Source: Hymenobacter monticola
GTDB taxonomy: Bacteria > Bacteroidota > Bacteroidia > Cytophagales > Hymenobacteraceae
Direction: 5' to 3'
Length of the DNA stretch: 64,000 nucleotides
NCBI RefSeq assembly: GCF_022811645.1
Contig: NZ_CP094534.1
Span: 3,348,001 to 3,412,000, forward strand
Shown: piece after piece, positions 1-64,000 of the stretch
Position numbering within the stretch: the stretch's first letter is position 1
Layout of the letters: the number at the start of each line of letters is the position of its first letter
Made by a program: the position numbers and the translations under genes
Notes under the pieces: model-generated
Database searches by the model: none
What the model was told of the DNA's origin: nothing
What the model saw: the letters and a program-made list of their open reading frames with translations, nothing else

Positions 1-1
1 T

Positions 2-610
2 CCGCAGGGCTCGGGTAATGGCCTGGCGCGCCACCTCAAGGTGCCGCTGGGCTTGCCGGCGGCGTTGCGGCGGCTGGCCGCACCCGCATTCAGCCGCATG
101 GACGTGGGCGTGATGAACGGGCACCCGTTTTTCTGCACCGCCGGCCTGGGCTTCGACGCGCACGTGAGCCAGCACTTTGCCCAGGCCGGCTCGCGCGGGC
201 TGAGCACCTACCTACGCGTGACGCTGCGCGAGTACCGCCGCTACCGCCCGGTGGCCGTGGAAGTGTACCTGGCCGGCCAGCACCTGGCCACCGACTGCTA
301 CGTGCTGGCCTTCGCCAACGCCTCGCAGTATGGCAACAACGCCTACATCGCGCCCCTGGCCGACCTTCGCGACGGCCTGCTCGACGTGTGCCTGATTGAT
401 GCGCTGCCCGCCGGCCGGGCCTTTCGGGTGAGCCTGGCCATGGCCCTGGGCACGCTGCCCCAAAGCAAAGCGGCGGAGTATTTTAGGGTGCCGCAGGCCC
501 GGGTGCAAGCCGTGGTGCCCATCGGCTTCCACGTCGACGGCGACTACCTGGGGCACGCCACCGAGTTCAGCGTGGAGCTGATGCCGCTGGCATTAGCCGT
601 GGCAGTTTAA
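2..610 (+). CDS. Diacylglycerol kinase family lipid kinase, 5'-truncated by the window edge
   Basis: The reading frame is open from base 2, before the first ATG at 41, so the gene starts outside the window. The first visible residues contain GSGNGLAR, the glycine-rich nucleotide-binding motif of the diacylglycerol kinase catalytic domain (relatives: DgkB, YegS). The remainder (FFCTAGLGFDAHV, then a stretch reading ANASQYGNNAYIAP, then VDGDYLGH near the end) fits the C-terminal beta-sandwich half of this family. The expected role is ATP-dependent phosphorylation of a lipid such as diacylglycerol at the cytoplasmic membrane face. Family membership is well supported; the exact lipid substrate cannot be read from sequence. 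Confidence 0.88.
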   Translation, partial: PQGSGNGLARHLKVPLGLPAALRRLAAPAFSRMDVGVMNGHPFFCTAGLGFDAHVSQHFAQAGSRGLSTYLRVTLREYRRYRPVAVEVYLAGQHLATDCYVLAFANASQYGNNAYIAPLADLRDGLLDVCLIDALPAGRAFRVSLAMALGTLPQSKAAEYFRVPQARVQAVVPIGFHVDGDYLGHATEFSVELMPLALAVAV

Positions 611-728
611 GCCATTTAACATGTATCAATTAACATTTAACAGCTCTTTTAGCGCGCTTTATACCGCCATTGCTGGTTGATTGAAAAGGCAAAATCCTGG
701 GTGTTAAATGATAATTGTTAATTGTTAA
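611..728. repeat. AT-rich intergenic inverted repeat
   Basis: The gap between the lipid kinase and the SUI1 gene is much richer in A+T than its surroundings. The left part has alternating TTAAC/ATTAAC words (about 613-645) and the right part carries the complementary TTAAATG/TTGTTAA words (about 700-730), so the two ends can pair imperfectly. A comparable AT-rich, GTTAAT/AACCAAT-type palindrome lies between sdhC and sdhA (47090-47197). No gene is visible in it. It may be a degenerate mobile palindrome or a terminator plus promoter; I cannot decide which. Confidence 0.4.
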
Positions 729-1073
729 ATGAATGAAATGAAACAGAACCGCACCGGCGTCGTCTATTCGACCAATCCTGATTTCTCCTACCAAAGCAAC
801 GAGCCGGCCGAAGCCACCACGCTGCCACCCCAGCAGCAACAGCTGCGCGTGCAGCTGGACAAAAAGCAGCGCGGCGGCAAGCAGGTGACGCTCGTGACCG
901 GTTTTGTGGGCACCGATGCCGACCTGCAGGCCCTGGGCAAGCTGCTGAAAACCAAGTGTGGTGTGGGCGGCAGCGCCAAAGACGGCGAAGTGGTGGTGCA
1001 AGGCGACTTCCGCGACAAAGTGCTGGAAGTACTGCTCAAAGAAGGTTACAAAGCCAAAAAGGCCGGCGGGTAA
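729..1073 (+). CDS. SUI1/YciH-family translation initiation factor-like protein
   Basis: A 114-residue protein whose C-terminal 75 residues fit the SUI1 (eIF1/YciH) fold: [20 protein letters not shown] is the typical first strand region, followed by [17 protein letters not shown] and then [20 protein letters not shown]. In bacteria this family is thought to bind the small ribosomal subunit and affect start-site fidelity, though it is dispensable and poorly studied. The N-terminal 35 residues are a low-complexity lead-in typical of Bacteroidota members. Translation can start at 729 or at an in-frame ATG nine bases later (738); the first is used here. Confidence 0.9.
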
Positions 1074-1119
1074 CCAGCAATAGCCGTACTGTCAAGCTAT
1101 TATCTAACCTCCTTTGCCT

Positions 1120-1554
1120 ATGCTCCTGCTCCAATTTGCGGCTTTGCCCGAAGCGGCCCGCGACGTTACTTCCGTGCACGGACAGGCTGAAAGCGGCGTC
1201 ATCAGCGCTGTGCTGTGGCTGAAGCTGGGCGTGGAAACGGTGGGCGCTACCATCATTGCACTGGGCATACTCAGCGCGGTCTGGCTGTTGCTGAAGGCAT
1301 TAGCGAAGCGTCAGACGGCCGATTTTACGGCCATCCGGCTGGCCCTGGCGCGCTACCTGGCCTTGGCGCTGGAGTTTCAGCTAGGGGCCGACATTCTCTC
1401 AACGGCCATTGCGCCAAGCTGGGAGCAGATAGGCAAGTTGGGTGCCATTGCCGTCATTCGAACGGCACTGAACTACTTCCTCTCCCGCGAGATGCGCGAG
1501 GAGCGGCACGAAGCCACGCCCGAAAACCACGTGGTAGAGCGGGCAGATAGTTGA
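1120..1554 (+). CDS. DUF1622 family membrane protein
   Basis: A 144-residue protein with two to three predicted membrane helices: an N-terminal helix in VETVGATIIALGILSAVWLL, a middle stretch around ARYLALALEFQLGADIL and a third around IGKLGAIAVIRTALNYFL. The conserved ending FLSREMREE is characteristic of DUF1622. Function is unknown. An in-frame TTG exists six bases upstream at 1114, but ATG at 1120 is preferred. Just upstream is CCTTTGCCT, resembling the end of a Bacteroidota -7 box placed unusually near the start codon. The C-terminal tail is charged and probably cytoplasmic. Confidence 0.8.
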   Translation: MLLLQFAALPEAARDVTSVHGQAESGVISAVLWLKLGVETVGATIIALGILSAVWLLLKALAKRQTADFTAIRLALARYLALALEFQLGADILSTAIAPSWEQIGKLGAIAVIRTALNYFLSREMREERHEATPENHVVERADS

Positions 1555-1577
1555 AGATTAGGAAAAAACAAGGAGCA

Positions 1578-1615
1578 CGTCATGCTTCGGCTGCGCTCAA
1601 GATGACGGTTTTTTT
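1578..1615 (+). terminator. Hairpin plus T-tract, derived from a dispersed repeat
   Basis: CGTCAT at 1578-1583 pairs with ATGACG at 1602-1607 and is followed by a run of T. The interior GCTTCGGCTGCGCTCA is the same sequence found in the long palindrome at 28050-28145, so this looks like a deleted copy of that repeat now serving as a terminator between the converging DUF1622 and kdsB genes. Confidence 0.55.
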
Positions 1616-2372
1616 ACTTCCCGCTGCTTCTCAGCCTCTCCTTCGCCCGTTCGGCGTCCTCCGGCGTGTCGATGCCGAAGGCTTCGAGCTCGGTTTCGGC
1701 GCATTGAATGCGGAAACCGGCTTCGAGCCAGCGCAGCTGCTCCAGGCTTTCAGCGGCTTCGAGCGGCGACACGGGCAGGCGGGTGAGCTGCTCCAGCACG
1801 GCGGGCTTGTAGGCGTAGAGGCCCAGGTGGCGCAGGTAGCGGTGGTGCGTCAGCCATTGCTCGGACGCGTGGCCGCGCTGGTAGGGCAGGGGGTGGCGGC
1901 TGAAATACATGGCGTGGCCCTGCTGGTTCAGCACCACTTTGGGCAGGTGCGGGCTGAACAGCTCCTCGGCTGTCAGCACGGGTTTTACCAGCGTGGCGAT
2001 GTCGGGCGCGGTGGCGGCGTCGGCAAATAAATCGGCCAGGGCATTGATTTGGCCGGGGTGGATGAAGGGCTCGTCGCCTTGGATGTTGACGATGCAGTGT
2101 ACGTCGGCGGGGCTGCCGAGCTGCTGGAAGGCCTCCCACAGGCGGTCGGTGCCGCTGGGGTGGTCGGGGCGGGTGAGCACGGCCTCGCCGCCGAAGCCCT
2201 GCACGTGCTCTTGGATGCGGACGTCATCGGTGGCCACCACCACGCGGGCCAGGTTGGCCTGCCGGGCCTGCTCCACCACCCGCTGAATCATGCTGCGCCC
2301 GCCGAGGTCGACGAGGGGCTTGCCCGGCAGGCGGGTGGAGGCAAAACGGGCGGGAATCAGGCCAAGAACCAT
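1614..2372 (-). CDS. kdsB: 3-deoxy-manno-octulosonate cytidylyltransferase (CMP-KDO synthetase)
   Basis: KdsB activates KDO with CTP to give CMP-KDO for the inner core of lipopolysaccharide, in the cytoplasm. The 252-residue product begins MVLGLIPARFASTRLPGKPL, the nucleotide-binding N-terminus of the family, and continues with VVVATDD, the RPDHPSGTDRLWEA signature and NIQGDEPF, all conserved in KdsB. Its length agrees with the roughly 250 residues of known enzymes. The open frame extends 115 codons upstream to 2717 but that part is not KdsB-like, so the ATG at 2372 is chosen. A possible -7 box, TATCTTTC, lies at 2383-2390 on this strand, ten bases before the start. It converges with the DUF1622 gene. 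Confidence 0.96.
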   Translation of the reverse strand: MVLGLIPARFASTRLPGKPLVDLGGRSMIQRVVEQARQANLARVVVATDDVRIQEHVQGFGGEAVLTRPDHPSGTDRLWEAFQQLGSPADVHCIVNIQGDEPFIHPGQINALADLFADAATAPDIATLVKPVLTAEELFSPHLPKVVLNQQGHAMYFSRHPLPYQRGHASEQWLTHHRYLRHLGLYAYKPAVLEQLTRLPVSPLEAAESLEQLRWLEAGFRIQCAETELEAFGIDTPEDAERAKERLRSSGK

Positions 2373-2553
2373 ACTAGGGGCAGAAAGATAATCGGGAGAA
2401 AGCACCAAAAATAGGGGGCAAACCACGGCTTTTGCCCGAAGTGCTGGCGGGGCGCGGCCAATTACCCGCCGGTTTTGCGTTATTTTGCCCACACTGCCCG
2501 CCGATTTGGTTTTTTGGGGCGGAGTGGTGCTGATTTTGCCAGGTTGATTTTTT

Positions 2554-3507
2554 ATGACTGTAATCCTTTCGCTATTTACGTTGCTGGCCCTCGGCGGCCC
2601 CGGCAAGGGCACCGCCGCCAAGGGCGCGCCCACCGACTCAATTGGCGTGGAGATGCGTGGCGGCCAGCGCTTTGTGAAGCACCGCGTATCGGCCGGCGAA
2701 ACCCTCACTGCCCTCACGCGCCGCTACCACGTCAGCCTCGACCAGCTCACGGCGGCCAACCCGCAGATTAAAAACGGCCTCGGCATCGGCCAAATCGTGT
2801 ACGTGCCCCGCCCGGCGGCTGGCAAAGCGGCGGCGCCCGCTACGAGCAGCAAGGCCACCGCGCCCGCCTCCGGCGCCGTGCCCGCCCGCCACACGGTGGC
2901 CAAGGGCGAAACCCTGTTTGGCATCGCCCGCAAGTACCAACTCTCGCCCGATGAGCTCATTCGTATAAACAAGCTGCCCGGCGGTGCGGTGCGCGTAGGT
3001 CAGCAGCTGGTGCTCTCGGGCAGCGGTGCCGCGGCCGAGCCGGCTGCCGCGCCGGTGCGGGCGGCCGAGGTAGAAGCTGTGCCCACCACCACGGTGGCCA
3101 AAACTCCTCCGCCGGCCCCCGACAAGCCCGCCCAGGTTGCCACGGTGACGCCCGCGCCGGCTGCCGAAAAAGAAGACCGGAAAGAAGAGCGCGAGGAGAA
3201 AACCGAGCGCACGCCCACCCGTGCCGGCGAGCTGCTTTCGCGTGTGGTGGAAACCGGCCTGGGCGCGCCCATCGAAAACAATGTGACCGACAAGTACCTG
3301 GCCCTGCACAAAACCGCGCCGGTGGGCACCATCATGCAGGTGCGCAACAACATGAACGGCCTGTCGGTGTACGTGCGCGTCATCGGCAAGCTGCCCGATA
3401 CCGGCGAAAACAACAACATCCTGGTGCGCCTCTCGCCCCGCGCCGTGCAGAAGCTGGGCACCTCAGACGCCCGCTTCCGGGTTGAGACGAACTACATTCC
3501 GCAGTAG
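2554..3507 (+). CDS. Secreted LysM protein with C-terminal RlpA-like domain
   Basis: A 317-residue exported protein. The first ~20 residues are hydrophobic and signal-like. Two LysM peptidoglycan-binding domains follow: residues about 37-88 (FVKHRVSAGETLTALTRRY...) and about 112-156 (HTVAKGETLFGIARKY...). A Pro/Ala-rich and then highly charged linker (about 165-218, with EKEDRKEEREEKTE) leads to a C-terminal domain (about 220-317) whose end, VRVIGKLPDTGENNNILVRL, resembles the double-psi beta-barrel of RlpA-like proteins. The likely role is binding or trimming of cell-wall glycan in the periplasm. Whether the barrel is catalytic is not clear, since the usual RlpA catalytic residues were not traced. 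Confidence 0.85.
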   Translation: MTVILSLFTLLALGGPGKGTAAKGAPTDSIGVEMRGGQRFVKHRVSAGETLTALTRRYHVSLDQLTAANPQIKNGLGIGQIVYVPRPAAGKAAAPATSSKATAPASGAVPARHTVAKGETLFGIARKYQLSPDELIRINKLPGGAVRVGQQLVLSGSGAAAEPAAAPVRAAEVEAVPTTTVAKTPPPAPDKPAQVATVTPAPAAEKEDRKEEREEKTERTPTRAGELLSRVVETGLGAPIENNVTDKYLALHKTAPVGTIMQVRNNMNGLSVYVRVIGKLPDTGENNNILVRLSPRAVQKLGTSDARFRVETNYIPQ

Positions 3508-3511
3508 GTAG

Positions 3512-3595
3512 CTGTAGCGTGGACTCTGCGAGTCCGCGCCCGAACGAACTTCGCCCGATTCGCCCCCGCGCGGACTCGCAGAGTCCACGCTACAG
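3512..3595. repeat. Dispersed palindrome, family B, copy 1
   Basis: Two perfect 28-base arms, the left at 3512-3539 beginning CTGTAGCGTGGACTCTGCGA and the right at 3568-3595 its exact reverse complement, separated by about 28 bases. It lies in the short gap between the LysM gene and the TIGR02757 gene. Related copies are at 16082-16159 and 18972-19054. Such a structure would form a long hairpin in RNA or a cruciform in DNA. No encoded protein is visible. Confidence 0.85.
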
Positions 3596-3606
3596 TTCTT
3601 TTTCCC

Positions 3607-4359
3607 TTGAACATCGCCCAGCTTCGCCGCCAGCTCGACGCCCAGTACGAGCGCTACAACCGGCCCGAATTCATCAAAAACGACCCCATTCAAATTCCGC
3701 ACCGCTTCACCCAGCGGCAGGATATTGAGATTTCGGCCTTGTTTGCGGCGCTGCTGGCCTGGGGTCAGCGGCCCACCATTATCAACAAGTGCAACGAGCT
3801 GCTGCGCCGCATGGACGACGCGCCCCATCAGTTCGTAACGCAGCACCAGGACGAGGACCTGAAGCGGCTGCTGGGCTTCTGCCACCGCACGTTCTGCGAT
3901 ACCGATTTGCTGTACTTCGTGCATTTTCTGCGCGACTGGTACCGGCAGCACGACTCGCTGGAAACCGCGTTTCTGGTGGGCCACTCGCAGCGCGAGCGGC
4001 TCATCAACTTCCACAACCGCTTCTTCAGCCTGCCCGACGCCCCGCAACGCACCCGCAAGCACGTGGCCACGCCCGCCCGCAAATCGGCCTGCAAGCGCGT
4101 GAACATGTACCTGCGCTGGCTGGTGCGCCGCGACGACAAAGGCGTGGACTTCGGCCTGTGGCAGCGCCTCTCGCCCGCCGACCTCATCATGCCCATCGAC
4201 CTGCACGTGGAGCGCCAGGCCCGTCCGCTGGGCCTGCTCACCCGCAAGCTCGTGGACTGGGAAGCCGCCGAAGAACTCACCGCCAACCTGCGCCTACTGG
4301 ACCCCGCCGACCCGGTGAAGTACGACTTCGCGCTGTTCGGCGCGGGGGTGGATAAGTGA
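3607..4359 (+). CDS. TIGR02757 (DUF2400) family protein
   Basis: A 250-residue cytoplasmic protein of a family common in Bacteroidota and of unknown function. Family-typical stretches include KNDPIQIPHRF, DIEISALFAALLAWGQR, FCDTDLLYFVHFLR, KRVNMYLRWLVRRDDKGVDFG and the C-terminal DPVKYDFALFG. The C-terminal half resembles DNA-glycosylase-like helical folds (inference only). The start is TTG at 3607, since no in-frame ATG lies nearby and the protein aligns from its first residues (NIAQLRRQLDAQYERY). The start codon is just 11 bases after a long palindrome, so the ribosome must load next to, or after melting, that hairpin. Confidence 0.88.
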   Translation: MNIAQLRRQLDAQYERYNRPEFIKNDPIQIPHRFTQRQDIEISALFAALLAWGQRPTIINKCNELLRRMDDAPHQFVTQHQDEDLKRLLGFCHRTFCDTDLLYFVHFLRDWYRQHDSLETAFLVGHSQRERLINFHNRFFSLPDAPQRTRKHVATPARKSACKRVNMYLRWLVRRDDKGVDFGLWQRLSPADLIMPIDLHVERQARPLGLLTRKLVDWEAAEELTANLRLLDPADPVKYDFALFGAGVDK

Positions 4360-4423
4360 CAGGACACGAGCCCCCACCGCCAGCAAGGTCGCGGTTTATA
4401 AAAAGGAGGGTATCTTGGTTGGC

Positions 4424-4708
4424 ATGAGTTGGACCGTTGTATTAGAAAGCGAACACAAAGACCAGATTGCTTGCCTGAGCGCCGAATTTGAGCCGGGGGT
4501 AAATCTGAATCGCGAGAAGTTTCGGTTGCTCTGCTACTTAGACCCCTACGGGGACACGACATTCAACCGCCTCCAAACAGCGGATTTGCTTCGGGACCTG
4601 GTTCTATTGCTGGCGATGGAGCCCAATCCTTTAGGCGACGAACTTATCGCGTTGGTAAAACGGAGCCAAGAAGATGTGCATCTGTACGTTTGTTTTTATG
4701 GAGACTAA
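4424..4708 (+). CDS. Small hypothetical protein
   Basis: A 94-residue protein (MSWTVVLESEHKDQIACLSA...) that I do not recognise. It is mixed alpha/beta, slightly acidic, without a signal peptide or membrane helix, ending DVHLYVCFYGD. ATG at 4424 is preferred to an in-frame TTG at 4415. A possible -7 box TATCTTGG lies at 4411-4418, five bases before the ATG, recalling the leaderless arrangement seen at other genes here. A clear hairpin follows the gene. Codon usage is less GC-biased than the neighbours, so recent acquisition is possible. Confidence 0.55.
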   Translation: MSWTVVLESEHKDQIACLSAEFEPGVNLNREKFRLLCYLDPYGDTTFNRLQTADLLRDLVLLLAMEPNPLGDELIALVKRSQEDVHLYVCFYGD

Positions 4709-4797
4709 GCTGTTCGCTTAATATCCCGCCACCCCCGCTGCCGGGCCGCTCGGGCTACTCGCGGGCGGCGGGGGAGAGGGAACTCAGATACGCAGTG

Positions 4798-4838
4798 GCC
4801 CAAGCTGGCACACGTCGCAATCGCGTGCCAGCTTGGGC
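4798..4838. terminator. Strong hairpin between converging genes
   Basis: GCCCAAGCTGGCACACG at 4798-4814 pairs with CGTGCCAGCTTGGGC at 4824-4838 around a short loop, followed by ATTATTT on the plus strand. It sits between the ends of the converging genes at 4424-4708 and 4840-5316, and probably ends both transcripts. Confidence 0.7.
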
Positions 4839-4839
4839 A

Positions 4840-5316
4840 TTATTTAACAAAGCTCCAAGAACCAGCTTTTCGGGCATTCAGCCTGTTCAACGGCTGGCCG
4901 TCAGCCGATACATAGATAGCAAAGTCAAGTTTCGGCGGCTGCCGCTCGCCCAGGTCATAGGTCAACCATGTTCTGTTGAGCGTTAGGGGATAGTCACCAT
5001 TTAAGGTGACGTCCATCGTGTTGGAAATGGGGTGCGCCAACTTTATAGTCACCGTGTTGCCCTTGACGACGGCAATGCCGTGGTGTTCGCAATCGATGAT
5101 GGCTGCCCGCCCCACCCAACACCGTTCGACGCGCAAGGTGTCCGGTAGGGATGCGACCCGGGCCGGGCCGTTCGCAGCGGGGTGAAGCTCGTACAAAAAC
5201 AACCCGAACAGTTGCGAGCTGGACACGCTGCGGGAGATATACGCGCCGTTGCAATCCGTTTGAATGTCGCCGCACGAGGCGAGCAAACCCGCCAGGAATA
5301 GATACACTGCCTTCAT
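4840..5316 (-). CDS. Putative lipoprotein, unknown function
   Basis: A 158-residue protein starting MKAVYLFLAGLLASCGD, a short signal peptide with a lipobox-like LASC, so the mature protein would be lipid-anchored at Cys15. The rest is beta-rich with no family I recognise. An in-frame ATG 14 codons upstream (5358) would abolish the clean signal peptide, so 5316 is preferred. That upstream ATG abuts the stop codon of the preceding gene at 5359, so the two genes are probably co-transcribed. Confidence 0.6.
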   Translation of the reverse strand: MKAVYLFLAGLLASCGDIQTDCNGAYISRSVSSSQLFGLFLYELHPAANGPARVASLPDTLRVERCWVGRAAIIDCEHHGIAVVKGNTVTIKLAHPISNTMDVTLNGDYPLTLNRTWLTYDLGERQPPKLDFAIYVSADGQPLNRLNARKAGSWSFVK

Positions 5317-5358
5317 GAACTCCTGAAAAAAAGTGGGTACGTTCAGCCAAACACTCAT

Positions 5359-5769
5359 TCACCCCGCCGTCCCCGCCACCACGGGCAGTAGCGCGTCCTC
5401 CCCGGCCCGCGTGAGGCGGTGGAAGCGCGTGCGGCTGCGGTAAAACCACTCCGTCAGCCCCAGCGCTTCGAGGCGGCGGGTGGCGCGGGCCGCCATGCGC
5501 GGCCCCAGGCCGCTGGCGGCTTGCAGGGCCGCCGTGGCCGCGTCGGGCTGCTGCACCAGCACCAGCAGCATCGCGCTCAGGGCCGCCCGGCCCCGGCGGT
5601 TGCCCACGCGGTGCTGCGCCCCGAGCCACGCCGCCACCCGCGCCGCAATGGCTTCCGGCGCCTGGCTGGGCGGTGGGGGCGGGCCCGGGTTGTCGCGCAA
5701 CGCCAAGCGGGCCGCAAACTGGTCGGCCAGTCCCGGGGCCGTTTCAGCAGGAAAAGGAGTGTCCGACAT
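5359..5769 (-). CDS. Hypothetical protein with winged-helix-like C-terminus
   Basis: A 136-residue protein starting MSDTPFPAE. The N-terminal third is Pro/Ala-rich. The C-terminal half (AALQAASGLGPRMAARATRRLEALGLTEW, then RFHRLTRAGEDALLPV) has the pattern of a winged-helix DNA-binding domain of the MarR type, with a recognition-helix-like segment and a wing ending LTRAGEDAL. It may be a regulator of the lipoprotein gene directly downstream. This is inferred from pattern only. An in-frame ATG four codons upstream (5781) is also possible. Confidence 0.5.
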   Translation of the reverse strand: MSDTPFPAETAPGLADQFAARLALRDNPGPPPPPSQAPEAIAARVAAWLGAQHRVGNRRGRAALSAMLLVLVQQPDAATAALQAASGLGPRMAARATRRLEALGLTEWFYRSRTRFHRLTRAGEDALLPVVAGTAG

Positions 5770-6212
5770 ACCACGAAGCAAGGAGCCGGCCGGCTCCGTC
5801 GCCCACCAGTTGCCGCAATATAGCCGTTACTCGTCTTTTATGCATACTTACCAGTCCGATATAGCCTACAATTAGTCATGAATACTCTGTTACTGGTACG
5901 TAACACCCGCTTCGGGGTACCTCATACCGGTAAAATAGTCAATAGTACCTGGTTATGCGTACGAAATGCAGTTTTGACAGTAGTTATGACAATTTATGGC
6001 GTCTTCAACACGTAAAAATTAGTCTGTAACAGGGCGATTAGCGTCAGATAATTGCCATTCGCAGTCATAATAAATGCAGAAAGGAGGCGCTGGTCACCCC
6101 AATGCCCGGCCATACCGGCCCCGCCCCATTTCTTAATCATTCCCGCGAATCTTCCCGCCCGCTTAGCTGTTTACCTTCGTATCCTATTCCCGAATACCGA
6201 AAGACTACTTTC
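5770..6212. other. Divergent intergenic region with mutS2 promoter box
   Basis: About 440 bases without a convincing gene, clearly richer in A+T between 5820 and 6090 than the flanking coding DNA. On the plus strand TACCTTCG at 6172-6179 matches the Bacteroidota -7 box (TAnnTTTG-like) and would start transcription around 6185, about 28 bases before the TTG start of mutS2. A matching -33 element is not obvious. The AT-rich part shows no long repeat or RNA structure that I can recognise. Confidence 0.5.
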
Positions 6213-8654
6213 TTGCTTTTACCCCAACACTTCGAACAAAAAATCGGCTTCAGCACCCTGCGCGAGCAGCTCGAAGCCAATTGCCTCTCGGCCCTGGGCC
6301 GGCAGTACGTGGCCCGCATGGAGTTCCAAACCAAGCACGAGCCCCTGCTGAAACTGCTGCAACAGGCCAACGAATTCGCCTACCTGCTGCGCTCCGGCGC
6401 CGACTTCCCGGCCTCGCACTACCACGACGCCAAGGCCCACCTCAAGCGCGCCGCCCTGCCGGGCGCCTATCTCGACGTGGCCGCCTTTTTTGAAGTGAAG
6501 ATGAGCTTGCGCACCATCCGGCAGGCGCTGAGCTTCTTCTCCGATGCCGATGAGGAGCTGTATCCCACGCTGCGCCTGCTGGGCATCGGCGTGCAGGTCG
6601 ACCGCAACCTGCTGGCCGCCATGGACAAGGTGGTGGACGACGACGGCGCCGTGCGCGACGACGCCAGCCCGCTGCTGCGCCAGATTCGGCAGGAGCTGAT
6701 AGCGCGGCAGGGGCAATTGCGTCGTCAGATTGCCGGCATCCTGCGCCACGCCAAAACCGAGGGCTGGATTCCCGGCGATGCCGAGCCCACCATCCGGGGC
6801 GGGCGCCTGGTGCTGCCCGTCATTGCCGAGCACAAGCGCAAGGTGAAGGGCCTGATTCACGACGAATCGGCCTCGGGCCAGACCGTGTACATCGAGCCGG
6901 CCGAGGTGTTCGAGCTCAACAACGACATCAAGGACCTCGATAACGCCTACCACCGCGAGCTGATTCGCATCCTCACGGCCCTTACCAACCAGCTGCGCCC
7001 GCACATTCCGGATTTGCGCAAGGCCTATTCCTACCTGGGTCTGATTGACTTTATCAGAGCGAAAGCAAGGTTGGCCGTCACGCTCGATTGCCAGCTGCCG
7101 GTGCTGCACAACAAGCCGCTGCTGAAGTGGCACGGCGTGCGCCACCCGCTGCTGCAACTGGCCTTCGCCCAGCACAAGCGCGAGAACGGCGACGCCCGCG
7201 AAGTGGTGCCGCTCGACCTGGAGCTGAACCACGAGCAGCGCATACTGGTCATTTCCGGCCCCAACGCCGGCGGCAAATCGGTGAGCCTGAAAACGGTGGG
7301 CCTGGTGCAGTTCATGCTGCAAATGGGTCTGCTCATCCCTTGTGCCGACAACTCCGAAGCCGGCGTGTTCGAGGATATTTTCCTCGACATCGGTGACGAG
7401 CAGAGCCTGGAAAACGACCTGTCGACCTACTCCTCGCACCTGCTGGCCATGAAGCAATTCCTGACGTTGGCTGGCAAGAAAAGCCTGGTGCTGATTGACG
7501 AATTCGGCACCGGCACCGAGCCCAGCCTGGGCGGCGCCATCGCCGAGGCCGTGCTCGACCAGCTGAATAGAGCAAGAGTATATGGCGTCATCACCACGCA
7601 CTATACGAATCTGAAGAATTTTGCCGAGCGCACCCCGCACCTCATCAACGGCGCCATGCGCTACGACCCCGAGAAGTTGCAGCCGCTCTACCGCCTGGAG
7701 GTGGGCAAGCCGGGCTCGTCATTCGCCATCGAAATTGCCCGCAAAATCGGCCTGCCTAAGGAAGTGGTGGAGCGCGCCACCCAGTTGGTGGGCAAGGATA
7801 AAATCCGCTACGACCGCCTGCTCGAAGGCCTCGAAAAAGAGAAAACCGAGCTGGAGCAGCGCACCGCCGAAGCCGCCAAAGCCGAGCGCCGCCTCAAAAG
7901 CGCCGCCAAGGAGTACCAGGACCTTAAGCAGCACCTCGAAGACACCCGGCTTGAAACCCTGCGCACCGCCAAGCAGCAGGCCAAGGCGCTGTTGGTGAAC
8001 ACCAACCAGCAAATCGAGGCCACCATCGGCGAAATCCGCCGCGGCCAGGCCGACAAGGAAGTCAACAAAGCGGCCCGCGAAAAGCTCGACAACTTCGTGA
8101 AAAAGGAGCTGCAGATTGAGCCGCCCAAGCCCAAGCCCACCCGCGAGCGCGCCGAAACCGGCGGCCTGCAGCCCGGCGACAAAGTGGCCCTCTACGGCCA
8201 GGACGGCTACGGTGAGGTCCTCAGCGTGAAAGGCAAAACCGCCGAGGTGATGTTTGGCGGCATGAAAACGCTGACCAAAGTCAGCCAGCTCGAAAAGCTG
8301 GGCCGCGCCGAAATCCGCGAGCGGGAGCAGGCCGCCAAGGCCAAAGCCAGCAAGCTGAGTGGTGGGGGAGGCGGCGGCAACGGTCTGAACATCACCGACC
8401 GCATGGCCGGCTTCAGCCCCACGCTCGACCTACGCGGCGAGCGCGCCGAAGACGCCCTCACCAAAACCATGAGCTTCGTGGACGACGCCGTGATGCTGGG
8501 CATGCCCGAAATCAAGTTCCTGCATGGCCGCGGCAACGGGGTATTGCGCCAGGTGGTGCGCGACTACCTGCGCTCGCAGCGCGCCGTGGCCAGCGTGGCC
8601 GACGAGCACGCCGACCGCGGCGGCGACGGCGTCACCATTGCCGTGCTGAAGTAA
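6213..8654 (+). CDS. mutS2: MutS2 family endonuclease/ATPase with Smr domain
   Basis: An 813-residue MutS2 protein; the family acts on branched DNA (anti-recombination) or on collided ribosomes, depending on the species. N-terminal residues FEQKIGFSTLREQLEANC are typical. The core ATPase has Walker A GPNAGGKS (about 349-356), Walker B plus signature VLIDEFGTGTEPSLGG (about 427-442) and an H-loop region TTHYTNLK. A coiled coil (about 530-640) follows, then a KOW-like segment (GDKVALYGQDGYGEV), then the Smr nuclease domain from about 737 with LDLRG and HGRGNGVLR. The frame is open to an ATG at 6102, but a promoter box at 6172-6179 lies inside that extension and homology begins at the TTG at 6213, so TTG is chosen. 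Confidence 0.95.
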   Translation: MLLPQHFEQKIGFSTLREQLEANCLSALGRQYVARMEFQTKHEPLLKLLQQANEFAYLLRSGADFPASHYHDAKAHLKRAALPGAYLDVAAFFEVKMSLRTIRQALSFFSDADEELYPTLRLLGIGVQVDRNLLAAMDKVVDDDGAVRDDASPLLRQIRQELIARQGQLRRQIAGILRHAKTEGWIPGDAEPTIRGGRLVLPVIAEHKRKVKGLIHDESASGQTVYIEPAEVFELNNDIKDLDNAYHRELIRILTALTNQLRPHIPDLRKAYSYLGLIDFIRAKARLAVTLDCQLPVLHNKPLLKWHGVRHPLLQLAFAQHKRENGDAREVVPLDLELNHEQRILVISGPNAGGKSVSLKTVGLVQFMLQMGLLIPCADNSEAGVFEDIFLDIGDEQSLENDLSTYSSHLLAMKQFLTLAGKKSLVLIDEFGTGTEPSLGGAIAEAVLDQLNRARVYGVITTHYTNLKNFAERTPHLINGAMRYDPEKLQPLYRLEVGKPGSSFAIEIARKIGLPKEVVERATQLVGKDKIRYDRLLEGLEKEKTELEQRTAEAAKAERRLKSAAKEYQDLKQHLEDTRLETLRTAKQQAKALLVNTNQQIEATIGEIRRGQADKEVNKAAREKLDNFVKKELQIEPPKPKPTRERAETGGLQPGDKVALYGQDGYGEVLSVKGKTAEVMFGGMKTLTKVSQLEKLGRAEIREREQAAKAKASKLSGGGGGGNGLNITDRMAGFSPTLDLRGERAEDALTKTMSFVDDAVMLGMPEIKFLHGRGNGVLRQVVRDYLRSQRAVASVADEHADRGGDGVTIAVLK

Positions 8655-8921
8655 ATGGCGGGCCGGAACGTGAAAGCGCAGCGAATACTGGCCGGGCTTT
8701 TCGGTTTGTTCATGGCCTTGGGCATGCTCACAAAAAGCCTGGGAGCGCTGGGGCAGGCGTTGCAGCTGCGAGCCGCTTTGCCAAACAACCCTGGCTTGCA
8801 TCTGGAGGTGAAAGAGGCCTTTTTTACCTTCATGTTCACGTTGATAATCGCGCTGGCCTTGGGCTGGTGGGGCATCTCGAAGTTTCGGCGCCGAAAACCT
8901 GAAACACAAGCCGCCGAGTAG
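8655..8921 (+). CDS. Small two-helix membrane protein
   Basis: An 88-residue protein whose ATG directly follows the mutS2 stop codon (TAA-ATG), implying translational coupling. It has two predicted membrane helices, ILAGLFGLFMALGMLTKSL near the start and FTFMFTLIIALALGWWGI near the end, and a basic cytoplasmic tail (KFRRRKPE). I do not recognise a family. A strong terminator follows at 8987-9029, so mutS2 and this gene form a two-gene operon. Confidence 0.6.
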   Translation: MAGRNVKAQRILAGLFGLFMALGMLTKSLGALGQALQLRAALPNNPGLHLEVKEAFFTFMFTLIIALALGWWGISKFRRRKPETQAAE

Positions 8922-8986
8922 CTTGCGCAACTGGTTTGTCGCCGTGGTTGGTGCACGAATACACAAGTTGTAAAGTCCTTTTGTCG

Positions 8987-9029
8987 AAAAGAGAAGCCCG
9001 GGCCTGAACAAGGCCCGGGCTTCTCTTTT
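8987..9029 (+). terminator. Rho-independent terminator after the mutS2 operon
   Basis: A perfect 19-base stem (AAAAGAGAAGCCCGGGCCT at 8987-9005 with its complement at 9011-9029) closes a five-base loop and ends in TTTT. It is one of the clearest terminators in the window. Confidence 0.92.
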
Positions 9030-9095
9030 ACGGTTTTTACACCTGGCAGGCAAAGGCAATGCCCTTGTGAGAAGTCTGATGAAAGCAAAGTTTGG

Positions 9096-9128
9096 TTGGC
9101 GTCTGGAAATGGGAGGGAAGTACGTTTG
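9096..9128 (+). promoter_or_regulatory. Bacteroidota-type promoter for the YiaA/B gene
   Basis: TTGG at 9096-9099, a 21-base spacer and TACGTTTG at 9121-9128 match the -33/-7 consensus used by the Bacteroidota primary sigma factor. Transcription would start near 9133, leaving a leader of about 64 bases before the ATG at 9197. Confidence 0.6.
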
Positions 9129-9196
9129 CAGCGCTTCAACCAAAACGCAGTATCGCGTCAGTCGTAAGCCCTAAACACGACCTCAACCCTTTTTCT

Positions 9197-9637
9197 ATGA
9201 ATCCAGCCGCCACCACTCCGCGCGTTCAGCAAACTTCTGCCGCCTTCATTGCCGCTTCCTGGGTGGCCTTGCTTCTGGGCATGGTCGCTTTCAACATCGG
9301 CCTCTGGAACGCCCAAATGGCCCTGAACGAAAAGGGCTATTACTTCACCGTGCTGATGTATGGCCTGTTTGCCGCCATTTCGGTGCAGAAAAGCGTGCGC
9401 GACCGCCTCGAAGGCATTCCCGTCACCAACCTCTACTACGGCATCAGCTGGGTGTCGGTACTCCTCACCGTGCTGCTGCTCACGGTAGGTCTGTGGAATG
9501 CCACCCTCACGCTGAGCGAAAAAGGTTTTTACGGCATGGCCTTCGTGCTGAGTTTGTTCGGAGCCATTGCGGTGCAGAAAAACACCCGCGACAGCCTGAA
9601 CGCCAACCCGCCCGCACCGGCCGACCTCGGCCAGTAG
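9197..9637 (+). CDS. YiaA/YiaB family inner-membrane protein
   Basis: A 146-residue protein made of two copies of the YiaA/B two-helix repeat. Each copy has a helix pair separated by a GLWNA motif: VALLLGMVAFNIGLWNA...YYFTVLMYGLFAAISVQK and VSVLLTVLLLTVGLWNA...FYGMAFVLSLFGAIAVQK, each ending in VQK-basic-RD. Four membrane helices are therefore expected. The family's role is unknown. The longer open frame from 9092 includes the promoter region, so ATG 9197 (MNPAATTPR) is chosen. Confidence 0.9.
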   Translation: MNPAATTPRVQQTSAAFIAASWVALLLGMVAFNIGLWNAQMALNEKGYYFTVLMYGLFAAISVQKSVRDRLEGIPVTNLYYGISWVSVLLTVLLLTVGLWNATLTLSEKGFYGMAFVLSLFGAIAVQKNTRDSLNANPPAPADLGQ

Positions 9638-9749
9638 CCTGACGCACCGCGACGCGCCCTCTTCCGCGTTGCGGCCGTGTAGCACATTATGGTTGCGCCT
9701 CGCTCAGCTACTCATGGCTGGTCGTTGTCAGGTGGTGGCGGTAGCTGAG

Positions 9750-10442
9750 CTACTTGTCCTGAATCAGCCCACCCAGATAATTGAGCGGCATGCGCACATC
9801 GAAGTAAATTCGATTGCCATTGAAGTGCTGCTGGCCGTCGCCGGCCGAGGCTTCGGCCACAGGCTTCAGCGTGAAGACGTCGGTGGTGCCTGTCCGCGCC
9901 TGTTCGCTAAAATCCAGGTTGTAGTAGCCAAGCAGGGTGTACTCGTCGTCCACCGTTACAGGCACAAAGGCAGTGGTGGGGCTGTGCCCGTTGCCGCTGT
10001 TGCGTAGGGCCCGCAGTAAGCCAAAATAGCGGTTGGCGTAGCGCTGGGCGAGGCGGCGGCCGCTGGCCTGGCTGGCGCACACTATCATTTCAGTGGTCAG
10101 GCGCAGGTTGAAGGGGTGGGCGCGCAGCTCCTTCGCGCCCAACGCCAGGGCATCGCGGTATTGCTTGGCGGCGAAGGCTTTGGTGAAGGCCTCCGGGGCT
10201 TCGGCGGTGGCTTCGGGGTTGTAGCTTGGCTGGAATACCTGCCCGTAGTAGAGGTAATGGTAGTCCTTCGCCTGCAGCGTTGAGTCTGAAGCCTGCAGGC
10301 GCGTCAGCTGTTTGGGGAAATAGTAGGGCGAGCCCGGGTTGGTGGTTTCGCGCTTGATTTCGTCGAAGTCAACGTTGGAAACCTTTTGGGCCAACGCCCG
10401 GAAAGTGAGTAGCAAGCAGGCGGAGAGCAGCAAAAATTTCAT
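9750..10442 (-). CDS. DUF4919-like secreted protein
   Basis: A 230-residue protein with a signal peptide (MKFLLLSACLLLTFRALAQ) and then a domain typical of DUF4919 in Bacteroidota: VDFDEIKRETTNPGSPYYFPKQLTRLQ, KDYHYLYYGQVFQPSYNP, then helical segments (KQYRDALALGAKELRAHPFNLRLT) resembling TPR-type repeats and a C-terminal YFDVRMPLNYL. Function is unknown; the protein is expected in the periplasm. ATG at 10442 is chosen because it gives a clean signal peptide; the upstream in-frame extension does not. Confidence 0.75.
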   Translation of the reverse strand: MKFLLLSACLLLTFRALAQKVSNVDFDEIKRETTNPGSPYYFPKQLTRLQASDSTLQAKDYHYLYYGQVFQPSYNPEATAEAPEAFTKAFAAKQYRDALALGAKELRAHPFNLRLTTEMIVCASQASGRRLAQRYANRYFGLLRALRNSGNGHSPTTAFVPVTVDDEYTLLGYYNLDFSEQARTGTTDVFTLKPVAEASAGDGQQHFNGNRIYFDVRMPLNYLGGLIQDK

Positions 10443-10504
10443 GGCAGCGGAATGGTTTTTAAGCCTGAAACGCAACGGCAGGCCAATGAAGTGATACCCA
10501 AACA

Positions 10505-10543
10505 CAAAAAAAGGCGGCCTCCCACCGGAAGGCCGCCTTTAAA
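10505..10543 (-). terminator. Terminator of the phospholipase D-like gene
   Basis: AAAGGCGGCC (10510-10519) pairs with GGCCGCCTTT (10531-10540) around an 11-base loop. Read on the minus strand, the stem is followed by a run of about eight T, 20 bases after the stop of the gene at 10562-12946. Confidence 0.88.
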
Positions 10544-10561
10544 TTGAAGCAGGCGAAGTGC

Positions 10562-12946
10562 TTACTGCACCACCACGCGGCTCACCTGGGTGGCTTCCGG
10601 GGTGGTCACCTGCACCATGTACAGGCCAGCTTTCAGCGCCGTGGCGTCAACGGCCAGGTCGGTGCCGGTCAGGGGCTGGGTTTGGGTCAGCACCACGCGG
10701 CCGGTCACGTCGCGCAGCACCACGGTGGCGGAGCGGGCGGTGCTGCTGGCCAGGTGCAGGTTGAAGCTGCCGCGGGCGGGGTTGGGGTACACCTGCATGG
10801 TGCTGGCTTGCACCGTGCCGGCCTTGGTGGCCAGCGTGAGGCGGCACACGGTTACGCCGGCGACGTTTTGCTCGGCAATGCGGGCGGCGTACTCCTGGTA
10901 GTAGCGGTTGGTCACGCGGGCATCGTGCACCACGAGGGTGTTTTCGTCGTTTTCGGTATCAGCCGAGAGCGTCCAGTTGTGCGAGCCCACAAACACCGTG
11001 GGGTCCGACTGACTGGCGCCGGCGTCCACAATCAGGGTTTTGTGGTGCATGATGCCGAAGCCGGCGCCCGCGCGCTTTATGAGCAGGCGGTTGCCCAGGC
11101 CGGCCTGCATGAGGCGGAACGAGAAGCCGGCCGTGCCGCTGGTGTCGTTTACAAGGCCGTCGGAGCAGGTGCCGATGCCGCGCTGCGTTACCTGGGCGGT
11201 AATGGCGCGGGCCAGGTCGGCGCGGGTGATGAGCATCGACTCGAAGTGCAGGTCGTTGTCAGCCGAGGCAATGGCCTGCAGCAGGCGGCCGTTCACGTTG
11301 TCGGTGGGCGAGAAGTACGATTCTACCGACTTACCGCCGATGTTCAGGAAGTGCGGCGTGTTGTCGGTTTTGCGCGAGCCGAAGGTGCTGGTGCCGGGCG
11401 TGGCCGTATTGGAACCCCACATTTCCTCAAACTCGACGGTGTAGACGCGGGCCAGCGACTGGTCCTGAATGGCGATGACGTTGTTGGCGTCGGTGCCCAG
11501 CTGAGCGCCGGTCCAGTTCATCGAGCCCGTCCACACCCACGGCACGTTGGGGTTGGTGCTATTAGCATCCACAATCACAAACTTGTTGTGCATGATGCTG
11601 CTGGTGGTGCTGCCGGCCGTGTTGGGACGCGAAACGCGGCGGATGCCCTGGTTCAGGCTGTTGATGCTCACGTTGGCGTTGTCGTCCTCGTAAATCACGC
11701 GCACCTGCACGCCGCGGGCGAAGGCGGCGTTCACCGCGTTCAGAATGGTGGCGTTGTTCCAGTTGTAGATGGCAATGTCCAGCGTCTGCCGGGCGCGGTT
11801 GATGTATCGCACCAGCGTATCGGGGGCAGCATTGTTAAGCATGGTCACGGCCGCGTTGCCGGGCAGGGCCAGCGAGGCATCCACCGTGCGGTTGAAGAAG
11901 TTCTTGATGACACCCGACGACAGCGAAGCCGTAATCATAGGCACCACGCGCGACTCCGAGCGGCCCACGCCGTTCACCGATACCGCCTGAATGTAGTAGA
12001 TGGTGGCCGGCTGCAGGCCGGTGAGCACCTGGCTGTGGGCCGTGGTGAGGGCCGTGCTGCCCGGCATCGGGGTGAAGGGGCCGCCGGGCGTGGTGGCGTA
12101 AGCCAGCCGGGTATCGCCCGCGTTCTGCGTCGTAAAGCCGATGGTCAGGCTGGTGGTGGCGATGTTGGTAGGCACCGGGCTGGCCGTCACGTTCGGCGTC
12201 AGGCCCTGAATAAAGTCGTTGTACGTGCGGTTCAGCAACTGGTAGCCGCCAGTGATAGAGGTGGCCGAAGGCGAAAACTGGCTCACGATGCCAACGGCAT
12301 CAAAAGTGCCCGACGGGCTGGGTTTGCCGGCCAAGCCATCGGGGCCGGTCGAGTTGGCCGGCACGTACGTTACGTACGCGCAGTTGCCGTTGAGGCGGTA
12401 AGAAGTACCCGTTGTGAATGCGGTGACGGGAGTGCCGGTCTGGGTGCAGGGGTTGGGGGTGGGGTGCGTGGTTATCGACGTCAACCCGTTGATGCGGACC
12501 AGCATGCCTTCGTACTGCTCGGCAAAAGCGCTGGCCGCGTTGGCGGCCGTGAACACCACCGGCGCCGGCACGGGCCGGTTGCCGGCCAGCACGGTGAGCG
12601 AGGTGATGGGGTCGACTTCGAGCAGGCCGCGGTACATTTTCAGCCCCCCCGTCACCTGAATGCTGTCGCCGGGCACCAGCGGAGCCAGCAGAGCCGCGGT
12701 GGCGCCGCCCGAGCTATACACCCCAATGCCAGCCGTGCCGTCCTGAATGTAGCGAATGGTGCTGACCGAGGAGCCCAGCTCGGCGCCGTTGGTCACGATG
12801 CCGCGCACCGTCACGGTGGGGCCCTGGGTGCCATTGGTGGTGGGGGCTTGGGCCCGCGCCGCCGCAATGGTAATCGCAGTTTGGGCCGAGACGGTTTGCC
12901 AGCAGCTGGCCACCGCCAGCAGCGCCAGCAGAGTAAGTTTCTTCAT
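10562..12946 (-). CDS. Secreted phospholipase D-like nuclease with OB-fold, Fn3 and T9SS sorting domain
   Basis: A 794-residue exported protein. Order: signal peptide (1-21, ending VSAQ); OB-fold-like region (about 30-135, VTVRGIVTNG and GDSIQVTGGLKMYRGLLEVDP), as in extracellular nucleic-acid-binding modules; a fibronectin III domain (about 215-310); a phospholipase D superfamily module with two HKD motifs, HNKFVIVD (about 452) and HHKTLIVD (about 634), each followed by a GS-x-NWT motif; and a C-terminal T9SS type A sorting domain (MQVYPNPARGSF... to KAGLYMVQV) for export and surface anchoring. The combination suggests a secreted nuclease or phospholipase acting on extracellular DNA or lipid. 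Which substrate is used cannot be told from the motif. Confidence 0.88.
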   Translation of the reverse strand: MKKLTLLALLAVASCWQTVSAQTAITIAAARAQAPTTNGTQGPTVTVRGIVTNGAELGSSVSTIRYIQDGTAGIGVYSSGGATAALLAPLVPGDSIQVTGGLKMYRGLLEVDPITSLTVLAGNRPVPAPVVFTAANAASAFAEQYEGMLVRINGLTSITTHPTPNPCTQTGTPVTAFTTGTSYRLNGNCAYVTYVPANSTGPDGLAGKPSPSGTFDAVGIVSQFSPSATSITGGYQLLNRTYNDFIQGLTPNVTASPVPTNIATTSLTIGFTTQNAGDTRLAYATTPGGPFTPMPGSTALTTAHSQVLTGLQPATIYYIQAVSVNGVGRSESRVVPMITASLSSGVIKNFFNRTVDASLALPGNAAVTMLNNAAPDTLVRYINRARQTLDIAIYNWNNATILNAVNAAFARGVQVRVIYEDDNANVSINSLNQGIRRVSRPNTAGSTTSSIMHNKFVIVDANSTNPNVPWVWTGSMNWTGAQLGTDANNVIAIQDQSLARVYTVEFEEMWGSNTATPGTSTFGSRKTDNTPHFLNIGGKSVESYFSPTDNVNGRLLQAIASADNDLHFESMLITRADLARAITAQVTQRGIGTCSDGLVNDTSGTAGFSFRLMQAGLGNRLLIKRAGAGFGIMHHKTLIVDAGASQSDPTVFVGSHNWTLSADTENDENTLVVHDARVTNRYYQEYAARIAEQNVAGVTVCRLTLATKAGTVQASTMQVYPNPARGSFNLHLASSTARSATVVLRDVTGRVVLTQTQPLTGTDLAVDATALKAGLYMVQVTTPEATQVSRVVVQ

Positions 12947-13065
12947 GAAAAAAACAGGTTTACGAAACGGTTATCTTTAAATAGTCGGCGGTAGACGGAA
13001 ATACAAAGATGCTGAATTTCAGCCAAACGAACCCGCCGCCGTACCCTGCCGTTCCCCCGCGCGTG

Positions 13066-14064
13066 TTAATTTTTGGCGGCCCCGCGCCCGCGCTTGCCGC
13101 TGGCCGTGATGAAGGGCACGGGCGTGGCCGTTTCGGTACCGGCCGCGTTGCGCGAGCTAACTTCCACGTAATAAGTAGTGCCCGGAATGAGGTCGCTCAG
13201 CGTGAGGCTGTGGCGGGTGGTGGGCGTGGCGTCGAGGCGCGACTCTTTGAGCTGTTTGGGGTCGAGGCCGAAGCGCACGCGCGTGTCGCCGGGGTTCAGC
13301 GTTGAGTACACCACCGTGAAGCCGGTGGCGCTCACGTTCACCGGCACGGGCTCTTCGGTGAGGCGGGGCAGGCCACCGCCCAGCACCAGGTCGGAGGCCA
13401 GGCGGGGCAGCAGCTGGTAGCCGCCCGTGCCGCTGGGCGCGTACTGGCTCATGATGCCGCGCAGGTCGAACGGCTCGGCGGGCGGCGTGGCGTCTACCAG
13501 GCCCTCGGGGCCGGTGCTGGCGGCCATCACGCGCACCAGCGTGCCGGGCTGGCCGTTGAGCAGGTAGTTGGCGTTGCCGGCCAGGGTGGTAACCGGAGTG
13601 CCGGCTGGCGTGGCCAGGCGCGTCACGCCCGTGATTTCCACCAAACGGCCTTCGTTGGCCTCGGCAAAAGCGGATGTCGCCTGCGCCGCTGGCACTTTCA
13701 CGGCGTGCAGCCGCTGGCCCGACGCCAGCTTGTGCACCGAGGCCACGGGGTCCATTTCCAGCAGCCCGTTGTAGGCCTTTAGCTGGCCGGTAACCTGAAT
13801 GCTGTCGCCGGCGCGCAGCTCGCCAAAGCCCGGCAGCTTGGTCGGCTGGGCGTAGAGGGCCAGGCCCGCTTCAGCGTCCTGCACGTAGCGGACGTTGCCC
13901 ATCTCGGGGCCGTTGAGCACGACGGCGCGCACCGTGACGGTGCTGCCGGGCCCCAGGGCGCGGGCCGCTTTCACGGTGAGCACGGGCGGGGCGGCGGGTA
14001 CGGTAGGGGTGGGCGTGGGCAGGCCGCGGAGCAGGCTGGCGCAGAGTAGCAGGTGGTGCATCAT
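13066..14064 (-). CDS. Secreted OB-fold/Fn3 protein, short relative of the neighbouring nuclease
   Basis: A 332-residue protein with a signal-like N-terminus (MMHHLLLCASLL). It repeats the architecture of the first part of the neighbour at 10562-12946: OB-fold region (VTVRAVVLNGPEMGNVRYVQDAEAG..., GDSIQVTGQLKAYNGLLEMDP), the segment FAEANEGRLVEITGV, GTGGYQLLPR and one Fn3 domain with NPGDTRVRFG. It stops where the nuclease domain would begin and has no HKD motif or T9SS tail, ending in a basic stretch (GKRGRGAAKN). It is probably a diverged duplicate that may bind nucleic acid or ligand without cutting it. Start chosen at the first ATG of the MM pair. Confidence 0.8.
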   Translation of the reverse strand: MMHHLLLCASLLRGLPTPTPTVPAAPPVLTVKAARALGPGSTVTVRAVVLNGPEMGNVRYVQDAEAGLALYAQPTKLPGFGELRAGDSIQVTGQLKAYNGLLEMDPVASVHKLASGQRLHAVKVPAAQATSAFAEANEGRLVEITGVTRLATPAGTPVTTLAGNANYLLNGQPGTLVRVMAASTGPEGLVDATPPAEPFDLRGIMSQYAPSGTGGYQLLPRLASDLVLGGGLPRLTEEPVPVNVSATGFTVVYSTLNPGDTRVRFGLDPKQLKESRLDATPTTRHSLTLSDLIPGTTYYVEVSSRNAAGTETATPVPFITASGKRGRGAAKN

Positions 14065-14182
14065 CGCAAATGGGATTAAAAGCAGACCGATGGTGGCAGT
14101 GCTAGTTGCAAAGTTCAGCACAAATCCCCCATTTCACGCTCGTTAGCCCATTTTATATACGTGCAGCCACAGTGCTATTCTA

Positions 14183-15217
14183 TCATAAAATATTAACTTC
14201 CGGATGCAGCTCAATGCCGAACCGTTTCCGCACGGAGGCAATGATTTCCTCGGCCAGCTGGCGCACTTCGCTGCCGGTGGCGCCGCCGTGGTTCACGAGC
14301 ACCAGGGCCTGGCGGGCGTGCACGCCGTGGGTGCCCTCGCCGGGGCCGCGCCGCAGCCCTTTCCAGCCGGCCCGCTCGATGAGCCAGCCCGCGGGCACCT
14401 TCACGCCGCCGGGCACGGGGTAGCCGGGCAGCTCGGGATATTGGCTTTTGAGCTGGTCGAACTTGGCCTGCGACACTTCCGGGTTCTTGAAAAACGAGCC
14501 CGCGTTGCCGATTTCAGCCGGGTCGGGCAGCTTGCTGCGGCGGATGTGGATGACGGCCCGGCTCACGTCCTGCGGCGTGGGCTCGCCCTCGATGCCCAAC
14601 TCGGCCAGGGTTTCGGCGATGGCGCCGTAGCGCACGTTGGGGCGGGCCTGCCGGTGCAGGCGCAGCACCACGGCCGTCACCACAAACTGGTTTTTGAGCA
14701 CGTTTTTGAACACGCTTTCGCGATAGCCAAAGCCGCATTCGTCGGCCGAAAACACGCGAAGCGCGCCGGTGGCTATTTCCACCGCTTCGAGGTGGTCGAA
14801 GGTGTCGCGCAGCTCGGCGCCATAGGCCCCAATGTTCTGCAGCGGCGAGGCGCCCACCGTGCCGGGAATGAGCGACAGATTTTCGAGCCCGCTCAGGCCC
14901 TGGTCGAGGCTGTATTCGACGAGGCCGTGCCAGCTCTCGCCCGCTCCGGCGCGGACGAGGGCCGTCTGGCTGTCGGCGTCTTCCGAAATGATTTCCAACC
15001 CGCGAATCTCGTTTTTGAGCACTACGCCCGGAAAATCCTGCGTGAATAGCAGGTTGGAGCCACCGCCGAGGATGAGCTTTTCAGCGGCGTGTACCTGGGG
15101 CAACTGCAGGAGCTGGCGCAACTCATCGGCCGAGGCAAAGCGCGCGAAGTACCGGGCCCGCACGTCGAGGCCGAAAGTGTTGTAGGGTCGGAGAGAGACG
15201 TTTTCTTCAAGAAGCAT
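14183..15217 (-). CDS. murB: UDP-N-acetylenolpyruvoylglucosamine reductase
   Basis: MurB reduces UDP-GlcNAc-enolpyruvate to UDP-MurNAc with NADPH and FAD in peptidoglycan precursor synthesis. The 344-residue product has NTFGLDVRARYFARF at the N-terminus, the FAD-binding LILGGGSNLLFT, AGAGESWHGLV, the IPGTVGASPLQNIGAYG signature, CGFGYRESVFK, GNAGSFFKNP with the catalytic Ser, and AGWLIERAGWKG near the end. The length and the YRESVFK insertion fit the type I (E. coli-like) enzyme. ATG at 15217 is chosen over an upstream frame extension because a TACCTTTG box ends only four bases before it. Confidence 0.97.
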   Translation of the reverse strand: MLLEENVSLRPYNTFGLDVRARYFARFASADELRQLLQLPQVHAAEKLILGGGSNLLFTQDFPGVVLKNEIRGLEIISEDADSQTALVRAGAGESWHGLVEYSLDQGLSGLENLSLIPGTVGASPLQNIGAYGAELRDTFDHLEAVEIATGALRVFSADECGFGYRESVFKNVLKNQFVVTAVVLRLHRQARPNVRYGAIAETLAELGIEGEPTPQDVSRAVIHIRRSKLPDPAEIGNAGSFFKNPEVSQAKFDQLKSQYPELPGYPVPGGVKVPAGWLIERAGWKGLRRGPGEGTHGVHARQALVLVNHGGATGSEVRQLAEEIIASVRKRFGIELHPEVNIL

Positions 15218-15221
15218 GGCG

Positions 15222-15229
15222 CAAAGGTA
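15222..15229 (-). promoter_or_regulatory. -7 box four bases before the murB start
   Basis: Read on the minus strand this is TACCTTTG, a perfect match to the Bacteroidota TAnnTTTG -7 element, followed by four bases and then ATG. A transcript starting at the usual distance would begin at or within a base or two of the start codon, i.e. a leaderless message. No good -33 element is visible upstream. Confidence 0.5.
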
Positions 15230-15540
15230 TTGGCCGCTGCACTGGGCTTGCTGCTTGGGTGGCACAGCTAGATAAATTGACCGATGCCGTTTGTGCCGAA
15301 GAAGCAGCAGTTGTACGGACGGAAATCCGGTTGTGCCTTTAAATCGAAATTTTATACTTTGCTAAGTGCCTTTGTGCTCAAGAGCTGCTGTTTGTGCCGT
15401 TTTAGGAGCGTTTGCCGGTGGTTTTTCTCCCTTCGAAGGAGCATAGCCATTAATTCGATGTGCAAGAATAGAAAGCATAATCAGCTGACTTCTGCGAACG
15501 GGAACAGGACAAGCAAGGTAAAAATTGCCATCTTTATCCT
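15230..15540. other. Divergent intergenic region, murB to kptA
   Basis: About 310 bases with no supported gene. It shows several TTTGTGC words (about 15288, 15370, 15388) of unknown meaning and becomes AT-rich toward kptA. A weak promoter-like CATCTTTA lies just before the kptA ATG at 15541. I see no RNA structure or terminator. Confidence 0.4.
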
Positions 15541-16086
15541 ATGGATTCCAAGCAAGCTACCCGTCTTAGCAAGTTCCTTAGCCTGCACCTGCGGCACCGC
15601 CCAGCTGCGCTGGGCCTCATTTTGCAGGAGGGCGGTTGGGTGAATGTGGACGGCCTGCTGACTGCCTGTGCCGCCCACGGCACGCCCATCAGCCTGCCTC
15701 AGCTAAACGAAATTGTAGAAGGCAACTACAAGAAGCGCTTTGCCTTCGATGCCAGCGGCACCCGCATCCGCGCCCAGCAGGGCCACAGCGTTGAAGTCGA
15801 TTTGCAGCTGGCGCCCGCCGTGCCGCCGGCTGTGCTCTACCACGGGACGGCTCCGGCGGCGCTGCCCGCCATTCGGCACGAGGGCTTGCAGAAGATGGGT
15901 CGCCACCACGTACATCTCTCGCCCGACGCCGAAACGGCCCGCCGTGTGGGTGCCCGCCGCGGCCAGCCTCATATCCTGACCGTCGATGCAGCCGCCATGC
16001 ACGCAGCCGGCCTTGTTTTCTATGAGTCCGGCAATGGGGTGTGGCTGGTCGATGCCGTGCCGCCGCAATACCTGGGCGGGTTGTAG
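15541..16086 (+). CDS. kptA: RNA 2'-phosphotransferase (Tpt1/KptA family)
   Basis: A 181-residue protein that would remove an internal RNA 2'-phosphate using NAD+, releasing ADP-ribose 1'',2''-cyclic phosphate. N-terminal domain: LSKFLSLHLRHRPAALGL and GGWVNVDGLL, with the conserved RH pair. C-terminal NAD-binding domain: VLYHGTAPAALPAIRHEGL, MGRHHVHLS and ILTVDAAAMHAAGLVFYES with the ending NGVWLVDAVPPQYL. Bacteria lack the tRNA splicing pathway that creates this phosphate in eukaryotes, so the natural substrate is uncertain. The stop codon TAG falls inside the left end of a dispersed palindrome. Confidence 0.94.
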   Translation: MDSKQATRLSKFLSLHLRHRPAALGLILQEGGWVNVDGLLTACAAHGTPISLPQLNEIVEGNYKKRFAFDASGTRIRAQQGHSVEVDLQLAPAVPPAVLYHGTAPAALPAIRHEGLQKMGRHHVHLSPDAETARRVGARRGQPHILTVDAAAMHAAGLVFYESGNGVWLVDAVPPQYLGGL

Positions 16087-16159
16087 CGTGGACTTTGCGG
16101 GTCAGCGCGTTCTATCTCAGATGTTGAACTAAGCGCGGATTCGCAGAGTCCACACTACA
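16082..16159. repeat. Dispersed palindrome, family B, copy 2
   Basis: Left arm TGTAGCGTGGACTTTGCGGG... from 16082 and right arm ending ...GCAGAGTCCACACTACA at 16159 are imperfect reverse complements and match the perfect copy at 3512-3595. The left arm overlaps the last codon and stop of kptA, so the repeat supplies that stop. It lies between the converging kptA and the membrane protein at 16167-16763. Confidence 0.8.
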
Positions 16160-16166
16160 GGCAGCC

Positions 16167-16763
16167 TTAGCTTAGATAATGCGCAGCCATGATGATGCCG
16201 TAAATCCAGCAGGTGTAGAGCGAGGCATACCAAAAGCCTTCCCATAGGCTGGCACCCAGGCGGCCCCGGCAGCGGTTCGAGTTTTTAAACACCAGCCGCA
16301 ACGCCCGAAAGAACACCCAGTACAGCAGTGCGGCGAAGATGAGGATGCCCGTCCAGAGCAGCGCACCCACCAGCCAGATGACGAACACGGCCACAATCGC
16401 CACCACCACCGCCATCACAAGGGCCGCCAGGATTCCCAGAATGCCATGCCCTTCGGAGAAGTCAAAGTTGGGCAGGTTTTCAAAGCCGTCGGTGCCAGGA
16501 AAATGCTTGCGGCTGATGCGGTCGGTGAGGCGGCCCACGTCGTCGCGCAGCTTCACGCCGTGGTAGAGGCCCGCGGTGGTGAACAAAAAGAAAGCAGCAA
16601 ATAGAATGCTGGTCGAAATCAGCGAATTGGCAAACAGCGTGCGGTGCTGCCCCAGGCCCAGCAGCCACACGGCTAGCGTCGTGGTCAGGACCACGGCGGC
16701 CGACACCAGGGCCACGTTGCCGGCGCTGAGCAGGCGGTAGGGGCGCGGGACAGGAGAGGCCAT
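16167..16763 (-). CDS. Multi-helix membrane protein, unknown
   Basis: A 198-residue protein with about five hydrophobic segments: VALVSAAVVLTTTLAVWLLG, LISTSILFAAFFLFTTAGLY, GILAALVMAVVVAIVAVFV, ALLWTGILIFAALLYWVFF and a final WYASLYTCWIYGIIMAAHYL. A loop of about 30 residues (KLRDDVGRLTDRISRK...GFENLPNFDFSEG) separates helices two and three. I do not recognise a family. It follows a lipoprotein gene on the same strand, with a hairpin in between. Confidence 0.6.
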   Translation of the reverse strand: MASPVPRPYRLLSAGNVALVSAAVVLTTTLAVWLLGLGQHRTLFANSLISTSILFAAFFLFTTAGLYHGVKLRDDVGRLTDRISRKHFPGTDGFENLPNFDFSEGHGILGILAALVMAVVVAIVAVFVIWLVGALLWTGILIFAALLYWVFFRALRLVFKNSNRCRGRLGASLWEGFWYASLYTCWIYGIIMAAHYLS

Positions 16764-16792
16764 GGGTGCGATTGAAGATGGAACCAGTTAAC

Positions 16793-16830
16793 GCCCGTGC
16801 GCGGCACGCAACATCGCGCCACGCACGGGC
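16793..16830 (-). terminator. Hairpin between two minus-strand genes
   Basis: The arms GCCCGTGCGCGGC and GCCACGCACGGGC pair with one mismatch around a 12-base loop. The T-tract on the minus strand is poor, so it may be an attenuator or RNA-stability element rather than a full terminator for the lipoprotein gene ending at 16859. Confidence 0.45.
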
Positions 16831-16858
16831 ATTATCGGCGTAGCTGAGGCAGCCGGGG

Positions 16859-17413
16859 CTACTTCAGCTTGGCTTTCACGTTGAAGCGCGAATCGGCGCG
16901 CAAAGTGGTGTTTTGGCGCAGGGGCTGGGCCATGGTCACGTCCGTGAACAGGGTGTAGGAGCCGTTGCGCAGGTAGGCGTCGAGCTTGTTGCCGGAGGGA
17001 GTTAGGGTGATGGTGGTTTGGCCGGCGGGCACGGGATTGAGCGAGGCCAGCAGCGTCTTGTTGGTACCCGAGGCATCGGAGGCGATGTAGATGCTCACGC
17101 TTTTCAGAAAGTCAAAGTTCTGGCCGGCCGGGTCGGTCGCGGTCAGGGTGAGGCGGTCGAGGGTGACGTCCTGCACGCGGTCGGCGCTGGTGTTATTGGC
17201 CGAAAACGTGTTGGAAGAACTGGAATTGACCGTGGCCCCCGGCAGCGACAGCAGCGTCGTGCTGAACACACCCGTGGCCGGCACCTGGAAGCTGGTCGAG
17301 TCGTTGATTTGGAAGGTGAGCAGGTCTTCAATCTTCTTGCAGCTGCTGGCGCCGAGCAACAGCAGAAAGCAGGCAAGTAAGAAGGTTTTGGGTTGGTTGA
17401 GCGAGTTTTTCAT
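16859..17413 (-). CDS. Putative lipoprotein, unknown function
   Basis: A 184-residue protein with a signal peptide and lipobox (FLLACFLLLLGASSCKK, lipidated Cys at about 25). The mature part is beta-rich and rich in Ser/Thr, with segments such as TLDRLTLTATDPAGQNFDFLKSVSIYIASDASG and TTITLTPSGNKLDAYLRNGSYTLF that look like an immunoglobulin or jelly-roll sandwich. It is probably anchored at the outer membrane. No named family recognised. Confidence 0.65.
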   Translation of the reverse strand: MKNSLNQPKTFLLACFLLLLGASSCKKIEDLLTFQINDSTSFQVPATGVFSTTLLSLPGATVNSSSSNTFSANNTSADRVQDVTLDRLTLTATDPAGQNFDFLKSVSIYIASDASGTNKTLLASLNPVPAGQTTITLTPSGNKLDAYLRNGSYTLFTDVTMAQPLRQNTTLRADSRFNVKAKLK

Positions 17414-17542
17414 ATCGGTGGGTTACAGCCAGAATAAGGCGGTTACAAGAAACGGGCCAGCTAATCCTGCTGGTTCCGCCATCTACGGGCCCCCTTCAAA
17501 AAACGGATTTTACAGGTCGATGAACACGGCCCGGCGCCCGTT

Positions 17543-18940
17543 CTACCGCACCCGGTAGCCGCTCAGCGCGTAAAACAGCAGGTACAGGTAGCACAGCGCC
17601 GGGACCACAAACGCCACCCGCAGCCCGCCGCCGTGCGTGGCCAGCCAGCCCATGAGCGGCGGAATCAGCGCCCCGCCCACAATGGCCATAATCAGGTACG
17701 ACGAGCCCTGCTTGGTGAATGGCCCCAGGCCCGTGATAGCCAGGGGGAAAATCACCGGCCACATGATGGAGTTCATCAGTCCGCAAAGCACAATAAGCCA
17801 CAGCGCGGTTTCGCCGGTGCTCAGGATGCTGGCGCCCACCAAGGCCACGCCCGCGGCGCATACAGCCACCAGCAGCGCCCGGTTGTGAAACTTGAGCAGC
17901 AGCGGAATGCCCACCACCCGGCCCACCAGCGAGCCAAACCAATACGACGACACCAGCACCGCGCCCACCGCTTTGGTGAAGCCGGCGGCCGTATCAATCG
18001 GGGCCGGCTGCTGGCCAAACAGCACGCCCACGTAATTGGTGGCCACGTTCAGCCCGCGCACCAGGCTTTGGGTGAAGCTGGAAAGCTGCTGAATCCCCTG
18101 TGACTCGCCATAACGAATCAGGAAAGAGCCCAAACCGACTTCCACGCCCACGTACACGAAAATGGCCCCAATGCCCAGCACCAGGTGCGGAAACGCCAGC
18201 GCCGACGTGCGCCCAGCGGCCATGGGCCGCGCCTCCTCAGCGGCTTCTTCAGGAATGCCTTCGATGTCGGGCAGCTTCACCAGAAAGAAAAACACCGCCG
18301 CCAGCACCACCAGAAATACGGCCAGCCCCACATAAGGCCCTTTCACCAGCTGCGATTCTTCAGCCAGGCGCTCGCTCAGCGGCAGCGCCGCCAGCCGAGC
18401 TTTTAGCGCTACCGAACCACCGAACAACACCAGCGCGCCCACCAGCGGCGAGAGGCTGCCGCCGAAATTGTTGGCCACGCCCACCACACTCACACGTGCC
18501 GCCGCGCCGCGCGCCGGACCCAGGATGCTCACGTAGGGGTTGGCCGCCACTTGCAGCAGCGTGATGCCTGCGCCGAGCGTGGCCAGTGCCGTGAGAAACA
18601 GCGCAAACGCCCGCGAGTCGGCGGCTGGGATAAATAGCAGCGCGCCGCCCGCCATCACCAGCAGCCCCACCACGATACCGCGCTGGTAGCCAAGTTTTTT
18701 CAAGACCCAGCCGGCCGGCAGCGACATCAGAAAGTAGGCCCCGAAAAAGGCCGACTGCACGGCCGAGGACTGCAAATCGGTGAGTTGGCACACGTCCTTG
18801 AGGTAGGGCATGAGCACGTCGTTGAAGTTGGTGACGGCGCCGAACAGGAAGAACAGCGTGGTCATCAGCACCATGGGGCCGGCATAGGAGCGGGCGGGCG
18901 CGGCAGTGGCAACGGAGGGAGACGAGGGAGCGAGGGCCAT
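17543..18940 (-). CDS. Sugar MFS transporter, FucP/GluP family
   Basis: A 465-residue major-facilitator transporter of the fucose/glucose/galactose:H+ symporter type. Typical features are FFLFGAVTNFNDVLMPYLKD in helix 1, FFGAYFLMSLPAGWVLKKLGY, GAGITLLQVAANPYVSILGP in helix 4 and NSIMWPVIFPLAITGLGPFTK, all hallmarks of FucP relatives. About 12 helices are seen. The sugar taken up cannot be fixed from sequence. On the minus strand TACTTTCG (18967-18974) is a possible -7 box 26 bases before the start; it overlaps the end of a family B palindrome. Confidence 0.9.
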   Translation of the reverse strand: MALAPSSPSVATAAPARSYAGPMVLMTTLFFLFGAVTNFNDVLMPYLKDVCQLTDLQSSAVQSAFFGAYFLMSLPAGWVLKKLGYQRGIVVGLLVMAGGALLFIPAADSRAFALFLTALATLGAGITLLQVAANPYVSILGPARGAAARVSVVGVANNFGGSLSPLVGALVLFGGSVALKARLAALPLSERLAEESQLVKGPYVGLAVFLVVLAAVFFFLVKLPDIEGIPEEAAEEARPMAAGRTSALAFPHLVLGIGAIFVYVGVEVGLGSFLIRYGESQGIQQLSSFTQSLVRGLNVATNYVGVLFGQQPAPIDTAAGFTKAVGAVLVSSYWFGSLVGRVVGIPLLLKFHNRALLVAVCAAGVALVGASILSTGETALWLIVLCGLMNSIMWPVIFPLAITGLGPFTKQGSSYLIMAIVGGALIPPLMGWLATHGGGLRVAFVVPALCYLYLLFYALSGYRVR

Positions 18941-18971
18941 AAATGCAAGAGTGGGACGGCGAAAGGCGAAA

Positions 18972-19054
18972 GTAGCGCGAACTTTGTAGTTCGCGTTTCG
19001 GTGCTGCTGGGATTTTCTGGCGGCACGGAGACGCGGACTAAAAGTCCGCGCTAC
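18972..19054. repeat. Dispersed palindrome, family B-like, copy 3
   Basis: The left end GTAGCGCGAACTTTGTAGTT and right end ACTAAAAGTCCGCGCTAC are imperfect reverse complements around a 35-base centre. Each arm is itself a small hairpin (GCGAACT...AGTTCGC and GCGGACT...AGTCCGC). It occupies most of the divergent gap between the sugar transporter and the RNA methyltransferase and ends two bases before the methyltransferase ATG. Confidence 0.7.
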
Positions 19055-19056
19055 CT

Positions 19057-20235
19057 ATGCACCTCACCGCCACCACCCAGTTCGGCCTGGAAGAACTGCT
19101 CGCCGACGAGCTCTACGCCCTCGGGGCCGACATCACCCACGTGGGCTCCCGCGCCGTGGAATTCATCGGCGACCACCGCCTGCTCTACGAAGTGGCCCTC
19201 TGGAGCCGGCTCTCCATGCGCCTGCTGCGGCCCTTCGCCGCCTTTTACGCCGCCGATGAAAAAGCCCTTTACCGTGAAGTGAGCCGCATCGACTGGCAGG
19301 ATTTCATCGGCCCCGGCCAAACCTTCGCCATCACGCCCGTGGTGAACCGCTCCACCTTCGAGCACTCGCTCTTCGTGGCCCAGCTCACTAAGGATGCCAT
19401 TGTGGACCAGTTCCGCAAACGCACCGGCGAGCGGCCCAGCATCGACACCCGCCAGCCGGACATCCGCCTGCACCTGCGCATGACGGAAAACGAAGTCATC
19501 CTCAGCCTCGACGCGGCCGGCGACTCGCTGCACCGCCGCGGCTACCGCCAGGGCACCAACGAAGCGCCCCTGAACGAGGTGCTGGCGGCAGGACTGGTCC
19601 TACTCTCGGGCTGGGACGGCAAACAGCCCCTCATCGACCCCATGTGCGGCTCGGCCACCCTCCTCACCGAAGCCGGCCTGATGTGCCAGCGCATCGCGCC
19701 CGGCCTGTTCCACCAGGGCAAGTTCGGTTTCGAAAACTGGTACGACTTCGACCCGCAACTCTGGCAGCAGGTGCGCGAAGAAGCCAAAGCCCAGCGCCTC
19801 GAAGAGCCGCAAGCCTATCTCGCCGGCTCCGACCTCGACCCCAAAGTCATCGACGCGGCCGCCGCCAACATCACCGCCGCCGGCCTCGAAGACTGCGTCC
19901 GCCTCTCGGTGCGCAACGTGAAGGACGCCACCGCGCCCGCCAAGGAGGAGCCCGGCATCGTGCTGATGAACCCGCCCTACGGCGAGCGGATAGGGGAGGA
20001 GGCCCAGATGGCCGCGCTCTACAAAACCATCGGCGACTCGTTGAAAACGAATTTCCAGGGCTACAACGCCTTTGTGTTCACCGGCAACCTAGAAGCGGCC
20101 AAGAGCATCGGGCTGAAGCCGGCGCGGCGCATCCCGCTATTTAACGGGCCGATTGACTGCCGACTGTTGAAGTATGAATTGTATCGGGGCTCACGCCGTG
20201 AGCCGAAATCTGTCGAAGGGCCGGGCGAAAACTAA
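19057..20235 (+). CDS. THUMP-domain class I SAM-dependent RNA methyltransferase (RlmL N-terminal half type)
   Basis: A 392-residue protein corresponding to the THUMP plus N6/N2-guanine methyltransferase half of RlmL, the enzyme making m2G in 23S rRNA. The THUMP region is about 1-150 (FGLEELLADELYALGA...). The Rossmann methyltransferase follows: LIDPMCGSATLLTEA (SAM binding), LAGSDLDPKVIDAAAANI and the catalytic MNPPYGERI. The C-terminal tail beyond LLKYELYRGS is REPKSVEGPGEN, which seems to be read-through of a hairpin (GGCTCACGCCGTGAGCC near 20190-20206), so the natural C-terminus was probably shorter. Family certain, target nucleotide inferred. Confidence 0.9.
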   Translation: MHLTATTQFGLEELLADELYALGADITHVGSRAVEFIGDHRLLYEVALWSRLSMRLLRPFAAFYAADEKALYREVSRIDWQDFIGPGQTFAITPVVNRSTFEHSLFVAQLTKDAIVDQFRKRTGERPSIDTRQPDIRLHLRMTENEVILSLDAAGDSLHRRGYRQGTNEAPLNEVLAAGLVLLSGWDGKQPLIDPMCGSATLLTEAGLMCQRIAPGLFHQGKFGFENWYDFDPQLWQQVREEAKAQRLEEPQAYLAGSDLDPKVIDAAAANITAAGLEDCVRLSVRNVKDATAPAKEEPGIVLMNPPYGERIGEEAQMAALYKTIGDSLKTNFQGYNAFVFTGNLEAAKSIGLKPARRIPLFNGPIDCRLLKYELYRGSRREPKSVEGPGEN

Positions 20236-20293
20236 TCTGCTTGGAACTTCCGGCCCCCGGCTGTTATTTTTATCTAATTACTCCGTCTGCATT

Positions 20294-22555
20294 ATGTCCG
20301 ATACCCTAACTACCGCCCCCACCGACCTGCTGCCCGCCGCCCGCCAGGCCCTGAAACGGTATTACGGCTACGACAACTTCCGCCCCATGCAGGGCGACAT
20401 CATCCAGAACATCCTGGGCGGGCGCGATACCGTGGTGCTCATGCCCACCGGCGGCGGCAAGTCGGTCTGCTTCCAGATTCCGGCCGTGGTGTCGGAAGGC
20501 ACCTGCGTGGTCGTCTCGCCCCTCATTGCCTTGATGAAGGACCAGGTGGAGGCCCTGAAAGCCAACGGCATCGCGGCGGCCTACATCAACAGCAGCGTGG
20601 GCCAGTCGGAGTCCAACGACATTGCCCGGGCGGCCGTGAGCGGGCACCTGAAGCTGCTGTATGTCTCGCCGGAGAAGCTGCTGAGCGAGGGCTTTCTGCA
20701 GTTCCTGAACCGGGTGAACATCAGCTTGTTTGCCATTGACGAAGCGCACTGTATTTCGAGCTGGGGTCATGATTTCCGGCCCGAGTACACCCAGCTGGGT
20801 CAGCTACGGAACCACTTCCCCAACACGCCCATCATCGCTCTCACGGCCACGGCCGACCGCCTCACCAAGCGCGACATCATCACCCAGCTCAACATGCGTG
20901 AGCCCAAGGTGTTCCTGTCCAGCTTCGACCGGCCCAATATCAACCTGATTGTGCGCGGCGGCCAGGGCCGGATTGAGGGCATGCTCGACTACATCGGCCG
21001 GCACCCGCAGGACCCCGGCATTATCTACTGCCTCTCGCGCAAAACCTGCGAAACCATCTCCCAGAAGCTCATCGCCAAAGGCATAAAGGCCGGGCATTAC
21101 CACGCGGGCATGACTCCCCTGCAGCGCGGCAAGGTGCAGGAAGCTTTTTTGCAGGATGATTTGCAGGTCATTGTGGCCACCATCGCCTTTGGCATGGGCA
21201 TCGACAAGAGCAACGTGCGCTGGGTGATGCACTACAACCTGCCCAAAAACATCGAGGGCTACTACCAGGAAATCGGCCGGGCCGGCCGCGACGGCGCGCC
21301 CAGCACCGCCATCCTGTTCTACAGCTTCGCCGACGTGATGCAGATGCGCGAGATGGTGACCAAGGACGTGCCCGCGCGCCAGGCCCAGCTCAACACGGCC
21401 AAGCTGGAGCGCATGCAGCAGTTTGCCGAAGCCGCCAGCTGCCGCCGCAAAATCCTGCTCAACTACTTCTCCGAAACCCTGCAGGAAGAGTGCGGCAATT
21501 GCGACATCTGCCGCAACCCGCCTACCACGTTCGACGGCACGCTGATTGCTCAAAAGGCCCTCTCGGCCGTGTTCCGCAGCCGCGAGAAAGTGGCCATCAA
21601 CCTGCTGATTGATATTCTGCGCGGCATGCGCAACCAGGCCGTGCTGCAAGGCGGCTACGACCAGATTAAAACCTACGGCGCGGGCAATGACCTGCCCTAC
21701 CTCGACTGGTACAGCTACATCCACCAGATGCTGAACGACGGCCTGTTCTACATTGCCTACGAGGAAGGCTACGCCCTAAAAATCACCGAGCGCGGCCACC
21801 AAGTGCTCAAAGGGCAGCTCACGCTGCAACTCAAGAAATTCCAGCCCAGCGAGAAGGCAGAAAAGCCCACCCGCGCCAGCAAGAAAGCCGCCAACGCCGC
21901 CTCCACGGCCGCCGTGGGCACGCCCGAGGCCCAGCTGTTCGACAAGCTGCGCCGGCTGCGCAAGGCCATTGCCGATGAGCAGGGCGTGCCGCCCTACGTG
22001 GTATTCTCCGACGCCACGCTGCAGGAAATGGCGGCCGAGCGGCCCGTCAGCCGCGTGGGCATGCTGGGCATCTCGGGCGTGGGCATGAAGAAGTTTGAGA
22101 CCTACGGCGAGGCCTTCATCAAGCTCATCATCGAGCACGGCGGCGGTGGATACGTGCCCTCCGATTCGGATAGCATGTTCAACGAGCCCGCCCGCCCGCG
22201 CCTGGCCGCGCCGTCGGGGGCTGCCACTGCCACGGCCGACAAGCCCGTGAGCGACTCCGAAGACGCCACCGTGCAGTTCCACCAAATGGGCCTCACGCCG
22301 GAAGATATTTCGGAGCGCCGCGGCCTGGCCCTGAGCACCGTGAAAACCCACCTCTACACCGCCTACGCCAAGGGCCGCGAGCTACGCATTCAGGACTTTG
22401 TGAGCGACTCCGAGCTGGCCGAAATCCTCACCGCCCGTGCCCAGCTCGGCAACGACGCCACCCTGCGCGACCTGTTCGACCACCTGCGTGAGAAGTACGA
22501 CTACTTCCAGTTGCGCATGGCCGGACTATACCACAAGCGCCTGCGCGGGCAGTAA
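20294..22555 (+). CDS. recQ: ATP-dependent DNA helicase RecQ
   Basis: A 753-residue RecQ, a 3'-5' DNA helicase in recombination and replication-fork repair. Seen: YYGYDNFRPMQGDII (motif 0), Walker A PTGGGKS (51-57), DEAHCISSWGHDFRPEY, ALTATAD, IYCLSRKTCE, AFGMGIDKSNVRWVMH, QEIGRAGRDG; the zinc-binding cysteines C-x-RRKILLNYF...ECGNCDIC; a winged-helix RQC region; an HRDC-like segment (LFDKLRRLRKAIADEQGVPPYVVFSD); and a C-terminal helix-turn-helix (GLTPEDISERRGLALSTVKTHL) as in many Bacteroidota RecQ proteins. Start at ATG 20294 (MSDTLTTAP); the upstream in-frame part lies over the preceding gene's end. Confidence 0.96.
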   Translation: MSDTLTTAPTDLLPAARQALKRYYGYDNFRPMQGDIIQNILGGRDTVVLMPTGGGKSVCFQIPAVVSEGTCVVVSPLIALMKDQVEALKANGIAAAYINSSVGQSESNDIARAAVSGHLKLLYVSPEKLLSEGFLQFLNRVNISLFAIDEAHCISSWGHDFRPEYTQLGQLRNHFPNTPIIALTATADRLTKRDIITQLNMREPKVFLSSFDRPNINLIVRGGQGRIEGMLDYIGRHPQDPGIIYCLSRKTCETISQKLIAKGIKAGHYHAGMTPLQRGKVQEAFLQDDLQVIVATIAFGMGIDKSNVRWVMHYNLPKNIEGYYQEIGRAGRDGAPSTAILFYSFADVMQMREMVTKDVPARQAQLNTAKLERMQQFAEAASCRRKILLNYFSETLQEECGNCDICRNPPTTFDGTLIAQKALSAVFRSREKVAINLLIDILRGMRNQAVLQGGYDQIKTYGAGNDLPYLDWYSYIHQMLNDGLFYIAYEEGYALKITERGHQVLKGQLTLQLKKFQPSEKAEKPTRASKKAANAASTAAVGTPEAQLFDKLRRLRKAIADEQGVPPYVVFSDATLQEMAAERPVSRVGMLGISGVGMKKFETYGEAFIKLIIEHGGGGYVPSDSDSMFNEPARPRLAAPSGAATATADKPVSDSEDATVQFHQMGLTPEDISERRGLALSTVKTHLYTAYAKGRELRIQDFVSDSELAEILTARAQLGNDATLRDLFDHLREKYDYFQLRMAGLYHKRLRGQ

Positions 22556-22586
22556 ATAAGTATCTAAATACTCAATAATGTAAGCT

Positions 22587-22616
22587 GGCCCGCCGTTACC
22601 TACGGCGGGCCTTTTT
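22587..22616 (+). terminator. Terminator of recQ
   Basis: GGCCCGCCGT (22587-22596) pairs perfectly with ACGGCGGGCC (22602-22611) around five bases and is followed by TTTTT. Confidence 0.92.
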
Positions 22617-22650
22617 ATTTGCAGGCCGCTTGCCAAAGTTGTCGCGCTTC

Positions 22651-23325
22651 ATGTTTCGAAAAATTCCTCTATTTCTGGTCGCTGCGCTCATCGCTGCTTT
22701 CGCGGTTCTGATGCTCACCAAAACGCTGCCCTATTACACCTTCGAGAAGGGCATCCACTTCCTTACCACCAAGAGCGACGAAACCAACGACAGCCAGACT
22801 TTCCGGCTGGGGTTCTACGTGCACATCACCACCAGCCTCGTGGTGCTGGTGCTGGGGCTGCTACAGTTTCTGCCGTGGCTGGTGCGGCTAGGGCCGGGGC
22901 TGCACCGGGCGTTGGGCAAGAGCTACGTCATCGGCATTCTGGCGCTGGCCGCGCCGTCGGGCCTCATCTTGGCGTACTTTGCCAACGGCGGGCTGGCGGC
23001 GCAAGTGGGTTTCACGCTGCAGTGCCTGGTGTGGTGGCTCTGCACCTGGAAGGCCTACCGCGCCGCCCGCCAGCGCCAGTGGCCCCTGCACGTGGACTGG
23101 ATGCTGCGCTCCTTTGCTGTGACGCTGGCTGCCCTGGCCCTGCGTGGCGAGAGCTATATCATGTACTATGTGTTCGAAACCAAGCCGATAGAGACCTACC
23201 TGACGGTGACCTGGCTCTCGTGGGTGGGCAATTTGATACTCGTGGAAATCCTGCTGGAGCTAGGGCTGGGGCGGTATTTCCTGCGCGAGTTTATGCCGGA
23301 GCTGCGTGCTAAATTGGCGGCATGA
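22651..23325 (+). CDS. DUF2306 family membrane protein
   Basis: A 224-residue protein with about six membrane helices. The first (KIPLFLVAALIAAFAVLML) is followed by an external segment, then FYVHITTSLVVLVLGLLQFLP, the family-typical LHRALGKSYVIGIL, and later HVDWMLRSFAVTLAALALRG and WLSWVGNLILVEILL. Conserved His residues in YVHI, LHRALG and HVDWM may bind a metal or haem, as suggested for this family, but that is inference. ATG 22651 is chosen; an in-frame TTG at 22630 is possible. The stop overlaps the ATG of the next gene (ATGA), so the two are translationally coupled. Confidence 0.85.
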   Translation: MFRKIPLFLVAALIAAFAVLMLTKTLPYYTFEKGIHFLTTKSDETNDSQTFRLGFYVHITTSLVVLVLGLLQFLPWLVRLGPGLHRALGKSYVIGILALAAPSGLILAYFANGGLAAQVGFTLQCLVWWLCTWKAYRAARQRQWPLHVDWMLRSFAVTLAALALRGESYIMYYVFETKPIETYLTVTWLSWVGNLILVEILLELGLGRYFLREFMPELRAKLAA

Positions 23326-24185
23326 GAAACCTGATAATTCTACTTTTTCTGCTCTTTGGGGCGGCCTGCCAACACCAGCAGCGTGTAGAAACAAAAGCTG
23401 CCATTGGCTCGGCAGCAGAGAAAGAAAAGGCCGTTTCTCCGCCTTCAGGCCGCGTCGCCCAGCAAGTGCCAATGGCCACCAGCGCCGCCGATACCCTGAC
23501 GCCGGAGATGCTGGCATTGCTGCGTCGGTTCGATTTTGCGCCCCTTTGGAGCGGGCAACGCTCCGAAACCACTACCCCCGTGCTGGATGGTTTTTTTGGT
23601 GACGAGCACCGGCGCATTTCCTTTGTGTTTGCCAAAATTGTGCGCGACAGCACCCAGCCCCAATTATTTTATGTGCGGGGCAAAAACAAATTCCGGCAAG
23701 CGGTGACCCCGTTTTCCGGCATTATTCGGATAACAACGCTCGTCGATTTGCCCGGGCACGGCTTCCTGGACATGGACAGTGCTGCCAGTGAAGCCTACAC
23801 TGCCAAGGCGCGCTTTACTTTTCTGGAACAGCCGGGGGCTTCTGGAACTGGAACATTCACCGGCACCGCGTTTCTGGATTTTTTCATCGACGGTGACGGG
23901 GAATTACGGATTGGGCAAACCGTGATGAACCCCGACACCACCGCGCCCGCCCGGGGCGCAGGGGTCCTATACCGAGGCACGTGGACCAGCGCCGCCCGTC
24001 GGCAAGCGAAGCCGATTGTGATTGCCAACGACGTGCTGATGGTGGCGCCCGAGATGTTGCCTCAATTCGGTATGGGTGAGCGCAATGCCCAAATCAACCC
24101 CAAATACGCTAGGCTGGGCTGGACCGAAATGTGGGAAAACGACGAATGGTGGGCCGCATCACCCAAGCCCAAGCTCAGCCTTTAA
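23322..24185 (+). CDS. Lipoprotein of an unnamed family, paralog 1 of 4
   Basis: A 287-residue putative lipoprotein (signal FLLFGAACQ, lipidated Cys about 16). The mature part after a low-complexity linker contains the cluster's shared core: LRRFDFAPLW; DGFFGDEHRRISFVFAKIVRD; FYVRGKNKFRQAVTPFSG; a middle beta region (GTGTFTGTAFLDFF); VLYRGTWTSAARRQAKPI; and the C-terminal signature FGMGERNAQINPKYARLGWT followed by WENDEWW. I do not know this family. It overlaps the DUF2306 gene by four bases, so it is the second gene of a likely operon. Confidence 0.8.
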   Translation: MRNLIILLFLLFGAACQHQQRVETKAAIGSAAEKEKAVSPPSGRVAQQVPMATSAADTLTPEMLALLRRFDFAPLWSGQRSETTTPVLDGFFGDEHRRISFVFAKIVRDSTQPQLFYVRGKNKFRQAVTPFSGIIRITTLVDLPGHGFLDMDSAASEAYTAKARFTFLEQPGASGTGTFTGTAFLDFFIDGDGELRIGQTVMNPDTTAPARGAGVLYRGTWTSAARRQAKPIVIANDVLMVAPEMLPQFGMGERNAQINPKYARLGWTEMWENDEWWAASPKPKLSL

Positions 24186-24201
24186 CCTGTCGCTGCTCTG
24201 C

Positions 24202-25137
24202 ATGAAAACGCCGTCTTTATTATTGTTTCTGCTCGGCCTGGCAGCCTGCCAGTCACAAACGCATCCCGTCGTTCAAGCGGCAGCCCCAGTTGCAGAGGTG
24301 GCTCCGGTTGCAATTCCGCAGCCCGCCAAAGCAACGGTGGACTCCGTGGCGCTGCCGGCCGTTTTCGCGGCCCGCGACACCCTGACGGCCCAAGACCGGG
24401 CGGTGCTGCGCCGCTACGACCTGTCCAAACTGTGGCAGGGCGGCACCGGCGGGGCGCAGGCGGCGTCGGTACTGGAAGGCTTTTTTGGCCCCGACCACTA
24501 CCGGTTTGAGCTGGCCTTTACCGCCGTGCACCGCGACGCTGCCAACCCCGCCCTCTACCATGTGCGCGGCAAATGCCACTACCGCAAAAACGTGCGTCCT
24601 TTCACCGGCACGCTCCTCATCCGGCAGCTGCACGACCTGGAGCCGCCCTACGAATTCGACTACACCGATGCCGACGCGCCCAACCAGAACTACGGTGCCA
24701 ATTCCGACACGGCTGGTACGGAATATGAGAAAAAGGTGCAGCGGGCGCACCCGCGCGAAGTGCGGGCCGAGCTGCGCCTCACCGAGGAGCCGCAAGCCAA
24801 CGCCGGCGAAATGCTGGCTGCGGCTACGCTGCTGTTTTACGTGAAGTCCAACCACCGTCTGAGCTACATGCGGGCGCCGTTTCGGGGCACCGATGGTCTC
24901 TACAACGCCGGCTATCTGCTCATCAACGGCAGTCGCCTCAACATCAGCACCCGGCAGATAAAGCAGTTTGTGGTGGCCGACAACGTGTTTACGGCGGCCC
25001 CGGACGTGTACAAGGATTTTGAAATAGGCGACCGTGGGGGCGAGATGAACCCCAAATACGCCCACCTGGGCTGGAATGAAAAATGGGAAAATGAAGAATG
25101 GTGGGCCGACTCGCCCAAGCCCAAACTCAGCCTGTAA
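24202..25137 (+). CDS. Lipoprotein of an unnamed family, paralog 2 of 4
   Basis: A 311-residue putative lipoprotein (LLFLLGLAACQSQ, lipidated Cys about 15) 16 bases downstream of paralog 1. Shared core: VLRRYDLSKLW, EGFFGPDHYRFELAFTAVHRD, YHVRGKCHYRKNVRPFTG, YNAGYLLINGS, VVADNVFTAAPDVYKDFEIGD and the ending GGEMNPKYAHLGWNEKWENE-EWW then SPKPKLSL, identical in the last eight residues to paralog 1. It has a longer middle insertion (about residues 150-185, with TDADAPNQNYG) than the others. Start chosen at ATG 24202 because it gives a clean lipobox. Function unknown. Confidence 0.8.
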   Translation: MKTPSLLLFLLGLAACQSQTHPVVQAAAPVAEVAPVAIPQPAKATVDSVALPAVFAARDTLTAQDRAVLRRYDLSKLWQGGTGGAQAASVLEGFFGPDHYRFELAFTAVHRDAANPALYHVRGKCHYRKNVRPFTGTLLIRQLHDLEPPYEFDYTDADAPNQNYGANSDTAGTEYEKKVQRAHPREVRAELRLTEEPQANAGEMLAAATLLFYVKSNHRLSYMRAPFRGTDGLYNAGYLLINGSRLNISTRQIKQFVVADNVFTAAPDVYKDFEIGDRGGEMNPKYAHLGWNEKWENEEWWADSPKPKLSL

Positions 25138-25176
25138 ACGCCCCAGCCTTAACCCCTTCGCAAACCCGGTTGCTTC

Positions 25177-26115
25177 ATGAAACTCTTGCTGATAAGCTGC
25201 GCCGGACTGCTGGCTACGGCCTGCCACTCCCAAAGCCCTCTGCAATCGGCTGCGGCTGAGCGCCTCCCGAATGCTCCTGCTGCCAAAGTCGCCGCCGCGT
25301 CTGGCAAAGCCGAAGCCCTGCCGGGCCCGGTCGCCGTGGCGGCCTTGTCGCCTCAGTTGCGCGAGGAGTTGCAAAGCTCCAACCTCGCGTCGTTGCTGCA
25401 AACCGTGCACAAGACCGAAGCCTTTGCGCAAGATGGCTTTTTCGGCCCCGACCACTACCACATCGAGTTTGCCTTCACGGAGGTGCGGCGCGACCCCGCC
25501 CGGCCCACCGTGTATTACCTGCGCGGCAAAGACCGGTACAAAGGCATCATCACGCCCTTCGCCGGCACCTTCACCGTCGAGCAGTTCGGGGAGCAACCTT
25601 ATTTCAGTGCCCGCGAGATTGCCGCCATGGCCAAACAGGGCGGCGTGATAGCCAATTTCCCTGGTTACTACTCTGCAATTGGCACGTTTGAGCTGCGGGA
25701 AGATTCGACCCGCCGCGGCGCGGGTACCTTTCGGGGCCGCTTGGCGGTCGATTGGTACAAAGAAAAAGACGGTTCGCTGACGCTGAATTGTCGGGGCGTG
25801 ACCGGCCCTTCCCAGGGCGGCCTCATCAAATACGAAGGCACCTGGACCAACGCCACCACCCGCCGCACCTACCCGGTGGTGTGGGCGCAGGATATTTTTG
25901 CCTACAATGCGGTCCAAAACGTGCTCAAAGAATTCAACATCGGCGAGCGGGAAGTGGAAATCAATCCCGAGTACGCCAAGCTGGGCTGGAGCAACTATTG
26001 GGAAAATAAAGAGTGGTGGACCGATGCCCAACGTCCGGTGTTGGTTTCCAGGCTGTTGCTGCCACCCGATATGGCGGCTGCCTCCACCGCGGCGGCCGAT
26101 AGTTCGTTGCCTTAG
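25177..26115 (+). CDS. Lipoprotein of an unnamed family, paralog 3 of 4
   Basis: A 312-residue putative lipoprotein (LLISCAGLLATACHSQ; lipidated Cys about 16). Shared core: LQSSNLASLLQ, DGFFGPDHYHIEFAFTEVRRD, YYLRGKDRYKGIITPFAG, GAGTFRGRLAVDWYKE, LIKYEGTWTNATTRRTYPVV, DIFAYNAVQNVLKEFNIGER and EINPEYAKLGWSNYWENK-EWW. Compared with paralogs 1 and 2 it has an extra C-terminal tail of about 30 residues (VLVSRLLLPPDMAAAS...). It lies 39 bases after paralog 2, so is probably in the same operon. Confidence 0.8.
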   Translation: MKLLLISCAGLLATACHSQSPLQSAAAERLPNAPAAKVAAASGKAEALPGPVAVAALSPQLREELQSSNLASLLQTVHKTEAFAQDGFFGPDHYHIEFAFTEVRRDPARPTVYYLRGKDRYKGIITPFAGTFTVEQFGEQPYFSAREIAAMAKQGGVIANFPGYYSAIGTFELREDSTRRGAGTFRGRLAVDWYKEKDGSLTLNCRGVTGPSQGGLIKYEGTWTNATTRRTYPVVWAQDIFAYNAVQNVLKEFNIGEREVEINPEYAKLGWSNYWENKEWWTDAQRPVLVSRLLLPPDMAAASTAAADSSLP

Positions 26116-26243
26116 TAGGAGGTAGCCCAGAAGCTCGTTTTTATCGGGGCCGCAGTCACACTAAAGCAGTTGGCCCCGACGTTAGGAGTGCACAAGCGCC
26201 ATCTAGCAATATAGCTGGCCACCACTTTCTCATTTACGGGCTT

Positions 26244-27053
26244 ATGCGGTACTTTCTGCTCATCACGGCTCCGGCGTTGCTGCTGGGCGCCACCCACTTC
26301 CATTCCCTGCCGCCCGCGCCAGCACCCAAAAAAACCGTCGCCCCGGCTGCCCTGGCCGCCCCTGGGGTCGTGCTTTCCAACGCTGCCCGCACCGCCCTAC
26401 TGGCCCGCGCCCAGTTGGGCAAGCTCTGGCAGCACCGCCCTCAAAACGGTACCGAAGACGTGCTCAACGGCTGCTACGGCTACGACGGGCGGCGCATCGA
26501 GTTCGTGTTTACCACCGTGCAGGCCGATGCCCACAGCCCCGGCCGCTACCTCGTGGCCGGCAAATTCCGCTGCTACGGCGACGTGACGCCCTTTCGCGGC
26601 AGCGTGGAGGTGCAGCAGGTGCAGCGGCTGTCCAACGAGCAGGCCGCGTACTCGGCCGACGACGAGAACAAAACGCCCACCTACTGCGCCACCGGCAGCT
26701 TTGCCTTGCGCTCCACCACCCACCACGGCCTCGGCGGGGAGTTCAACGGCCGCGTAGCGCTCGATTTCAAGCTCCAGGCCGGCAACCGGGCCGAACTGGC
26801 AACTTACACCAGCAACCCCGCCACCCGCAACGGCGGCCTTTTGTTCGACGGCCAGTGGCGCGAAGACGCCACTTCCGAAACCGCCGTGCCGGTGCTGTGG
26901 AAGCAGGATATTGCCGTGACGCGGCAGGTGCTGACGCGCTTTGGCCTGGGCGACCGCAGCGGCAGCATCAACGCCAAATACGCCCGCGTGGGCTGGAATA
27001 ACTTCTGGTCCAACGAAGAATGGTGGGTCGAAAAATCGGTGGCGCGACGCTAA
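26244..27053 (+). CDS. Secreted protein of an unnamed family, paralog 4 of 4
   Basis: A 269-residue protein with a signal peptide (LLITAPALLLGATHF) but no lipobox Cys, unlike its three neighbours, so it may be periplasmic or secreted. Shared core: RAQLGKLWQ, NGCYGYDGRRIEFVFTTVQAD, YLVAGKFRCYGDVTPFRG, GGEFNGRVALDFKL, GLLFDGQWRED, LTRFGLGDRSGSINAKYARVGWNNFW then SNEEWW. It is the most diverged copy (FFG becomes CYG, VRGK becomes VAGK). A 128-base gap precedes it, so it may have its own promoter. Function unknown. Confidence 0.78.
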   Translation: MRYFLLITAPALLLGATHFHSLPPAPAPKKTVAPAALAAPGVVLSNAARTALLARAQLGKLWQHRPQNGTEDVLNGCYGYDGRRIEFVFTTVQADAHSPGRYLVAGKFRCYGDVTPFRGSVEVQQVQRLSNEQAAYSADDENKTPTYCATGSFALRSTTHHGLGGEFNGRVALDFKLQAGNRAELATYTSNPATRNGGLLFDGQWREDATSETAVPVLWKQDIAVTRQVLTRFGLGDRSGSINAKYARVGWNNFWSNEEWWVEKSVARR

Positions 27054-27170
27054 AGTGGTGGGCAGAAAATTATTAGCTAAGTGAATTAGTATCTTCGCGC
27101 TTGCGTTGCTAACTTCACCAGCCGAATTCGCGTTAGCATTGAACGCCATTCCCGGCTGCTGCCCTCCCCG

Positions 27171-27992
27171 ATGATTAACACCAACCTTAAGTTTTGCCGG
27201 CGCGAGCTCGCCCTCACGCAGGCCCAGATGGCCGACAAGCTCGGCATCAAACGCTCCCTGGTGGGCGCCTACGAAGAAGGCCGCGCCGAGCCCCGCCTCG
27301 CCACCCTCGTCAACATGGCCCGCCTGTTCGGCATCACCCTCGACCAGCTGGTGACCACCGACTTTAGCAAGAAAAAGAACGCCAAAATCATCGGCACCGC
27401 TCCGGCCCCCGAGGCCACGGCCGATACCGACGACCAGCCCGAGCCGCCCACGCCCGCCGGCGGCAAGCTCCGCGTGCTGGCCTTCACCGTGGACCAGGAC
27501 CAGAACGAGAACATCGAGCTGGTGCCCCAGAAAGCCGCCGCCGGCTACCTCAACGGCTACGCCGACCGCGAGTACCTGGAGGTGCTGCCCAAGTTCCGCC
27601 TGCCCATGCTCTCGAGCACGGGCACGTATCGGGCCTTCGAAATTGCCGGCGACTCCATGCTGCCCATTGCCAGCGGCACCGTCATCGTGGGCCGCTACGT
27701 GGAAGACTGGACGAGCATCAAGGACGGCACGCCCTGCATTGTGGTGAGCACCCGCGAGGGCATCGTGTTCAAGCGCGTGTACAACAAGCTGCGCTCGGGC
27801 GCCATGTTCGTGCTGCACTCCGACAACCCGCATTTCTCGCCCTACGACGTGAAGGTGGACGACGTGCTCGAAATCTGGGAAGCCAAGAGCTACATCAGCA
27901 GCACCTTCCCCATTGCCGAGCTCTCGCTGGAGCGCGTGGCCAGCCTTGTGCTTGACTTGCAGCAGCAAGTGGCGCTGCTGAAGAAGGCCTAG
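27171..27992 (+). CDS. LexA-like XRE-family regulator with S24 peptidase domain
   Basis: A 273-residue protein. An N-terminal XRE helix-turn-helix (about 5-60; LTQAQMADKLGIKRSLVGAYEEGRAEP) binds DNA. After a Pro-rich linker comes an S24/LexA-type domain: candidate self-cleavage site Ala124-Gly125 (KAAAGYLNGY), nucleophile Ser162 (IAGDSMLPI) and general base Lys201 (GIVFKRVYNK). The C-terminal 25 residues (LSLERVASLVLDLQQQVALLKKA) look like a short coiled coil for dimerisation. By analogy with LexA and CI it could be a repressor that cleaves itself on a stress signal. It lies 117 bases downstream of the lipoprotein cluster with its own possible promoter (TATCTTCG at about 27089-27096). Confidence 0.88.
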   Translation: MINTNLKFCRRELALTQAQMADKLGIKRSLVGAYEEGRAEPRLATLVNMARLFGITLDQLVTTDFSKKKNAKIIGTAPAPEATADTDDQPEPPTPAGGKLRVLAFTVDQDQNENIELVPQKAAAGYLNGYADREYLEVLPKFRLPMLSSTGTYRAFEIAGDSMLPIASGTVIVGRYVEDWTSIKDGTPCIVVSTREGIVFKRVYNKLRSGAMFVLHSDNPHFSPYDVKVDDVLEIWEAKSYISSTFPIAELSLERVASLVLDLQQQVALLKKA

Positions 27993-28049
27993 CTGAAGCG
28001 GCTGAACAAGCTGGTCGAACTGGCTGCAGAAAAAGGCTGCAGAAAAAAG

Positions 28050-28145
28050 AACGGTCATGCTGAGCGCAGCCGAAGCATCTCTACCGCAGTAGTAAATAAT
28101 TACTAGTGCGGTAGAGATGCTTCGGCTGCGCTCAGCATGACCGTT
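28050..28145. repeat. 96-bp palindrome with perfect 39-base arms (family C, copy 1)
   Basis: The left arm 28050-28088 (AACGGTCATGCTGAGCGCAG...) and right arm 28107-28145 are exact reverse complements. The 18-base centre itself contains TAGTAA...TTACTA, so nearly the whole element can fold on itself. It lies between the XRE/S24 gene and pirin. Related partial copies are at 1578-1615, 36531-36615 and 56883-56982. No coding function. Confidence 0.92.
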
Positions 28146-28219
28146 TGGTTTGGAGGAGAGCGCCAACTTCCGGCCCGGCCGGTGCGTATGGGAGGCACTC
28201 CCATTCCCCAAGCCTTTGC

Positions 28220-28945
28220 ATGATGCTTAAATACATCTCCGCCGCCGACCGCCACCACGCCGCCCCAGCGGCTTGGCTCAATAGCTACTTCCTGTTTTCA
28301 TTTGCTGATTATTTCGACCGCGATAACCTGCATTTTGGCCCGCTGCGGGTGTTCAACGACGACAGCGTAGCCGCGCAGTCGGGCTTCCCGCAACACCCGC
28401 ATTCCGAGATGGAGATTGTGACGCTGGTACTCGAAGGCGAAATCCAGCATCAGGACACGATGGGCAACAAAACGACCATCAAAGCTGGCGAGGTGCAACG
28501 CATGACCGCCGGCACCGGCCTGGCCCACTCCGAGTTCAACCGCCAGGACAAGCCCCTGCACCTCTACCAGCTCTGGTTCATTCCGGGCCAGAAGGGCCTG
28601 GCGCCCAGCTACGAGCAGAAGGACATCGGCTTCATCAGCGGCAACAAAAACGAGCTGGTGCCGCTGGTTACCGGCCAGAAAGTGCTGGAGGACGTGGTGT
28701 ACATGAACTCGAACAGCACCGTGTACTGGGCAAACCTGGACTGCGACAAGGAAATTCAGTTCAAGACTTTCCCCATTCGCCTCACCTTCATTTATGTAAA
28801 AGAAGGCGTCATTTTCGTGAATGGCACCGAGCTGGGCCCCAACGACCAGGCCCGCATGACCGGCGACGACGTGGTGCAAATCCGGGCCAGCAAGGACGCC
28901 CAGTTCATCCTCATCGACCTGCCCGCCAGCGAAGCCAATTACTAA
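28220..28945 (+). CDS. Pirin family protein
   Basis: A 241-residue bicupin. The N-terminal cupin carries the metal ligands in FPQHPHSEMEIVTLVLEGEIQHQD and AGTGLAHSEFN, and a typical RVFNDD motif precedes them. The C-terminal half matches pirin-like proteins of the YhhW type (LHLYQLWFIP...GLAPSYEQK). YhhW-like pirins have quercetinase activity, but the physiological role is unknown. Either ATG of the MM pair at 28220 may be used; TTTG at 28215-28218 lies four bases before the second ATG, recalling the leaderless boxes of other genes here. The frame extends upstream into the palindrome, which is not likely coding. Confidence 0.92.
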   Translation: MMLKYISAADRHHAAPAAWLNSYFLFSFADYFDRDNLHFGPLRVFNDDSVAAQSGFPQHPHSEMEIVTLVLEGEIQHQDTMGNKTTIKAGEVQRMTAGTGLAHSEFNRQDKPLHLYQLWFIPGQKGLAPSYEQKDIGFISGNKNELVPLVTGQKVLEDVVYMNSNSTVYWANLDCDKEIQFKTFPIRLTFIYVKEGVIFVNGTELGPNDQARMTGDDVVQIRASKDAQFILIDLPASEANY

Positions 28946-28969
28946 CCGTTTTACGGCGCACGCGCAAAA

Positions 28970-28999
28970 CAAAAAAGCCGGCAGCAAGCCGGCTTTTTT
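28970..28999. terminator. Bidirectional terminator, pirin and outer-membrane protein genes
   Basis: AAAAAAGCCGGC (28971-28982) pairs with GCCGGCTTTTTT (28988-28999) around five bases. The A-run and T-run on either side let it work for both converging genes. Confidence 0.9.
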
Positions 29000-29022
29000 G
29001 CGTTCAAGCAGATGGAAGAAGC

Positions 29023-29928
29023 TTAAAAATTGTAGCTCACCCCCGCCGAATACCCAGTCGATTTGCCAATGTTGCGCCCGGCTACGTAGGTGCTCACGCC
29101 CAGCGTCAGGCCGAAGCCTTTGCTGAGGGGCCGGTAGCCGCTGGCGCCCAGGCGCACATAGTTGACGCGCGTGGACGGGAAAAAGCCCGTGAAGCCTTGC
29201 TGCGAAATGTCGGTGCCGCCGTTCGATTCCTGGAAGGCGGCGTAGCCTTCGAGGTAGGTTTTGGGGCCGGCGTAGCCCACTTTGGCTTCGCCGATGAGGG
29301 CGTGCGGCACCAGGCCGGTGCGCAAACTGTAGCCCACCTGAGCCGTGGCAAACACGCCCGAGGCCGTTTTGAGGTGCGCCACGCCGGCCGTGGAGTATTT
29401 GGTAGCGCGGTTGCCGATGGCAATGATGTAGCCGTAGCCGGTGTTTGTCTGGTAGTTGCTGACGGGGGTGCTGAAACTCACCACGCCCAGCAAATCGAGG
29501 ATGCTGCTGCCGATTTCGCGCGAGTAAGCCTTGAACTTGAGCAGGGCATTGACGTCTTGCAGGCCCTGGCGTACGTTGGTGTAGCCTTGGTCGGAATAGA
29601 GCGCGTGCAGGTCGTTGATGACCGTGCCGGGGGCCCGGCCCTTCGATTGAATAAAGGGCAGGCTCACGATGGCGTCAATCTTATCGGTGAGCCCGTAGGT
29701 GGCGTAAAGGTTGAGCGAGTTGACGCGCACTTCCTGGAAAATGGGCACCACGTCAATCTTCTCCGGGGCCAGATACACATTGGTGTAGCTTTCGGTGGTG
29801 CCCGACAACGACACCGACCCGTGGCCCTTGCCCGCCATGAAACCGCTCACGATGGCCTGGGCCCGGCCCGCAGAAGCGCTGCCCAGCAGCAGAAAAGCAG
29901 CAAACGCAAGCGTAGAAAACTTTTGCAT
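29023..29928 (-). CDS. Outer-membrane beta-barrel-like protein
   Basis: A 301-residue protein with a signal peptide (FAAFLLLGSASAGRAQA) and a mature part rich in alternating aromatic/polar strands (LNLYATYGLTDKIDAIVSLPF, AQVGYSLRTGLVPHALIGEAKVGY, YLEGYAAFQES, GFGLTLGVSTYVAGR), ending in a terminal aromatic strand SAGVSYNF as in barrels inserted by the BAM complex. Probably a porin or transporter-like barrel; the substrate is unknown. ATG at 29928 gives the clean signal peptide. It is divergent from the fasciclin gene with a 200-base AT-rich gap between them. Confidence 0.75.
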   Translation of the reverse strand: MQKFSTLAFAAFLLLGSASAGRAQAIVSGFMAGKGHGSVSLSGTTESYTNVYLAPEKIDVVPIFQEVRVNSLNLYATYGLTDKIDAIVSLPFIQSKGRAPGTVINDLHALYSDQGYTNVRQGLQDVNALLKFKAYSREIGSSILDLLGVVSFSTPVSNYQTNTGYGYIIAIGNRATKYSTAGVAHLKTASGVFATAQVGYSLRTGLVPHALIGEAKVGYAGPKTYLEGYAAFQESNGGTDISQQGFTGFFPSTRVNYVRLGASGYRPLSKGFGLTLGVSTYVAGRNIGKSTGYSAGVSYNF

Positions 29929-30128
29929 AAAATATAATTTTGTCAATAAATAATTTGCTGGGTGCTCGTGGTAAAAAGCCCGGGCTAATTATTTCAAAGT
30001 GCAATCTACGGCGGCTAATTGCCTATCGGATTTATCTTCGTGCAATCCAAGCCCGATTTAAAATCGTTTGTATTCAACACCTTGGGTCGAATTGCTTATT
30101 AGGCTCGACCAACATATTCTTTTACCCG

Positions 30129-31121
30129 ATGAAAAATTTTTTCTCTGTCAAAGCGAGTGCCTTGGCCCTGGGCCTGCTGCTGGCCGGATGTGCTAAAAAC
30201 AAGGAAGTCGAGCCCACTATTACCAACATCGCCGTCACCAACCCCGATTTTCAGACGCTGGAAGACGCGGCCATTCGCGGCGACGTGGCGGTGCTGCTCG
30301 GCAACAAAAACGCCGCCGACCCTGCGGGCAACTTCACGGTATTTGCGCCGACCAACGATGCCTTCGCCCGCCTGGGCCTGCGCTCGGCCACCGACCTCAC
30401 GGCCTTGCAGCAGCCCTTCCTGCGCAGCACGCTGTTCTACCACGTGTTCAGCGGCACACTGCCGGGCAGCGCCCTCACGGCGGGCAGCACATCGGCCTCG
30501 GCGCTGGGCGTTACGCGGCGCATCATTCAGCGGGCCGACGGCAGCCGGTATGTCAACGGCTCCAGAATTTTGGGCACGGATGTGGCGGCGGCCAACGGCC
30601 TGATTCATCCCATCGACAAGGTGTTGCTGGCCACGGGCGCCGACGTGCTCAATTCGGCCCTGGCGCTGCAGAAAGGGAACGTATTCGTAAAGCCCGAGCT
30701 CACGTTTTTGGTGGAAGCTGTCGTGTACTGCAACTTGCAGTCCGCCCTCACCGGCACGCCCGGCAGCCCGAATCTGACAGTTTTTGCGCCCACCGACCAA
30801 GCCTTTAAAGACCTGGGCACGCTGCTGAACGTGCCGCTCAACGTGCCGGCCGACATCCGCAAGCTGCCCGTGGCTACCGTGACGGCGGTGTTGCTCAACC
30901 ACGTCGTCATCGGTGGCGCGCAGGGCGGCAAATTCACCCCCGAGCTGCCCGAAAGCACCACCATCACCGCGGCCGGCGGCCCCATTGCCCTCGGCGCTTT
31001 CAACAACGGCGTGCTCACGGCGAAAGGCAATGGCAATGCTGCCCCGGCCAATATGGTGATTCCCGACGTGCAGTGCACCAACGGCGTGGTCCACGTCATC
31101 GACCGCGTACTGCTTCCCTAA
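30129..31121 (+). CDS. Fasciclin (FAS1) domain lipoprotein
   Basis: A 330-residue lipoprotein (ALALGLLLAGCAKN, lipidated Cys about 20) with two FAS1 domains. Domain 1 (about 35-170): FTVFAPTNDAFARLG, LRSTLFYHVFSG, and NGLIHPIDKVLL. Domain 2 (about 175-330): LTVFAPTDQAFKDLG, VTAVLLNHVVIGG and NGVVHVIDRVLLP. These TVFAPTxxAF and G-hh-HxIDxVLL pairs are the FAS1 H1 and H2 signatures. FAS1 proteins usually act in cell-surface adhesion. The frame is open to 29940 but ATG 30129 gives the signal peptide. Confidence 0.92.
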   Translation: MKNFFSVKASALALGLLLAGCAKNKEVEPTITNIAVTNPDFQTLEDAAIRGDVAVLLGNKNAADPAGNFTVFAPTNDAFARLGLRSATDLTALQQPFLRSTLFYHVFSGTLPGSALTAGSTSASALGVTRRIIQRADGSRYVNGSRILGTDVAAANGLIHPIDKVLLATGADVLNSALALQKGNVFVKPELTFLVEAVVYCNLQSALTGTPGSPNLTVFAPTDQAFKDLGTLLNVPLNVPADIRKLPVATVTAVLLNHVVIGGAQGGKFTPELPESTTITAAGGPIALGAFNNGVLTAKGNGNAAPANMVIPDVQCTNGVVHVIDRVLLP

Positions 31122-31138
31122 ATTTTTCGCAGGCACAG

Positions 31139-31185
31139 GCAAGCAAAAAGGCCGGCTCCCTACGGAAGCCGGCCTTTTTGCTTGC
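31139..31185 (+). terminator. Terminator of the fasciclin gene
   Basis: A 19-base stem (GCAAGCAAAAAGGCCGGCT with its complement ending at 31185) closes a nine-base loop; TTTTT lies within the right arm. Confidence 0.88.
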
Positions 31186-31373
31186 ACGAGGCAGCAGTAT
31201 TATATGGTGTATTCCCGGACTTTGCTCTAGGCTTTGGGGTATGCCATCAGCGGCTGGAAGTAGACCACTATTGCGCAGGGGCGTCGTTGATGTGGGTTTT
31301 GGTGGCAGGGTGTAGTCGGCATTTTTGGGCAGCGGGTAGAGGCGGCTTTTCGACTCCGCGAAACCTAGCGCGC

Positions 31374-32315
31374 CTACGCGGCCTGCGCCTGTGCCAAGTG
31401 GCAGTCCTTGTACTTCTTGCCGCTGCCACAGGGGCAGGGGGCGTTGCGGCCGAACTTGCGGCGGCTGCGCAGCGTCTTCAGCCACTCGCGCGGGTCGGTG
31501 GCAAAGCGCAGGAAGCGCTTCTTGGGGTTCTGGCGGAAGGCCCGGCTCAGCAGCTCGTACAGCTCGGGGTGGTTTTCCTGCAGCTTCTCGGGCTTCTCAA
31601 AAAAGTATTCGGTGACGACGGCAAAAAATTCGGCTTCGTTGGTAGCGGCGTAGGGGTTGATTTCTGACTTACCGGCGTGAATGGCGGCGATTTCGCGCTG
31701 CATCACCTCGGCCCAGGGCTGCAGCAATTCGGGCGGTAGGGCGGCCTGGGGCACGCCATCAATCACGCCGTCGGCTTCATCGAGCAGGTGGGCAAACTCG
31801 TGGATGCCCACATTCTGCCGGTCCAGCCCGTCGCGGAAGCCCTGTTCCAGCGAGGCCTTCGACAGGCGCATGTAATGCTGGTTCTGGAAGCCCTGCACCG
31901 AACCCAGCAAGGTGCCTTGCAGGGGCTTCACTTCTTTGCCAGGGTCATTTTCCAGCTTCCAGGCATCGGGCAGAATGAGCACTTCGCCCAAGTGGCTGTA
32001 TTCCCAATCGGGAAACCCGAACACCGGAATCAGGGCCGAGGCCGCTACCAGCAGGCGGGTGGTATCGTCCACCTCGGTTTGAACGCCCGTAATGCGTGTA
32101 CTGGCCAGAAAAACCTGCACCTGCTTTTCAAAACGCGCTTTCTCCTTCTTGGTCAGCGACAAGTAAAAAGCCACGCGCTCGGCCAGAATCTGACGCCAGG
32201 CGGCCGGAAACTCGGCCGCCAGGGCTTCAGCGCGGCGGCGCGAGTCGGCCGTGGCGTAGTGGTAAAAGGTGTATAGAATGGCCACCAGAACGGCCAGTGA
32301 AATCAAATAGGGCAT
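31374..32315 (-). CDS. mtfA: MtfA-like zinc metallopeptidase fused to SEC-C motif
   Basis: A 313-residue protein. The first 20 residues form a membrane helix (LISLAVLVAILYTFYHYA). The central domain fits MtfA/zincin-like peptidases: VLILPDAWK, NVGIHEFAHLLDEADG with the HExxH zinc site at about 171-175, and NEAEFFAVVTEYFFEKPE carrying the third ligand Glu. E. coli MtfA binds the Mlc repressor. The last 20 residues, GRNAPCPCGSGKKYKDCH, are a SEC-C zinc-binding motif as at the C-terminus of SecA, an addition E. coli MtfA lacks. The SEC-C may target the enzyme to ribosomes or other partners; that is inference. Confidence 0.88.
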   Translation of the reverse strand: MPYLISLAVLVAILYTFYHYATADSRRRAEALAAEFPAAWRQILAERVAFYLSLTKKEKARFEKQVQVFLASTRITGVQTEVDDTTRLLVAASALIPVFGFPDWEYSHLGEVLILPDAWKLENDPGKEVKPLQGTLLGSVQGFQNQHYMRLSKASLEQGFRDGLDRQNVGIHEFAHLLDEADGVIDGVPQAALPPELLQPWAEVMQREIAAIHAGKSEINPYAATNEAEFFAVVTEYFFEKPEKLQENHPELYELLSRAFRQNPKKRFLRFATDPREWLKTLRSRRKFGRNAPCPCGSGKKYKDCHLAQAQAA

Positions 32316-32424
32316 GGGCCGGTTTAACGGCCGGCTGGCGCCAGGGTTGGCTTATCAACACCCTTCGTTCGGCTGCTTTATGGCCGGGGTTGTGTCCCAA
32401 GCGCTACCAATCAACGACGACGCA

Positions 32425-32751
32425 TCAGAGCAGCGGCAAATGCGCCGCCAGCTTCTCGCGCAGCAGGGCAATCAGCCGCTCGTCGCCAAAAGGGTATTTA
32501 TCCGGAATGCGCAGCACCACGAGGTGCTTGCCGCGTAGCTCGTCGGCAAATTTTTCGCGCAGGCGGTCGGCGTGGCGGCGCTCCATCACGAAAATGGTTT
32601 CGGCCCAGCCCAGGTGGCCGGCCGTCACGCGCACCCGCGCGCCCGGCTCGGTGCCGGCCGAGCGGGCTTCGTAGTGCGGGTGCTCATCAAAGAGCCGCTC
32701 GGCGGTGAGGCTGCGCCACTTGTTTTGGCTGCAGATGAAGAGGAGACGCAT
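32425..32751 (-). CDS. Low-molecular-weight protein tyrosine phosphatase-like protein
   Basis: A 108-residue protein starting MRLLFICSQNKWRSLTAE. The loop C-S-Q-N-K-W-R-S matches the CX5R(S/T) phosphate-binding loop of low-molecular-weight tyrosine phosphatases, though the protein is shorter than the usual 150 residues and lacks the classical DPxxxD; a related acid may lie in LRIPDKYPF. Similar small proteins are annotated as phosphotyrosine phosphatases in many bacteria, with no known substrate. Confidence 0.8.
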   Translation of the reverse strand: MRLLFICSQNKWRSLTAERLFDEHPHYEARSAGTEPGARVRVTAGHLGWAETIFVMERRHADRLREKFADELRGKHLVVLRIPDKYPFGDERLIALLREKLAAHLPLL

Positions 32752-32772
32752 AAGACAGCTTTTGTATAACGT

Positions 32773-32861
32773 CTGGCACGAGTACCCCGAAGCTCCTGCT
32801 TCGGTCCGCGTCCGGAATCGTTTGGCGGGCCGAAGCAGGAGCTTCGGGGTACTCGTGCCAG
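32773..32861. repeat. Dispersed palindrome, family A, copy 1
   Basis: The left arm begins CTGGCACGAGTACCCCGAAG and the right arm ends CTTCGGGGTACTCGTGCCAG, reverse complements over about 35 bases. It fills the gap between the phosphatase-like gene and the helicase gene. Copies share the core GAGTACCCCGAAGCTC at 39698-39777 and 55393-55473. Confidence 0.88.
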
Positions 32862-32870
32862 GCGGCGGCG

Positions 32871-34310
32871 CTATCGAATCAGCGCCACCTTCACTTTCTT
32901 GCCTTTCACCTTAGCGCCCTGCATGCGGGCCAGCACCTCCTCGGCTAGCGCCTCGGGTACGGCCACAAAGCTGTGGTGGTCGAACACTTCGATGCGGCCC
33001 ACGGCCTCGCGCTCTAGGCCGCCCACGCTCACGAAGGCCCCGGCTAGGTCGCCGCGGCTAATTTTCTCGCTCTTGCCGGCCGATACGTGCAGCGTGACGG
33101 TACTCGGGCGCGGGGCCTTTGGCGCGGCGGCGGGCAGGGCCGGCGGGCGTAGGCCGGCCCACTGCACGTTCTTGGCCGTGGGCCACTGCTGAATTTTCTG
33201 CTGCTCGGGGGGCGTCACGAGCAGGTGGGCCGTGCCAGTGGCGCCGGCGCGGGCCGTGCGGCCGGCGCGGTGCTGGAACGTGTCGGTGTCGTGGGGCGGG
33301 TCGAACTGCACCACGGTGTCGAGGTCGTTCACGTCGAGGCCGCGGGCGGCTACGTCGGTGGCTACCAGCACAGTGGCCGACCCGTTGCGCAGCTTCATCA
33401 TGCTTTTGTCGCGCTCGGGCTGCAGCATTTTGCCGTGCAGGGCCTCGGCGGCCAGGCCCCGGCCGCGCAGGAAGCGCGTGAGCTCTTCCACCCGGTCGCG
33501 GGTGTTGGCAAACACGAGGGCGCGACCGGCCGTGGGCTGGCTGATAATGTGGTAGAGGGCCGCGGGCTTCTGTTCGGAGCCGCTGAGAACGTGGCCCCGC
33601 AGCACCAGCGTCTCGGGCAGCGTGGTGGCGTTGGCGCCGCCCACGTTCATCACGCGGGGCCGCGTCAGGTACTCGCGCACCAGGCTCAGCACCTTGTCGG
33701 GCATGGTGGCCGAGAACAGCAGCGTTTGGCGGCGCTGCGGCAGGCGGCTGATGATGGTGGCCATTTCCTCCTGAAAGCCCAGCTCCAGCAGCTTGTCGGC
33801 CTCGTCCAGCACCAGCACTTTCAGGCGGTTGGGCACGATGGTTCGGCGCTCCAGGTGGTCGAGCATGCGGCCGGGGGTGGCCACCACCACGTGGGGCATC
33901 TGCTGCAGGCCCTTTACCTCGTCGCGCATGGCGTGGCCGCCGTAGTAGCCGGCCACGCGCAGGTTGGGCAGGTGCTTGCCTAGGCGCTGCAGGGCGTCGC
34001 GCACCTGCAGCACCAGCTCGCGGGCGGGCACCAGCACCAGCGCCTGCATGGTGGCCGAGGTGGGGTCGACCTGCTGCAGCACGGCCAGGCCGTAGGCGGC
34101 GGTTTTGCCCGAGCCGGTGGGAGCCTGCCCGGCCACGTCCTGCCCTTCGAGGGCGGGGGCCAGCACCAGCTGCTGCACGGGGGTAGGCTGGGTGAAGTTC
34201 AGCTCGGCCACGCCCGCCAGCAGGGCGGGGGAGAGGGCGAAATCAGCGAATTGCAGGTCGGGCTTGGGCGCGGGGGCGGCGCCAGCGGCGGAGGTGTCAG
34301 GAGTTTGCAC
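32871..34310 (-). CDS. DEAD-box RNA helicase with DbpA RNA-binding domain
   Basis: A 479-residue helicase. Motifs: Q-motif FTQPTPVQQLVL, Walker A APTGSGKT, VLVPARELVLQ, VVATPGRMLDHL, VLDEADKLLELGF, LLFSATMP, RALVFANTRDRVEEL, VLVATDVAARGLDV and QHRAGRTARAG. The last 80 residues (TVTLHVSAGKSEKISRGDLAGAF...GRIEVFDHHSFVAVPEALAEEVL) match the DbpA RNA-binding domain, which in DbpA binds 23S rRNA hairpin 92, so a role in large-subunit assembly is likely. No in-frame ATG lies near the start; translation begins at GTG 34310, four bases after a TACCTTTG box. Confidence 0.92.
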   Translation of the reverse strand: MQTPDTSAAGAAPAPKPDLQFADFALSPALLAGVAELNFTQPTPVQQLVLAPALEGQDVAGQAPTGSGKTAAYGLAVLQQVDPTSATMQALVLVPARELVLQVRDALQRLGKHLPNLRVAGYYGGHAMRDEVKGLQQMPHVVVATPGRMLDHLERRTIVPNRLKVLVLDEADKLLELGFQEEMATIISRLPQRRQTLLFSATMPDKVLSLVREYLTRPRVMNVGGANATTLPETLVLRGHVLSGSEQKPAALYHIISQPTAGRALVFANTRDRVEELTRFLRGRGLAAEALHGKMLQPERDKSMMKLRNGSATVLVATDVAARGLDVNDLDTVVQFDPPHDTDTFQHRAGRTARAGATGTAHLLVTPPEQQKIQQWPTAKNVQWAGLRPPALPAAAPKAPRPSTVTLHVSAGKSEKISRGDLAGAFVSVGGLEREAVGRIEVFDHHSFVAVPEALAEEVLARMQGAKVKGKKVKVALIR

Positions 34311-34314
34311 GGGG

Positions 34315-34322
34315 CAAAGGTA
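34315..34322 (-). promoter_or_regulatory. -7 box four bases before the helicase GTG start
   Basis: On the minus strand this reads TACCTTTG, followed by four bases and GTG. It matches the box and spacing found before murB, so the message may be leaderless. The -33 region is not conserved. Confidence 0.5.
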
Positions 34323-34346
34323 CGGCCGGCGTCAGGGGAAGCCGTG

Positions 34347-34940
34347 CTACATCGGCATTTCTGCAACAAAGGCAAAAAAGCCAAAAAACAGCATGAAATA
34401 AAACAGGAGCAACGCCAGCATAAGAGCAGGGATGCCGATGAAGAGGGCAAGACCGGCATCGAGCGCAAAGCCCCATCTGACCACTACGAAAACCAGCTAG
34501 CCGGCTAGCCCTACCAGGGCCAAGTAGATGCCCCAGCTCAGCACGCGTCCCATAAAATTCTTCGGCTTGACCCACCCCGTGCGGGGCTCCGGGGAGCCGG
34601 CATGCCGCGCCTTGGCCACTGGTCGAAGCAGCGTGTCGGTGGGGGCGGCGCGCAGTGGGCGAAACAACCGGGGCTTGTGCTGGCGGCGAAGCGCCCGGGT
34701 TGTTTGGGGGCTGCTTTTATAAGAGTTACCCTGCCCATCCGCCGCCGCTGCCGAAGTAGCCGTTAAGGCAAGAAGTCGCGGGGCGGCCAATGGCGTTGCG
34801 GGCCGAGGGGGCAGCGCGGCACGCCCCCGCCAATCGGCCGATGCTGGCAGTAGAGCAGGAGCTATGAAAGCCAGGCGAACGGCGCGGCAGTTGCTCAGCA
34901 GCAGGAGCAAAAGCAACAGGAGGTGGCGACGATACCCCAT
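34347..34940 (-). pseudogene. Membrane protein gene interrupted by an in-frame TAG
   Basis: From ATG 34940 the frame encodes a signal-like N-terminus (HLLLLLLLLLSNC), a Pro/Ala/Arg-rich segment, then WVKPKNFMGRVLSWGIYLALVGLAG and a TAG at 34497-34499. Reading on in the same frame for another 49 codons gives LVFVVVRWGFALDAG, LALFIGIPALMLALLLFYF and FFGFFAFVAEMPM before a second stop at 34347. The hydrophobic helix runs straight across the TAG, as if a TGG (Trp) codon had mutated. It lies ten bases downstream of the YihY gene, so it is probably co-transcribed. A real mutation, sequencing error or read-through are all possible. Family unknown. Confidence 0.55.
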
Positions 34941-34950
34941 GGCCAGCCGT

Positions 34951-35892
34951 CTATTTCTCTTCCTCCACGTTCACCAAGCGGTAGCGCACGGCCCGCTTCT
35001 TGGGCCGGATGTCCATGCCGATGCGGTGGGCATAGGCCTTCGTGAACGCCGCCCCAAAGTAGAATATCATGGCGCAGTAGAACACAAACAGCAGCACCAG
35101 CACCAGGCTGGAAGCCGGCCCGTACACCGGCCCCAAATCGCGCGCCACCAGCAGGTGGCCCAGCACCACTTCGCCCAGGCTGATGAGCACGGCCGTGAGC
35201 GCCGCCCCGCGCGTGACGGCCCGCCACGGCACCTTGGCCAGGCTCAGGGTGCGAAACGTGACGCCAAACCACGCCGCCAGAATCAGCCAGGCAATGACGG
35301 CGTTGAGCCCGCGCACCACGAAGTAGCCAAAGGTGGCGTCGAACTCGTGGATGCTTTCGGCAAATAGGCCCAGCGCCGAATCGGCCCCGAACGCCAGCAG
35401 CGACAGCCCCGCCGTGGCCAGCAGCACCCCCGCCGAGCGCGCCCGCTCGCGCAGGGCCTGCGACAGCTTGCCCGTGCCGCGCCGGGGCCGGATTTGCCAG
35501 AGCTGGTTGAGCGAGTGCTGAATGACGGTGAACAGCGTGGTGGCCACAAACAGCAGGAAGGCAAAGCCCAGCACCGTGACCAGCCGGCTGCGGGTGGGGT
35601 CGGCCACGTTCATCACAATCTGGGCCACCAGCCCGGCGGCCGAAGCGCCCACCAGGTTGCTGATTTTGGCCAGCAGCAGCTGCCGCACCAGTGAGGTGGG
35701 GTAGAGCGAGCTGAGCAGCTGAATGAGGATGATGAGGATGGGCGGCAGGGCAAACGACGTGAAAAACGCCGTGGCCGCGCCCAGCCGCAGCGGGTCGTTC
35801 TGGCCCAGCTCGCGGGCGGCGCGGTGCAGCAAAATGGGCAGCTCGCGCCACCACGGGCCCGGCAGCTCGGCCGGCGAATCTAACTTTGTCAT
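34951..35892 (-). CDS. YihY/virulence factor BrkB family membrane protein
   Basis: A 313-residue protein with about six membrane helices, typical of YihY: WWRELPILLHRAARELGQNDPLRLGAATAFFTSFALPP (helix 1 region), a middle LVTVLGFAFLLFVATTLFTVIQHSLNQLW, LATAGLSLLAFGAD, YFVVRGLNAVIAWLILAAWFG and a final VLVLLFVFYCAMIFYFGAAFTKAYA. Its molecular function is not settled. ATG 35892 (MTKLDSPAE) is chosen. A TACCTTCG box at 35945-35952 on this strand is a possible promoter for this gene and the interrupted gene after it. Confidence 0.9.
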   Translation of the reverse strand: MTKLDSPAELPGPWWRELPILLHRAARELGQNDPLRLGAATAFFTSFALPPILIILIQLLSSLYPTSLVRQLLLAKISNLVGASAAGLVAQIVMNVADPTRSRLVTVLGFAFLLFVATTLFTVIQHSLNQLWQIRPRRGTGKLSQALRERARSAGVLLATAGLSLLAFGADSALGLFAESIHEFDATFGYFVVRGLNAVIAWLILAAWFGVTFRTLSLAKVPWRAVTRGAALTAVLISLGEVVLGHLLVARDLGPVYGPASSLVLVLLFVFYCAMIFYFGAAFTKAYAHRIGMDIRPKKRAVRYRLVNVEEEK

Positions 35893-35990
35893 AAATACCC
35901 CACGGGCAACATTCCCGGCCGTAGCCGTAAGAGGCAAGCCCCCACGAAGGTACGGGCCGCCGAATGGCCCCGGTTTGCTTATCCGCATTT

Positions 35991-36518
35991 ATGTCGCCCT
36001 CCGAAACGCCGCCCCCGCTGGCCGCTACTCCGCCGCGCTCCTGGCTGCGCCGCCGCCTGCTCGACCCCTTGCTCGACTTGCTCAAAGCCGGGCTTTCGCC
36101 CTCGCAGCTGGCGCTCACGGTGGGGCTGGGCGCGGCCATTGGCCTGATACCGCTGCTGGGCGTCACCACCATCCTGAGTGCCGCCGTGGCCCTGCGTCTG
36201 CGCCTCAACGTGGCCGCCATGCAGCTGGCCACCCACCTCATGACGTTTTTCCAGCTGGCCCTGCTCATTCCGTTTCTGCGGGCCGGCGCCCGCCTGCTGG
36301 GCCAGGGCGACAAGGTGGCCGACCTCACCCTGCCCGCCCTGCGCCAGCTCATCGAGCGCGAGGGGTGGCAGGCCATCGTGCAGCTGCTGTGGCGGGCCGA
36401 GCTGGGCGCGGTGCTGCTGTGGGCCGTGGCCTGCGTGCCGCTGGTAGCGCTGCTCTACTTTGGGCTGCGGGCGGTGTTCCGGCGGGTGCTTAGCAAGCAG
36501 GAAGTAGTTGCCAGTTAG
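35991..36518 (+). CDS. DUF2062 family membrane protein
   Basis: A 175-residue protein with the DUF2062 pattern: LKAGLSPSQLALTVGLGAAIGLIPLLGVTTILS, where the basic/Gly-rich start and the GLGAAIGLIPLLG helix are typical, then AAMQLATHLMTFFQLALLIPFLRAG and a C-terminal AVLLWAVACVPLVALLYFGL. Three to four membrane helices are expected. Function unknown. Divergent from YihY. ATG 35991 (MSPSETPPP) is preferred to an upstream in-frame ATG at 35964. Confidence 0.85.
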   Translation: MSPSETPPPLAATPPRSWLRRRLLDPLLDLLKAGLSPSQLALTVGLGAAIGLIPLLGVTTILSAAVALRLRLNVAAMQLATHLMTFFQLALLIPFLRAGARLLGQGDKVADLTLPALRQLIEREGWQAIVQLLWRAELGAVLLWAVACVPLVALLYFGLRAVFRRVLSKQEVVAS

Positions 36519-36530
36519 GCTGAAAAAACG

Positions 36531-36615
36531 GTCATCCTGAGCGCAGCAAATGCTCTTATTACCGAAGAAGGGTTTGTTCAACCGGGATAAGATTTTTCGC
36601 TACGCACAGGACGAC
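36531..36615. repeat. Imperfect palindrome, family C, copy 3
   Basis: The left arm starts GTCATCCTGAGCGCAGC and the right arm ends CGCTACGCACAGGACGAC, imperfect reverse complements. It lies between the converging DUF2062 and FMN reductase genes. It resembles the copies at 28050 and 56883 but has many mismatches, so is probably old. Confidence 0.65.
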
Positions 36616-36632
36616 AGACAATTTGCTTCAAC

Positions 36633-37160
36633 TTAAAACGCCAGTAGGGCCGCCGCCTGTTCGCGCAGCAGCTGGCGCGACAGGTCGTTGTTCAGCCCGC
36701 CTTCCGCGTTCAGGTCCTTGTTGATGAAGGGCAGGCGCACGCGCTGCGGCAGCACCGTGGAGCCGAGGTACATCAGCACGTCGGTGAGGTGGGCCATGGC
36801 CAGCAGGCCGCCCTGGCCGCCGCTGCTCAGGCCCACCAGCGCCACCTTCTTGCCCTGAATGCCGCCAGGATAGGCCAGGCCATCAATAAATGCCTTAAGA
36901 GCACCGGGGAAAGAAGCGTTGTACTCTGGCACCACCACCACCAGCTTCGGCCCGGCGTCCAGCATGGCCGCCAGGCGGTTGAATTCCGGGTGGCGGCCCA
37001 CGTTGTGATACAGCGCCGTGCCCACGAAATCGTCCGGCAGCTCAGCCAGGTCCAGCAACTGGCTTTCGGCTCCTAGCTCCGTCAGCACGGTTTGGTAGTA
37101 GTTGGCAATGCGGCGGGCGCGGGACTGGGGGCGGTTGGTGCCGGCAATAACGGTTATCAA
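36633..37160 (-). CDS. NADPH-dependent FMN reductase-like protein
   Basis: A 175-residue flavodoxin-fold protein. ITVIAGTNRPQSRARRIANY is the FMN phosphate-binding N-terminus; VVVVPEYNASFPGALKAFIDGL is the hallmark of the NADPH-dependent FMN reductase family; KKVALVGLSSGGQGG follows. It likely reduces FMN, quinones or azo compounds using NAD(P)H in the cytoplasm. The start is taken as TTG at 37160 (TTG-ATA-ACC), as there is no nearby ATG. Confidence 0.9.
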   Translation of the reverse strand: MITVIAGTNRPQSRARRIANYYQTVLTELGAESQLLDLAELPDDFVGTALYHNVGRHPEFNRLAAMLDAGPKLVVVVPEYNASFPGALKAFIDGLAYPGGIQGKKVALVGLSSGGQGGLLAMAHLTDVLMYLGSTVLPQRVRLPFINKDLNAEGGLNNDLSRQLLREQAAALLAF

Positions 37161-37756
37161 GGCAAGTCAGAATAACGTGGGTTAACGAGGGGCTAACTCG
37201 GTACCTGCGCCGTTGTTTGAAGCCGCTCCGAAGACGTTCGTCAGTACAAGCCGAATGTCCGGCCCATTGCTATTAGCAGGAGAAACCGCCAAACGGGGGC
37301 TGAACAGTTCTAGCAGAGCACACCTTGTTAGCAGCTTTGGCACAGTGCAGTGCACTACAGTAGCGTTTTACAAATGAACCCTGTCTTAACTTAAAATAGG
37401 ATTTAAATGTGAAGCATAGACTGCGTATAAATACGGGCACTGACGTAGGGAACTTTCCTTGAAATTGGACTTAAGTTGTTTTAATTGACATTAATCCACA
37501 GCTGTTAGTTCTGGATAAACACGCTTAATAGATTGATAAGGGCACTTATTCAAGAAAAAATTAACCTCAAGCATAAGCTAAAAGTTATAAATTTCGTTTT
37601 TTTTAACGGGTTGTTAAGGTGATTTGAAGTTCATATGACCTGGTTTGTCGAAAAAGGCAACTTGGATTATTTTATTACGTTTAGTATTGTCCATCGGTAC
37701 AGGTTTTCTGTTCTGCTGGCCGCCAAATTCTCTTCCTTCCACTCTTACTAACTTTT
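37161..37756. other. Long AT-rich divergent intergenic region
   Basis: About 600 bases with no supported gene, the longest non-coding stretch here. It becomes strongly AT-rich from about 37370 to 37700 (runs such as TTTCGTTTTTTTTAACGG), unlike the GC-rich surroundings. It contains the 5' regions of the FMN reductase and the regulatory-domain protein. No tRNA, clear hairpin terminator or repeat family is recognised. A small RNA or a long regulated leader could be hidden here. Confidence 0.5.
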
Positions 37757-38464
37757 ATGGCATTAACTGCACATCCTTTTCACCCCGTTACCCAGGAATT
37801 GCTCCCCGGGTACCGGGACGCCTACCTCCGAGGCGATTTATCGGGTAAGAACACCGAATTGGTGGACGCTTACCTGAAAGCCAACCCCGAGAAGGGCGGC
37901 GAAGCCTTCCAGCGCTTCCACGCCCTGAAAAACAAAGGCCACAACGTGCGTCCGGTGGGCTGGCTGCAAGGCCAATTCGACCTGATTCGCACCGAGCCGG
38001 CCCGATTCCGCCAACGCGCCGGCGCCATTGTGATGGTGGCGGCTTTGCTGAGCGGCGCCGCCTTTGCCGGTACCAACCTGCGCAGTGCTTCGCGGGCTGG
38101 CGTGGGCACGGCTGCCGTTGAAGAAGCCTCGCTGACCGCTAACCTGGCCGCAAAAGCAGCCGAAGTGGCGGCTAGCAGCAAAATGTCGGTGGTGGCAGGC
38201 CGCATTCTCGACGAGAACGGCCGCCCGCTTATTGGCGCTACCGTGCTCGACCGGACCTCCGGCCGCGGCGTGAGCACCGACGCGCAAGGCCACTACCTGC
38301 TGGCCGTGCCGGCCAACCAAGTGTCGACCTTGCGGGTGGGCTACGGCGGCTACGCCGACTCCGACCTGCAAGTCAACGTGCAGAAGTATAGCATGCAAAA
38401 TGTGACGCTGCTGCCCGCCGAAGCCCCGGCGAAAGCCAAAAAACACCACTGGTGGCAATTCTAA
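37757..38464 (+). CDS. Membrane protein with C-terminal carboxypeptidase-regulatory-like domain
   Basis: A 235-residue protein. The N-terminal ~85 residues have no signal peptide and look cytoplasmic and helical (DAYLRGDLSGKNTELVDAYL, GGEAFQRFHALKNKG). One membrane helix follows (AGAIVMVAALLSGAAFAG, about 95-112). After a linker, residues about 147-225 form a carboxypeptidase-D regulatory-like beta-sandwich: VVAGRILDENGRPLIGATV, GRGVSTDAQGHYLLAVP and TLRVGYGGYADSDLQVNV. This is the layout of a single-pass anti-sigma-like or signal-transducing protein with an external sensing domain; that role is inferred. It ends in a basic/aromatic tail (KAKKHHWWQF). Confidence 0.75.
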   Translation: MALTAHPFHPVTQELLPGYRDAYLRGDLSGKNTELVDAYLKANPEKGGEAFQRFHALKNKGHNVRPVGWLQGQFDLIRTEPARFRQRAGAIVMVAALLSGAAFAGTNLRSASRAGVGTAAVEEASLTANLAAKAAEVAASSKMSVVAGRILDENGRPLIGATVLDRTSGRGVSTDAQGHYLLAVPANQVSTLRVGYGGYADSDLQVNVQKYSMQNVTLLPAEAPAKAKKHHWWQF

Positions 38465-38711
38465 GTACCTAAGTTACCCTTCGGGACACTCTGCTTGGCG
38501 GCAGCATGCTCTGAACAAAGGAGGAAGAGAAACCCGGCAGACCAGCCCGTTCCACTACCTCCATTCCACTGATGGTGCGGCTGCAATGGCCCGGGTTCCG
38601 GCCCGAAGCCACGGCGCCAAAACCGAGTATCTGTATCGGCAGGTGCTCCCCGAATAAGCTGTTTTCTCTGGCCGGCCGCTTCCGCGAGCGGCCCGGCCGG
38701 AGGAAACAATG

Positions 38712-38742
38712 AAGCCCGGCCACCTGCCACGGCCGGGTTTAT
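38712..38742 (+). terminator. Hairpin terminator before the Roadblock-like pair
   Basis: CCCGGCC (38715-38721) pairs with GGCCGGG (38731-38737) and is followed by TTTATTA. It lies about 250 bases after the preceding gene, so a long 3' untranslated region or an unannotated transcript ends here. Confidence 0.65.
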
Positions 38743-38760
38743 TAGCGCTCCTTACTATAA

Positions 38761-39183
38761 ATGAACTTACCGTTTTTCAACCGACTGCCCCTGCGGAAAT
38801 TGACTGTAGCAACCGACGACGAAATGGCGAAACGCTCCAAGGAAGTAATCGAAGGCCTGCTGCAGGATTTGCCGGACTTGCTGATGGCCTGCGTGGTCAA
38901 CACGCAGTCGGGGCGGGTGGTGGCGTCCTACACGGTGAGCAACGCCTACAACCCCAATCAAATTAGCCTGCGCAACGCCAAGCTACTGCGCATCATGGAC
39001 GAGGCGCTGGCGGCGAAGGCTTGGGTGGGCGGCCCGCTCACCGACATCTCGGTGATGCTGGAAGACCAGCTGCACCACCTGCGCCCCATGCACAACGGCA
39101 AGTGGTACTGCTTCCTGGCCGTGCACACCGCCGACGCCAACCTGGGCATTGCCAAGGAAATCATGCGTCGGCATACTTCTTAA
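38761..39183 (+). CDS. Roadblock/LC7-like protein, first of a tandem pair
   Basis: A 140-residue cytoplasmic protein. Its core, LLQDLPDLLMACVVNTQSGRVVASYTV, a helical segment (LRNAKLLRIMDEALAA), ISVMLEDQLHHLRPM, GKWYCFLAVHTADANLGIAKEIM, has the order of a Roadblock/LC7 domain (short helix, beta-hairpin, long helix, three strands, helix). Bacterial Roadblock proteins such as MglB regulate small Ras-like GTPases. No GTPase gene is in the window. It shares this pattern with the next gene. Assignment is by pattern, not search. Confidence 0.65.
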   Translation: MNLPFFNRLPLRKLTVATDDEMAKRSKEVIEGLLQDLPDLLMACVVNTQSGRVVASYTVSNAYNPNQISLRNAKLLRIMDEALAAKAWVGGPLTDISVMLEDQLHHLRPMHNGKWYCFLAVHTADANLGIAKEIMRRHTS

Positions 39184-39239
39184 TAGATTTTTGACTGTTT
39201 AAACATTTTTCTTTTTTCCAACCCCCACAAACCCGTTTT

Positions 39240-39614
39240 ATGTCTGCTGTTACCGTATCCCCCAAGCAAACCATCAAAGACATCATGGCCGAACTGCCCA
39301 CGCTGCTGGCCGTGGCCGTAGTAGAAGTTGAAACCGGCATGCCGCTGGCTTCACACACCAACGTGGCCGATTTCGATATCGAAACCGCCGCTGCTTACAA
39401 CACCGAAGTGGTGAAAGCCAAGCTGAAAGCCATCAAGGCCCTGAACCTGAACCAGACCGTGCAGGACATCCTGCTGACGCTGACTGACCAGCTGCACCTG
39501 CTGAAGCTCTCGCCCACCGGCGACAAGTTCATCTACCTGGCCGTGAACTCGCGCGACACCAACCTCGCCCAAGCCCGTCAGATTATGAAAATGTACTCGG
39601 CCAGCCTGGACTAA
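39240..39614 (+). CDS. Roadblock/LC7-like protein, second of a tandem pair
   Basis: A 124-residue paralog of the preceding gene, 56 bases downstream. Matching blocks: LPTLLAVAVVEVETGMPLASHT, VKAKLKAIKALNL, VQDILLTLTDQLHLLKL, DKFIYLAVNSRDTNLAQARQIM. It lacks the ~20-residue N-terminal lead of the first copy. Together they could form a heterodimer, as Roadblock domains usually dimerise. The pair is likely one transcript, ended by the hairpin at 39638-39675. Confidence 0.65.
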   Translation: MSAVTVSPKQTIKDIMAELPTLLAVAVVEVETGMPLASHTNVADFDIETAAAYNTEVVKAKLKAIKALNLNQTVQDILLTLTDQLHLLKLSPTGDKFIYLAVNSRDTNLAQARQIMKMYSASLD

Positions 39615-39637
39615 GTTAAACGGCCTTTGCCTGTTGG

Positions 39638-39675
39638 GCAGCCCGTCGGCGTTTTGCCGGCGGGCTGCTCTTTTT
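39638..39675 (+). terminator. Terminator of the Roadblock-like pair
   Basis: GCAGCCCGTCGGC (39638-39650) pairs with GCCGGCGGGCTGC (39655-39667) with one mismatch, followed by TCTTTTT. Confidence 0.9.
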
Positions 39676-39697
39676 ATGAAGTCGTTTGAGCGAGTCG

Positions 39698-39777
39698 GAA
39701 CGTGTACCCCGAAGCTCTGCTTCGGCTCGCGTAGATGTCGTTCAACGAGCCGAAGCGGAGCTTCGGGGTACTCGTTC
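39698..39777. repeat. Dispersed palindrome, family A, copy 2
   Basis: Left arm GAACGTGTACCCCGAAGCTC... and right arm ...GAGCTTCGGGGTACTCGTTC pair over about 32 bases with a few mismatches. It shares its core with copies at 32773-32861 and 55393-55473. It lies between the Roadblock-like pair and the MATE gene. Confidence 0.85.
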
Positions 39778-39840
39778 TGCTACCCAAACAGTAGGCCGCA
39801 ACCTCGGCCGAATGCGGGCACCGCCCGTACTGATGGACCT

Positions 39841-41256
39841 ATGCACCCCATCGCTGCCCGCCCCAACCTCACCCAAGGCTCCATTCTGAAAGCGCTGCTC
39901 ACGTTGGCACTGCCCATCGTATTCGGCAACCTGCTCCAGACCGGCTACCAGCTGGTCGATGCCTTTTGGGTGGGGCGGCTGGGGGCCAGCGCGGTGGCGG
40001 CCGTGGCCGTGAGCTTCCCGGTCAATTTCCTGCTGATTGCGCTGGGGTCGGGGTTTTCGGTGGCGGGCTCGGTGCTGGTGGCCCAGAACTACGGCGCCCG
40101 CAACTTGCCCATGGTGAACCACATTGCAGCCCAAACGCTGGTGCTCGAAACCGGTCTGGCGCTGGTGCTCACGGCGGTGGCGCACTGGGGCTCGCCGCTC
40201 ATTCTGCGGCTGATAGGGGTGGGGCCCGACATCTTCGCGCAGGCCAACCAATTTCAGCGCATTCTGTTTCTAGGGCTGGGGTTCAACTTCGGCTTTCTCA
40301 TGTTTCAGGCCCTGATGCGGGGCGTGGGCGAGGTGCGCATTCCGCTCTACATCAACATCGGCACGCTGGCGCTCAACTTCCTGCTCGACCCGCTTTTCAT
40401 TTATGGCTGGGGGCCGGTGCCGGCGTATGGGGTGGCGGGCGCGGCCGTGGCCACCCTGGTGACGCAGGCGCTGAGCGTGGCGGTGGGCATCATGGTCCTG
40501 CTGCGGGGGCGTTCGGGCATTCAGTTGTCTTTTAAGGCATTTAAGCCTGACTTTGCGCTAATGCGCCGGGCGGTGAAGCTCGGCGTGCCCTCGTCCATCG
40601 AGCTGTCGGCCCGGGCGCTGGGGCTGTCGATGATGACGGTGCTGGCGGCGGCTTTTGGCACCACGGTGCTGGCCACCTACGGCATTGGCTCGCGCATTCT
40701 GGCGCTGGGCATCATCCCGGCGCTGGGCATCTCGCTGGCTTGCTCCACACTGGTGGCCCAAAACATCGGGGCGCGCAACCTACCTCGCGCCGTGAAAACG
40801 GCTAACTACGCCATTGCCATTAGCTTCGGCGGGCTGCTGGTGGTGGGGCTGCTGGGCTACCTGGCGGCCGGGCCCCTGGTGCGGTTTTTCTTGAAAGGCG
40901 ACGAGGCCGTGAGCCGGGATGCCATCGAGTTTGTGCGCATTGCCGTGTTCAGCCTTTGCTTCACGGGGGCACAGCAGTCGGTGTCGGGGGCCTTGCGCGG
41001 CTCGGGCAACACGCTGTCAGCCATGATGCTGACCATCATCGGCGTGTGGGTGTTTCAGTTTCCGGTGGCTTGGTACCTGTCGCAGCACACGGCGCTGGGC
41101 TTCCACGGCCTGTGGTGGTCGTTTGTGGTGGCCAACGTGCTGGCCGCCATACTGGCGCTGCTCTGGTACCTGCGCGGCGACTGGAAAGGCAGCGACCTGG
41201 CCGACCCGCTGCAAGGCAAAGCCAACCAGGCGGTACAACTGGAAGAGAAGCCGTAG
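39841..41256 (+). CDS. MATE family efflux transporter
   Basis: A 471-residue transporter with twelve membrane helices in two similar halves, as in MATE multidrug/Na+ or H+ antiporters. Typical features: LTLALPIVFGNLLQTGYQLVDAFWVGRLG in helix 1, a LVAQNYGAR motif after helix 3 and its equivalent LVAQNIGAR in the second half, ALMRGVGEVRIPLYI and ALRGSGNTLSAMML. The substrate is unknown. ATG 39841 (MHPIAARPN) is preferred; the open frame upstream runs through the family A palindrome. Confidence 0.93.
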   Translation: MHPIAARPNLTQGSILKALLTLALPIVFGNLLQTGYQLVDAFWVGRLGASAVAAVAVSFPVNFLLIALGSGFSVAGSVLVAQNYGARNLPMVNHIAAQTLVLETGLALVLTAVAHWGSPLILRLIGVGPDIFAQANQFQRILFLGLGFNFGFLMFQALMRGVGEVRIPLYINIGTLALNFLLDPLFIYGWGPVPAYGVAGAAVATLVTQALSVAVGIMVLLRGRSGIQLSFKAFKPDFALMRRAVKLGVPSSIELSARALGLSMMTVLAAAFGTTVLATYGIGSRILALGIIPALGISLACSTLVAQNIGARNLPRAVKTANYAIAISFGGLLVVGLLGYLAAGPLVRFFLKGDEAVSRDAIEFVRIAVFSLCFTGAQQSVSGALRGSGNTLSAMMLTIIGVWVFQFPVAWYLSQHTALGFHGLWWSFVVANVLAAILALLWYLRGDWKGSDLADPLQGKANQAVQLEEKP

Positions 41257-41278
41257 GGATGAAGAAATGAGGCATGAA

Positions 41279-41312
41279 ACATAATCAGGTTTTTCTAGAA
41301 ATCTGATTATGT
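41279..41312. terminator. AT-rich bidirectional hairpin between converging transporters
   Basis: ACATAATCAG at 41279-41288 pairs with CTGATTATGT at 41303-41312, and the centre contains a TTTCTAGAAA palindrome. It lies between the ends of the MATE and MFS genes, in a position to stop both transcripts. Confidence 0.7.
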
Positions 41313-41314
41313 TC

Positions 41315-42529
41315 TCACTTCTCACCTTTATGCGCTGCCAGCCCCGCCACGGCCGCCAGGCACAGTGCAAACCATGCCCACGGCAGCCGCAAATCGAGCA
41401 CCGACAGCGCTCCAAACACCAGCGTGGTGCCAAAGCTGGCCAGCCCCTGAAACGCCTGGTTGAGGCCGAAAATCTCGCCCCGGTCGGCTTCGGTGGTGCG
41501 GTGGGCCAGGAGGCCTTCGAGCAAGCCCTGAATGAGGGAAAGGGTGAGGCAATCGATGGTAACCAGCACGTAGAGGGCGGTTTTTGAAGTGCCAATCAGC
41601 CCGTAGCCGGCCAGCACCGGCACGCCCAGCGCCGCCAGCCACACAATGGCGCGGCGCTGGTTGATGCGGTCGGCGAGGTAGGCATAGAACCCGTAGTTCA
41701 GCACCACGCTCAGGGCCCCGAAGTACATGAAAAAGTAGGAAATGCTGCGTGCATCCAGGTGCAGCGGCCCCAGGCTGGCAAACGGCACGAAGTAGAAATA
41801 GTATCCCGTGCTGAGGGTGAGGGCCACTTGCGTGAGCACAATGCGCCGGATGCCGGGGTTCTGCCGGTTTTTTTCGCGCAGCCGCGCCCACAGCGTGAGC
41901 GGGTTGATGGCCAGCGCCAGTTCGGCGCGTAGCTCGGTGCCGCGCACGCCGTTGCGCTGCCGGTGAGTTTCGGGCAGCCACAGGGTGAGCAGCACGTTCA
42001 GCGCGGCCAGGGCCAGCGCCAGGCGTACCACGTAGGTAGCCTGCAGTCCGGCCGGCACCTGCAGCGAGGTGAGGAGCAGCCCCGACGCCATGGGTCCCAG
42101 CACGAAGCCCAGCGAAATGATGGCGCCCTCGATGCCCAGGTTGCGAAACAGCTGCTCGGGCCGCGAACTGTCGGTGATGGCCGAGCGCACCGTGGCGTAC
42201 ATGCCGTTGGTAAGCCCATCGGAAACCCGGTTGACGAAGTACAGGCCCGCCCGCACCGGCAGCAGCAGGGCATTGGCCAGCAGCGTGCCCAAGGCCGAAA
42301 GCAGGAAGATGGGCCGACGCCCGTAGCCGTCGCCCAGCCGCCCCAGCAGCGGCGCCGAAAACAGCTGCACGCCCAAAAACAAGCCCGTGCCCACCGAAAG
42401 CCACAACTGCGGCTGCCGCAGCCCGCGCACAAACTCCGGCAGCACCGGCCCAATGGCGGCTCCCACCACTACATCAACCAGAATGATGGCGTACAGCAGC
42501 GGTAAGGTTCGGCGAGGGAGGGGCGGCAT
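41315..42529 (-). CDS. MFS transporter (TetA-like)
   Basis: A 404-residue major-facilitator protein with twelve helices. The A-motif between helices 2 and 3 is LLGRLGDGYGRRPIFLLSALG, as in drug-H+ antiporters of the TetA type. Other features: AAIGPVLPEFVRGL in helix 1, NGMYATVRSAITDSSRPEQ and GFVLGPMASGLLL (helix 5 antiporter motif). Export of a drug or metabolite is expected; the substrate is unknown. Starts at ATG 42529 or GTG 42535. A TTATTTTG box at 42535-42542 on this strand is five bases before the ATG. Confidence 0.88.
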   Translation of the reverse strand: MPPLPRRTLPLLYAIILVDVVVGAAIGPVLPEFVRGLRQPQLWLSVGTGLFLGVQLFSAPLLGRLGDGYGRRPIFLLSALGTLLANALLLPVRAGLYFVNRVSDGLTNGMYATVRSAITDSSRPEQLFRNLGIEGAIISLGFVLGPMASGLLLTSLQVPAGLQATYVVRLALALAALNVLLTLWLPETHRQRNGVRGTELRAELALAINPLTLWARLREKNRQNPGIRRIVLTQVALTLSTGYYFYFVPFASLGPLHLDARSISYFFMYFGALSVVLNYGFYAYLADRINQRRAIVWLAALGVPVLAGYGLIGTSKTALYVLVTIDCLTLSLIQGLLEGLLAHRTTEADRGEIFGLNQAFQGLASFGTTLVFGALSVLDLRLPWAWFALCLAAVAGLAAHKGEK

Positions 42530-42663
42530 CTCCACAAAATAACGTCTTTATTCGCCGGCAAATGGCCTTTTGCTTTCGTCAGGCGTAGAAACTGGGCTCG
42601 TGTTGGCTACCAAACCAACCAAGCCTGCGCCCGACCAAGCGTGGGTGGCGGCAGGACGAGGCA

Positions 42664-43857
42664 ATGGGTATTATGAGTGAAGCAGTTGTTGAGCCGCGCG
42701 CTGCGGCGCATCCCTCGCGGGCCCGGGTGGCCATTGCGCTGTTCTTTTTTGTGTCGGGCTTCGGGTTTGCTACCTGGGCGTCGCGCATTCCCGTCATCCA
42801 GCACCGCCTGGGGCTGAGCGAGGCCCAATTAGGCGCCGTGCTGCTAGCCCTGCCGGCGGGCCTGATGCTGACATTACCCGTGACCGGACAACTGCTCCAG
42901 CGTTTCAGCAGCCGGCAGGTGATGCTGGCGGGCGCCGTGCTCTACAACCTGGCGCTGGGCCTGCTGGGCTTCGCGGCCCACACCTGGCAACTGGCGGCGC
43001 TGCTGTTTGCCTTCGGCTGCTCGCGCAACCTGCTCAACCTATCCGTCAATGCCCAGTCAGTGGGTGTGCAAACGCTTTACAGCCGTTCCATCATTGCCAC
43101 GTTTCACGGCATCTGGAGCGTGGCGGGCTTTGCTGCGGCAGGCCTAGGCGCGTTGCTCATTGGCCACGACGTGGCTACTACCACGCATTTTGCGGCGGTT
43201 TCGGTGGCGCTTACGGCGTTGGCTTTTGCCTTCTTCCCCAATACACTGGCCCTGCCGCCAGCGCCGGAGAAGAAGTCCTTCTTCAGCTGGCCCGAGAAAA
43301 CGGTGTTGAAATACGGCCTCATCACCTTTGCCTCGATGGCCTGCGAAGGCACGTTCTACGACTGGAGTGGGGTGTATTTCGCCGAAACCGTGCACGCCCC
43401 GAAAGCCATTGCCGGCCTGGGCTTCACCCTCTACATGGTGGCCATGACCAGCGGCCGTTTCCTGGGCGACTGGCTGGTGGGCCGCTTCGGCATCAAGCAA
43501 ATCCTGCAAACCAGCGGCGTGCTGATGACCACCGGTTTATTGCTGGCAGCCGCTTTTCCCACGCCGGTAGTGGCCGGGCTGGGCTTCGTGCTGGGCGGTT
43601 TGGGCGTGTCGTGCGTGGTACCGCTGGTGTTCAGCCTCGTGGGCCGCGCCAACCCCTTAAGTGCCGGCGCGGCCATTGCCTCCGTGTCCACGGTCAGCTA
43701 CTTCGGGTTTCTGATGGTGCCGCCGCTGGTTGGGTTCGTGGCCAAAGCCGCCAGCCTGCGCTGGTCGTTTGCGCTGGTTTCGGTGCTGGGCCTGCTGGTG
43801 GTGTGGCTGGTGCCGAAGTTGCAGGTCGGAGAGGGGACGACTCAAGCTGACTTATAA
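42664..43857 (+). CDS. MFS transporter (YbjJ-like)
   Basis: A 397-residue major-facilitator protein. The N-terminal pattern VAIALFFFVSGFGFATWASRIPVIQHRLGLSEAQLG is characteristic of YbjJ-like transporters, as is FASMACEGTFYDWSGVYF in the second half and GFTLYMVAMTSGRFLGDWL. Twelve helices are expected. Substrate unknown. Translation can start at 42664 or at an in-frame ATG nine bases on (42673). It is divergent from the TetA-like gene. Confidence 0.88.
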   Translation: MGIMSEAVVEPRAAAHPSRARVAIALFFFVSGFGFATWASRIPVIQHRLGLSEAQLGAVLLALPAGLMLTLPVTGQLLQRFSSRQVMLAGAVLYNLALGLLGFAAHTWQLAALLFAFGCSRNLLNLSVNAQSVGVQTLYSRSIIATFHGIWSVAGFAAAGLGALLIGHDVATTTHFAAVSVALTALAFAFFPNTLALPPAPEKKSFFSWPEKTVLKYGLITFASMACEGTFYDWSGVYFAETVHAPKAIAGLGFTLYMVAMTSGRFLGDWLVGRFGIKQILQTSGVLMTTGLLLAAAFPTPVVAGLGFVLGGLGVSCVVPLVFSLVGRANPLSAGAAIASVSTVSYFGFLMVPPLVGFVAKAASLRWSFALVSVLGLLVVWLVPKLQVGEGTTQADL

Positions 43858-43905
43858 CCTCTTACGGCCCATTCATTTCATAGCACCTAGGATAACCGCG
43901 CGTTA

Positions 43906-44208
43906 CTAAGCGTTGGCCTGAAACAGCTTTTTATCAGCCCAAAAAGTGCCCAGCGGCACCAAAGAGGCAATAAACCCCAGCAGCATTTTCTTAATGGACC
44001 AGCCCCGCTCGATGCTTTGCTGAATCAGCAGCAGCACGTAAAGCACAAACAATACCCCATGCGCCATACCCACGTGCCTGACTGCCTGCGGCTGCCCGGC
44101 AAGGTACTTCAAGGGCATGGCAATCAGCAGCAATACTAAAAAAGAGACGCCTTCGAGAATGGCCACAAGGCGCAAGCGTCCCAAGCCAGTGAGCAGAAAA
44201 TGCTTCAT
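43906..44208 (-). CDS. DUF3817 family membrane protein
   Basis: A 100-residue protein with three helices: LRLVAILEGVSFLVLLLIAMPLKYL, VGMAHGVLFVLYVLLLIQQ and MLLGFIASLVPLGTFWADKKL. The EG-x-S, MPLKY, H-G and PLGTFWADKK positions are the DUF3817 pattern, also seen in the YdzA family. Function unknown. It lies downstream of the sdh operon but beyond its terminator. Confidence 0.88.
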   Translation of the reverse strand: MKHFLLTGLGRLRLVAILEGVSFLVLLLIAMPLKYLAGQPQAVRHVGMAHGVLFVLYVLLLIQQSIERGWSIKKMLLGFIASLVPLGTFWADKKLFQANA

Positions 44209-44216
44209 ACAAAAAC

Positions 44217-44249
44217 AAAAAAGCGCGGCGAATGGACGCCACGCTTTTT
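44217..44249 (-). terminator. Terminator of the sdh operon
   Basis: On the minus strand AAAAAGCGTGGCG pairs with CGCCGCGCTTTTTT around six bases with one mismatch and is followed by GTTTTTG. It lies 20 bases after the sdhB stop. Confidence 0.85.
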
Positions 44250-44268
44250 ATATAAAACGGCGTTATGA

Positions 44269-45054
44269 TTAGGCTAGGTTGTTCGAAGTAGCCTTGGCCG
44301 ACAGGAACTCGCGGTTCAGAATGGCAATGTTTTCGAGCGAAATGCCCACCGGGCACTCGGCGGCACAGGAGCCAATGTTGGAGCAGGCGCCGAAGCCTTC
44401 CTTGTCCATCTGGGCAATCATGTTTTCGACGCGGCTCTTGCGCTCGGGCTGGCCCTGGGGCAGCAGCGCCAGCTGCGATACCTTGGCCGACACAAACAGC
44501 ATGGCCGAGGCATTTTTGCAAGCCGCCACGCAGGCGCCGCACGAAATGCAGGTAGCCGCTTCAAAGGCACGGTCGGCAATTTCCTTCGGAATCGGAATTT
44601 CGTTGCCGTCGGGCGCGCCGCCGGTGTTCACGCTCACGTAGCCACCGGCCTGAATGATGCGGTCGAAGGCCGAACGGTCCACGCTCAGGTCCTTGTTTAC
44701 AGGAAAGGAAGCTGCGCGCCAAGGCTCGATGGTGATGGTATCGCCATCCGAGAACTTGCGCATGTGCAGCTGGCAGGTGGTGGTGCCTTTCTCGGGGCCG
44801 TGCGAGCGGCCGTTGATGAACAAGTCGCACGAGCCACAGATGCCCTCGCGGCAGTCGTGGTCGAAAGCCACCGGGTCTTGGCCGGCGCGTAGCAGGTCCT
44901 CGTTCAGCACGTCAAGCATTTCCAGGAAGGACATATCGGGCGAAATGTCCTTCACTTGGTAATCCACAATTTTCCCCTGCGCCTGGCGGTTGGGCTGCCG
45001 CCACACTTTCAGGGTCAGGTTCATCGGTTTAGCGTTGGGGTTGGAACCGGCCAT
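44269..45054 (-). CDS. sdhB: Succinate dehydrogenase iron-sulfur subunit
   Basis: A 261-residue SdhB/FrdB carrying electrons from the flavoprotein to the quinone site. The [2Fe-2S] ligands are in [17 protein letters not shown] plus a later Cys (TTCQLHM); the [4Fe-4S] and [3Fe-4S] clusters use [11 protein letters not shown] and [18 protein letters not shown] 45054 ([10 protein letters not shown]) is used; a later ATG at 45024 ([10 protein letters not shown]) is possible. It is the third gene of the operon sdhC-sdhA-sdhB, with a 100-base gap to sdhA filled by TGAGA-type repeated words. Confidence 0.96.
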
Positions 45055-45154
45055 TTTTCTTATGAGAGGTGAGACGAGGAGACGTGAGAAGCGAGACAAC
45101 TCGGATAATACTGAGAATCTTGCTTCTCAAATCTCATTTTCTCATGTCTAAAAT

Positions 45155-47089
45155 TTATTTGTAGCTGCGCTGCGTCAGCTTCACGTTTTCGAACGTCAGG
45201 GCTTCCTTATTGAGTTTCTCGGGCTGGTTGTCGCCCTGATACTCCCAAGCTGCCACATAAGCGTAGTTTTCGTCGTCGCGCAGGGCCTCACCTTCGGGGG
45301 TCTGATACTCTTCGCGGAAGTGGCCGCCGCAGCTTTCGTTGCGGTTGTAGGCGTCGTCCACCATCAGCTCACCCAGCTCCAGGAAATCGGCCACGCGGCC
45401 GGCTTTTTCTAGGGCCTGGTTCATTTCCTCACCGGAGCCCACCACTTTCACGTCCTGCCAAAACTCCTTACGGAGCTGCTGAATCATGCCTTTGGCCTTT
45501 TTCAGGCCCTCGGCGGTGCGGGCCATGCCGCAGTATTCCCACATGATGTGGCCCAGGGCCTTGTGGAAATCGTCGGGCGTGCGGTTGCCCTTGATACTGA
45601 GCAACTGCTCGGCGCGGGCCTGCACGTAGGCCTTCGACTCGGCAAAAGCGGGATGGTTGGTGTCCACCGGCTTGGGCGGCGTCTGGGCCAGGTAATCGCC
45701 GATGGTGTAAGGGATGACGAAGTAGCCGTCAGCCAGGCCCTGCATCAGGGCGGAAGCACCGAGGCGGTTGGCGCCGTGGTCGGAGAAGTTGCACTCGCCG
45801 GTGGCGTAGAGGCCGGGCACGGTGGTTTGCAGGTTGTAGTCTACCCACAGGCCGCCCATGGTGTAGTGCACCGCCGGGTAGATGCGCATGGGCATCTGAT
45901 AAGGGTCTTCGTCGGTGATTTTCTCGTACATGGCAAACAGGTTGCCGTACTTCTGGCTCACCGCGTCGGCGCCCGTGCGCTTGATGATTTCCGAGAAGTC
46001 GAGGTACACGGCCAGGCCGGTGCTGCCTACGCCACGGCCCTCGTCGCACATCATCTTGGCGTTGCGCGAAGCCACGTCGCGCGGCACGAGATTGCCGAAA
46101 GCGGGGTACTTGCGCTCCAAGAAGTAGTCCCGCTCGTCTTCGGGAATATCCTGTGGCTTAATCTGGCCCTGGCGCACGCGCTCGGCCATTTCCACCGTTT
46201 TGGGCACCCACACGCGGCCGTCGTTGCGGAGCGATTCCGACATCAGCGTAAGCTTCGACTGGTAGTCGCCGCTTACCGGAATGCAGGTGGGGTGAATCTG
46301 GGTGAAGCAGGGGTTGGCGAAGTAGGCACCTTTCTTGTGGGCGCGCCAAGCGGCCGTCACGTTGCAGTATTTGGCGTTGGTGCTCAGGTAGAACACATTG
46401 CCGTAGCCACCGGTGGCCAGCACCACGGCGTGAGCGGCGTGGGTTTCAATCTCGCCGGTAATGAGGTTGCGCGTCACGATGCCGCGGGCCTGGCCGTCGA
46501 CTACTACCACGTCGAGCATCTCGGAACGGGTGTACATCTTCACCTTGCCGTAGGCAATCTGGCGGCTCAGGGCCGAGTAGGCGCCCAGCAGCAGCTGCTG
46601 TCCGGTTTGGCCGCGGGCGTAGAACGTGCGGCTCACCTGGGCACCGCCGAAAGAGCGGTTGGCCAGCAGGCCGCCGTATTCGCGGGCGAAGGGCACGCCC
46701 TGGGCCACGCACTGGTCGATGATATTCACCGACACCTGGGCCAGGCGGTACACGTTGGCTTCGCGGGCGCGGTAGTCGCCACCCTTGATGGTGTCGTAGA
46801 ACAGACGGAACACGGAGTCACCGTCGTTCTGATAGTTTTTAGCGGCGTTGATGCCGCCCTGCGCAGCGATGGAGTGCGCGCGGCGGGGCGAATCGTGGTA
46901 GGTAAAGGCCTTCACGTTGTAGCCGAGCTCGGCGAGCGAGGCGGCGGCGGCACCACCGGCCAAGCCCGTGCCCACCACAATCACGTCGTATTTCCGCTTA
47001 TTGGCGGGGTTTACGAGCTTGACGTTGAACTTGTGCTTCTCCCACTTTTCGGCGAGAGGACCTTCGGGAATTTTGGAATCCAACTGCAT
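45155..47089 (-). CDS. sdhA: Succinate dehydrogenase/fumarate reductase flavoprotein subunit
   Basis: A 644-residue SdhA. FAD-binding GTGLAGG (41-47); the covalent-FAD His72 in [20 protein letters not shown] with the succinate-binding residues; GRGVGSTG; and [27 protein letters not shown], the substrate-binding and capping region typical of this family. The C-terminal segment includes [16 protein letters not shown]. The enzyme oxidises succinate to fumarate in the citric-acid cycle or runs in reverse. The long loop pattern ([27 protein letters not shown]) is that of the Bacteroidota type B enzyme. Confidence 0.97.
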
Positions 47090-47197
47090 AGCAATACGGA
47101 GTGAGGTTAGTTATTCAGTTGTTGGTTGTCAGTTAGTAGCAAGCGCTAGGTTATTGCCACAAACCGGCAATAATTAACCAATAACCAACCGCGAAAG

Positions 47198-47956
47198 TTA
47201 GAAAGCGGAAGCTACGGATTGCAGCAGGGCCGGGGTATTGGCCGCCAGCTCGCCTTGGGCATTTGTAAATAAGAAGAAGTAGAGCGGCATAGACGCAAAG
47301 CCAGCCGATACCAGCACGGCGAAGGCATAGCCCACGTACTTAATCATCGGGGTGTATTTGCGGTGGTTCAGGCCCAGCGTTTGGAAGCCCGAGCGGAAGC
47401 CGTGCCACAGATGGTAGCCGAGGCTGATTTGGGCGGCTACGTAGAGCAGCACGTACCACCAGATGTGGAAGGAGTCGACCACGGCCATGTACAGGTTGTC
47501 GTAGTCGCGGGTCGTCGGGTCGGCACCGCCCATCTTGGGGATGTCGCCGGCGAAACGGGCGCGCCAGAAGAAGTTGTAGAGGTGCACCAGCAAGAAAATC
47601 AGGATGATGGTGCCCAGAATGCCCATGTTGCGCGAGGTCCATTCCGAGTTCTGCTCGGAGTGGTTGCTCACGTACCCCTGGCTGCCGCGGGCCACTTTGT
47701 TGCGGCGCGTCAGCATCAGGGCCTCGTAGATGTGGAAGCCGAAACCCAGCACCAGGCCCCATTCGATGGTGCGAATGATGGGGTTGGTGCCCATGAAGTG
47801 GGAGTAGGTGTTGAAGGCTGCGCCCCCGTCGTGCTTAAAGAGCTGCAGGTTGCCAATGAGGTGAACCAACAGAAAGGTGCACAGAAACAGGCCCGTGAGG
47901 GACATGATAATTTTCCGGCCGATGCTGCTGGTGAATGTTTTCGTTATCCAACTCAT
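47198..47956 (-). CDS. sdhC: Succinate dehydrogenase cytochrome b subunit (type B, fused)
   Basis: A 252-residue membrane anchor with five helices, the single-subunit type B anchor found in Bacteroidota that replaces separate SdhC and SdhD. Helices include IMSLTGLFLCTFLLVHLIGN, WGLVLGFGFHIYEALMLTRR, ILGTIILIFLLVHLYNFFW, HIWWYVLLYVAAQISLGYHLWHG and IKYVGYAFAVLVSAGFASMPLYFFLF. Histidines in HLIGN, HIYEA, HLYNF and HLWHG fit the ligands of two haems b. ATG 47956 (MSWITKTFTSS) is chosen because the promoter lies at 48001-48031, within the longer frame. First gene of the operon. Confidence 0.95.
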   Translation of the reverse strand: MSWITKTFTSSIGRKIIMSLTGLFLCTFLLVHLIGNLQLFKHDGGAAFNTYSHFMGTNPIIRTIEWGLVLGFGFHIYEALMLTRRNKVARGSQGYVSNHSEQNSEWTSRNMGILGTIILIFLLVHLYNFFWRARFAGDIPKMGGADPTTRDYDNLYMAVVDSFHIWWYVLLYVAAQISLGYHLWHGFRSGFQTLGLNHRKYTPMIKYVGYAFAVLVSAGFASMPLYFFLFTNAQGELAANTPALLQSVASAF

Positions 47957-48000
47957 AAAGTAGCCAAACTTGGAACGTGGGAGGGTGTGTTTAGAGGGCT

Positions 48001-48031
48001 CAAAGGTAGCCCCCACTCGCTAACCGGGCAA
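48001..48031 (-). promoter_or_regulatory. Promoter of the sdh operon
   Basis: On the minus strand TTGC (48028-48031), a 19-base spacer, then TACCTTTG (48001-48008), a near-ideal Bacteroidota promoter. Transcription would start near 47995, about 40 bases before the sdhC ATG. Confidence 0.75.
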
Positions 48032-48225
48032 CGGACGAGTGGTTTACTTCCACGGCAATGGCCATTGAAGAAACATTGCGGGCCGTGGTGAATCTATCCT
48101 GAGCCGGCATCGTTTACACACGCACGGGTACAGCTCCCATACTTTGCGTATCTTGAGTTAGGCTAGCGGCACGGCGGCTGAGGCTGGGCGGACACCCGAA
48201 GGGTATTTTTTGTAATTCAATCAGT

Positions 48226-51159
48226 ATGATACAGTTTTCTCTACTTCGGGTTGGGACATGGGCGCGAGCCGCGCTGCTGCTCACCATCATTGCCGCAGGG
48301 CTGAGCTTGCGTCCGGACTCGGCCTGGGCGACCCACATCCGCGCCGGCGACATTCAGGCCAAGCCCGACACGGTGACCAATAACCCCAGGCGCGTCTTTT
48401 TCAAGCTGGTGCTTTATACCGACAACAGCTCGAGTGTGCCGGCCGATTTTGCCACGGTTTTCTACGGCGACGGCACCTCCAGCTGCAGCCCGGGCGTGCC
48501 GCGGTCGGGCCCGCGCCGCGCCATTCCCGGCAACACCGATACCAGCGTCAATATTTACTATTTCGACCACGTGTACCCGTCGACGGGCAGCTTCACGGTG
48601 AGCTACATCGGCGAAAACCGCAACGCGGGGGTGCTGAACATGGACAATTCGGTAAACACGACTTTCTACATCAGCACCACCATTACCATTGACCCCGCGC
48701 TGGGCCGCAACCGCTCACCCATTTTCACGGCCCCGGCTGTTGACAAAGCGGCCAGGAACCAGGTGTACCTGCACAACCCCGCGGCCTACGACGCCGACGG
48801 CGACTCGCTGGCCTTCCACCTGCGCTCCAGCCAGATGGTGCCGCTGGGCATTACCGGCACGCAGGGACCGCCCTGCGCCGGCACGGGCACCAACAACCCG
48901 GCTCCGGTGCCGGTGACCAATTTCCGGCTCCCCAACAGCACGAGCATAACCGGCTCGACGCCGCTGCAGGTGGCCTACGGGGGCACTCCCCCGGGCCGGG
49001 TCGGTGACCCCGCCATTTTTGAGCAGGACGTGAACACCGGGCAGATTACCTGGAATGCGCCGGAGGCCCTGGGCTTCTACAACGTGGCCTTTGAAGTGGA
49101 AGAGTGGCGCCGCACGCCGCTGGGCCGGCGCCGCATTGGCGTGGTTATCCGCGACATGCAGATTATTGTGACGGCCAGCAACAACCTGCGGCCCACCATC
49201 ACCGTGCCGGCCGACATCTGCGTGGTGGCCGGGCAAACCGTGACAGGCTCCGTGACGGCCGTGGACGACGCCACCGGCGGTGCCCAGCAAACGCCGATTT
49301 CGCTGTTTGCTTATTCCGGCATCATCCCGCCGGCCACCTTCCGGCAGTCGCAAACCGGGCCGCCGCAAGCGCAGGGCACTTTCACCTGGCAAACCGATTG
49401 CAGCAACGTGGCCCGACTGCCCTACTTGGTGGTGTTCAAAGCGCAGGACTCGCCGGCTGCGCCGGCGCCGCCGCTCATCGACGAAAAGGCTTGGCGTATC
49501 ACGGTGGTGGGCCCGCCGCCGCAAAACCTGCGCGCCACCCCGGCCACCGGCACCCTGACGAGCGCCGTGCTGACGTGGAACCCCTATATCTGCACCAATG
49601 CCTCGCAGATTCACATCTACCGCAAGGTGAACTCGTCGAACTTTGTGCCCGGGCCCTGCGACACGGGCATTCCCGCCTCGGCCGGCTACACGCGCATTGG
49701 CACGGTGGCGGCCTCGGCCACCACGTTCACCGACACTAACCTGAATGCCAGCGGCGTGGCGCAGGGCCTCGACCGCGGCCAGACGTATTGCTACCGCATC
49801 TATGCCGAGTTTCCGCTGCCGGCCGGCGGGGCCAGCATCGCCTCGCAGGAGGCCTGCGTGTCGTTTCAGGGCAACGCGGCCCGCTTGGTGAAAGTGGATG
49901 TGGAAAACACCAGCACGACCACCGGCCAGATGCAGGTGTGCTGGACGCGCCCGCGCCCGGCCGGCGGTGGCACCTTCGACGGCACGCCCAGCTACGTGCT
50001 GTCGCGCGGCGAAGGCTTGAACCCGAGCACGTTTGCGCCCATTGCTACCCTCAGCTCGCTGGTCGATACCTGCTACACCGACACGCAGCTGAACACTCAG
50101 GACCTGCAGTATACCTACAAGCTGGAGTTTGTGCGCACCTTTCCACCCGGCGACGCGCGTGCGCCCATTCGGGAGGCCTCGCCCACGGCCAGCAGCGTGC
50201 GCACCAGCGCCGTGCCGGCCTCGGCCGCGGCCACGGCCGTGCGCGTAAGTTGGACCTATAACGTGCCCTGGGACAATGCGTCGCGGCCAGCCATTGTCTT
50301 CCGCCGCACCGGCAGCAGCGGGGCCTTTGTACGCATCGGCACGGCTCCTACTACAAATTCTGGCGGAACCTATACCGACAGCGACCCCACCCTGGTGAAG
50401 GGCCAGACCTACTGCTACTACGTCCAGACGGACGGCCAATACCCCGGCGTGGCCTACCTGAACTCGTTGCAAAACCGCAGCCAGGTACGCTGCCTGGTAC
50501 TCCAGAGCCCGCCGTGCACGCCCAAGCTGACGCTGGAGCCCACCAACTGCGACGAACTGGCGGCCCGCCCGCAGTACCCCACGCCCAACGACCGGTATAC
50601 CAACCGCCTGAGCTGGACGCTGAGCGACTCGCCCACGGGCTGCGACACGAACGTGAGCGGCTACCGCGTGTATTACCGGCCAACGCCCTCGGGGGCCTTC
50701 ACCTTCCTGGGCACCACCGCGCAGCCCAGCTACGTGCACAGCGACCTAGCTTCGAATGGTGGTTGCTACGCGGTGCAGGCCGTGGGCAACGGCGGGGTGC
50801 TGAGCGACACCAGCAACGTGGCCTGCCAGGATAACTGCTTGTTCTTCGTGCTGCCCAACGTGTTCACGCCCAACGGCGACAACCAGAACGCCGTGTTCCG
50901 GCCCAAAAACAACTCGCCCGTGCGGCGGGTGCACTTCCAAGCCTTCAACCGCTGGGGCGTGAAAGTATTTGAGAACACCACCACAGCCAGCGACCCCGTG
51001 CTCATCAACTGGGACGGCGGCGGGCCCGTGGGCGAGGCAGCGGCTGGCCCGGGCCGAAAAGCCTCCGATGGCGTGTACTTCTACTTGGCCGAAGTGGAAT
51101 TTGCCGACTTCAGCAGCACGAAGCGCACGTACAAGGGCTGGGTGGAAATTATCCGCTAA
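48226..51159 (+). CDS. Large surface protein with gliding-motility type C-terminal domain, copy 1
   Basis: A 977-residue exported protein. Signal peptide about 1-36 (ALLLTIIAAGLSLRPDSAWA). The N-terminal region (THIRAGDIQAKPD, RVFFKLVLYT, FYGDGTSS, FDHVYPSTGSFTVSYIGENRNAG) contains PKD-like beta-sandwich strands. Then several Fn3-like repeats, visible as CYRIYAEFP, YTYKLEFVRTFP and CYYVQTDGQYP. The C-terminal 90 residues (FFVLPNVFTPNGDNQNAVF, VRRVHFQAFNRWGVKVFEN, SDGVYFYLAEVEFAD, YKGWVEIIR) are the gliding-motility-associated or T9SS type B sorting domain. Probably a cell-surface adhesin or structural protein. It is 60-70% identical by eye to the next gene. Confidence 0.9.
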   Translation: MIQFSLLRVGTWARAALLLTIIAAGLSLRPDSAWATHIRAGDIQAKPDTVTNNPRRVFFKLVLYTDNSSSVPADFATVFYGDGTSSCSPGVPRSGPRRAIPGNTDTSVNIYYFDHVYPSTGSFTVSYIGENRNAGVLNMDNSVNTTFYISTTITIDPALGRNRSPIFTAPAVDKAARNQVYLHNPAAYDADGDSLAFHLRSSQMVPLGITGTQGPPCAGTGTNNPAPVPVTNFRLPNSTSITGSTPLQVAYGGTPPGRVGDPAIFEQDVNTGQITWNAPEALGFYNVAFEVEEWRRTPLGRRRIGVVIRDMQIIVTASNNLRPTITVPADICVVAGQTVTGSVTAVDDATGGAQQTPISLFAYSGIIPPATFRQSQTGPPQAQGTFTWQTDCSNVARLPYLVVFKAQDSPAAPAPPLIDEKAWRITVVGPPPQNLRATPATGTLTSAVLTWNPYICTNASQIHIYRKVNSSNFVPGPCDTGIPASAGYTRIGTVAASATTFTDTNLNASGVAQGLDRGQTYCYRIYAEFPLPAGGASIASQEACVSFQGNAARLVKVDVENTSTTTGQMQVCWTRPRPAGGGTFDGTPSYVLSRGEGLNPSTFAPIATLSSLVDTCYTDTQLNTQDLQYTYKLEFVRTFPPGDARAPIREASPTASSVRTSAVPASAAATAVRVSWTYNVPWDNASRPAIVFRRTGSSGAFVRIGTAPTTNSGGTYTDSDPTLVKGQTYCYYVQTDGQYPGVAYLNSLQNRSQVRCLVLQSPPCTPKLTLEPTNCDELAARPQYPTPNDRYTNRLSWTLSDSPTGCDTNVSGYRVYYRPTPSGAFTFLGTTAQPSYVHSDLASNGGCYAVQAVGNGGVLSDTSNVACQDNCLFFVLPNVFTPNGDNQNAVFRPKNNSPVRRVHFQAFNRWGVKVFENTTTASDPVLINWDGGGPVGEAAAGPGRKASDGVYFYLAEVEFADFSSTKRTYKGWVEIIR

Positions 51160-51192
51160 CCCGCGCCGCCGTCCGGAATGTTCAACAAAAAG

Positions 51193-51222
51193 AAAAGGCC
51201 GTCCTGCAAAGGGCGGCCTTTT
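51193..51222 (+). terminator. Hairpin after large surface protein 1
   Basis: AAAAGGCCG (51193-51201) pairs with CGGCCTTTT (51214-51222) around a 12-base loop; it lies 33 bases after the stop. Confidence 0.75.
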
Positions 51223-51377
51223 CGGCTTAATTTGTGTGGGCAAGAAAGGCCGGCAAGAAAACCGCGCAGTTTGCCGTATCTGCTTTCAAACCTCGCGCGT
51301 TCGGCCGGGTTGCTAGCCAAGACCGGTATTGCGAAGAAGGGGGATGTTTGTTCTGGGTTTCGTTTTTTAAAAGTGTT

Positions 51378-54350
51378 ATGATAGAATCTCTTCTCCTTCG
51401 CGCCCGGGCTTGGGCTGGCTTCTTGCTGCTGATAGTGGGGGCAGGACTGCGGCCGGAAACGGCGCAGGCCAGTCACATTCGGGCCGGATTCATCCAAGCC
51501 AAGCCCGACACCACGCCCGCCCGCAACCCGCGCCGCATCTTCTTCAAGATGATACTTTACACCACCACGCTGCCAACTGGTACCACGCCGCCGGTGGATG
51601 AGAAGGACGTGACCATTTTTTTCGGTGACAATACTTCCAGCTGCTACCAAGGCATTCCCCGCGTGGGCGGGCGCCAGCCCATTCCACTGGTGCCGGATAC
51701 CGGGGTCAACGTGTACACATTTGAGCACACCTATGGGACGACGGGCAGCTTTTTGGTGAGTTATACCGGCGAAAACCGCATTGCGAGCGTGCGCAACATG
51801 GATAACTCGAGCGCCCAGTCGTTTTACATCAGTACCACCGTTTACATCTTCCCCGAGCTGCTCGGCAACCGCTCGCCGGTCATCACGGCGCCGTCGGTCG
51901 ATAAGGGCGCGGTGGGGCAGCCGTTCACGTACAACCCCGGCGCCTACGACGCCGACGGCGACTCGTTGGTTTACAGCCTGCGGCCCAGCCAGAAGGTCAG
52001 CCTTTTGGCACAAGACATTGTGGGCCCGCCGTGCTCCGGCGCTACGGGCAACAATACGCCGCAGCCAGTTAACGTGCCTAACTTTCGGTTTCCGAACGAC
52101 CCGGCGGTTACCCCGGGCACGCCTCCTGTTCAGGTGGCCTACGGCGGCGTGCCCCCGGGGGTGCCCGGGGCGCCGGCCATATTTGTGCAGAACCCCAACG
52201 ATGGGCAGATAACCTGGAACGCACCCGTCGAGGCGGGCATCTACAATTTTGCGTTCAGCATCACGGAAATCCGCCGGACCCCGCTGGGGTGGCGCAAGAT
52301 TGGCGAGGTGGTGAGCGACGTGCAGGTCATCATTGTGCCCACCAACAACCTGCGGCCTATTCTAACCATCCCGACCGACATCTGCGTGGTGGCGGGCGCC
52401 ACGGTGACGGGCGTGGTCACGGCCGTCGACGGCGTGGCGGCCGGCAGCGCGGCCCAGACGCCGGTTTCGCTGTTTGCTTATTCGGGCATCAAGCCACCGG
52501 CCACCTTTGTGCAGACCGCGCAGGGGCCGCCCCAGGCACGCGGCGTCTTCACCTGGCAAACGCAGTGCAGCAACGTGGCCCGGCTGCCCTACCTGGTGGT
52601 GTTCAAGGCCCAGGACACGCCGCCGGGCTCGGGCAGCACCAGCACGCCGCCAAGCAGCCAGCCGCTGGTGGATGAGCAGGTGTGGCGCATCACGGTGGTG
52701 GGCTCGCCGCCGCAAAACCTGCAGGCCACCACCGCCACCAGCCCGTCCGGCCTGAACCGGACCGTGCTCAACTGGAGCACTTATAATTGCACCAACGCCA
52801 GCACCATCCACATCTACCGCAAGGTGGGCCCGGGCCCGGGCCCGGGGGCCTGCGAAACGGGCATTCCGCCCTCAACAGGCTACGTGCGCATCGGCTCGGT
52901 GAACGCCAACGTGACCACCTTCACCGACGACAACCTCGATGCCAACGGCGCCCCCCGCGGGCTGGCCCGGGGCCTCACCTATTGCTACCGTATTTATGCC
53001 GAGTTTCCGCTGCCGGGGCTGGGGGCCAGCCTGGCTTCGGCCGAGGCCTGCGCCACGTTTGCCGGCCGCACGGCCCAGCTCAAGAACGTAGACGTGGAGG
53101 CCACTAGCGCCACCGCCGGCCAGATTGCCGTGCGCTGGACTACGCCCCGCACCACCACGGGCGTGGCCTTCGACGGCACGCCCGGCTACGTGCTGTCGCG
53201 CGGCGAGGGTCTGGCCCCGACGACGTTTACGACGGTGCGCACCTTCACTTCGCTCACCGACACTTCGTTTGTGGATACCGGCCTCAACACCCTGGACCGG
53301 CAGTACACCTACCGGCTCGATTTTGTGCGGACCTTCCCCGGCGGCCAGCCCAGCATCACCGAAACCAGCCTTCCGGCCAGCAGCGTGCGCACCACCGTGG
53401 TGGCCAACAACCCGCCCACGGCTTTCACCGTGCGCTGGACCTACAACGTGCCCTGGGACAACACGGCCCGCCCCGTGACCATCTACCGCCGCGCCGACAC
53501 CCCGGGCAGCGTGTTTGTGCCCATTGCCACGGCCCCAACGGGGGCGGGTGGAGGCACCTACCTCGATAACAGCGCGACGCTGGTGCCGCGCCAGAGCTAC
53601 TGCTACTACGTGCGCACCGAGGGCCGCTACGCCCCCACGGGCTACCTCAGTGCGCTGCTCAATAAAAGCCAGGAGCAGTGCCGCCAGCTCATTGCGCCGC
53701 CCTGTACGCCGGTGCTAGCCCTGCAGGCGGTGAACTGCGACAGCCTGGCGGCCTTGCCCCAGTCGTCGGGCACCACCCAAACCTACACCAACCGCCTAAG
53801 CTGGACGCTGAGCAGTGCCCCCACGGGCTGCGACGCCAACGTGGCTGGCTACCGCGTGTACTACCGCGAAGGCACCGCAGGGGCGTTCACGCTGCTCACC
53901 ACCACTGCCCAAACCTCCTTCGTCCACGCCAACCTGCCCACTTCGGGCGGCTGCTACGCGGTGCAGGCCGTGGGCAGCGGCGGCGCGGCCAGCGACACGA
54001 GCAATGTGGCCTGCCAGGCCAACTGCCTGTTTTTCTCGCTGCCCAACATCTTCACGCCCAACGGCGATGCGCAGAACGCCGTGTTCCGGCCCCGCAACAG
54101 CTCGCCGGTGCGCAGCGTGCACTTTCAGGCCTTCAACCGCTGGGGCCGCAAGGTTTTCGAGAACACCACCACGGCCAGCGACCCCGTGCTCATCAACTGG
54201 GACGGCGGCGGGCCCGTGGGCGGCGACTCCTCCGGCAGCCGCGGCAACAAGGTGTCCGACGGCATCTACTTCTACTTCGCTGAGGTAGAGTTTGCCGACC
54301 CCGCCAGCACCAAGCGCACCTACAAAGGCTGGGTGGAAATTGTGCGTTAA
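51378..54350 (+). CDS. Large surface protein with gliding-motility type C-terminal domain, copy 2
   Basis: A 990-residue paralog of the preceding gene with the same order: signal peptide (AWAGFLLLIVGAGLRPETAQA), SHIRAGFIQAKPD, RIFFKMILYT, FFGDNTSSCYQG, SFLVSYTGENRIASV, a middle block identical in both copies in many places (CSNVARLPYLVVFKAQD; TYCYRIYAEFPLPG; WTYNVPWDN) and the C-terminal NIFTPNGDAQNAVFRP, FQAFNRWGRKVFEN and YKGWVEIVR. Insertions and proline-rich loops (GPGPGPGAC) differ. ATG 51378 is chosen because it begins the signal peptide; the frame upstream is not conserved. The two are an ancient tandem duplication. Confidence 0.9.
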   Translation: MIESLLLRARAWAGFLLLIVGAGLRPETAQASHIRAGFIQAKPDTTPARNPRRIFFKMILYTTTLPTGTTPPVDEKDVTIFFGDNTSSCYQGIPRVGGRQPIPLVPDTGVNVYTFEHTYGTTGSFLVSYTGENRIASVRNMDNSSAQSFYISTTVYIFPELLGNRSPVITAPSVDKGAVGQPFTYNPGAYDADGDSLVYSLRPSQKVSLLAQDIVGPPCSGATGNNTPQPVNVPNFRFPNDPAVTPGTPPVQVAYGGVPPGVPGAPAIFVQNPNDGQITWNAPVEAGIYNFAFSITEIRRTPLGWRKIGEVVSDVQVIIVPTNNLRPILTIPTDICVVAGATVTGVVTAVDGVAAGSAAQTPVSLFAYSGIKPPATFVQTAQGPPQARGVFTWQTQCSNVARLPYLVVFKAQDTPPGSGSTSTPPSSQPLVDEQVWRITVVGSPPQNLQATTATSPSGLNRTVLNWSTYNCTNASTIHIYRKVGPGPGPGACETGIPPSTGYVRIGSVNANVTTFTDDNLDANGAPRGLARGLTYCYRIYAEFPLPGLGASLASAEACATFAGRTAQLKNVDVEATSATAGQIAVRWTTPRTTTGVAFDGTPGYVLSRGEGLAPTTFTTVRTFTSLTDTSFVDTGLNTLDRQYTYRLDFVRTFPGGQPSITETSLPASSVRTTVVANNPPTAFTVRWTYNVPWDNTARPVTIYRRADTPGSVFVPIATAPTGAGGGTYLDNSATLVPRQSYCYYVRTEGRYAPTGYLSALLNKSQEQCRQLIAPPCTPVLALQAVNCDSLAALPQSSGTTQTYTNRLSWTLSSAPTGCDANVAGYRVYYREGTAGAFTLLTTTAQTSFVHANLPTSGGCYAVQAVGSGGAASDTSNVACQANCLFFSLPNIFTPNGDAQNAVFRPRNSSPVRSVHFQAFNRWGRKVFENTTTASDPVLINWDGGGPVGGDSSGSRGNKVSDGIYFYFAEVEFADPASTKRTYKGWVEIVR

Positions 54351-54401
54351 TCAGGCTGATTCGCAAATCAAAGGCAGTTCCATTAGCACCATCGTTTCGA
54401 G

Positions 54402-54434
54402 CAGCGCGGGCCCCGAGGTCCGCGCTGTTTTTTT
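54402..54434 (+). terminator. Terminator after large surface protein 2
   Basis: CAGCGCGGG...CCGCGCTG pair with a mismatch around a loop and are followed by seven T (54428-54434). Confidence 0.85.
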
Positions 54435-54502
54435 GGGCCAATGCGGGTTTGTGTGCAGCTTGCGCCCCAATTCATTTTCCCTCCCTCAGCACCAAACTTC
54501 CC

Positions 54503-55387
54503 ATGAGCTCGACCACCGCCATTGTTTTCCCCGGCCAGGGCAGCCAGTTTCCGGGCATGGCCCGCGACCTTTTCGACCAGAGCCTCGACGCCCGCGCCCT
54601 GCTCACCCGCGCCAACGACATCCTTGGCTTCAGCCTCACCGACATCATGTTTTCGGGCACTGAGGAAGACCTGCGCCGTACCGACGTCACCCAGCCGGCC
54701 ATTTTCGTGCATTCGGTGGCCCAGTTTGTGGCCCGGCCCGAGCTGCAGCCCGGCATGACGGCCGGCCACTCCTTGGGCGAGTTCTCGGCCCTGGTAGCGG
54801 CCGGCGTGCTGCGCTTCGAGGATGCCCTGCCGCTGGTGGCCCGCCGCGCCCAGGCCATGCAGGCCGCCTGCGAGGAGCAGCCCGGCACCATGGCCGCCAT
54901 TCTGGGGCTTGATGACGCCATCGTGGAGCGCATCTGCCAGGAAATCACCGACGGCGGGGACGTGGTGGTAGCCGCCAACTACAACTGCCCCGGCCAGCTC
55001 GTCATTTCGGGCAGCACGGCCGGAGTTGCCAAAGCCTGCGAAGCCCTGAAAGCTGCCGGCGCCAAGCGCGCCCTGCCGCTGCCGGTAGGCGGCGCTTTCC
55101 ACTCGCCCCTGATGCAAAGTGCCGCCGCTGCGCTGGCCGAAGCCATCGAAAAAACGACCTTCAGCGCCGCTAAGTGCCCCGTTTACCAAAACGTAGACGC
55201 GCTGCCCCACACCGACCCCGCCGAAATCAAAGCCAACCTGCTGGCCCAGCTCACCGCCCCCGTGCGCTGGACACAGCTGGTGCAGCGCATGGCCGCCGAC
55301 GGCGCTACCGATTTCATCGAGTGCGGCCCCGGCAAAGTGTTGCAAGGCCTAGTGAAGAAAATTGTGCCCACCGCCACTATTGGATAA
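54503..55387 (+). CDS. fabD: Malonyl-CoA:ACP transacylase
   Basis: FabD transfers malonyl from CoA to acyl carrier protein to start fatty acid elongation. The 294-residue product has AIVFPGQGSQFPGMARDLF at the N-terminus, the nucleophile Ser in TAGHSLGEFSALVAAG (Ser about 91), RAQAMQ with the substrate-binding Arg, ANYNCPGQLVISG, the catalytic His in PVGGAFHSPLMQ and a final ECGPGKVLQGLVKK. Length matches the family. ATG 54503 (MSSTTAIVFPG) is chosen. It is followed by a family A palindrome. Confidence 0.96.
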   Translation: MSSTTAIVFPGQGSQFPGMARDLFDQSLDARALLTRANDILGFSLTDIMFSGTEEDLRRTDVTQPAIFVHSVAQFVARPELQPGMTAGHSLGEFSALVAAGVLRFEDALPLVARRAQAMQAACEEQPGTMAAILGLDDAIVERICQEITDGGDVVVAANYNCPGQLVISGSTAGVAKACEALKAAGAKRALPLPVGGAFHSPLMQSAAAALAEAIEKTTFSAAKCPVYQNVDALPHTDPAEIKANLLAQLTAPVRWTQLVQRMAADGATDFIECGPGKVLQGLVKKIVPTATIG

Positions 55388-55392
55388 GAGGG

Positions 55393-55473
55393 CGAGTACC
55401 CCGAAGCTCCTGCTTCGGCCCGTGAGAACAATTGACGTTCTGCCGAGCCGAACCAGGAGCTTCGGGGTACTCG
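55393..55473. repeat. Dispersed palindrome, family A, copy 3
   Basis: Left arm CGAGTACCCCGAAGCTCCTG... and right arm ...CAGGAGCTTCGGGGTACTCG pair over about 28 bases with few mismatches. It lies between the converging fabD and folK genes. Core shared with the copies at 32773 and 39698. Confidence 0.87.
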
Positions 55474-55479
55474 TGGCAT

Positions 55480-55971
55480 TCACTCCACGCGCTGAACGGC
55501 TAGTGGGTCGGGGCACTGCACCAGCAACTCAGCCACGCTGCTCCCAAGCACCGGGTGCTGCAAGCTGCCGGCAATTTCGGCCAGCGGCACCAGCGCAAAC
55601 CGCCGCTCGGCCAAGCGCGGGTGTGGCACTACGAGGCTGGGCTGGTTGATAATTTCGTGGCCATAGAGCAAAATGTCCACATCGAGCGTACGGCTGCCCC
55701 AGCGTTCCAGGCGCTCACGCCCGGCCCTTTGCTCCGTGGCCAGGCATTGGGCCAGCAGCTCCTGGGCCGACAACTCCGTGCGCAGAGCCAGGACTTGGTT
55801 GAGGAAGGCCGGCTGGTCTTCGCGGCCCCAGGCGGCCGTTTCATAAAGGCCGGATGCGGCCGCAATTGTGCCAGTGATAGCAGCCAGCTGCGCCCGGGCC
55901 CCGGCCAGCAGCGCCGCCCGGTCGCCGAGGTTGCTGCCGAGCAGCAAGTAGGCGGTGACGGTGCGGCTCAT
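55480..55971 (-). CDS. folK: 2-amino-4-hydroxy-6-hydroxymethyldihydropteridine diphosphokinase
   Basis: FolK (HPPK) pyrophosphorylates hydroxymethyl-dihydropterin in folate synthesis. The 163-residue product has AYLLLGSNLGDRAALL at the N-terminus, SGLYETAAWGREDQPAFLNQVL, then the family signature ERWGSRTLDVDILLYG and PHPRLAERRFALVPLAEI. Length agrees with the family. Its ATG overlaps the stop of the hydrolase gene upstream by four bases, so the two genes are translationally coupled. Confidence 0.95.
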   Translation of the reverse strand: MSRTVTAYLLLGSNLGDRAALLAGARAQLAAITGTIAAASGLYETAAWGREDQPAFLNQVLALRTELSAQELLAQCLATEQRAGRERLERWGSRTLDVDILLYGHEIINQPSLVVPHPRLAERRFALVPLAEIAGSLQHPVLGSSVAELLVQCPDPLAVQRVE

Positions 55972-56825
55972 GCGCGGCGTTGGAAAAAATCAGCGGTGCG
56001 CTCGGCCACGAAGCGGGCGGGCTCCGGTAACTCCTGCCGGACCCAGGGGTGCGCCCCGCCAAACATGTGCGTGGCGTCGGGTATGAGCAGCAGCTCGGCA
56101 TCGGGCTTGAGCTGGTGCAGGGCGTGGGCGGCGTCCACGTGCACGGTTTCGTCCTGGTCGCCGTGCACGAGGAGCAAAGGCTGGCGCAGCTTGCGGCGCA
56201 CGTTGTGGGCAATGTCGAGGCGCGGGCGGTGTTGGTGGTAGTCTTCCACCAGCTGGTAGTGCAGGGGCAGCTGCTGGCCGGTGCGGGTGTTGGGCACGTG
56301 CAGCACACCGGTGCGCTCCCACTCGTCGAAAACGGCCTGGGGCCAGTGCGGGTGCACTTCGGCAATGGCGGCCCAGGTGGCCACGGCCCGCACGCGCGCA
56401 TCTTCGGCGGCTTTGAGCAGCACCAGGCCGCCCCCGCGGCTGTGGCCCACCAGGCACAGGCGCGCCAGGTCCATTTCAGCGGCCGGCACGGGCGTGCTGC
56501 CCGCAAACAGCGCATCGATGACCTGGCCAATGTCATCGAGCTCAATGCTGAAGTTGTTGCGGCCAAACGCTTCCAAATCTTCCAAATCGCCGGTGCCGCC
56601 CACCACGAGGCCGTTGTGCGAAAGGTTGAGCTTGAAGAACACGAAGCCGCGCTCGGCAAAAAAGTCGGCCAGCCGCGGGAAATGGCCCCAGTCTTTGAAC
56701 CCCTTAAACCCGTGCACGAAAAGCACCACCGGCTTGGCCTGGCCATCGGGCCGGAAGGTGGCATCCGCCTCGAAAGCCCGGCCGTGGCCGGTGCCGGTGA
56801 GTAGGAAAGAAGCGTGAGTGAGCAT
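55968..56825 (-). CDS. Alpha/beta hydrolase (dienelactone hydrolase-like)
   Basis: A 285-residue alpha/beta hydrolase. VVLFVHGFKGFKDWG carries the oxyanion HG motif; the nucleophile is in LVGHSRGGGLVLL (G-H-S-R-G-G, Ser about 147); the Asp in VHGDQDETV and the His in PDATHMFGGAHPW complete a triad. The sequence is closest to peptidase S9- or DLH-like hydrolases of unknown substrate. The start at 56825 (MLTHASFLL) is four bases after a TACCTTCG box, so the transcript may be leaderless. folK follows in the same operon, overlapping by four bases. Confidence 0.88.
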   Translation of the reverse strand: MLTHASFLLTGTGHGRAFEADATFRPDGQAKPVVLFVHGFKGFKDWGHFPRLADFFAERGFVFFKLNLSHNGLVVGGTGDLEDLEAFGRNNFSIELDDIGQVIDALFAGSTPVPAAEMDLARLCLVGHSRGGGLVLLKAAEDARVRAVATWAAIAEVHPHWPQAVFDEWERTGVLHVPNTRTGQQLPLHYQLVEDYHQHRPRLDIAHNVRRKLRQPLLLVHGDQDETVHVDAAHALHQLKPDAELLLIPDATHMFGGAHPWVRQELPEPARFVAERTADFFQRRA

Positions 56826-56829
56826 GAGG

Positions 56830-56837
56830 CGAAGGTA
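56830..56837 (-). promoter_or_regulatory. -7 box four bases before the hydrolase start
   Basis: On the minus strand TACCTTCG is followed by four bases and ATG 56825. The spacing is the same as before murB and the DEAD-box helicase. No -33 element is obvious. Confidence 0.48.
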
Positions 56838-56882
56838 AGAGGTGGATTGGTGGGTGAAAAGGGTGATGGATGGGTGACAGCT

Positions 56883-56982
56883 GTCATCCTGAGCGTAGCG
56901 AAGGACCTTCTCACGGCTGAGTAATTTAGGATAGGTGTGTCGGTGCAGGCGTGATAAGGTGCTTCGCTATGCTCAGGATGAC
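56883..56982. repeat. Palindrome, family C, copy 4
   Basis: Left arm GTCATCCTGAGCGTAGCGAA... and right arm ...TTCGCTATGCTCAGGATGAC pair over about 32 bases with few mismatches around a 36-base centre. It lies in the divergent gap between the hydrolase-folK operon and the polyprenyl synthase. Confidence 0.82.
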
Positions 56983-57051
56983 CGTTCTGATAATTGTTTA
57001 GCGTCGCAAAGACTTCCACCTAGCCCGTTCTGCCGTATCATTGCCGGCGCA

Positions 57052-58059
57052 ATGCCCCAACAACCCACTTTCTCCCTCGACCAGATTCAGGCGCCCATCG
57101 CGGCCGAAATGGAAGAGTTTGAATACAAGTTTCGTCAGTCGATGCGCACCAAGGTGCTGTTGCTCGACAAGATAATGGGCTACATCGTGAAGCGCAAGGG
57201 CAAGCAGATTCGGCCCATGTTTGTGTTTCTTACCGCCCGTGCCGCCCGCCCCGAGCCCAATACCGGCGACCCGCTGCCCGATGCCTCCTTCCGCGGCGCC
57301 GCCCTCATCGAACTGCTGCACACCGCCACCCTGGTGCACGACGACGTGGTGGACGAAAGCAACTACCGCCGTGGCTTCTTTTCCATCAACGCGCTGTGGA
57401 AGAACAAGATTGCCGTGCTCGTGGGCGACTACCTGCTCTCGCGCGGCCTGCTGCTTTCGCTCGAAAACGACGACTTCGACCTGCTGAAAATTGTGAGCAA
57501 CGCCGTGCGCGAGCTGAGCGAAGGCGAGCTGCTGCAAATCGAAAAAGCCCGCAAGCTCGACATCACCGAGGACGTTTATTTCGACATCATCCGGCAGAAA
57601 ACCGCCTCGCTCATTGCCTCGTGCACGGCGGTGGGCGCGGCCTCCGTGGGCGCCGATAAGGAGACCATCGAGCGTGCCCGCTTATTTGGCGAGAAAGTGG
57701 GCATCGCCTTCCAAATCAAGGACGACTTGTTTGACTACGGCACGGCCGAAATCGGCAAGCCGGTGGGCATCGACATCAAAGAAAAAAAGATGACGCTGCC
57801 GCTGATTTACGCCCTGCAGCACGCCGGGTGGCTGGAAAAGCGCCAGGTGATTTTCAACGTGAAAAACAACGAAGGCCACCGCGACCGGGTGCAGCAGGTG
57901 ATTGAATTTGTGAAGAAATCGGGCGGGCTGGACTACGCCATTGCTACGATGAAAAAATACCGCGACGACGCCTTGGACATTCTGCATACCTTCCCGGCCT
58001 CGCCCAGCCGCACCTCGCTGGAGGAGCTGATTAACTATACGATAGAGCGGGAGAAGTAA
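57052..58059 (+). CDS. Polyprenyl synthetase (trans-isoprenyl diphosphate synthase)
   Basis: A 335-residue prenyl transferase making long-chain polyprenyl diphosphate, for quinone side chains. Motifs: GKQIRPMFVFLTA; the first aspartate-rich motif HDDVVDESNYRRG (about 96-101); LVGDYLLSRGL; the second motif FQIKDDLFDYG (about 222). The chain length is likely to be octaprenyl or heptaprenyl for menaquinone (MK-7/8), inferred from the phylum. The upstream frame to 56935 runs into a family C palindrome, so ATG 57052 (MPQQPTFSLDQIQ) is chosen. Confidence 0.93.
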   Translation: MPQQPTFSLDQIQAPIAAEMEEFEYKFRQSMRTKVLLLDKIMGYIVKRKGKQIRPMFVFLTARAARPEPNTGDPLPDASFRGAALIELLHTATLVHDDVVDESNYRRGFFSINALWKNKIAVLVGDYLLSRGLLLSLENDDFDLLKIVSNAVRELSEGELLQIEKARKLDITEDVYFDIIRQKTASLIASCTAVGAASVGADKETIERARLFGEKVGIAFQIKDDLFDYGTAEIGKPVGIDIKEKKMTLPLIYALQHAGWLEKRQVIFNVKNNEGHRDRVQQVIEFVKKSGGLDYAIATMKKYRDDALDILHTFPASPSRTSLEELINYTIEREK

Positions 58060-58085
58060 CACGGCCAGATGGGGAAAAAAAGCTT

Positions 58086-58244
58086 GTCATTGCGAGCGCA
58101 GCGAAGCAATCCGTCCTGTTCTCAGCGACCAGCCATGTAAAGTGACAAAGCCCCGGCACCATTGCGGTACCGGGGCTTTCTGATAAAAGGACGTGTCTGG
58201 TGCTGGACAGGACGGATTGCCACGGCCTGCGGCCTCGCAATGAC
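58086..58244. repeat. Composite palindrome (family D) with a terminator at its centre
   Basis: Outer arms GTCATTGCGAGCGCAGCGAA... (from 58086) and ...GGCCTCGCAATGAC (to 58244) pair, as do GCAATCCGTCCTG (58106-58118) and CAGGACGGATTGC (58208-58220). In the middle a perfect GC-rich hairpin (58147-58179) is inserted. Sequences of this GTCATTGCGAG type are known as scattered repeats in many bacterial genomes. It lies between the polyprenyl synthase and zinc-ribbon genes, which converge. Confidence 0.88.
58147..58179. terminator. Terminator hairpin within the composite palindrome
   Basis: AAAGCCCCGGCACC... at 58147 pairs with ...GGTACCGGGGCTTT ending at 58179, leaving a short loop. It could end both converging transcripts (polyprenyl synthase and zinc-ribbon gene). 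Confidence 0.8.
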
Positions 58245-58250
58245 AGATGA

Positions 58251-58547
58251 CTACTCCGCCACCTGGTAGCTCACTTCTTTGGCGTCGCTCACTTTGAACG
58301 TCACGCCGTCGAAGCTGCTGTCGACTTCCAGGGTGTGGGTCATTTCGCAGCCAGGGCACTTGATTTCTTCGATTTCGTGGTTTTCGGCGTGCTCGGGCGA
58401 GTCGGCTTGGTCGTTGGGGGCGGGCACGCCGATGAGGTCGGTGAAGACTTCGGTGTTGCATTGGGTGCACTCAAACTTGAGGCCGACGGCGCGGCCTTGC
58501 AAATCGGCGAGCGGGGCGGGGGAGCTGGAGTTCTGCTGAATCCACAT
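58251..58547 (-). CDS. Small zinc-ribbon-like protein
   Basis: A 98-residue protein with two CxxC pairs, FECTQCNTEVF and IKCPGCEMTHTL, about 40 residues apart, that could coordinate one zinc ion. Between them is an acidic stretch (DSPEHAENHEIEE). The final strands (TFKVSDAKEVSYQVAE) are beta-like. I do not recognise a named family; resemblance is to CPXCG-type zinc ribbons. ATG 58547 (MWIQQNSSS) is four bases after a TTCCTTTG box. Confidence 0.65.
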   Translation of the reverse strand: MWIQQNSSSPAPLADLQGRAVGLKFECTQCNTEVFTDLIGVPAPNDQADSPEHAENHEIEEIKCPGCEMTHTLEVDSSFDGVTFKVSDAKEVSYQVAE

Positions 58548-58551
58548 AAGG

Positions 58552-58559
58552 CAAAGGAA
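58552..58559 (-). promoter_or_regulatory. -7-like box four bases before the zinc-ribbon start
   Basis: On the minus strand TTCCTTTG is followed by four bases and ATG. It departs from TAnnTTTG only at the second base, and has the same four-base spacing as murB, the helicase and the hydrolase. Confidence 0.4.
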
Positions 58560-58695
58560 TTGGAGGAAAGAAAAGAAAGGTGCCGGGCCGGGGCCCGTTC
58601 GGCTGTACGCGGCCGGGCCGAAAAAAGATGAACCAGTTGCGGCCGGGCGGTAGTTTTGGGTAGCCGGCCAATGGCAAGCCGCGAAGACATCCAAC

Positions 58696-60099
58696 ATGCA
58701 AGCATCCGAAAAAGCAAGTCCTGAGACCTTTCACCTGCCGCGGCTGCCGCGCTGGCGCTCCCTGCTGCGCTCCTTCGCGCTGGCCAAAGACCCGCTGCCG
58801 GTGCTCAACGACACGCTGGCCCACTACGGCGACACGGTGGAGCTGTTCATCGGCGGCGTGGAGAAAAGCATCCTCACCCGCGACCCGGGCCTGACGCAGC
58901 ACATCCTGCAGAAAAACAACCGCAACTACGCCAAGTCGAAGTTTACGCGGGGCTTCTCGCGCTACATCGGCCACGGCCTGCTCACCAACGACGGGCCCGA
59001 CTGGCTGCGGCAGCGCCGGCTCATTCAGCCCGGCTTCCACCGGCAGCGCGTGGCCGCCCTCACCGGTCTGATGCAGGAAATCACCAGCGAAACGCTGGCT
59101 CCGCTGGTGGCGCAGGCCCACGCGGCCAACGGCACTGCCACCGTGGAGGTGCACGAGCTGATGACGCGGCTCACCTTCCGCATTATCGCCCGCTCGGTGT
59201 TCAGCACCAACTTCCCGGAGGCGGAGCTCGACCGCCTGGCCCGACTCATCACCGAGATTCAGGCGTTTTTCGTGCGCTCCATTCGGCAGCCCTACCTCAA
59301 GCCTTGGTTTCACTTACGGGGGCAATTCAAGTACCACGACGACCTGGCTGCCGAGTTGCGCGTGCTGCTGGGTGGCCTCATTGCCAAGCGTGAGGCCGAC
59401 AACGCCCAGCCCGGCGCCACCCCGCCCGACGACTTGCTGCAGATGCTGCTCGACGTGCGCTATGAAGACACCGGCGAGCCCATGACGCCCGAGCGCGTGC
59501 TCGACGAGGCCCTCATTCTGCTCATCGCCGGCCACGAAACCAGCGCCAATGCCCTCACCTGGCTCACCTACCTGCTGGCCCACCACCCGCAGGAAGCCGC
59601 TGCCATTCGCGCCGAAATGGACGAGGTGCTGGCCGCCCGCCCGCCCGCCTTCGAAGACCTGCCGCGCCTGGGCAAGGCCCTGCACGCCGTGCAGGAAACC
59701 ATGCGCCGCTACCCGCCCGCCTGGATGGTGGACCGTGTGGCGCTGGCCGACGACGAGTACCAAGGCTTGCGCATTCCCAAAGGCACGCTGTTTTCGCTCT
59801 ACTTCCACGGCCTGCACCACGACCCCAAGTACTGGCCCGAGCCCGAGCAGTTCCGCCCCAGCCGCTTTGCCCCAGGCCAGGCGCGCCCGGTGCAGGCCAA
59901 CACCTACGTGCCCTTTGGCGGCGGGCCGCGCCTGTGCATCGGCATGCAGTTCGCCCTCACCGAAATGCAGCTCGTGACGCTGGAGCTACTGCGGCTGTTC
60001 GAGATTGAGTGGGTGGCCGGGCAGGGCCCCGTGACCATGCAACCGCTCATCACGCTCAGGCCAAAAGGGGACTTCCGGGTGCAGCTGCGGCTGCGTTAG
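58696..60099 (+). CDS. Cytochrome P450
   Basis: A 467-residue soluble P450. The I-helix oxygen-binding motif is IAGHETSANAL (about 277-285), the K-helix ExxR is ETMRR (about 334-338), and the haem-ligand loop is FGGGPRLCIGMQFAL with the Cys at about 414. The N-terminus has no membrane anchor. It is a monooxygenase needing a redox partner, which is not encoded nearby. The substrate is not predictable; Bacteroidota members are often linked to fatty-acid or terpene oxidation. Confidence 0.95.
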   Translation: MQASEKASPETFHLPRLPRWRSLLRSFALAKDPLPVLNDTLAHYGDTVELFIGGVEKSILTRDPGLTQHILQKNNRNYAKSKFTRGFSRYIGHGLLTNDGPDWLRQRRLIQPGFHRQRVAALTGLMQEITSETLAPLVAQAHAANGTATVEVHELMTRLTFRIIARSVFSTNFPEAELDRLARLITEIQAFFVRSIRQPYLKPWFHLRGQFKYHDDLAAELRVLLGGLIAKREADNAQPGATPPDDLLQMLLDVRYEDTGEPMTPERVLDEALILLIAGHETSANALTWLTYLLAHHPQEAAAIRAEMDEVLAARPPAFEDLPRLGKALHAVQETMRRYPPAWMVDRVALADDEYQGLRIPKGTLFSLYFHGLHHDPKYWPEPEQFRPSRFAPGQARPVQANTYVPFGGGPRLCIGMQFALTEMQLVTLELLRLFEIEWVAGQGPVTMQPLITLRPKGDFRVQLRLR

Positions 60100-60172
60100 C
60101 AAACGCTCTTTGGGGTAAACCGGAAGGATGGCGCTTCCGGAAGGACTTTGGCACAACGGTGCGCCACGTCTC

Positions 60173-61048
60173 CTAGTGGTGTAGGTTCGCTAAATGATAC
60201 GTCAACACCGGCGGTAGGGCGTGCGTGGCTACGGTTTCGGCAATGCTGGTTTGCAGGAAGCTGCTGAGGCCCGTGCGGGCGTGGGTGGGAATAACCACCA
60301 AGTCAGCGCCGATGCGTTTGGCGTACTGGGCGATGCCCTCGGCCGGGCTACTGGCCTGAATGATGGCAACGTGCACGTTGTGCAGGCAGGCGCGCTCGGC
60401 AAAGGCCTGAATGGGCGGCGGGGCCAGGCGGCGCTTGGTTTTCTTGCGCACATGCAGCAAATGCAACGCTGCCTCGGGAAAGGCCGCCTGCACCTGGCGC
60501 AGCCCTCCAGACCCGATGGGCAGCTCCTGGTTAAAATCAGAAGGGAAAAGGATGGTGCGAACTGAAAACTCTCCCTGCAATTCATTCTTCACGGTGAGCA
60601 CGGGGCAATGCGAAAGGCGAATGAGCCGTTCGGTATTGGAGCCTAAAAACAAACGACGCACCGCGCTGTGCCCGTGCGCGCCCATCACCACCAAGTGCGA
60701 GCCATGCCGCTCGATGGCCTGCAGGATGCCCTCCCCAACGCGGCTGCCAACCACCTCGCCCGCCACGGAAACATTCGTGTCCGATGAGGGCACCTCTTGC
60801 TGAAACGCCTCCATGCGGTGTCGGGCGGCTTCCAGTAGCTGAGGGCTGACGGTGGCTCCGGCTCTTGGTGCCTCGTCGCCATCCGAAAAGTCGTTTTCAG
60901 GGCCGGGAGCGGACAAGCGCAATTTGGGCGGTGCCACTACATGCAGCAGCACGACGTTTCCGTTGGTCGCCCCGGCCAGTTGCAGGGCCACCAAATAGGC
61001 GTGGCGCGATGCCGCCGAAAAGTCGGTGGGAACAAGAATATTTTGCAT
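60173..61048 (-). CDS. Tandem-domain universal stress protein (UspA family)
   Basis: A 291-residue protein with two Usp domains. Domain 1 starts MQNILVPTDFSAASRHAYLVALQLA and ends with the ATP-binding signature VVMGAHGHSAVRRLFLGSNTERLI, followed by CPVLTVK. Domain 2 starts VRTILFPSDFNQ and has the weaker VVIPTHARTGLSSFLQ. Only domain 1 keeps the full G-2x-G-9x-G(S/T) nucleotide motif. Such proteins act in stress resistance. The frame extends 29 codons upstream, but the promoter at 61088-61121 supports ATG 61048. An inverted repeat lies just before the promoter (61123-61160). Confidence 0.92.
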   Translation of the reverse strand: MQNILVPTDFSAASRHAYLVALQLAGATNGNVVLLHVVAPPKLRLSAPGPENDFSDGDEAPRAGATVSPQLLEAARHRMEAFQQEVPSSDTNVSVAGEVVGSRVGEGILQAIERHGSHLVVMGAHGHSAVRRLFLGSNTERLIRLSHCPVLTVKNELQGEFSVRTILFPSDFNQELPIGSGGLRQVQAAFPEAALHLLHVRKKTKRRLAPPPIQAFAERACLHNVHVAIIQASSPAEGIAQYAKRIGADLVVIPTHARTGLSSFLQTSIAETVATHALPPVLTYHLANLHH

Positions 61049-61087
61049 TGGAAGGGGCCCCGCTAACTGGAAGTGGCAGTAGCGTAT

Positions 61088-61121
61088 CAAATATATACCG
61101 TGCCGTCCCCTTAAAGCACAA
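61088..61121 (-). promoter_or_regulatory. Promoter and upstream inverted repeat of the universal stress gene
   Basis: On the minus strand TTGT (61118-61121), 22 bases, then TATATTTG (61088-61095) resemble the Bacteroidota promoter. Immediately upstream, GGTTCGGTAC (61123-61132) and GTACCGAACC (61151-61160) form a perfect ten-base inverted repeat with an 18-base spacer that could be an operator. Its binding factor is unknown. Confidence 0.5.
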
Positions 61122-61217
61122 GGGTTCGGTACCACCCAAACTCACGTGTCGTACCGAACCACATCCTTGCCGTCTCAATGCCGCAGGCATACAGCAAACA
61201 AGCCGCGGCTAAAGAGC

Positions 61218-62546
61218 TTATTCCTTCAGCAGCTTGTTCACCGTCTGCTCAAACCCGGCAATTTCTTCCTGGTAATACTTGCCCGTGCCCGGCCCGGCGA
61301 AGCCCGTGTGAATCTTGCGCACGTTGCCTTTCTTATCGAGGAAAATGGTGGTGGGGAAGGCCAGGAACTTGGCCAGTTGCGGCATCGACTTCGCCACCGA
61401 ATCTTTATTCGACACGCCGGCAAAGGCAACATCGTAGCCGATGTTGAACCGCTCGCGCATGTTGCGCAGCTTGGGAGCCGACTTGGCGAACTCGCCGCTG
61501 CGCTCGTAGCCCAGGCCGATGATTTCTACGCCGCGCTGCTTGTTCTTCTCATACCAAGGGGCCAGGAAGTTGGTTTCGTCCATGCAGTTAGGGCACCAAG
61601 AGCCCAGTACCTGCAGCACCACCACCTTGCCGCGATACTTGGGGTCCGTAGGGGAGATGCTGCCGCCTTCGATGACGTTCGGGAACTTGAAATTCAGCCG
61701 GCTTTCGCCCTTTTTGAGGTAGGTGAGCGTGTCGGCATCGGGCAGCTTGGCCTTAGGGTCGGGCACGGCCGTCCAGGTTTCGTGGCCCGACTTGCCGGAA
61801 TAGAAGTCGCCGAACAACGTATTGGGCGCGTACTCCTTGGTGATGTCAACGGGTTCTTTCGGGCCGTTCTGGGCAGTGAACAGGAAGGCGTGGCTACCAT
61901 CGAAGGTGCTCACCGCCATTTTCTGCCCGCTCACCACGCCGCTGAGGTAGCGGTAGTCGCCGGTGGTGGTAAGGAACGTACCCGTCAGGTTATTGCCCTG
62001 TTGCGTGAACACGCCCGTGGCCGGGTAGCTGTCGTCGCCATCTTGGAAGGTGGCCCGCCAGGTGCCGCCGAAGTTGCCTGTCTTTTCGGTTGATTGCGCG
62101 GCCGGAAACAGCTCCTGCGCACCCGCCGTGGCCGTAAACGGCACGCGGTACGGGTCCTTGGTGTCATACTTCACCCAGGTGCCTTTCAGCTTGTTGGCAC
62201 CGTCGGCGCGCACCACCAGCGCGGCATCAAAAGCGTGCATGCGGATGGTGGTGGAGTCGCCGGCTGAGGAGATTTCTTCGCAGCGCAGCCGTTCCTCGCC
62301 GTTGAGGCCCTTATTAATCAGGTAAACCACCGGCTTGCCGGCCTCGGTTTTTACCTCAAACAAAAATGGAATTTCCTGGCCCTGCGCGGCCAGCACCCCG
62401 CGCCAGGGGCCGGGCGTGAGGGTCGGGGCAGCGGCGGAAGTGCCGCCAGTGGCTGCCGTTTCGGAGGAAGAAGTGTTAGACGAGCAGCCGGCGAGGCTGA
62501 AACCCAGCGTGGCCGCAGCCAGCAGGGAAAGGGAAGTTGATTTCAT
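61218..62546 (-). CDS. TlpA-family thioredoxin-like lipoprotein
   Basis: A 442-residue lipoprotein (TLGFSLAGCSS, lipidated Cys about 21). The first ~260 residues are a beta-rich domain (WRGVLAAQGQEIPFLFEVK, ATFQDGDDSYPATGVF, GTFLTTTGDYRYLSGVV, ...) seen in Bacteroidota TlpA-like proteins. The C-terminal thioredoxin domain (about 295-440) has VVLQVLGSWCPNCMDET with the active site C-P-N-C at about 319-322, a cis-Pro loop AFPTTIFLD and KIHTGFAGPGTGKYY. It is expected to reduce disulfides in the periplasm or on the outer surface, for example in cytochrome maturation. Confidence 0.93.
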   Translation of the reverse strand: MKSTSLSLLAAATLGFSLAGCSSNTSSSETAATGGTSAAAPTLTPGPWRGVLAAQGQEIPFLFEVKTEAGKPVVYLINKGLNGEERLRCEEISSAGDSTTIRMHAFDAALVVRADGANKLKGTWVKYDTKDPYRVPFTATAGAQELFPAAQSTEKTGNFGGTWRATFQDGDDSYPATGVFTQQGNNLTGTFLTTTGDYRYLSGVVSGQKMAVSTFDGSHAFLFTAQNGPKEPVDITKEYAPNTLFGDFYSGKSGHETWTAVPDPKAKLPDADTLTYLKKGESRLNFKFPNVIEGGSISPTDPKYRGKVVVLQVLGSWCPNCMDETNFLAPWYEKNKQRGVEIIGLGYERSGEFAKSAPKLRNMRERFNIGYDVAFAGVSNKDSVAKSMPQLAKFLAFPTTIFLDKKGNVRKIHTGFAGPGTGKYYQEEIAGFEQTVNKLLKE

Positions 62547-62756
62547 GGTAAGCGCAAAAATGCAAACAGAAGCCCCACAACCGTAAGCGACGCCAATAGG
62601 TTGCCGCCCGCTCTCTGCGAACCTCTGCGCAAACCACTGCGCCCACTGCGGGAACCCGGTACCGCGCCGTATCCGAACGCAAGCGCCGGAACCCTCGTTA
62701 ATCCTTACAAAACCCGCATCCGCGCATTTTGGCTAGGTACAACTTAGCGGGGGTGC

Positions 62757-62764
62757 TACATTTG
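62757..62764 (+). promoter_or_regulatory. -7 box of the aconitase gene
   Basis: TACATTTG matches the Bacteroidota -7 consensus. Transcription would start near 62770, giving a leader of about 25 bases before ATG 62794. A TTTG at 62728-62731 is a possible -33 element, though 25 bases is longer than usual. Confidence 0.5.
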
Positions 62765-62793
62765 CACAACCACTCTTTATTAATACGCATCCT

Positions 62794-64000
62794 ATGGCTT
62801 TCGACCTGGAAATGATTCGCTCGGTGTATGCCGGCATGGGTTCCCGCATCGAGGCGGCCCGCGCCGCCGTGGCACGCCCGCTTACGCTCACCGAGAAAAT
62901 TCTCTACGCCCACCTCTACGGCGGCGAAGTAAAGCAGGCTTATGAGCGCGGCGTTTCCTACGTCGATTTCGCCCCCGACCGTGTGGCCATGCAGGACGCC
63001 ACCGCCCAAATGGCCCTGTTGCAGTTCATGCAGGCCGGCAAGGCCACGGCCGCCGTGCCCTCCACCGTGCATTGTGACCACCTCATTCAGGCCAAAGACG
63101 GCGCCACCGCCGACTTGGCCGAAGCCAACTCTGAAAACAAGGAAGTGTACGACTTCCTGGCCTCGGTTTCCAACAAATACGGCATCGGCTTCTGGAAGCC
63201 CGGCGCCGGCATCATCCACCAGGTGGTGCTGGAAAACTACGCCTTCCCCGGCGGCATGATGATTGGCACCGACTCGCACACCCCCAACGCGGGCGGCCTA
63301 GGCATGATTGCCATCGGCGTAGGCGGCGCCGATGCCGTGGACGTAATGGCCGGCATGGCCTGGGAGCTGAAGTTTCCGAAAGTCATCGGCGTGAAGCTGA
63401 CCGGCAAGATGAACGGCTGGACTTCGGCCAAAGACGTGATTCTGCGCGTGGCCGGCATCCTGACGGTGAAGGGCGGCACCGGCGCCATCGTGGAGTATTT
63501 CGGCGACGGTGCCGAGAGCCTCTCGGCCACCGGCAAAGGCACCATCTGCAACATGGGCGCTGAAATTGGCGCCACCACGTCGGTGTTTGCCTACGACGAG
63601 AAAATGGGCGACTACCTGCGCGGCACCGGCCGCGCCGAGATTGCCGAAGCCGCCGCCGCCGTGCGCCAGCACCTGCGCGCCGACGACGAGGTGTACGCTC
63701 AGCCGGAGCGCTATTTCGACCAGCTCATCGAAATCGACCTGAACACGCTGGAGCCCTACGTGAACGGCCCGTTCACGCCGGACGCCGCCTGGCCCATCTC
63801 GCAGTTTGCCGCCGCCGTGAAAGAGCACGGCTGGCCCGAGAAGCTGGAAGTAGGCCTGATTGGCTCGTGCACCAACTCCTCGTATGAGGACATCACCCGC
63901 GCCGCCAGCATTGCCAAGCAGGCCGTGGATAAGGGCCTGACCGTGAACGCCGAATTCACCATCACGCCCGGCTCGGAGCTGGTGCGCTACACGGTGGCCC
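62794..64000 (+). CDS. Aconitate hydratase (mitochondrial type), 3'-truncated
   Basis: The gene runs off the window end; 402 codons are visible. It isomerises citrate to isocitrate in the citric-acid cycle with a [4Fe-4S] cluster. Typical features: [15 protein letters not shown]; the substrate loop [32 protein letters not shown]; the signature [43 protein letters not shown]; and the cluster-ligand region [17 protein letters not shown] (first Fe-S cysteine; the CxxC pair lies beyond the edge). The [15 protein letters not shown] start and KPGAGIIHQ order fit mitochondrial-type aconitases common in Bacteroidota. Confidence 0.95.

Follow-up and report, generated by a model that had tools for sequence, protein, structure and literature searches.

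The window, by which we mean the whole stretch of 64,000 nucleotides of Hymenobacter monticola DNA analyzed here, carries a gene for a DUF2306 membrane protein (22651..23325, +; 224 aa) and, directly behind it, four tandem genes for barrel proteins: g1 (23322..24185, +; 287 aa), g2 (24202..25137, +; 311 aa), g3 (25177..26115, +; 312 aa) and g4 (26244..27053, +; 269 aa). The start of g2 was taken as the ATG at 24202, the listed ORF beginning at a GTG further upstream. The first barrel gene overlaps the DUF2306 gene by an ATGA, gaps of 16, 39 and 128 bases separate g1 to g4, and another 117 bases lie between g4 and a regulator gene (27171..27992, +) in which Pfam recognizes HTH_3 and Peptidase_S24 domains; these spacings had been given in a first-pass annotation and were recovered as described. 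On the other side of the cassette lies an ORF (20174..22555, +) that we take, from its sequence, to be recQ-like.

The kinship of the four barrel genes is far above chance. In a full-length alignment g2, g3 and g4 are 38, 33 and 29% identical to g1, and all four share the blocks FFGxDHxR, RGKxxYxxxVTPFxG and GxWTxAxxR and the C-terminal signature (I/M)N(P/A)KYAxLGW-x3-W-x2-EWW. A profile of the four matched g1 to g4 in their own genome at E values of 4e-136 to 8e-122 and nothing further at E <= 1e-5; with g1 alone as query, two more loci in the genome came up, both as short matches of low significance (E 6e-4 and 0.26). The ORFs, the alignment and the profile search thus agree on four tandem same-strand paralogs at 23322-27053, as the first-pass annotation had proposed, and the motif blocks, the common ending and a lipobox present in g1 to g3 and missing from g4 were all confirmed.

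The family has no name in the collections searched. Neither Pfam (above cut-off) nor NCBIfam matched any of the four proteins, no PDB sequence was found at E <= 10, and Pfam was equally silent on eight relatives, in agreement with the earlier view of an unnamed family lacking a named, characterized domain. AlphaFold2 predicts g1 (pLDDT 82.8) as an avidin/calycin-like meander beta-barrel (residues 67-239; 23520..24038, +) carried on a tether, some 40 residues long and modelled with low confidence, and followed by a conserved, Trp-rich C-tail of about 50 residues (residues 240-287; 24039..24182, +; INPKYAxLGW-x3-W-x2-EWW). Avidin/streptavidin, GID4 and the defence receptor Cap15 are also meander barrels, and the predicted g1 barrel resembles that of Cap15 as well; however, the family adds the C-tail and the tether to this architecture and has no sequence match to avidin, a family we rejected given the empty PDB sequence search and the lack of a Pfam avidin match. 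Membership in YceI (PF04264) was likewise rejected by profile, since neither g1 to g4 nor the eight relatives matched it; hhalign comparisons of the two families, run without a positive control, gave probabilities of 1.1 and 3.4%, and no YceI chain was among the structure matches listed for the predicted barrel. Foldseek found nothing at E <= 1e-3 with the g1 model or with the DUF2306 model; the g1 model had 714 matches at E <= 10 and zero at E <= 0.001.

The membrane protein is a clear member of PF10067, the only Pfam family that it matches (E 2e-31; 109.5 bits against a curated cut-off of 31.6), and its six-helix model has a pLDDT of 92.9. Conservation analysis found His58, His85 and His147 to be invariant and also pointed to Arg165. 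A cytochrome b561 of the PF01292 type was considered and rejected, as the profile went unmatched; hhalign gave 0.05% against 19 sequences of relatives in a run without a positive control. DUF2306 is widespread, with a match at E <= 1e-5 in 144 of the 291 Cytophagales genomes searched, and barrel-linked DUF2306 proteins form a separate score class within it, with residues of their own that lie mostly on the periplasmic side. According to excerpts of PMC12895699, the first functional assignment for DUF2306 was made in January 2026, in a fungus, where PraC is required for pramanicin epoxidation; its authors leave open the mechanism and whether PraC itself is the catalyst. The linked proteins belong to PF10067 as PraC does, a likeness that lies in the shared DUF2306 assignment and not in a sequence comparison, and differ in their score class and specific residues.

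The coupling of the barrels to DUF2306, proposed from this one locus, proved general, and so did the conservation of the arrangement beyond this genome. Core members of the barrel family, defined as matches with E below 1e-50, were found in 26 of the 291 Cytophagales genomes, and a same-strand DUF2306 gene lay upstream in 26/26, the two profile matches being 17-265 bases apart. A linked-DUF2306 profile run against the same 291 genomes recovered exactly these 26 linked genes at 283-371 bits; the next-best match, at 227 bits, came from a genome without the barrel family, and no orphan DUF2306 scored above the gap. Note that the gap arises partly by construction, because most of the 40 rows in the profile are linked ones (the window and 31 linked loci, to which 8 close homologues with unchecked neighbourhoods were added). 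In the genus sample, any DUF2306 (E <= 1e-5) was present in 14/14 genomes with a core member and in 0/19 without one, a count that ignores kinship. Furthermore, a scan of named genomes that used two family peptide patterns alone yielded 53 loci, each with one DUF2306 match and one to six barrel genes per cluster; DUF2306 lay directly upstream of the barrels in 52 of them, and in 19 of these the genes overlap by 4 bases. The exception is L139, where DUF2306, in the same orientation as the barrel gene, comes second among the downstream genes.

As a genomic fact the pairing is near-certain, and the barrel and DUF2306 genes very probably constitute one functional unit. Open-licence literature on DUF2306/PF10067, as represented by listings and the starts of abstracts, names no such pair, and open-licence searches for the barrel family found nothing. 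No further gene recurred beside the pair across six core loci outside Hymenobacteraceae (L080-L083, L094, L095), a small sample whose neighbours carry no functional annotation. The gene intervening at L139, in a Chitinophagales MAG, encodes a TIR-domain protein (L139:6877-8127; PF13676, E 2e-16) in the order barrel, TIR, DUF2306; it was met only this once and was rejected as a partner of the pair.

The taxonomic distribution of the family is patchy. With a distant subfamily included, the family was detected in 57 of 101 genomes of the genus (at most 8 matches per genome) and in 40 of 291 genomes of the order, spread over 15 of 115 genera. Fourteen of these 40 have weaker matches only and no core member, and linked DUF2306 was not found at 14 sampled distant-subfamily loci of the order (L084-L093, L096-L099). 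The 53 named loci come from Hymenobacter, Solirubrum, Runella, Lacihabitans, Siphonobacter, Rhodocytophaga, Xanthocytophaga and others, and from MAGs labelled Emticicia, Flectobacillus, Saprospiraceae and Chitinophagales. In a sample of the phylum, 18 of 395 genomes matched, 14 of them outside the order: six with proteins bearing the motif W(G/A)D(Y/F)RIP, two with other long relatives, and six with short barrels. No DUF2306 was found in the flanks (about 1.5 kb) of these 14 loci. The W(G/A)D(Y/F)RIP proteins, a group that bears a motif label and no family name, are secreted proteins of Bacteroidota that match the same profile and share KY-x3-GW and often a terminal WW; they differ in that most appear by eye to have no lipobox and that linked DUF2306 was not found beside the 14 sampled loci of the order or in the flanks of the 14 loci elsewhere in the phylum. 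The short relatives (L270-L275; about 160 aa) are single barrels, and the six genomes that encode them all belong to one genus in another family. Two records carry unexpected labels and are probably mislabelled or mis-binned: L145, a MAG filed under Microbacteriaceae that holds a cassette of Hymenobacter type, and P0117, a DUF2306 protein of 89% identity assigned to Microvirga sp. STS02.

In Hymenobacteraceae the cassette sits between two fixed neighbours, the recQ-like gene upstream and the S24 regulator downstream, and the synteny of this flank pair holds with and without the cassette. The regulator has Ser162, Lys201 and the candidate cleavage site Ala124-Gly125 where the first-pass annotation had placed them, and it accompanied the cassette at all 17 Hymenobacteraceae loci compared. 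The further proposal, that the regulator controls the cluster as an inducible set, was not supported: the S24 gene is kept, at 72-92% identity, in 12/12 chosen Hymenobacter genomes that lack the family, and recQ and S24 lie within 0.3 kb of each other, with no cassette between, in 7 of 10 family-less stretches. Two of the remaining stretches have 1.0 and 2.1 kb between the two genes and one has no recQ; none of the 10 gave a match to DUF2306 or the barrel family. Nor is the S24 neighbour conserved with the cluster, recQ and S24 being absent beside the pair at all six core loci of other families. We therefore rejected the regulator as a part of the system, as it occurs without the module and is missing beside the pair outside the family; judged by gene neighbourhoods, the recQ-like gene and the regulator are bystanders. 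Behind the S24 gene, at 28050-28145, lies a 46-base inverted repeat (98%), the 34-base half of which has 62 copies in the genome (32 forward and 30 reverse, with up to 3 mismatches; control 0); the copies often face each other in pairs, in the manner of a REP-like palindromic repeat.

Comparison of 17 Hymenobacteraceae loci revealed that the barrels change faster than their surroundings. Flanking genes had a median identity to the window of 90.3-93.9%, and DUF2306 one of 88.4% (each found in 11 to 17 loci); for the best matches of g1, g2, g3 and g4, which may be paralogs, the medians were 36.5, 36.7, 35.4 and 66.7%. At one locus without the cassette (L171), the flanking genes share 89-93% identity with their counterparts in the window; consequently, DUF2306 and barrels come or go as a block, and the gain or loss there was probably recent. 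A tree built from 120 members places the window genes on four separate branches. Both g1 and g2 lie inside one supported 17-row group, where g2 is part of a 3-row clade; g3 belongs to a 5-row clade, and g4 to a 13-row clade in which every member (13/13) is the last gene of its cluster. The branching and the low identity across loci uphold the earlier description of diverging paralogs. In pairs from four relatives, dN/dS was 0.18-0.41 for g2 and g4 and 0.29 for a g3 pair that is probably not orthologous (dS 1.4), against 0.16-0.19 for DUF2306 and 0.03-0.17 for the flanks. Whole-gene positive selection on the barrels was rejected, as dN/dS is well below 1 in the compared pairs; together with the identities, these ratios indicate that the barrels are genuine genes: purifying selection acts on them, they evolve at a faster pace, and copies are gained and lost. 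A Hymenobacter rigui cluster, covered by two overlapping stretches of one record (L078 and L123), contains family members broken into pieces of 103-198 aa, in line with gene loss. The otherwise variable tether carries the motif T-H-K-E-A-x-D-(S/T)-L in 21 of the 120 tree members, all outside Hymenobacteraceae (including L080, L081, L083, L095, L107, L111, L135 and L139); 13 further members outside that family do not have it.

The first-pass annotation had placed the barrels at the outer surface or in the periplasm. Acidic residues just behind the +1 Cys act as a surface signal in this phylum, according to excerpts of PMC5080379, and we scored this export signal (LES) as acidic residues at +2 to +6 after the lipobox Cys. 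Among the 59 of 120 members with a strict lipobox, none had two acidic residues at these positions, 12 had one and 47 had none, while of nine SusD-like controls from the same genome, five had a readable lipobox, three with two acidic residues and two with one. The contrast (0/59 versus 3/5) gives an outer-surface location no support. For the wall-polymer binding suggested in the same annotation, evidence emerged neither in favour nor to the contrary. Since the signal is lacking, a site facing the periplasm is the better guess from sequence.

The closest analogue we can offer is LcoA-BcnA, a cytochrome b561 and a YceI lipocalin encoded side by side, the loss of either of which raises membrane lipid peroxidation, and in which, as here, a multi-helix membrane gene lies directly 5' of a gene for a periplasmic ligand-binding barrel in a conserved pair (excerpts of PMC9113575). 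However, hhalign, run without a positive control, detected no profile-level kinship for either protein, and many barrels of the present family are lipoproteins on a long tether, arranged in tandem arrays and ending in a Trp-rich C-tail. Because the layout is the same and sequence kinship is absent, we liken the cassette to LcoA-BcnA and do not class it as a member. We take E. coli YceJ-YceI to be the counterpart of LcoA-BcnA.

By this analogy we tentatively envisage a two-part envelope system of one DUF2306 protein and one to six barrels, which would work like LcoA-BcnA as a redox hub served by carriers of hydrophobic cargo, a reading that is plausible and yet falls short of probable. We infer its redox centre, ligand class, docking and physiological role as follows. 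DUF2306 would be a six-helix inner-membrane protein with both ends inside, and its invariant histidines probably hold a redox centre, for example a b-type haem or a metal. The calycin-like barrels, most of them lipid-tethered, would each bind a hydrophobic small molecule in the periplasm (candidates are a lipid, a quinone or a similar isoprenoid) and would dock on DUF2306 from the periplasmic side, perhaps by way of their Trp-rich C-tail; DUF2306 would then reduce or oxygenate the cargo. Several paralogs would supply one hub with several cargoes.

Other explanations were considered. Without any protective redox cycle, DUF2306 might oxygenate a lipid-like metabolite that the tethered barrels deliver or remove. 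The need for PraC in pramanicin epoxidation, the exclusive pairing and the specific residues of linked DUF2306 on the periplasmic side all favour such an oxygenase, but PraC's own catalysis is left open in the excerpts of PMC12895699 and no third gene recurs at the six outside loci, in a small sample with unannotated neighbours; we consider it somewhat doubtful. Haem capture, with barrels as haemophores that load DUF2306 or a transporter, would suit the conserved histidines and finds an echo in the Riemerella haemophore 8xjc (Foldseek E 0.58); that match is nevertheless at chance level among the 714 at E <= 10, and the proposal is quite unlikely.

The rapid turnover of the barrels and their similarity to the Cap15 barrel would also fit a recognition or immunity repertoire, akin to the self/non-self recognition raised in the first-pass annotation; the barrels would then serve as decoys, sensors or immunity proteins that counter diverse attackers, with DUF2306 as their partner in the membrane. 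Against it stand the ortholog dN/dS of 0.18-0.41 with no overall positive selection, the strict pairing with a single conserved membrane protein, which is unexpected for immunity genes, and the lack of an additional recurring gene at the six outside loci, where functions are not annotated. No PADLOC model matches DUF2306 or g1 to g4, by which anti-phage defence was rejected; the regulator matches several HTH models. On balance this repertoire is improbable. Least likely is the idea of the first-pass annotation, surface proteins that the LexA-like S24 regulator would induce upon DNA damage: adjacency in the window and at the 17 cassette-bearing loci speaks for it, but the regulator persists without the family and is missing beside the pair elsewhere, no surface-export signal was found, and a -7-like element stands in front of the regulator only.

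Returning to the redox hub with its cargo-carrying barrels, it is possible, though on the unlikely side, that the cassette represents an undescribed system of Bacteroidota in which a conserved DUF2306 redox hub would be fed different hydrophobic cargoes by exchangeable, fast-turnover, tethered calycin lipoproteins. For a periplasmic system, a single conserved hub whose partners diversify would be unusual, and a near-exclusive soluble partner provides a direct handle on the function of the widespread DUF2306 family.
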